Below are positions 1 to 20,033 of a stretch of DNA of 20,033 nucleotides, piece after piece. The notes below the pieces were generated by a model, which saw nothing but the letters and a program-made list of their open reading frames with translations, was not told the DNA's origin and searched no databases. The number at the start of each line of letters is the position of its first letter. Positions within the stretch are counted from its first letter, which is position 1. The stretch comes from a virus. A program made the position numbers and the translations under genes. The stretch lies in IMG/VR virus record IMGVR_UViG_3300031578_000443, positions 1 to 20,033 of that record, one strand, 5' to 3'.

Positions 1-1
1 T

Positions 2-454
2 GGTGTTGGTGTGATATATGCAGGTGGGAAGACTGATTTAGAACAAAAAGAGTTATATGACAGAATTGATGATGCTGTATGTGCAGTACGGTCAGCACTT
101 GAAGAGGGAATTCTTCCGGGCGGTGGACTGGCTCTCTACGAAGAATCGTTAAAGTATAGTAAAAATAGTGAGTCTATTGCGGAGAGAATAATGTACAGCG
201 CACTAAGAGCTCCGATTATACAGATATTAGAGAATGCAGGGTTAAAACTAGAAGACATATACAATTTCACTCCGGACCAATACGGCTACGGCTACGACGT
301 TAAAAACAACGTGATGGGGGATATGTATAGGTTAGGTGTAATAGACCCCTTAAAGGTCACTAAGAATGCGTTACAAAATGCTGTTTCGGTTGCGGTGACT
401 ATATTATCAACCAATGCCATCATAACAATGGCTAGAACGTATGAAGATAAATGA
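2..454 (+). CDS. groEL: Chaperonin GroEL, C-terminal part (5' end outside window)
   Basis: Phage-encoded 60-kDa chaperonin subunit; only about the last 150 residues are inside the window and the frame is open to the left edge (first full codon at base 2). The visible part matches the C-terminal intermediate and equatorial domains: the EEGILPGGGLAL segment, the nucleotide-pocket segment GYGYD, and the GVIDPLKVTKNAL segment. The Asp at 71-73 aligns with the ATP-hydrolysis Asp398 of E. coli GroEL, and the Asp at 344-346 with Asp495, so the ATPase site looks intact. The protein stops at ARTYEDK, without the Gly-Met-rich tail of bacterial GroEL. The stop overlaps the next ATG (ATGA), which couples it to the co-chaperonin. 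Family identity is secure by recall of conserved motifs; its clients (capsid or fibre subunits) are inference. Confidence 0.93.
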   Translation, partial: GVGVIYAGGKTDLEQKELYDRIDDAVCAVRSALEEGILPGGGLALYEESLKYSKNSESIAERIMYSALRAPIIQILENAGLKLEDIYNFTPDQYGYGYDVKNNVMGDMYRLGVIDPLKVTKNALQNAVSVAVTILSTNAIITMARTYEDK

Positions 455-717
455 GTAAATTTCAACCCATCGGCAAATACATTGCCATTAAGACTGTAGA
501 AGAAGAGATAAAGACAGCATCTGGTCTAATTTTATCAGCGGAGGATGCGAATCAGATGCGATATAAGCGTGGTCTTGTTATAAAACCAGGTAGTACAGTT
601 ACTGTGATAAAGGAGAATGACGAGATATACTACGACAAAAGGGCAGGGTTCACTATGCTGATAGACAACGAGCAGTACACCATTATTCTTGAGAATGATG
701 TAGTCGTTGTTCTTTGA
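451..717 (+). CDS. groES: GroES-like co-chaperonin
   Basis: An 88-residue 10-kDa co-chaperonin that would cap the GroEL ring. The N-terminus (FQPIGKYIAIKTVEEE) fits the GroES strand PLHDRVIVKR..E; TASGLILS fits the mobile-loop segment that contacts GroEL; GLVIKPG fits the G.V...G turn; and the end (IILENDVVVVL) fits the final strand that normally reads E.DILA.V. It overlaps the groEL stop by four bases, so the two are probably made together. Its last 35 bases overlap the 3' end of the convergent minus-strand gene. Sequence is divergent from bacterial GroES, as usual for phage copies, so it may be specific for the phage GroEL. Confidence 0.87.
   Translation: MSKFQPIGKYIAIKTVEEEIKTASGLILSAEDANQMRYKRGLVIKPGSTVTVIKENDEIYYDKRAGFTMLIDNEQYTIILENDVVVVL
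681..700. terminator. Possible hairpin at the convergent groES / winged-helix gene end
   Basis: An 8-bp stem (CATTATTC with GAATGATG, one G-U pair) around a TTGA loop. It lies inside the last groES codons and covers the stop codon of the minus-strand gene. On the plus side it is followed by a T-rich but interrupted stretch. It is placed where a terminator would be useful, but it is coding sequence and has no clean T-tract, so this is weak. Confidence 0.2.
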
Positions 718-1135
718 TATACTTGTTCATGTCCTTGATGAAGTTGCGATATACTTTATCTGAGTAGCAGACATTTTTAGCGAATATGGGGTTGGATGAC
801 TGAGTCATAGGTATTTCTTCCCCATTGAGCTTCTTGTACATGCTACCCATCATCCTACGTGCTTTGTATGAGATTTCATAAAGTGTTTTCTTATTGGCTA
901 CTCGTTTTCTGAATACAACAATCCAATCATCACGGAGTAATCTGTTGAATCTATTAACATCCCAGGAGAGTAGTTCATTGAACTCATCGAATTTTGATTT
1001 GCCAAAATACTTTTCGGAGTATAGGAAGAGAAGCATATCTAGGTCTGCTGAGTTTAAGCCGTATTTTGCTTTGGTAAAGTATCTGATGACTTTCCAATAC
1101 TTAAGGTAATCGTAAGGTGGTGGTCTTCTATCCAT
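683..1135 (-). CDS. Winged-helix (MarR-like) DNA-binding protein, phage family
   Basis: A 150-residue protein on the opposite strand to its neighbours. Residues about 27-105 have the pattern of a winged helix-turn-helix: helix LNSADLDMLLFLYSE, a second helix around FDEFNELL, a candidate recognition helix around WDVNRFNRLLRDD, then a two-stranded wing (WIVVFRKR to TLYEISYKA) and a closing helix ending NGEEIP. The C-terminal third (SDKVYRNFIKDMNKYIK) is helical. The family is one I recall from Bacteroidota phages, usually near structural genes, and it looks MarR-like without a proven function. The start at 1135 is an ATG 28 bases after a TATCTTTG element (1163-1170, minus strand). A role in phage gene regulation is inference; a structural DNA-binding role is possible. 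Confidence 0.72.
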   Translation of the reverse strand: MDRRPPPYDYLKYWKVIRYFTKAKYGLNSADLDMLLFLYSEKYFGKSKFDEFNELLSWDVNRFNRLLRDDWIVVFRKRVANKKTLYEISYKARRMMGSMYKKLNGEEIPMTQSSNPIFAKNVCYSDKVYRNFIKDMNKYIKEQRLHHSQE

Positions 1136-1149
1136 AAAAAAAATTTAAT

Positions 1150-1157
1150 TAAATTTG
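1150..1157 (+). promoter_or_regulatory. Bacteroidota-type -7 promoter element (TAAATTTG)
   Basis: Matches TAnnTTTG, the -7 consensus of Bacteroidota housekeeping sigma. It lies 21 bases before the ATG at 1179 and would drive the small-gene cluster 1179-2018. No TTG was found 17-23 bases upstream, so the -33 element is missing or weak. Confidence 0.55.
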
Positions 1158-1162
1158 CAGTA

Positions 1163-1170
1163 CAAAGATA
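1163..1170 (-). promoter_or_regulatory. Bacteroidota-type promoter (TATCTTTG, minus strand)
   Basis: Minus-strand TAnnTTTG (read CAAAGATA on plus) with a TTG at 1194-1192 exactly 21 bases upstream, which fits the described flavobacterial pattern TTG-N17-23-TAnnTTTG. It points at the winged-helix gene (start 1135). It is interleaved with the plus-strand element 5 bases away. Confidence 0.6.
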
Positions 1171-1178
1171 TTAAAAAG

Positions 1179-1436
1179 ATGGGAACTAAACCAACGAGAG
1201 ACACCAGAGCAAAGAAAGATAAGTATGTTGCTGGAACTTTGACAGAGTCAAACAAGAAGTCTTCTGAGGATTATGACAAAATAAACTTTAAGAATAAAGC
1301 TGTTGACGCTTGGAATAAAGTAACTGCTCTTGCTCCTAATCGTGCAAAGAGAAAAGCAAATACTGCATTTAGTAGAGTATCTGGATTTGGAGGATTTGGG
1401 AGTGCACCACAATTAAACAAAAAAAAAGATAAATGA
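1179..1436 (+). CDS. Small basic hypothetical protein
   Basis: An 85-residue, Lys/Arg-rich protein (begins MGTKPTRDTRAKKDKY, ends QLNKKKDK). The frame is open further left to a TTG at 1155, but the ATG at 1179 is preferred because the promoter element at 1150-1157 would start RNA at about 1164. The C-terminal half has a Gly/Phe patch (SGFGGFG). No known domain recognised. It ends in ATGA overlap with the next gene. High basic charge and position in a set of similarly basic small proteins suggest a nucleic-acid- or virion-associated role, which is inference only. Confidence 0.72.
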   Translation: MGTKPTRDTRAKKDKYVAGTLTESNKKSSEDYDKINFKNKAVDAWNKVTALAPNRAKRKANTAFSRVSGFGGFGSAPQLNKKKDK

Positions 1437-1561
1437 AAAAAGTACTTGTGCCAGCAGGGACTGCTATGTCAAAAAAGACGAAGGGTAAGCCTGAGAAGCT
1501 TGGGTTGCCATCTGACAAGCAAATTAAAAATAGTGTGTACGCTAAGTGCGGTAAGAAGTAA
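1433..1561 (+). CDS. Very small basic hypothetical protein (42 residues)
   Basis: ATG at 1433 overlaps the previous stop (ATGA), and its TAA overlaps the next ATG by one base (TAATG at 1559-1563). The 42-residue product starts MKKVLVPAGTAMSKK and ends VYAKCGKK. The exact fit between two coupled neighbours is the main support that it is translated. It is Lys-rich with a single Cys near the end. No family recognised. Confidence 0.65.
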   Translation: MKKVLVPAGTAMSKKTKGKPEKLGLPSDKQIKNSVYAKCGKK

Positions 1562-1815
1562 TGGCAACACCGAGAAAAGGGAAAGCAAAGGTTAAGATTA
1601 CATCTTCAGGTAAGAAGGTGAGTTATGGTCAGGCGGGTCAAGCTAAAGGTGGAGGACCAAGAGTAAAGCCAGGCACTTCAAAAGGAGATAGCTACTGTGC
1701 GAGAAGTCTTGGTATTAAAAATGGGCTTTCAAAGGGAAAGCAAAATGACCCTAATACCCCGAATAATTTATCTAGAGCTAGATGGAAGTGTTCAGGTGCA
1801 AAATCAAGAAAGTAA
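1561..1815 (+). CDS. Small basic phage protein with YCARS motif
   Basis: An 84-residue protein. The N-terminal half is Lys/Gly-rich; the C-terminal half holds SYCARSLGI, a spaced NDPNTPNNLSRARWKCSG segment, and two cysteines. I recall this Cys/Asn-Pro pattern (Y-C-A-R-S ... N-P-N-S ... W-x-C) from an uncharacterised small phage protein family (possibly DUF6321; not verified). The two Cys could pair or bind a metal. It sits in a coupled series of small genes upstream of virion and lysis genes, so a minor virion or DNA-associated role is possible but unproven. Confidence 0.78.
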   Translation: MATPRKGKAKVKITSSGKKVSYGQAGQAKGGGPRVKPGTSKGDSYCARSLGIKNGLSKGKQNDPNTPNNLSRARWKCSGAKSRK

Positions 1816-1826
1816 AATAGAAAAAT

Positions 1827-2018
1827 ATGAATAGAGATTATCCATTAGCTCCTACTGTTTTTAAAGACAAGGAGACTAGAATGAAAAAAAAGGCAGCTAG
1901 GCAAGAAAACAATCAAATCAAAAAAGAGGAGAGAGTTGAGATGCGCAAAGATAAAAAAATTGAACGTAGCAGTGGTCTTGAATACGAGCCACCTGTTAGA
2001 AAACGTCATATGAGATAA
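1827..2018 (+). CDS. Small highly charged hypothetical protein
   Basis: A 63-residue protein starting at an ATG 11 bases after the previous stop. Residues about 15-50 are a run of Lys, Arg and Glu with heptad-like spacing (RMKKKAARQENNQIKKEERV), predicted helical. No membrane segment and no family recognised. Its neighbours make it likely to be a real gene rather than chance: same strand, tight packing, ending just before the next promoter element. The biased composition lowers certainty. Confidence 0.55.
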   Translation: MNRDYPLAPTVFKDKETRMKKKAARQENNQIKKEERVEMRKDKKIERSSGLEYEPPVRKRHMR

Positions 2019-2029
2019 AAAAAAATAAT

Positions 2030-2037
2030 TATCTTTG
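2030..2037 (+). promoter_or_regulatory. Bacteroidota-type -7 promoter element (TATCTTTG)
   Basis: TAnnTTTG in the 23-base gap between two genes, after a run of nine A's. It ends only 4 bases before the ATG at 2042, so RNA would begin at about the start codon, which points to a leaderless message if this promoter is used. No -33 TTG at 17-23 bases. Confidence 0.5.
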
Positions 2038-2041
2038 TAGA

Positions 2042-2200
2042 ATGAAATCAAGAGGACTAGGTGACACAATTGATAAGATAACAACAGCAACCGGTATTAA
2101 GAAGGTTGTTAATGCTGTTTCAAAGGCTACAGATAAAGACTGTGGATGTGGAGCAAGAAAAGAAAAACTAAATAAGGTTATGCCTTACAAATTAATATGA
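2042..2200 (+). CDS. Small CxC-containing phage protein
   Basis: A 52-residue protein, below usual ORF length cut-offs. It reads GLGDTIDKITTATGIKKVV, then DCGCGARKEKLNKV and a short hydrophobic end. I recall this combination (GLGDTI..IT.ATGI ... DCGC..RKE.LN) from small proteins of unknown function in Bacteroidota phages and marine viral contigs. The N-terminal half looks like an amphipathic helix; the Cys-x-Cys could bind metal. The ATG at 2042 is needed to keep the family's N-terminus. ATGA overlap with the next small gene. Confidence 0.8.
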   Translation: MKSRGLGDTIDKITTATGIKKVVNAVSKATDKDCGCGARKEKLNKVMPYKLI

Positions 2201-2292
2201 TGAATTATACATGGACAGTAAATAGTACTTATTCAATAAATACACCTGAAGATGTAATTTATACAGTAAGTCCATTTTATATTAAAAAATAA
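2197..2292 (+). CDS. Possible micro-gene (31 residues)
   Basis: ATG ATG at 2197 overlaps the stop of the previous gene (ATGA), and its TAA is 6 bases before the next ATG. The product begins MMNYTWTVNSTYSI and ends SPFYIKK. The opening resembles the first residues of the 9652 gene product (TTFNWTISA), so it may be a reduced member or remnant of a longer phage family. Support is mainly the coupled spacing; at 31 codons chance cannot be excluded. Confidence 0.4.
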   Translation: MMNYTWTVNSTYSINTPEDVIYTVSPFYIKK

Positions 2293-2298
2293 AAATAT

Positions 2299-2775
2299 AT
2301 GCAATATACACCATTAATTTCAGGAGGATTAGCTTTATCGGTAATACCTTCTGATAATGCAAATATACCGTACCCTAATAAGCTTGAGGTTGGTACATCT
2401 ACTAACACAGCAGCAGATGAGCTTGTTGACACTAGTAAAGATTTTACTTTAAGTGTGAATATAGGAGACATTGTATATAATACAACAACTGCTGCAGCGG
2501 GGACTGTTATTGAGGTTGTGTCTGCGACTGTACTAAAACTAAATGCTGATATATTAGTTAGTGGAGAGAACTACATAGTATACTGCGGTTCAGATATATG
2601 TGCAGACGCTAGAGGTGGATGTGTTATTAGAGTTAATGGTACAGGTAACGTAACAGTTACAACTATAAATGACGATGTAATACTATTCACAGTTCAAGCA
2701 GGAGAGTATTTACCGGTAAGAGTTAAGAGAGTTGCGTACGGAGCTACGGCAACCGGCATAGTTGCTATTTGGTAG
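2299..2775 (+). CDS. Probable virion protein (spike/decoration-like)
   Basis: A 158-residue, beta-rich protein with no signal peptide or membrane span. The middle (DIVYNTTTAAAGTVIEVVSAT) is the kind of short beta repeat seen in phage surface proteins. The C-terminus (AGEYLPVRVKRV ... TGIVAIW) is a pattern I recall from small structural proteins of marine and Bacteroidota phages, in which a position-specific 'G.YLPV.V.RV' end is conserved. It is followed after one base by the holin gene. Which part of the particle it belongs to cannot be told from the sequence. Confidence 0.65.
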   Translation: MQYTPLISGGLALSVIPSDNANIPYPNKLEVGTSTNTAADELVDTSKDFTLSVNIGDIVYNTTTAAAGTVIEVVSATVLKLNADILVSGENYIVYCGSDICADARGGCVIRVNGTGNVTVTTINDDVILFTVQAGEYLPVRVKRVAYGATATGIVAIW

Positions 2776-2776
2776 G

Positions 2777-3196
2777 ATGAAAGGGTATTTGGGTAGCGTA
2801 TTAACAGCCTTAGTCTTATTCTTTGCTCCTGTTAAGGGCATAATCTTAATTGTTTCGCTATCTACTATTATAGACACCTGTTTTGGTGTTTGGAAAGCAG
2901 TGAAACTTGGAGAAGATGTAACGAGTAAAATATTTAGAAAGGGTTTGTTGTCTAAGCTTCTCACGTATGTATCAGCTACAATGCTAATATTTGCATCTGA
3001 CGTGTTTATTATAAACGAACTAACAAGGAGCGTTGTGAGCGTTGATTTTATATCTACTAAAGTATTGTCATTGGTGTTAGTAGCTATTGAGGTTAAGAGT
3101 ATGGACGAGTCATTTATCAAGGTGAAGGGATATTCATTTATTGATAAGGCTAAGTCTATAATAATAAAAATCAAAAACATTAAGAAGGAGCTGTAA
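2777..3196 (+). CDS. Phage holin (holin family 4 / toxin-secretion type)
   Basis: A 139-residue membrane protein, the usual length for this holin family. After MKGYLGSVL there is a hydrophobic segment (about residues 8-35), then the family's hallmark DTCFGVWKAVKLGE followed by a basic stretch, a second span (about 68-85) and a basic C-terminal tail. It would form lesions in the inner membrane that release the endolysin encoded directly downstream (TAATG, one-base overlap). The frame is also open from a TTG at 2762, but the ATG at 2777, one base after the previous stop, is preferred. Confidence 0.82.
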   Translation: MKGYLGSVLTALVLFFAPVKGIILIVSLSTIIDTCFGVWKAVKLGEDVTSKIFRKGLLSKLLTYVSATMLIFASDVFIINELTRSVVSVDFISTKVLSLVLVAIEVKSMDESFIKVKGYSFIDKAKSIIIKIKNIKKEL

Positions 3197-3663
3197 TGAT
3201 GTCGACTATTGACATTATTAAGAAGTATGGCAAGCCTAATGAGACAGGGGCTGGGTACTTAACAACTATACAGTTACCTTATCCAATGAGGTTAGCTTGG
3301 GACTTAGATACCAAGGTAACTAGAATGAGCTGCCATAAGCTAGCCGCTGAAAAGTTCTTAGATGTATTTAATGATTTGCTTGCTGAGTATGGAATGGCAG
3401 AGATTGAAAGGTTAGGCATAGACTTATTTGGCGGGTGTTTCAACTATCGCAAAATGCGAGGAGGGTCAAGCTGGTCAAAACACGCTTGGGGAATTGCAGT
3501 CGATTTAGACCCGGCAAGAAACAAATTAAAAGAGACAGCTAAGACTGCTAGATTTGCTAGACCTGAATATCAAAAGATGATTGATGTATTCTACAAGAAT
3601 GGATTTATAAATCTAGGAATAGAGAAGGGGTACGATTTTATGCACTTTGAACTAAAAAGCTAA
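3196..3663 (+). CDS. Endolysin, M15-family zinc peptidase (L,D/D,D-peptidase)
   Basis: A 155-residue peptidoglycan peptidase that cuts stem or bridge peptides at lysis. The zinc-site motif SKHAWGIAVDLD gives ligands His96 and Asp103; the second motif DFMHFE gives His150, with Asp147 in the position of the usual catalytic acid three residues before it (numbering from the first Met at 3196). No signal peptide, so it needs the upstream holin to reach the wall. The fold matches the VanY/Ply-like peptidase M15 group. Either of two adjacent Met codons could be the start. The gene is directly followed by the hairpin region at 3665. Confidence 0.9.
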   Translation: MMSTIDIIKKYGKPNETGAGYLTTIQLPYPMRLAWDLDTKVTRMSCHKLAAEKFLDVFNDLLAEYGMAEIERLGIDLFGGCFNYRKMRGGSSWSKHAWGIAVDLDPARNKLKETAKTARFARPEYQKMIDVFYKNGFINLGIEKGYDFMHFELKS

Positions 3664-3664
3664 T

Positions 3665-3695
3665 CTGCATGAATTTTTCCTAAAACTTCATGCAG
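3665..3695. terminator. Perfect 9-bp hairpin after the endolysin stop
   Basis: CTGCATGAA pairs with TTCATGCAG around a 13-base loop, starting 1 base after the endolysin stop codon. There is no T-tract on the plus side (TTAAAAAA follows), so it may act as an RNA 3'-end stabiliser or a non-canonical terminator. Paired with the next hairpin, which has the same geometry. Confidence 0.45.
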
Positions 3696-3697
3696 TT

Positions 3698-3734
3698 AAA
3701 AAATGCACAATATATCGGCAAGGTTTATTGTGCA
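3698..3734 (-). terminator. Leftward intrinsic terminator
   Basis: TGCACAATA and TATTGTGCA form a perfect 9-bp stem with a 13-base loop (3704-3734). Read leftwards, the stem is followed by six T's (A's at 3698-3703 on plus), the form of a Rho-independent terminator. It would end the minus-strand transcript of the 4679-3851 gene set. Confidence 0.6.
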
Positions 3735-3804
3735 AAATTAAGTAGCATAACTCCGACATTATCCGAATTAAAGCATATAAAAGTACATTATACTACACTT
3801 TAAG

Positions 3805-3836
3805 ATGCAAATACGTATAATACCGAATATTTGCGT
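3805..3836. repeat. Third hairpin in the convergent intergenic region
   Basis: ATGCAAATA pairs with TATTTGCGT (nine positions, one G-U) around a 14-base loop, 15 bases past the stop codon of the minus-strand gene. No T-tract follows on either side. Possibly the first structure met by leftward transcription, supporting termination or RNA stability. Confidence 0.35.
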
Positions 3837-3850
3837 ATCAATAAAGCATT

Positions 3851-4108
3851 TTACTGCACTTTACTTAGGCATATTACAATTATTGCACCGAGCATATATC
3901 CAATGGCAGACGCTAAAGCTATTTTGAAGCGTTGTAAGCGATTTTCAGCTTCAATTATATAACTTATAAATGGCAATCCCAAAAAAGGACCTATAAAGGC
4001 AAAAAATAGCATTCCTCCGACATTAAATTGGCTAACGCTTCTGATGTAAAAAGTAGATGCTATTTCTATTATTAAACAACTAAGACCTATTATTATATAT
4101 TTTTTCAC
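3851..4108 (-). CDS. Small three-span membrane protein
   Basis: An 85-residue protein starting with GTG directly after the stop of the upstream minus-strand gene; no ATG exists before the second membrane segment. Three hydrophobic segments are visible: residues about 3-22, 31-51 (with GPFLGLPF) and 63-81, separated by a charged loop (EAENRLQRFK). It lies last in the minus-strand set that ends near the lysis genes, so a role in lysis (an antiholin, or a second holin) is possible, but I do not recognise the family firmly. Confidence 0.62.
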   Translation of the reverse strand: MKKYIIIGLSCLIIEIASTFYIRSVSQFNVGGMLFFAFIGPFLGLPFISYIIEAENRLQRFKIALASAIGYMLGAIIVICLSKVQ

Positions 4109-4492
4109 TTATAAAGCTATAAATAAAAAGAGCGTCACTATAGCTATAAACGAAATAGTGCGATTTGTCCTAATTTGCGTCTTTTGCTTCTCGTTATCTA
4201 CGTGTAGACCCATGTTCTCAGCGTCAATAGTATATACAAGCGATTGTAGAGACTCTATATCTTTTTTAGAACTATCTATCACTTGATACAATAATAGTTC
4301 CTTAGAGAGGCTTATTTGAGCTTGCTCAATTAAGCTATCTTTTTGTAGCAGTTCAACGTAGATTTTGTCCATCTGTGGGATAGATATGCATACAGAAGTG
4401 TCTCCTGTTTGGTTATCTATTAATACGGTCTGAGAAAAGCTGTATTCTACGAGTAGTAGGAGCACTACTATAGTCATTAATCTTTGTTTCAT
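4109..4492 (-). CDS. Exported coiled-coil protein with C-terminal membrane anchor (spanin candidate)
   Basis: A 127-residue protein. Residues 1-21 are a signal peptide ending YSFSQ, a typical Bacteroidota signal-peptidase I site; there is no lipobox Cys. The periplasmic part includes DTSVCISIPQMDK, a pattern I recall from Bacteroidota phage proteins next to lysis genes, then a helical stretch with coiled-coil character (residues about 50-105) and a C-terminal hydrophobic span (residues about 110-127) that reaches the end. The gene start lies within the previous gene, out of frame, an overlap of 80 bases as in Rz/Rz1-type pairs. Spanin-like function is inference, because the outer-membrane lipid anchor of a classical o-spanin or u-spanin is missing. 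Confidence 0.65.
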   Translation of the reverse strand: MKQRLMTIVVLLLLVEYSFSQTVLIDNQTGDTSVCISIPQMDKIYVELLQKDSLIEQAQISLSKELLLYQVIDSSKKDIESLQSLVYTIDAENMGLHVDNEKQKTQIRTNRTISFIAIVTLFLFIAL

Positions 4493-4679
4493 ATTTCAAT
4501 TTGATTGTGTCAGATTTTATTCTTAATCGCTCTATATCTTGATATACTGTATCTGTATTCGTTAGAATAATAGTTTTAGGTGTCACAATTTCTTTATTAT
4601 TTGTGACATCCATAAATACATAAATACATATTATGGCTAAAAGTATTATTGTGATGACATAGAATCTCATGTATTGCAT
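4413..4679 (-). CDS. Small N-anchored membrane protein (i-spanin-like candidate)
   Basis: An 88-residue protein with one N-terminal membrane span (about residues 6-24) followed by a charged, helix-forming domain (DIERLRIKSDTIKLKYETK) ending SDRINR. This layout, and the D-x-V-Y-x-D-I-E-x-L beginning, fit small Rz-like proteins of Bacteroidota phages. Two starts are possible: ATG at 4679 or ATG at 4670 (MRFYV). The promoter element at 4684-4691 ends only 4 bases before 4679, which favours 4670 unless the message is leaderless. It is the first gene of a three-gene leftward set. Confidence 0.65.
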   Translation of the reverse strand: MQYMRFYVITIILLAIICIYVFMDVTNNKEIVTPKTIILTNTDTVYQDIERLRIKSDTIKLKYETKINDYSSAPTTRRIQLFSDRINR

Positions 4680-4683
4680 TCGG

Positions 4684-4691
4684 CAAAGATA
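4684..4691 (-). promoter_or_regulatory. Bacteroidota-type promoter (TATCTTTG, minus strand)
   Basis: Reads CAAAGATA on plus. A TTG lies at 4715-4713 on the minus strand, 21 bases upstream, the same spacer as the 1163-1170 promoter. It would drive the leftward membrane-protein genes. Its upstream region overlaps the rightward element at 4705-4712. Confidence 0.65.
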
Positions 4692-4704
4692 AATATAAAA
4701 GTTT

Positions 4705-4712
4705 TATATTTG
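4705..4712 (+). promoter_or_regulatory. Bacteroidota-type -7 promoter element (TATATTTG)
   Basis: TAnnTTTG 18 bases before the ATG at 4731; likely promoter for the tail-fibre block. It is back to back with the leftward element, so the two promoters share about 40 bases. No TTG at 17-23 bases upstream. Confidence 0.55.
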
Positions 4713-4730
4713 CAATAATATAAATAGTGC

Positions 4731-5444
4731 ATGGCAAGAATCAGTACATACCCAATAGATGAGAATATTTCTGGTTCAGATAAATGGATTGGAAGTGATG
4801 CTGGGTTTAAAAGTGCTACTAAAAACTTTACAGTAGATAAGGTTGCTGATTACTTAAATACATCAGGTGTTATTCAGTCTCAGGCATTGAGATATATGTA
4901 TCAAAATGATACGAATACAAAGCCTAGATATAATGGCACTATATCATTCCAAAGTGAAAGAGGAGAGAACGTTGCCTTTAATGACATAACTACGTTTTTG
5001 TTAAGCAGATACGCTAAACCATCTAGGGATGTGTATACGTTTTATAACGCACCACTTACAGGCTCTACGATACTTCTTACAAACGCTAATAACGTATCAA
5101 ATTGGGCTGTGTATTTATGGGATGGCTCAACTCAAGATATTGACGAAGAGAACTTCTACAATATAGACCTTACATTTATATCAGGGAGTGGTGGGTTAGT
5201 AGATGGAGAAGATTATTTAATATCACTGCTTGGATATAAAAGCACAAATGATAAGACATTTATTTACACTCAGGCTATAGCTTCAGATGTTTGGGAGATA
5301 ACACATAACTTAGAGAAATTTCCATCTGTATCTGTTGTGGATTCAGGTAAGACTATGGTGTATGGGAATGTAGAGTATATAAACGCAAACGAATTAACAA
5401 TAACTTTTAGTGCTCCCTTTTCAGGACAGGCATTTATGAATTAG
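4731..5444 (+). CDS. Tail-fibre / receptor-binding type protein with ISTYP adaptor
   Basis: A 237-residue protein. The N-terminus (ARISTYPIDENISGSDKWIG ... TKNFTVDKVADYL) is a phage fibre/adaptor segment that also opens the 76-residue product of 13341, so it probably attaches to the same tail site. The C-terminus (WEITHNLEKFPSVSVVD ... ELTITFSAPFSGQAFMN) is a beta domain of the type that ends many phage fibres and adhesion proteins, and it resembles the end of the next gene's product. The middle is beta-rich with no catalytic motif. It leads the fibre block and lies 5 bases from the next gene. Confidence 0.72.
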   Translation: MARISTYPIDENISGSDKWIGSDAGFKSATKNFTVDKVADYLNTSGVIQSQALRYMYQNDTNTKPRYNGTISFQSERGENVAFNDITTFLLSRYAKPSRDVYTFYNAPLTGSTILLTNANNVSNWAVYLWDGSTQDIDEENFYNIDLTFISGSGGLVDGEDYLISLLGYKSTNDKTFIYTQAIASDVWEITHNLEKFPSVSVVDSGKTMVYGNVEYINANELTITFSAPFSGQAFMN

Positions 5445-5449
5445 AAACT

Positions 5450-6859
5450 ATGGCTATTAAATATTTAGATAATATTTCCCTGGAGGGGAATCAATTACAA
5501 AACTCGCTGCTGCAAGTGCTTGCAACGAATCCTGCTCCATTGGGGGCTGGTCAAATAATTTACAACTCCACTACAGGTAGTATTAATTACTATAATGGTA
5601 ATTCTTGGATTACTCTTGACGGTGTTGGGGACATATCTGCTGTAGTGGCAGGGACTGGACTTAACGGAGGGGGTACTTCAGGTTCAGTTACATTAAACCA
5701 CAATGACTACGGTACGTCAGGTACGTATGCTTACCCTACGTCTGTTACGACAAACGCACAGGGACACGTAACTGCTATATCAGCAGGTGTAGCTCCAGGT
5801 TCAATGAACTCGTTCAATGTAGCGGGTGACTCAGGGACTAATCAGACTATATCTGAGGGGAACACAATCACATTTGTTGGAGGCACAGGCATTACAACTG
5901 CAGGAGCGGCTACTGACCAATTAATAATCACACTTGCATTAAGTGAGTTGCCTGCGAATACAGCGACTCTAGTTAAGGCATCTGATAAGATTGTAGGGTT
6001 ATGGGATAGTGGAGCTACTCAGGGAACTAAAGTAGTTAGTGCTATACCTGTAAGTGCTTGGGGTACTGCGATAGAGAACGTGAATATGGGCTCGAACAAG
6101 ATTGTATCTGTTCTTAATCCAACTGACGCACAGGATGCGGCTACTAAGAACTACGTTGATACAACGCTTGCAGGCTCAGGAGCATTAATATATCAAGGAC
6201 CATATAATGCGGCTACAAATACACCTAACCTTGACACTCCTCCAACAGGAACGATAAACAAAGGGTTCACTTGGACGGTGACTGCAGACGGTCTGTTCTT
6301 CACTGAGCAGGTTCGGATTGGTGACTTACTCATAGCGAATATAAACAACCCTACGGTATTAGCTGATTGGACAGTTGTTCAGAGTAACATTGACTTGGCT
6401 AGTGCGACTGTACCGGGCATAGCATCGTTCCCTGTATCAGGTGGTCTGAGTGTAGCTGCAGGAGCTGTTTCAATAGCCGCTTCAGGAGTAACTTTAGGTT
6501 CATACGGAACGGCATCAGCTGTTGGGTCATTCACTGTAAATGCAGAGGGTAGAGTAACATCAGCGAGCAACACAACAATAGCGATAACTTCTAGTCAAGT
6601 TACTGACTTTTGTTCAGCTGTTAATACGTGTGTGTCAACGAGCACAAAGTATGTTGCAACGATAGGGAACGGCAGTAGCACAGTGTATGCAGTGACGCAT
6701 TCATTAAATAATTTAGACGTAATGGTTCAGTTATATGAGGTTGCGACAGGAGAGACAGTATATACATCGGTAGAAAGAGACACAAATAACATAGTAAATA
6801 TTACATTTGCATCAGCACCAGCATTGAATAGCATCAGAGTGATGGTTCTATCAATCTAA
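5450..6859 (+). CDS. Tail-fibre protein with DAQDAATKNYVD motif
   Basis: A 469-residue Gly/Ser/Thr-rich beta protein. Seen in order: N-terminal YNSTTGSINYYNGNSWI, a T4-fibre-like stretch (GTGLNGGGTSGSVTLNH ... TNAQGHVT), the fibre motif PTDAQDAATKNYVDT near residue 225, a second GGLSVAAGAVSIA stretch, and a C-terminal beta domain (VTHSLNNLDVMVQLYEVATG ... RVMVLSI) related to the end of the preceding protein. These are typical of trimeric tail fibres. No chaperone/peptidase S74 domain is visible. Three bases separate it from the next fibre gene. Host-receptor binding is inference from family type. Confidence 0.8.
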   Translation: MAIKYLDNISLEGNQLQNSLLQVLATNPAPLGAGQIIYNSTTGSINYYNGNSWITLDGVGDISAVVAGTGLNGGGTSGSVTLNHNDYGTSGTYAYPTSVTTNAQGHVTAISAGVAPGSMNSFNVAGDSGTNQTISEGNTITFVGGTGITTAGAATDQLIITLALSELPANTATLVKASDKIVGLWDSGATQGTKVVSAIPVSAWGTAIENVNMGSNKIVSVLNPTDAQDAATKNYVDTTLAGSGALIYQGPYNAATNTPNLDTPPTGTINKGFTWTVTADGLFFTEQVRIGDLLIANINNPTVLADWTVVQSNIDLASATVPGIASFPVSGGLSVAAGAVSIAASGVTLGSYGTASAVGSFTVNAEGRVTSASNTTIAITSSQVTDFCSAVNTCVSTSTKYVATIGNGSSTVYAVTHSLNNLDVMVQLYEVATGETVYTSVERDTNNIVNITFASAPALNSIRVMVLSI

Positions 6860-6862
6860 TAA

Positions 6863-9655
6863 ATGGGAGTCAAATATTTATATGGCATAGACGTAACTGG
6901 GCAGAGTACCTTCTCAACTAATGTTGGGATAGGTACTTTAAGTCCTAATGCAAATCTTGATATAGTTGGAGGTGTAGTTATACTAGGTCAAAATAAAATT
7001 GACGGCAGTAGTGACAACTTAAAAATTATGTCTGATTTTGCTAATATCAGCGGAAGTTCTACTATTGAATTTTCTGTAGATAATAGCGAAAAGATGCGTA
7101 TTACAAACGCAGGCAACGTAGGAATAGGGACGACTAGTCCAGGAGCTAAATTTCAAGTAGATGGTTCAAATTCTAATGGGTTAATTCAAGCTTATGTAAC
7201 TTCCGGTGGTGGAAATGCTCTACGCCTAAATACTAATTTTGGAGGCGGGAATTATATCGACTTAAACCCATATGTAACAGGAGTAAGTAACGGGGGTTTT
7301 GAAATATTACAAAATGGAACTCAAAGATTAGTAATATCCTCTTCCGGCAACGTCGGCATTGGTACGACTAGTCCATCTGAAAAGCTACACGTAGACGGTA
7401 ATGCAAGAGTAACAGGTGCATATTACGACACCTCTAATTCACCAGGTACAGTTAATCAGCTATTGTCTTCGACAGTAACTGGTACTACTTGGATTAACCC
7501 ATCGGCTATTGTAGCGGAAGCGGCTACATTAGTTGTAATCGCGTGTAAGAACACTTCTGGAGCAGCTATAGCACAAGGGACTCCTGTATATCAAACAGGA
7601 ACAGTGGGCGCGACAGCGACTATTGAAATCGCTCCTGCAGATGCATTAATATCAGAAAATAAACTTCCAGCTATTGGTTTACTGCAAACAGCACTAAACA
7701 ACAACGGATTTGGTTTTGTAGTTATAACTGGAGCACTTACAAATTTTACAACATCTCCTATTGATGGAGTTGTACCTACCACAGGGGATAAAGTATTCGT
7801 AAAATCAGGGGGAGGACTAACATTAACTAAACCAACAGGTGAGGGTAATGGTATTCAAAATATGGGGCTTGTTGGTAAAGTGTCTACTGGAAGCGCTGGG
7901 TCTATTACCGTGTCGTCTATTATGCGTACCAACGACGTACCCAACCTGCCCGAGGGTAGAATATGGGTAGGTGATGGAAACACCTTAGTATCTGATACAG
8001 TTTATATAGATGAGCCAAATAACAGGTTTGGTATTGGGACGACTAGTCCTAGCAGACAACTAGAGGTCTCTAACACAGGGAATGCAATAATAAGAATAGC
8101 AGGAGATAGCGACAATGATGTAGGAGAAACAGGAGATGCTGTGCTTGAAATGACTACTGATGCAGGCGGTCACGGATGGTCAATAAGAAGCGCTAACATA
8201 GGTGGAGGAACAGGCGATTTTAAAGTAAACACCTTTATAAGTAGTGTTGAATCAACAAAATTACTAATTGACAGGGACGGCAACGTAGGGATAGGAACGA
8301 CTGCGCCTATAGGCAAGCTACACGTAAATACTTTTAATACAAGTAATAACGCTTTAACGATACAGGCTTCGAATTGGACCGCTAGAACTTATGGGATTGG
8401 TATTGATTCTTCAAGTAGCTTATCGTTTTATGATAACTTCTCTTCTTTAGCAAGACTTATTATCACATCATCAGGCAACGTAGGTATTGGAACGACTAGT
8501 CCAGCTGAAAAGTTATCTATTGAGGGTTCTGGAAGTCAATCTTTATCTATATACAGTACAGATACTGGTATTTCCGGTACGCCAAAAACATTTATTAAAT
8601 TATACGGAGAGAGTGCAGCAGCACTACAGAGATTACAAGGACAAATATCAGTTGCTCCTGGAGTAAATACCAATTCAGGTGATATGATTCTTAGCACAGC
8701 AAATACTGCTGCTGCTATAACAGAAAGGATGCGTATTGATGGGGCGGGCAACGTAGGTATTGGAACTACTAGTCCTAGTACTTTACTTCATATTGAAGGT
8801 TCTTCTGCAGGGTATTTACAAACCATAAAAAATACGACAGCAGGGGGAGATTATTTACAAATGTTAGCTGAAACTGGGGATGCTGTATTTCAATTTGAAT
8901 CAGGAGGTACTGGTGGTGAAGCAACTCTAAATATGTATAGAGATGGTACTCAATATGTAAAAATATCAGCAGACGCAGGGGTAGATAATTATTTCAACAA
9001 TGGTGCAAACGTAGGTATAGGAACTACTAGTCCCGCTTATAAGTTGCACATAGACGACGACACTGCTTATGGTGGTGTTCTTATTGAAGGAGATAATGCC
9101 CCCGGATTAAGCATAAGAGACAATAGCGGAACTTCAATATCTAAAATTTATGTACAAAGTACTGCCGGTTCTCAAGGTAATCTTAGAATATCCTCAGACG
9201 ATAATAACACAGCAACTACTCCTACTATAGAGTTTATAATAGGGGGTTCGCACAAAATGCGTGTTTTAGATAATGGCAACGTAGGAATAGGAACAACATC
9301 TCCTTCAGCTAAGTTGGATGTAGAGGGTGATGTATCAATTAAGAATGTCAACTTATCTAATCAGGAGAATCTAGATGTAGACACAGGGACTGAGGTGATA
9401 GCGATAGCTCCTATAGCATTATATACAGCGGCATTCTTTGACTTTGTAGTTAAGAATGGAGCGAACGTTCGTTCAGGTACGGTGTACGCCTGTCACGATG
9501 GGACATCAGTAGAGTACACAGAGACATCTACAGCTGACTTAGGTAATACATCAGCGGTAGTATTTACAGTAGACATATCAGCAGGTAATATGAGATTACT
9601 TGCAACAACGACCACAGACAACTGGTCAATAAAAACTTTAACTAGAACAATATGA
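6863..9655 (+). CDS. Large tail fibre with GNVGIGTTSP repeats (fibre 1)
   Basis: A 930-residue protein made of modules of about 65-95 residues, each typically ending MRI...GNVGIGTTSP.AKL. Nine copies are seen, plus one insertion domain without the repeat (residues about 220-380: CKNTSGAAIAQGTPVYQTG ... RTNDVPNLPEG), a fibre domain I recall from many phages. The C-terminal domain (ALYTAAFFDFVVKNGANVRSG ... NWSIKTLTRTI) is another recurrent phage structural ending. Likely a trimeric beta-fibre for receptor binding. It overlaps the next gene by ATGA. Two modules are shared with the product of 10032. The S74 auto-chaperone domain often found at fibre ends is absent. Confidence 0.85.
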   Translation: MGVKYLYGIDVTGQSTFSTNVGIGTLSPNANLDIVGGVVILGQNKIDGSSDNLKIMSDFANISGSSTIEFSVDNSEKMRITNAGNVGIGTTSPGAKFQVDGSNSNGLIQAYVTSGGGNALRLNTNFGGGNYIDLNPYVTGVSNGGFEILQNGTQRLVISSSGNVGIGTTSPSEKLHVDGNARVTGAYYDTSNSPGTVNQLLSSTVTGTTWINPSAIVAEAATLVVIACKNTSGAAIAQGTPVYQTGTVGATATIEIAPADALISENKLPAIGLLQTALNNNGFGFVVITGALTNFTTSPIDGVVPTTGDKVFVKSGGGLTLTKPTGEGNGIQNMGLVGKVSTGSAGSITVSSIMRTNDVPNLPEGRIWVGDGNTLVSDTVYIDEPNNRFGIGTTSPSRQLEVSNTGNAIIRIAGDSDNDVGETGDAVLEMTTDAGGHGWSIRSANIGGGTGDFKVNTFISSVESTKLLIDRDGNVGIGTTAPIGKLHVNTFNTSNNALTIQASNWTARTYGIGIDSSSSLSFYDNFSSLARLIITSSGNVGIGTTSPAEKLSIEGSGSQSLSIYSTDTGISGTPKTFIKLYGESAAALQRLQGQISVAPGVNTNSGDMILSTANTAAAITERMRIDGAGNVGIGTTSPSTLLHIEGSSAGYLQTIKNTTAGGDYLQMLAETGDAVFQFESGGTGGEATLNMYRDGTQYVKISADAGVDNYFNNGANVGIGTTSPAYKLHIDDDTAYGGVLIEGDNAPGLSIRDNSGTSISKIYVQSTAGSQGNLRISSDDNNTATTPTIEFIIGGSHKMRVLDNGNVGIGTTSPSAKLDVEGDVSIKNVNLSNQENLDVDTGTEVIAIAPIALYTAAFFDFVVKNGANVRSGTVYACHDGTSVEYTETSTADLGNTSAVVFTVDISAGNMRLLATTTTDNWSIKTLTRTI
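7112..9303 (+). repeat. GNVGIGTTSP coding repeats, fibre 1
   Basis: Motif copies (about 29 bases each) start at 7112, 7346, 8021 (variant NRFGIG), 8279 (TTAP), 8474, 8747, 9005 and 9275; a degenerate first copy (VGIGTLSP) begins near 6921. Spacings are all multiples of three (195-273, with one 675). Most share the same DNA words GGCAACGTAGG and ACGACTAGTCC although flanking sequence differs. Confidence 0.85.
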
Positions 9656-9993
9656 CAACATTTAATTGGACAATCTCAGCAGTAGAGAGAAAAGTAAGCG
9701 AAGACGGATTATCAAACGTAATTCAAGTAGCACATTGGCGGTACAGAGGTACAGATGAAAACGGTGTAACGGCAGAGCTTTATGGAGCACAGTCGTTAGC
9801 TGAACCAAATCCAGAGGATTTTACTCCTTGGGATGAGGTGACAGCAGAAGACGTAGAAGGATGGTTGGTTAATATCTTCAGTGTGACTGTAGATGGAGAG
9901 CCTTCCGAGTTAGAGAAAATGGAGGCGAATATTGATGTTCAAATTGAACTGATAATCAATCCTGTGACTATAACTGGTCCTTTAGTAGCGTAA
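9652..9993 (+). CDS. Conserved small phage protein (fibre-block accessory)
   Basis: A 113-residue protein coupled by ATGA to the first large fibre. It begins TTFNWTISAVERKVSEDGLSN, then VIQVAHWRYRGTDENG and ends with an acidic helix and PVTITGPLVA. I recall this pattern (W.i.a.....DGL.DVI...HWRY.....G) as a short uncharacterised phage family found beside tail or neck genes (possibly DUF7936; not verified). No membrane span or signal. It may be a small structural or assembly factor for the fibres; that is inference from position only. Confidence 0.72.
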   Translation: MTTFNWTISAVERKVSEDGLSNVIQVAHWRYRGTDENGVTAELYGAQSLAEPNPEDFTPWDEVTAEDVEGWLVNIFSVTVDGEPSELEKMEANIDVQIELIINPVTITGPLVA

Positions 9994-10031
9994 CAAACAA
10001 TAATAATTAGCTGTAATCTGGAAAGTGAAAG

Positions 10032-13000
10032 ATGAGTAATGAATTCAAAATTAAGAAGGGTCTTGTAGTCGAAGGAGATGCGAGAGTAACAGGAGCGATA
10101 TTTGACTCAACGAACGCACCGGGTACGAGTGGTCAGGTTCTAACATCAACTGTAACAGGTACAGACTGGAAGAGCTTAGCAGAGATATCAGGTGTAGACG
10201 GCACAGGTACAGCTAATTATTTATCTAAGTGGGCGGATGCTGACACTATAACCAACAGCATCGTATACGACAACGGAACAAACGTCGGCATTGGGACGAC
10301 TAGTCCGAGTGCTAAGCTTGAAGTTAATGGCGCTTTGTTTGTTGGTAATCACACCGGGACAGTGACACCTACGGACGGGATATGGATTGAAGCACCTACT
10401 GGAGTTGAAACACAAATTCAAATGTACACTTTTGGCGGCAGTATTTTTAGCATAAAAGGTAATAACACTAAAGCAAACATAGGTTGGAGTAGTGGTCAAG
10501 ATAGATTTGTAAATTTTGTAAATGCAGGAACTGGAGACATAAGTGTTGGTATAGGAACGACTAGTCCAGCTTCTAAACTGCATATAAAAACGTCTGTTGA
10601 TAATAGTGTTTCTCAAGGATTAGTTATTGAGAGAAGCGTAAATAGTGACAGGGGTTATATTAATTATAATGGAGGTGGATTTCAGTTTAGGTCAACAGTA
10701 GGAGACCCTATTGTATTTGGTGAAACAGACGCTGAACATATGCGAATCCTGCCTGACGGCAACGTAGGCATAGGAACGACTAGTCCTGATGCTAAGCTAG
10801 AGGTAGTAGGAACTACAGGAATTGCTCTAGCTCAATCTGCAGGAGCAAAAACAGTTGGTTATGTTACCACATTACAATCTTTTTACTCAATAAATTCAGG
10901 TTTTCTAGCTTTTAGTGGTGATGGAGGTGCTGGAAAAGCTATTGGTGGAGGAGCTTATGGAGCTGATACTATCCTTTTTGCTAATAATACGGAAAGGATA
11001 AGAATATTAAATAACGGCAACGTAGGTATTGGGACGACTAGTCCACAAGCTAAGTTACACGTTTCTTCTACTGGTGAATCTGTAATAAGAATTCAAGATT
11101 TAGATGCAACAAATCAATTTATGGATTTAGGGCATAATGGAGGAACTAGCTATTTCTTATCAACGAATAATACATCAAATGGTAATTTTACTTGGTATTT
11201 ATATAATGGCACTTCTTTTAGTACACCAATGTATATTGCTTCTACAGGCAACGTAGGCATAGGAACGACTAGTCCTGAAAATAAATTACACGTTCAGCAA
11301 AGTGACGTATTTACAGGAATACATACCACAGCCGGAGTTAGAGTAAAGTCAGACGGAGCTTCTGCTATTAATAACTACCATGGAACTATAGCATTATCAA
11401 GAGGGACAGGAGGTGTAGCAATTTCTGCTGTTCAGGAAGATACAGACAGTGACGTGATGGGAATGGCATTCTTTACACATCCATCAGCTACTGGAGGTGA
11501 TGCTGCTGTAGAGAAAATGAGATTAGACCAAAACGGTAATCTAGGCATAGGGACGACTTCTCCTGATTTTAGACTTCATACCAATCTTAATTTAAGTGGC
11601 ACACCGTTATCTTATTTAAACGGGACAGCAAATACATTTAACGGTACAGCAAATCTAGGTGTAACACATAATAGTACAGCTGTAGGTACAGGTACAGCCG
11701 CTGGTGTTTATTTAGCTAATAATGCTAATAACGACGGAGCGCCCTCTCCTATAATAGCTTTCTCAGCATTGTCTGCTTCTGGAAGTTTTAACCACACTTA
11801 TGCTGCAATTTATGGTATAAAAACAGCTGGTGGAGCAGATACTAATTGGGTTAAAGGTGACCTTACTTTTGCAACAGGTAACACAACTGGACCAGAAAGA
11901 AGGATGACAATTCTTGCTAATGGCAACGTCGGCATCGGGACTACTAGTCCTGCTTATAAATTTCAAGTAAAATCTGACGATGTTTTAGGCGGTATTTATC
12001 TTGAAGGTGATAATGCTCCTGCTTTTAGGATTAGAGACACTTCTGATAATGGAGATTCTTTAATTTATACAAATAATGGTGGTAGATTAATTTTATCTGC
12101 CGATGATTCTAATGTTACTACAGGTTCTTCTTTAGAATTTAAAGTAGATGGCTCAGAAGCTATGCGTATCGACTCAAGTGGTAACGTCGGTATAGGGACT
12201 ACTTCTCCTGGAGCTAAGTTAGATATAGTCGGTACTGGAAATGCAGTTCAAATAAGAAGGTCAAACGGATATGCTTCTATAAAAGCACATTCTGATAATG
12301 GAGGAAACCTTATACTGGACTCAGATACATCAACAGGAGCTGTTTTCTTAAACAACTATGTAAACAGACCTGTGTATATTGCTACAGGAGGTGGCAACGT
12401 CGGTATTGGGACGACCAATATGTATGCTAGGCTGAATGTTAAAGCAACATCACATAATAATGGTATATCTGTAAACAGAGCAGCAGATAATACAGCAGCA
12501 CTTTATATAGGTAATGATGGCGGTGGAATTCCAATCATAGCATCAAATAACTCTGACCTGATTTTTGGTAGAGACTTTTCAGGTACGTTTACCGAGCGTA
12601 TGCGAATGACCAATGACGGCAACTTCGGCATTGGGACGAGTAGTCCTGGCACAAAGCTTCAGGTTGAAGGTACAATCAGAGCTACAGGCACATCAGGGAA
12701 TGTGGATGTTGACCCTTTATACGGTGCGTTTAGATTCTACAACGGCTCTACGTTCTACGGAGGGTTCTACAACGATGCTGTGCTTAGTTCAGGTAATGCA
12801 GTTGACTTAGTGTCATACGTAGCCACAGGAGACTACTACATCGGTTCAGCTACAAGAGGAAAGGTTGTTAAGGTAGAGCAGGGTGGTAATGTTGGTATAG
12901 GCACTACGTCACCAACAGAGAAACTAGATGTGAATGGTGTGGTTAATGCTACGTCATTCTCAGCAGGTGGAACAGCAGGATTTACAGGAACAGTTAATTT

Positions 13001-13067
13001 TCCAAGCAACTCTCCAGGTTCTCGGATGCTTGATTTTCAAGGTGGATTATTAGTAAGTGTTTCATAA
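10032..13067 (+). CDS. Large tail fibre with GNVGIGTTSP repeats (fibre 2)
   Basis: A 1011-residue repeat fibre. It opens with FKIKKGLVVEGDARVTGAIF, followed by the PGTSGQVL...TGTDW module, then eleven GNVGIGTTSP-type copies with modules of 71-129 residues, the most frequent repeat distance being 258 bases. Modules often carry AMRI or ERMRM before the repeat, as in fibre 1. The C-terminus (TGTVNFPSNSPGSRMLDFQGGLLVSVS) is short and lacks the S74 domain. It probably forms or extends a tail fibre and may act with, or as an alternative to, fibre 1. A 38-base gap without a promoter-like element precedes it, so it is likely co-transcribed. Confidence 0.85.
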   Translation: MSNEFKIKKGLVVEGDARVTGAIFDSTNAPGTSGQVLTSTVTGTDWKSLAEISGVDGTGTANYLSKWADADTITNSIVYDNGTNVGIGTTSPSAKLEVNGALFVGNHTGTVTPTDGIWIEAPTGVETQIQMYTFGGSIFSIKGNNTKANIGWSSGQDRFVNFVNAGTGDISVGIGTTSPASKLHIKTSVDNSVSQGLVIERSVNSDRGYINYNGGGFQFRSTVGDPIVFGETDAEHMRILPDGNVGIGTTSPDAKLEVVGTTGIALAQSAGAKTVGYVTTLQSFYSINSGFLAFSGDGGAGKAIGGGAYGADTILFANNTERIRILNNGNVGIGTTSPQAKLHVSSTGESVIRIQDLDATNQFMDLGHNGGTSYFLSTNNTSNGNFTWYLYNGTSFSTPMYIASTGNVGIGTTSPENKLHVQQSDVFTGIHTTAGVRVKSDGASAINNYHGTIALSRGTGGVAISAVQEDTDSDVMGMAFFTHPSATGGDAAVEKMRLDQNGNLGIGTTSPDFRLHTNLNLSGTPLSYLNGTANTFNGTANLGVTHNSTAVGTGTAAGVYLANNANNDGAPSPIIAFSALSASGSFNHTYAAIYGIKTAGGADTNWVKGDLTFATGNTTGPERRMTILANGNVGIGTTSPAYKFQVKSDDVLGGIYLEGDNAPAFRIRDTSDNGDSLIYTNNGGRLILSADDSNVTTGSSLEFKVDGSEAMRIDSSGNVGIGTTSPGAKLDIVGTGNAVQIRRSNGYASIKAHSDNGGNLILDSDTSTGAVFLNNYVNRPVYIATGGGNVGIGTTNMYARLNVKATSHNNGISVNRAADNTAALYIGNDGGGIPIIASNNSDLIFGRDFSGTFTERMRMTNDGNFGIGTSSPGTKLQVEGTIRATGTSGNVDVDPLYGAFRFYNGSTFYGGFYNDAVLSSGNAVDLVSYVATGDYYIGSATRGKVVKVEQGGNVGIGTTSPTEKLDVNGVVNATSFSAGGTAGFTGTVNFPSNSPGSRMLDFQGGLLVSVS
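10278..12913 (+). repeat. GNVGIGTTSP coding repeats, fibre 2
   Basis: Copies start at 10278, 10539 (ISVGIG variant), 10758, 11016, 11247, 11535, 11922, 12180, 12393 (ends TTNM), 12618 (NFGIGTSSP) and 12885. Spacings are 213-387 bases, all multiples of three; 258 recurs. Copies 10758 and 11247 are identical over the whole motif at DNA level. Confidence 0.85.
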
Positions 13068-13081
13068 TAAGAAAAAACAAT

Positions 13082-13089
13082 TATATTTG
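13082..13089 (+). promoter_or_regulatory. Bacteroidota-type -7 promoter element (TATATTTG)
   Basis: TAnnTTTG in the 42-base gap after fibre 2, ending 20 bases before the ATG at 13110; likely starts the transcript for 13110 onward (terminase/portal block). No clear -33 TTG. Confidence 0.55.
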
Positions 13090-13109
13090 TATCATTAAAA
13101 TTAAATAAA

Positions 13110-13340
13110 ATGCAAAAATTAACAGAACAAGAATTAACTAACGTAAGAGAATTAGTAAACCAATTCAACACTTTAAAAATCCAATTGGGTGATGCTTACA
13201 TCGCACAGCAAATGATTATGAAGAAGATTGACGAGGTTAAAGTATCTTACTCAGCTATGGAAGAGGAACTAGTTTCAGTGTACGGTCAAGATGCGACTAT
13301 TAACATTGAAACAGGTGAAGTAACTATCCCTGAAAACTAA
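13110..13340 (+). CDS. Small coiled-coil phage protein
   Basis: A 76-residue protein. Residues about 3-55 are a heptad-like helix (LTEQELTNVRELVNQFNTLK), followed by VYGQDATINIETGEVTIPEN. This plan, a coiled coil ending in YG...INIETGE, is one I recall from many Bacteroidota phage genomes; function is unknown. Its stop is directly adjacent to the next ATG. It may be an assembly or oligomerisation factor for the next protein, but there is no direct evidence for that. Confidence 0.75.
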   Translation: MQKLTEQELTNVRELVNQFNTLKIQLGDAYIAQQMIMKKIDEVKVSYSAMEEELVSVYGQDATINIETGEVTIPEN

Positions 13341-13571
13341 ATGGCACAAATAAGCACATACGCAACTATATCAACACCTACCATTGACGATAAGTTAATC
13401 GGAACAGATGTTGAGAATGAGAATCTTACAAGAAACTTTTCAATAAGTAGTATTCTTGCATTGGTTGGCGTAGGTCTTTCTGAGTATGCTTCAAATGCAG
13501 CAGCAGAGGCTGCAGGATTAGCTATAGGAGACTTATACCACAACGCAGGAGTTGTATGTGTGGTCTACTAG
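13341..13571 (+). CDS. Miniature fibre-like adaptor protein
   Basis: A 76-residue protein with two parts. Residues 2-36 (AQISTYATI ... DKLIGTD ... TRNFSISSI) match the adaptor at the start of the 4731 product. Residues 45-76 (LSEYASNAAAEAAGLAIGD, ending GVVCVVY) resemble the C-terminal 'NAAA...AGL..G.LY...GVV.IVY' ending I recall from Bacteroidota phage proteins. So it is an attachment segment with almost no fibre shaft. It may be a complete small tail component, or a fibre gene reduced by deletion. Confidence 0.7.
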   Translation: MAQISTYATISTPTIDDKLIGTDVENENLTRNFSISSILALVGVGLSEYASNAAAEAAGLAIGDLYHNAGVVCVVY

Positions 13572-13578
13572 CATCCAA

Positions 13579-13806
13579 ATGGACATTAGAAAAATATCTA
13601 TAGGTCCTGACTACAAGTCAGGTGCTATGCACTACATAGTAGGGCAGGATGTGTTGAATGGTAACTATATTATTCATTTAATACGCAGAGAGCCTAATAG
13701 AGATGCTATAACCATTTGGATTGAGTCTAGAGCCAAAGAAGTCGTTCTTTGGAAAGAATTTACTTTTACCGTACCAGTATCTATCGAATATAATATACAC
13801 TTTTAA
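13579..13806 (+). CDS. Conserved hypothetical phage protein (MDIRKISIGPDYKSG family)
   Basis: A 75-residue protein. The frame is open from a TTG at 13552, but the ATG at 13579, after the previous stop, gives the start expected from related proteins (MDIRKISIGPDYKSGAMHYI). The rest (HLIRRE, TIWIESRAKEVVLWKEF, PVSIEYNIHF) is beta-rich and highly patterned; I recall the same order in several Bacteroidota phages, always without a function. Its stop overlaps the next ATG by one base (TAATG). Confidence 0.82.
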   Translation: MDIRKISIGPDYKSGAMHYIVGQDVLNGNYIIHLIRREPNRDAITIWIESRAKEVVLWKEFTFTVPVSIEYNIHF

Positions 13807-14369
13807 TGAAATCACCGTTTTACTTTATAGTAAAGCCATTAAAAGGAAAGCGATATGACAACACAAGAGAAGTAGGAGACTACGAGCTTGTTGTGAGTAC
13901 ATCAGAAGAGGACCACAAGTTTTCTAATAGATATGCTGAGGTTGTTGAACTTCCTATTGGCTATAGTGGAGGGGTCTCAATTGGAGACCTCTTACTTGTG
14001 CATCACAATGTTTTTAAGTATTATAATGATATGAAGGGTCGCCAGAGAAGCGGTAGAAGTTTCTTTAAGGATGATTTGTTCTTTGTAGACAACGAACAGT
14101 TCTTTTTGTATAAGCACGATGACCAATGGTACGCACATGACAGATATTGTTTTATAGTCCCTATTCCTACAGAGGAGTCAATTATATTTAAGAATACTAA
14201 AGAAGAGCCTTTAATTGGTATAATGAAATACCCTAATAAGTATCTAATGTCTATGGGCATAAAGTCAGGAGATAGAGTAAGCTTTGCACCTGAGAGTGAG
14301 TATGAGTTTACTGTAGAGGATGAGAAGATGTACAGAGTGTATGACCACCAAGTAACAATGAAACTATGA
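13806..14369 (+). CDS. Conserved hypothetical phage protein, possibly GroES-like barrel fold
   Basis: A 187-residue protein: KSPFYFIVKPLKGKRY, NRYAEVVELPIGY, VSIGDLLLVHHNVFKYYNDMKG, then a central region with IVPIPTEESIIF, and a second half MKYPNKYLMSMGIKSGDRVSF..ESEYEF. The pairs 'AEVVELP ... GDLLLVHH' and 'GIMKYP ... GDRVSFAP' resemble the strand order of a GroES-type beta barrel twice in tandem. I recall it as a conserved unknown in Bacteroidota phages. Fold assignment is inference from pattern only. It overlaps the next gene by ATGA and precedes the terminase genes. Confidence 0.68.
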   Translation: MKSPFYFIVKPLKGKRYDNTREVGDYELVVSTSEEDHKFSNRYAEVVELPIGYSGGVSIGDLLLVHHNVFKYYNDMKGRQRSGRSFFKDDLFFVDNEQFFLYKHDDQWYAHDRYCFIVPIPTEESIIFKNTKEEPLIGIMKYPNKYLMSMGIKSGDRVSFAPESEYEFTVEDEKMYRVYDHQVTMKL

Positions 14370-14650
14370 CTGTAATAGAAACAAAGCTAAGAATTATAAA
14401 AGCAGGGCATCGAGCAGTTGAGCAATTGATTAAAGTTGCCGAAGAGAGTATTATTAAGCACGATGAGGGTGAGGATGATTTGTCTGCGGATAGATTAAAG
14501 AATGCAGCAGCTACAAAAAAGTTAGCTATATTTGATGCATTTGAGATATTAAGCAGGATAGAACTTGAGAGAGAAGCTATCGAGCAATCAGAAAAAGGAG
14601 AAAGTAAAACAGCAACTAAACAAGGATTTGCAGAACGAAGGTCTAAGTAA
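14366..14650 (+). CDS. Candidate small terminase subunit
   Basis: A 94-residue, mostly helical, charged protein directly before the large terminase, which is the usual place for the small subunit that recognises phage DNA. The central segment EDDLSADRLKNAAATKKLAIFDAFEIL is conserved in my memory of Bacteroidota phage genes at this position. The sequence lacks an obvious helix-turn-helix, and at 94 residues it is shorter than typical small terminases (about 120-190), so the function is inferred from context. It starts in ATGA overlap with the previous gene and its last 86 bases overlap the likely TTG start of the large terminase. Confidence 0.55.
   Translation: MTVIETKLRIIKAGHRAVEQLIKVAEESIIKHDEGEDDLSADRLKNAAATKKLAIFDAFEILSRIELEREAIEQSEKGESKTATKQGFAERRSK
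14527..14534 (+). promoter_or_regulatory. Possible internal -7 element before the large terminase (TATATTTG)
   Basis: TAnnTTTG within the small-terminase gene, 30 bases before the TTG at 14565. About nine other matches lie by chance inside plus-strand genes in this window, so this is weak, but its distance to the start resembles that of the intergenic promoters. Confidence 0.2.
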
Positions 14651-16874
14651 TCTATATATAGTACTCAATGATTTTATACCAAAAGCGGTATATACAAGCA
14701 AGAATAAGGCTAAATCATGGTCGTACGGGTATAATGAGAAGTATGACCTTATTATAATATCTAAAGACGGTACGCTAGGAGAAGTTGTATCCATACAAGG
14801 ATTAATTATAGGACTACCTAAAGCACCTGATAACTACTATAAGCGTCACGATAAGCCAGCTGAACAGTATTGGGAGAGGCAAGAGCTTCCAAAAGAACTG
14901 GCAAAGATACAATCTATTTTTCAATGGAATGAGAAGCCATCTGTATTCAAAGATAGATGGGTAGATTACATAGAAGATGAGTTTGATGCTAGGGAGAAAG
15001 GTTTTTGGTTTGCCAATAATGGCGAGCCTACATACATAACAGGCTCTCACTATATGTACCTACAGTGGTCATCTATTGACGTTGGGTATCCAGACTACCG
15101 TGAGGCGAATAGAATCTATTGGATATTCTGGGAAGCGTGTAAGGCTGATGAGAGAAGCTTTGGGATGATATACCTAAAGATTAGACGTTCAGGGTTCTCG
15201 TTTATGACATCCTCTGAGTGTGTGAATATAGGCACGTTAGCTCGTGATTCAAGGATAGGCATACTATCTAAGACAGGAGCGGATGCCAAGAAGATGTTCA
15301 CGGATAAAGTAGTGCCAATTAATGTAAGACTTCCGTTCTTCTTCAGACCTATTATGGATGGTATGGACAAACCAAAGACGGAGCTTGCGTTCAGAGTACC
15401 TGCATCTAAGATTACTAAGAAGAATATGTACGAGTCTGATGACACTGAGGTGGAGGGACTCGATACATCTATAGATTGGAAGAACACAGACGACAACAGT
15501 TATGATGGTGAGAAGCTACTATTCTTAGCTCATGACGAATCAGCTAAATGGCTGAAACCCAATAACATAAAGGATAACTGGCGTGTAACTAAAACCTGTT
15601 TACGATTAGGTAGCAGGATAATAGGAAAGTGTATGATGGGGTCAACTTCAAATGCACTTAGCAAGGGTGGTCAAAACTATAAGGATATATACTTAGACTC
15701 AGACGTATTACATCGTAATGACAACGGACAGACTAAGAGTGGTCTATATAACCTATTCATTCCTATGGAGTGGAATATGGAGGGCTTTATAGATAGATAT
15801 GGTATGCCTGTATTTAATAAGCCAGAGCCACCTATTATGGGAGTCGATAATAGACTCATTAAGAACGGAGCGATAGATTACTGGGAAGCTGAGGTAAAGT
15901 CTCTTAAAAGCGATGCAGATGCGTTAAATGAGTACTATAGACAGTTCCCTAGAACAGAGTCTCACGCATTCAGAGATGAGAGCAAGCAGTCTTTATTTAA
16001 TCTTACTAAGATATACCAGCAGATAGACTATAACGATGGTCTAATAAAAGAACACCACACTACACGAGGGAGCTTCCATTGGAAGGATGGCGTAAAGGAC
16101 AGTGAGGTTATATTTACTCCTGACAAGAGAGGCAGGTTTAATGTGAGCTGGACTCCTAATAAAAACTTACAGAACAGAACAGTTACACGGAATAATATGA
16201 AGCATCCAGGCAATGACCACATAGGTGCATTTGGGTGTGACTCTTATGATATCTCAGGTACTGTAGGAGGCGGAGGTTCTAATGGTGCACTGCACGGTGT
16301 GACTATGTTCAATATGGATGAAGCACCTAGTAATGAGTTCTTTTTAGAATACGTGGCTAGACCTCAGACTGCAGAGATATTCTTTGAGGAAGTTTTAATG
16401 GCGTGTGTTTTCTATAGCATGCCAATACTTATTGAAAATAATAAGCCAAGGCTATTGTATCATTTTAAGAATAGAGGGTACAGAGGATTTTGTATGAACA
16501 GACCTGACAAGACATTTAATAAACTGTCTAGTACAGAAAGAGAATTAGGTGGAATACCAAACAGTAGTGAAGATGTTAAACAAGCTCACGCAGCAGCAAT
16601 AGAATCGTACATTGAGAAGCACATAGGGTTTGATTTAGAGGCAACATATAGAGACGCTGATGAGATAGGTAGTATGTCATTTACAAGGACTTTAGAGGAC
16701 TGGGCTAAATTCGATATATCTAATAGAACTAAGTTTGATGCTACAATAAGTTCAGGGTTGGCGTTAATGGCTGTGAACAAGCACCTATATAAGGCTGAGA
16801 AAAAACAATCAAAAATAAACATTAACTTTGCGAGATACAGCAATAAAGGAAATATTAGCGAAATTATTAGATGA
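14565..16874 (+). CDS. terL: Terminase large subunit (packaging ATPase and nuclease)
   Basis: The motor that pumps DNA into the head and cuts it. In TTG-start numbering the ATPase has a P-loop-like K205-IRRSGFS, which resembles the deviant Walker A of lambda gpA (K-SARVGYS) with Lys at the front rather than in GKS/T; Walker B is LLFLAHDE (Asp324, Glu325); MMGSTSN looks like the coupling motif. The RNase H-like nuclease has acidic residues in GCDSYD (Asp559), LIENN (Glu624) and FDATISSGLALMA (Asp725). The product of 769 residues is longer than usual (about 450-650). No ATG occurs before the conserved region (first Met at SHYMYLQW), so TTG at 14565 is taken as start; AGGA at 14555-14558, six bases ahead, supports it. 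It overlaps the portal start by ATGA. Confidence 0.9.
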   Translation: MREKLSSNQKKEKVKQQLNKDLQNEGLSNLYIVLNDFIPKAVYTSKNKAKSWSYGYNEKYDLIIISKDGTLGEVVSIQGLIIGLPKAPDNYYKRHDKPAEQYWERQELPKELAKIQSIFQWNEKPSVFKDRWVDYIEDEFDAREKGFWFANNGEPTYITGSHYMYLQWSSIDVGYPDYREANRIYWIFWEACKADERSFGMIYLKIRRSGFSFMTSSECVNIGTLARDSRIGILSKTGADAKKMFTDKVVPINVRLPFFFRPIMDGMDKPKTELAFRVPASKITKKNMYESDDTEVEGLDTSIDWKNTDDNSYDGEKLLFLAHDESAKWLKPNNIKDNWRVTKTCLRLGSRIIGKCMMGSTSNALSKGGQNYKDIYLDSDVLHRNDNGQTKSGLYNLFIPMEWNMEGFIDRYGMPVFNKPEPPIMGVDNRLIKNGAIDYWEAEVKSLKSDADALNEYYRQFPRTESHAFRDESKQSLFNLTKIYQQIDYNDGLIKEHHTTRGSFHWKDGVKDSEVIFTPDKRGRFNVSWTPNKNLQNRTVTRNNMKHPGNDHIGAFGCDSYDISGTVGGGGSNGALHGVTMFNMDEAPSNEFFLEYVARPQTAEIFFEEVLMACVFYSMPILIENNKPRLLYHFKNRGYRGFCMNRPDKTFNKLSSTERELGGIPNSSEDVKQAHAAAIESYIEKHIGFDLEATYRDADEIGSMSFTRTLEDWAKFDISNRTKFDATISSGLALMAVNKHLYKAEKKQSKININFARYSNKGNISEIIR

Positions 16875-19306
16875 AAGATGTTAACGTAAACATATCATCT
16901 GCAGGTTTCCCAAGTCAATTTGTTTCAGACTCTGAGAAGAAAACTCTTGAGTTTGGTTTGCAGATTGGTCAAGCCATACAATACGAATGGTTCAAAAAGG
17001 ACGGAGCAGGATGTAGATTTTATAGCCAGTGGGGAGACTTCCATAGGCTAAGATTATACGCTCGTGGAGAGCAGTCTGTAGCAAAATATAAAAATGAGCT
17101 TGCTGTTGATGGCGACTTGTCTTATCTTAATTTAGATTGGACTCCTGTACCTATAATTCCTAAGTTTGTTGATATTGTTGTCAATGGTATGTCTGACCGA
17201 CAGTTTAAGGTTAAGGCGTATTCTCAAGATGCTATGTCTCAATCTAAGAGAAGCAAGTATCAAGATATGGTTGAAGGGCAGATGCTTAATAAGCCATTAC
17301 TTGAGAAAATACAAAAAAATACAGGAGTTAATCCTTTTACTGTTAGTCCTGATGAATTACCTCAAACAGATGAGGAGCTTGCATTATATATGCAGCTCAA
17401 ATATAAGCCTGCTATTGAGATAGCTGAGGAGACTGCTGTGAATACAATGTTTGATGAGAATCATTACGATGATATCAGAAAACGACTTGATTATGATTTA
17501 ACTGTTCTTGGAGTAGCAATAGCTAAACACGAGTTTCTTCCAGGAGCTGGAATACAAATTGACTATGTAGACCCTGCTAATGTGGTGTATAGTTACACCG
17601 AAGACCCTCACTTTAAGGATTGTTTTTATTGGGGTGAGATTAAAACTGTTCCAATAATAGAATTAAAGAAAATAGACCCGACATTAACTAACTCTGATTT
17701 AGAAGAGATATCTAAATCAGGGTCTGCATGGTATGATGAGTACAATGTGGCTCAGTACTATGATAATGACATATTCTATAGAGACACTACTACTCTTATG
17801 TACTTCAACTATAAGACAACCAAAGAGGTTGTGTACAAGAAGAAGATTAAAGAGAATGGTAATATTTCTATGGTAGAAAAAGATGACCAGTTTAATCCAC
17901 CTGAAGAAATGATGGATGAAGGGTCATTTGAGAAAGTATCTAAGACTATTGATGTATGGTATAACGGTGTTATGGTCATGGGGACTAACATTATACTTAA
18001 GTGGGAGATGTCTGAGAATATGGTTCGACCTAAGTCTGCATCTCAGCACGCTATGCCTAATTATGTAGCAGTAGCCCCAAGAATGTACAAAGGTATAATT
18101 GAGTCTTTAGTTAGAAGAATGATACCATTCACTGACTTAATTCAGATTACTCACTTAAAGCTACAGCAAGTAATATCTAGAGTAGTCCCTGATGGTGTGT
18201 TCATTGATGCTGACGGTCTTAATGAGGTTGACCTTGGTACAGGAGCAGCATACAATCCAGAGGATGCTTTAAGACTATACTTCCAAACAGGTAGTGTGAT
18301 TGGTAGAAGCTACACAGGAGATGGTGAGTTTAATAACGCAAGAGTTCCAATACAGCAGTTAACAGCTAATTCTGGAGCATCTAAATCTCAAATGCTTATA
18401 GGTAACTATAATCATTACTTAAATGAGATACGTAACGTAACAGGATTAAATGAGGCTAGAGATGGAAGTAGTCCTGACCCTAACTCTTTAGTTGGTCTAC
18501 AAAAACTTGCAGCAGCCAACTCAAATACAGCGACTAGACACATATTAGATGGAAGTCTTTATATGTATAGAACATTAGCTGAAGGGTTATCATATCGGGT
18601 GGCTGATGTTTTGCAGTATGCCGATTTTAAAGAAGAGTTTATTAATAAGATAGGCAAGTACAATGTATCTATACTTAATGACATAAATGAGTTGTATATG
18701 TATGACTTTGGTATATTCATTGAGATATCTCCTGACGAAGAGCAGAAGGGTATGCTAGAGCAGAACATACAGATGGCATTATCTAAGGGTGATATAAATC
18801 TTGAGGATGCTATTGACATACGTGAGATTAGAAATCTTAAACTTGCTAATCAATTATTGAAGGTTAAGCGTAAAGCAAAACAAGACCGTGAGGAAAAGAT
18901 GCAAATGCAGCAACAGCAAATGCAGGCACAGATTCAACAACAATCTCAGGAGATGGCTGCACAGACTGCTGCACAGAACATACAATTAGAGACTCAAGCT
19001 AAGATGCAGTTAAAGCAAGCTGAGGTTGCGTTTGATATTGAGAAACTCAAGAATGAAGCAGACTTAAAACTCATGCTTATGGATAAAGAGTTCCAAATGA
19101 ATATGCAGCTTAGGGGTATGGAGGTTGAATCTTTATCTAATAGAGAGAAGGATAAAGAGGACTCTAAATCTAAAAGAATAAGCCAACAAAATACGGAGCA
19201 GTCTAAGTTAATAAACCAAAGAAAAAACAACTTACCTCCAATGAGCTTTGAATCAAATGAGGATAGCTTAGATGGATTTGACTTGGCTGAATTTGAGCCA
19301 AGATAG
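16871..19306 (+). CDS. Portal protein with Gln-rich C-terminal coiled coil
   Basis: An 811-residue head portal, the dodecameric ring at the packaging vertex, coupled to the terminase (ATGA). Features: N-terminal region with DWTPVPIIPKFVDIVVNGMS; the segment KPAIEIAEETAVNTMF; DLTVLGVAIAKHEFLPG; clip/stem segments near residues 400-470 (APRMYKGIIESLVRRMIPF); and the conserved NEARDG with LVGLQKLAAANSNTATRH near residue 527. Residues about 665-760 are Gln/Met/Lys-rich and predicted coiled coil, and the end is acidic. I recall these patterns from portals of Bacteroidota phages with long portals. The length is above the usual 450-700. A promoter element and the scaffold gene follow. Confidence 0.88.
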   Translation: MKDVNVNISSAGFPSQFVSDSEKKTLEFGLQIGQAIQYEWFKKDGAGCRFYSQWGDFHRLRLYARGEQSVAKYKNELAVDGDLSYLNLDWTPVPIIPKFVDIVVNGMSDRQFKVKAYSQDAMSQSKRSKYQDMVEGQMLNKPLLEKIQKNTGVNPFTVSPDELPQTDEELALYMQLKYKPAIEIAEETAVNTMFDENHYDDIRKRLDYDLTVLGVAIAKHEFLPGAGIQIDYVDPANVVYSYTEDPHFKDCFYWGEIKTVPIIELKKIDPTLTNSDLEEISKSGSAWYDEYNVAQYYDNDIFYRDTTTLMYFNYKTTKEVVYKKKIKENGNISMVEKDDQFNPPEEMMDEGSFEKVSKTIDVWYNGVMVMGTNIILKWEMSENMVRPKSASQHAMPNYVAVAPRMYKGIIESLVRRMIPFTDLIQITHLKLQQVISRVVPDGVFIDADGLNEVDLGTGAAYNPEDALRLYFQTGSVIGRSYTGDGEFNNARVPIQQLTANSGASKSQMLIGNYNHYLNEIRNVTGLNEARDGSSPDPNSLVGLQKLAAANSNTATRHILDGSLYMYRTLAEGLSYRVADVLQYADFKEEFINKIGKYNVSILNDINELYMYDFGIFIEISPDEEQKGMLEQNIQMALSKGDINLEDAIDIREIRNLKLANQLLKVKRKAKQDREEKMQMQQQQMQAQIQQQSQEMAAQTAAQNIQLETQAKMQLKQAEVAFDIEKLKNEADLKLMLMDKEFQMNMQLRGMEVESLSNREKDKEDSKSKRISQQNTEQSKLINQRKNNLPPMSFESNEDSLDGFDLAEFEPR

Positions 19307-19323
19307 GTGTTCAAAATATATGT

Positions 19324-19331
19324 TAATTTTG
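19324..19331 (+). promoter_or_regulatory. Bacteroidota-type -7 promoter element (TAATTTTG)
   Basis: TAnnTTTG in the 41-base gap after the portal gene, ending 16 bases before the ATG at 19348. It would add transcription of the scaffold and, beyond the window, presumably the capsid gene. Confidence 0.5.
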
Positions 19332-19347
19332 CAAAAAATAAAATCTA

Positions 19348-20033
19348 ATGGAATTAAAAGTAAGAGCCGTTGAGGCAGTAGAAGAAAAGTCTATTCAGGA
19401 AGTTGAGCAACAACTGCTTGAACAGCACGAAGAAAAGTTTAGTGAAGATGTTATAGAAGAGGAAGCTCCTCAACAAGAAGAGCAACCAGAGTACATAGCA
19501 CCTGAACTAAGTGAAGATGACGTTCTTTCATTTATTAAGAATAAGTATGGCAGAGATATTAACTCACTTGATGAGTTGACTGCAGTTAGAGAGTCTGAGG
19601 AGTTACCTGAAGATGTATCTGCATACTTTAAGTATAAAAAAGAAACAGGTCGAGGTATTGAGGATTTTGTTAAACTTAACAAGAACATTGATGACTTAGA
19701 TTCTGATACGTTGCTAAAGGAATATTTCTTTGCTACTGAAGAAGGATTGGATGCTGAAGATATAGAGTCTATGATGGAAGACTTTATGATTGACGAAGAG
19801 TTCGATGAAGAATCAGATGTAAAGAAAAAGAAAATAGCACGAAAAAAGACTATTGCTAAAGCCAAGAAGTATTTTGAAGAGCAGAAGGAAAAGTACAGAG
19901 TTCCCCTTGAGTCAAGAGGGAGTTCTATTTCTGAAAGTGAAGCAGAAGAGATTCAGGCGTATAAACAATATATAGAGTCCGCAAAGACCTATGAGGAAGA
20001 ATCAAACAGAAAGCGTGATTGGTTTCATAAAAA
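19348..20033 (+). CDS. Scaffolding-type head protein (3' end outside window)
   Basis: An open frame from ATG 19348 to the window edge, 228 residues visible. It begins MELKVRAVEAVEEKS, with a Glu/Gln-rich disordered-looking N-terminus, then LSEDDVLSFIKNKYGRDINSLDEL, PEDVSAYFKYKKETGRGIEDF, an acidic middle, KKKKIARKKTIAKAKKYFEEQKEKYR and PLESRGSS. This order is one I recall from phage scaffolding proteins encoded between portal and major capsid in Bacteroidota phages: acidic, helical, with a lysine-rich patch. Such a protein would guide procapsid assembly and then leave. The stop codon is not in view, so the full length is unknown. Confidence 0.78.
   Translation, partial: MELKVRAVEAVEEKSIQEVEQQLLEQHEEKFSEDVIEEEAPQQEEQPEYIAPELSEDDVLSFIKNKYGRDINSLDELTAVRESEELPEDVSAYFKYKKETGRGIEDFVKLNKNIDDLDSDTLLKEYFFATEEGLDAEDIESMMEDFMIDEEFDEESDVKKKKIARKKTIAKAKKYFEEQKEKYRVPLESRGSSISESEAEEIQAYKQYIESAKTYEEESNRKRDWFHK

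Follow-up and report, generated by a model that had tools for sequence, protein, structure and literature searches.

The 30-base word that encodes the peptide GNVGIGTTSP, present in about 20 copies over two fibre genes of a phage, appears to behave as a built-in joint for the shuffling of fibre modules, because it is alike within each genome at silent bases and marks the sites at which modules are exchanged, gained or lost. Homologous recombination through this word, which would encode a capping loop between modules, together with concerted evolution of its copies, is the probable explanation. At the level of sequence, this rests on module-bounded homology, on one exact in-frame gain or loss of a module that left a chimeric motif, and on a genome-specific homogenisation that is limited to the motif. 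These observations support the proposal, made in an earlier note on this DNA, of recurring recombination that swaps modules in frame. The modules are fibre segments; that they are also receptor modules, as they were called there, we infer.

The window, which is the whole stretch of 20,033 nucleotides analysed here, is a 20-kb IMG/VR virus fragment whose terminase shows 77% identity to that of Podoviridae sp. MW202828 and 44% identity to those of Flavobacterium elemo phages, making a phage of Bacteroidota its likely source. Two modular fibre proteins are encoded on the + strand: F1 (930 aa, 6863-9655), which matches PHROG tail fiber families 9942 (1e-43) and 18345 and, by phmmer, the Bdellovibrio MAT fibre bd2133 (8ond, E 2.1e-9), and F2 (1011 aa, 10032-13067), which matches the same families (5e-51 for 9942) and 8ond (E 1.2e-10). 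They are separated by a small gene, also on the + strand (9652-9993), that is assigned to DUF7936 / phrog_7802 (Pfam PF25590, 5.5e-26). When the DNA from F1 to F2 was compared with a phage collection, the sole match was the DUF7936 gene of Flavobacterium phages. At positions 11-717, the C-terminal part of GroEL adjoins a GroES-like gene, an arrangement annotated likewise in the relative MW202828.

Counted as xx[VLF]GIGT[TS]xx, the motif occurs 19 times in the window (8 copies in F1 and 11 in F2), always in frame and always on the + strand. The copies of F1 lie at 7112-7141 (GNVGIGTTSP), 7346-7375 (the left edge of a module shared with other phages), 8021-8050 (NRFGIGTTSP, the right edge of the same module), 8279-8308 (GNVGIGTTAP), 8474-8503 (30/30 bases identical to one motif of the fibre locus L213), 8747-8776, 9005-9034 (ANVGIGTTSP) and 9275-9304. 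Those of F2 lie at 10278-10307 (TNVGIGTTSP), 10539-10568 (ISVGIGTTSP), 10758-10787, 11016-11045, 11247-11276 (30/30 identical to the copy at 10758), 11535-11564 (GNLGIGTTSP), 11922-11951, 12180-12209, 12393-12422 (GNVGIGTTNM), 12618-12647 (GNFGIGTSSP) and 12885-12914, the last of which reads GGTAATGTTGG... and is without the common words. A divergent copy, TNVGIGTLSP (6917-6946, + strand), stands outside the 19 counted. ACTAGT occurs 14 times in the window, with 12 of these occurrences inside the motif, as had been noted earlier. GGCAACGT[AC]GG is found 11 times, every time inside the motif, ACGACTAGTCC 9 times and AC[GT]ACTAGTCC 12 times. The statement in the earlier note that most copies share common words is slightly generous for the longer word.

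Comparison of the motif codons with codon usage in the remainder of F1 and F2 showed that codon choice in the motif differs from that of its surroundings. Gly1 is encoded by GGC in 12/15 copies (background 9%, p=6e-11), Asn2 by AAC in 15/17 (31%, p=2e-6), Thr7 by ACG in 13/19 (8%, p=6e-11), Thr8 by ACT in 15/18 (31%, p=9e-6) and Ser9 by AGT in 13/17 (20%, p=6e-7), and the commonest codons of V3, G4, I5 and P10 in the window copies are near background. Pairwise codon identity among the copies is 0.505 against 0.375 expected (sd 0.023), and the highest of 5000 recodings reached 0.486, confirming that the copies are alike at the DNA level beyond codon usage. Within the window alone, exact runs of at least 20 nt between copies are limited to 3 pairs, which is within reach of recoding. 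GC3 is 0.46 at codons 1-5 compared with 0.13-0.32 in the flanks.

To obtain a wider set, the peptide was turned into a DNA pattern of full degeneracy, and relatives of the terminase, DUF7936 and F1 module 2 were added; this gave 170 non-redundant motif-bearing fibre ORFs with 437 strict copies on about 166 phage contigs. Similar fibre segments are found in phage records including Synechococcus, Pelagibacter, Roseobacter, Parabacteroides and Thermus phages. Across the 170 ORFs, background-corrected codon bias spans codons 1-9 but does not extend further, with no bias (KL 0.001 bits) at P10, a residue that nearly all copies have, and almost none (KL 0.04 bits) at L14, which 85% of copies have. 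The shared preferences include GGC (222 observed, 74 expected), ACG at codon 7 (158, 43 expected) and AGT at codon 9 (194, 72 expected).

The homogeneity of the word was assessed between copies within the same ORF whose flanks are unrelated (at most 30% aa identity; 124 ORFs). Codon identity between such copies is in excess by +0.17 to +0.39 at codons 1-9 and by +0.10 at codon 10, and the excess in these 124 ORFs is about zero at the conserved neighbours L14, V16, G18, I-3, E-7 and R-4, which therefore excludes young duplicates and gene-wide effects as its source. A scenario of recent duplication, in which the copies would be paralogues of recent origin, with modules that selection changed quickly before the silent sites of the motif had lost their likeness, can draw on the fact that some modules are indeed paralogous. 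F1 module 7 (9035-9274, + strand) and F2 module 7 (11952-12179, + strand) are homologous over their whole length (42% aa identity), and their neighbours are dissimilar. However, the scenario is very improbable, given that residues conserved a few codons beyond the motif are without any silent-site homogeneity and that module bodies are unrelated, yet their motifs can be identical over as many as 30 nt.

Over the motif, codon identity at the same position is 0.56-0.63 compared with cross-position values of 0.29 (G1-G4), 0.28 (G1-G6) and 0.32 (T7-T8); for glycines 1, 4 and 6 it is 0.56-0.58 at the same position and 0.28-0.29 between position 1 and the others, with a background of 0.35. What is conserved is therefore a DNA word, not a series of optimal codons. 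This word is spelled per genome: GGAAACGTAGGAATT... in L164, GGTAATGTAGGTATAGGTACTACATCACCA in L102 and GGCAACGTAGG...ACGACTAGTCC in the window. The excess identity is +0.230+-0.018 within an ORF, +0.214+-0.047 with the other fibre ORF on the same contig, +0.083+-0.010 between contigs with a module in common and -0.005+-0.007 between contigs without a common module. Word similarity thus tracks gene flow, as is characteristic of concerted evolution. An unlikely alternative account is position-specific selection on codons or nucleotides, in which translation, RNA structure or another DNA signal would preserve the bases and recombination would be only incidental. It would accommodate the recurrence of the same preferences at fixed positions in unrelated phages and, more weakly, in chromosomes, as well as a slight excess of RNA folding. 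However, that words are alike within genomes but different between them, with no net similarity between genomes that lack a common module, is not what such selection would lead to, and the use of different codons by glycines 1, 4 and 6 of one gene removes optimality at the amino-acid level. Genome-specific homogeneity also persists after correction for the shared preference, since a global position preference fitted on the other ORFs predicts an identity of 0.396 against 0.626 observed. An RNA hairpin under selection was rejected, the folding effect (mean z -0.31 over 310 copies) being too small.

A weaker global codon preference (GGC, AAC, GTC, ACG, AGT) is nevertheless shared by unlinked genomes, including bacterial and archaeal contigs, and concerted evolution alone is no explanation for it. 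One tentative idea, more doubtful than recombination itself, is that the word acts as a shared recombination address, in which matching spellings recombine more and carry modules into more genomes, so that second-order selection for fibre evolvability across phages of many host phyla would keep the silent sites. GC-biased conversion was rejected as the source of the GC-rich codons; the rise in GC3 is equal in single-copy (+0.15) and multi-copy ORFs (+0.11 to +0.21) and is not followed by codons 8-10, for which reason the appeal of the earlier note to GC-richness is weak. Its proposal of ACTAGT as the core of the repeat also fails, as this hexamer is lineage-specific and other phages homogenise words without it, such as those of L164 (GGAAACGTAGGAATTGGAACAACTTC) and L102 (GGTAATGTAGGTATAGGTACTACATCACCA).

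Reshuffling of modules among relatives, which the earlier note predicted, was found in several fibre loci. F1 module 2 with its left motif (7345-8022, + strand) is 84% identical in DNA to L209-L211, the match beginning at the first base of the motif at 7346 and ending in the motif at 8021, and L212 shares 7457-8020 at 90%. No further DNA match of at least 150 bp was found between L211 or L212 and the window. Of the ends of Blast matches between fibre genes, 28/72 fall inside the motif of both partners at an identity of at least 80% (7.3 expected) and 20/44 at 85% or more (4.5 expected); the enrichment was also computed with a stricter motif definition. When breaks are counted more widely, from -45 to +75 nt relative to the motif, the enrichment is modest (32/44 compared with 19.8), and the break signal resides in the motif itself. 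Local alignments can be pulled to conserved motifs, yet in the 26 junctions inspected the homology of the inner flank reaches the motif, beyond which the outer flank is unrelated. The enrichment could in part reflect the survival of joints that preserve the fold and not a hot spot of crossover.

The plainest case comes from the sister phages L221 and L222, whose flanks are 90-96% identical and which have modules in common (at 99, 96 and 92%) in different places. A segment of L222 between the motifs at 13356 and 14001 (645 nt, in frame) is missing from L221, where one motif is left. This remaining motif is chimeric, since its codon 1 (GGT) agrees with the left parent and its codons 3, 5, 7 and 10 (GTC, ATT, ACG, CCT) agree with the right parent, placing the crossover within the first nine bases if no later mutation has occurred. 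Both loci lie on one contig (G001, 129537 bases) with two terminases and two Erf genes, which appears to consist of the genomes of two sister phages in head-to-tail order. The join is possibly a product of the assembler; both fibre loci have open reading frames. The same pattern is seen between L214 and L215, with flanks of 93-95% identity.

On the protein side, F1 and F2 have significant sequence similarity to MAT fibres of solved structure (8ond) over the loop region, where the loops align, and in the MAT study (PMC10769870) the equivalent loops cap the edges of a trimeric beta-helix. By analogy with these solved homologues, the loop of F1 and F2 would probably be located at the module edges. 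A crossover within a capping loop would leave both adjoining modules whole, which explains the survival of such recombinants. An AlphaFold model of F1 module 2 (15 sequences) was too poor (mean pLDDT 54) and was discarded. The likeness to MAT fibres includes the loop of bd2133, which has VGINTAAPLQKL and VGIGATAPTAKL at the place of VGIGTTSPxxKL in the window, and would include a modular, chimeric trimeric architecture. However, MATs belong to the surface of a predator and carry a signal peptide as well as a conserved N-terminal domain, and the portion of that study considered here does not describe conservation of the loop at the DNA level or recombination through it (PMC10769870). F1 and F2 are not classed as members of the MAT family proper, whose signal peptide and N-terminal domain are unexpected in a phage virion protein.

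The proposed mechanism takes GNVGIGTTSP to be the loop that caps and separates the beta-helical modules of a trimeric fibre. The same peptide would be needed at every module boundary, so that the genes contain many direct repeats of 30 bp. These repeats would pair inside one gene, from one fibre gene to the other or between co-infecting phages and then recombine, most likely through single-strand annealing by a Rad52-type protein that the phage encodes (Sak or Erf). A crossover at the word would move, delete or add entire modules in frame, and exchanges limited to the word would convert its silent sites, which would lead to concerted evolution of the copies in a genome, with the surrounding modules remaining different; conversion beyond crossover alone may thus be what homogenises the word. 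In multi-copy ORFs, the copies share 118 exact runs of at least 20 nt (6.4 expected) and 61 of at least 23 nt (1.4 expected); the shortest segments published for pairing are 23-27 bp with Red-beta and 31-34 bp with RecA (PMC3945230). The window, being a genome fragment, has no recombinase identified in it. In MW202828, Sak adjoins an ExoVIII-like exonuclease; Sak is also present in three relatives of 60-64 kb (G016-G018), including the motif-bearing L014, and Erf in G001 (two copies), G002 and G006. RecT was found in 0/12 related records, and in some motif-bearing contigs, possibly incomplete, neither Sak, Erf nor RecT was seen. That annealing proteins perform the exchanges, and that module swapping alters host range, are plausible parts of this model.

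The least probable of the explanations weighed, with only a slight chance, is that the repeat is the target of programmed site-specific recombination (as by a shufflon or an invertase) or of a diversity-generating retroelement. Many short DNA repeats in a receptor-type gene, and the palindrome ACTAGT in the window copies, would be in keeping with it. However, every copy runs in the same direction, and the word is variable and does not require ACTAGT. Neither the dedicated recombinase nor the inverted or invariant core sites of a shufflon or DNA invertase were found, and domains of tyrosine integrase, serine recombinase and reverse transcriptase (RVT_1 0/15, for diversity-generating retroelements) were not found in 15 related, possibly incomplete, records.

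Recombination of this general kind has a precedent. The T-even gp38 adhesin carries glycine-rich motifs between hypervariable segments (Tetart 1998, J Mol Biol 282:543, reference 66 of PMC12529663), and recombination between the conserved motifs that flank the variable segments is reported to swap these segments. In the same way, the motif of the window lies at segment boundaries and homology between relatives breaks within it. However, gp38 is another protein, and the motif described here has up to about 20 copies per gene, over two fibre genes, in phages of many hosts, with silent-site concerted evolution measured and annealing-type recombinases as candidates. Relaxed homologous recombination by Rad52-like phage recombinases (Sak, Erf and Red-beta type proteins), for which short or diverged homology suffices for mosaicism, concerns general genome mosaicism and not a repeated coding joint inside one gene (PMC3945230). 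Recombination of fibre adhesins through conserved motifs is already known from T-even gp38; the multi-copy capping-loop joint, the concerted evolution of silent sites limited to a motif, and its breadth are new as far as the open literature shows, in which no paper was found for the peptide string GNVGIGT or for concerted evolution in tail fibres. Fibres of this class are very widespread in phages (and bacteria), and the word would give their mosaicism a concrete molecular joint; motif-limited silent-site homogeneity offers a simple signature for locating recombination joints in metagenomic data. Such a joint also makes testable the old question of how phages continue to reshuffle receptor parts without breakage of the fold.

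Several minor observations accompany these results. The arginine at motif position -4 (of an upstream M-R-I) prefers CGT across phages (72 compared with 28 expected in about 170 ORFs) and is not homogenised within ORFs, the opposite of the motif pattern. The motif is also found with the same favoured codons, more weakly, in contigs filed under CPR bacteria, Omnitrophota, Bdellovibrio relatives, Bacteroidota and archaea (L296-L375), some of which may be prophage or misbinned virus. A second segment is common to F1 and F2 (ARVTGAxxDSxxxPGTxxQxLxSTVTGTxW, at 7388-7490 and 10074-10170); homology breaks also fall within it (L213/L214, L212/window), and it may be another joint. Upstream of the terminase (L009-L088), the motif is present in only 6/35 of the terminase relatives examined, with different large ORFs in most of the others, and fibre types are therefore also replaced wholesale.
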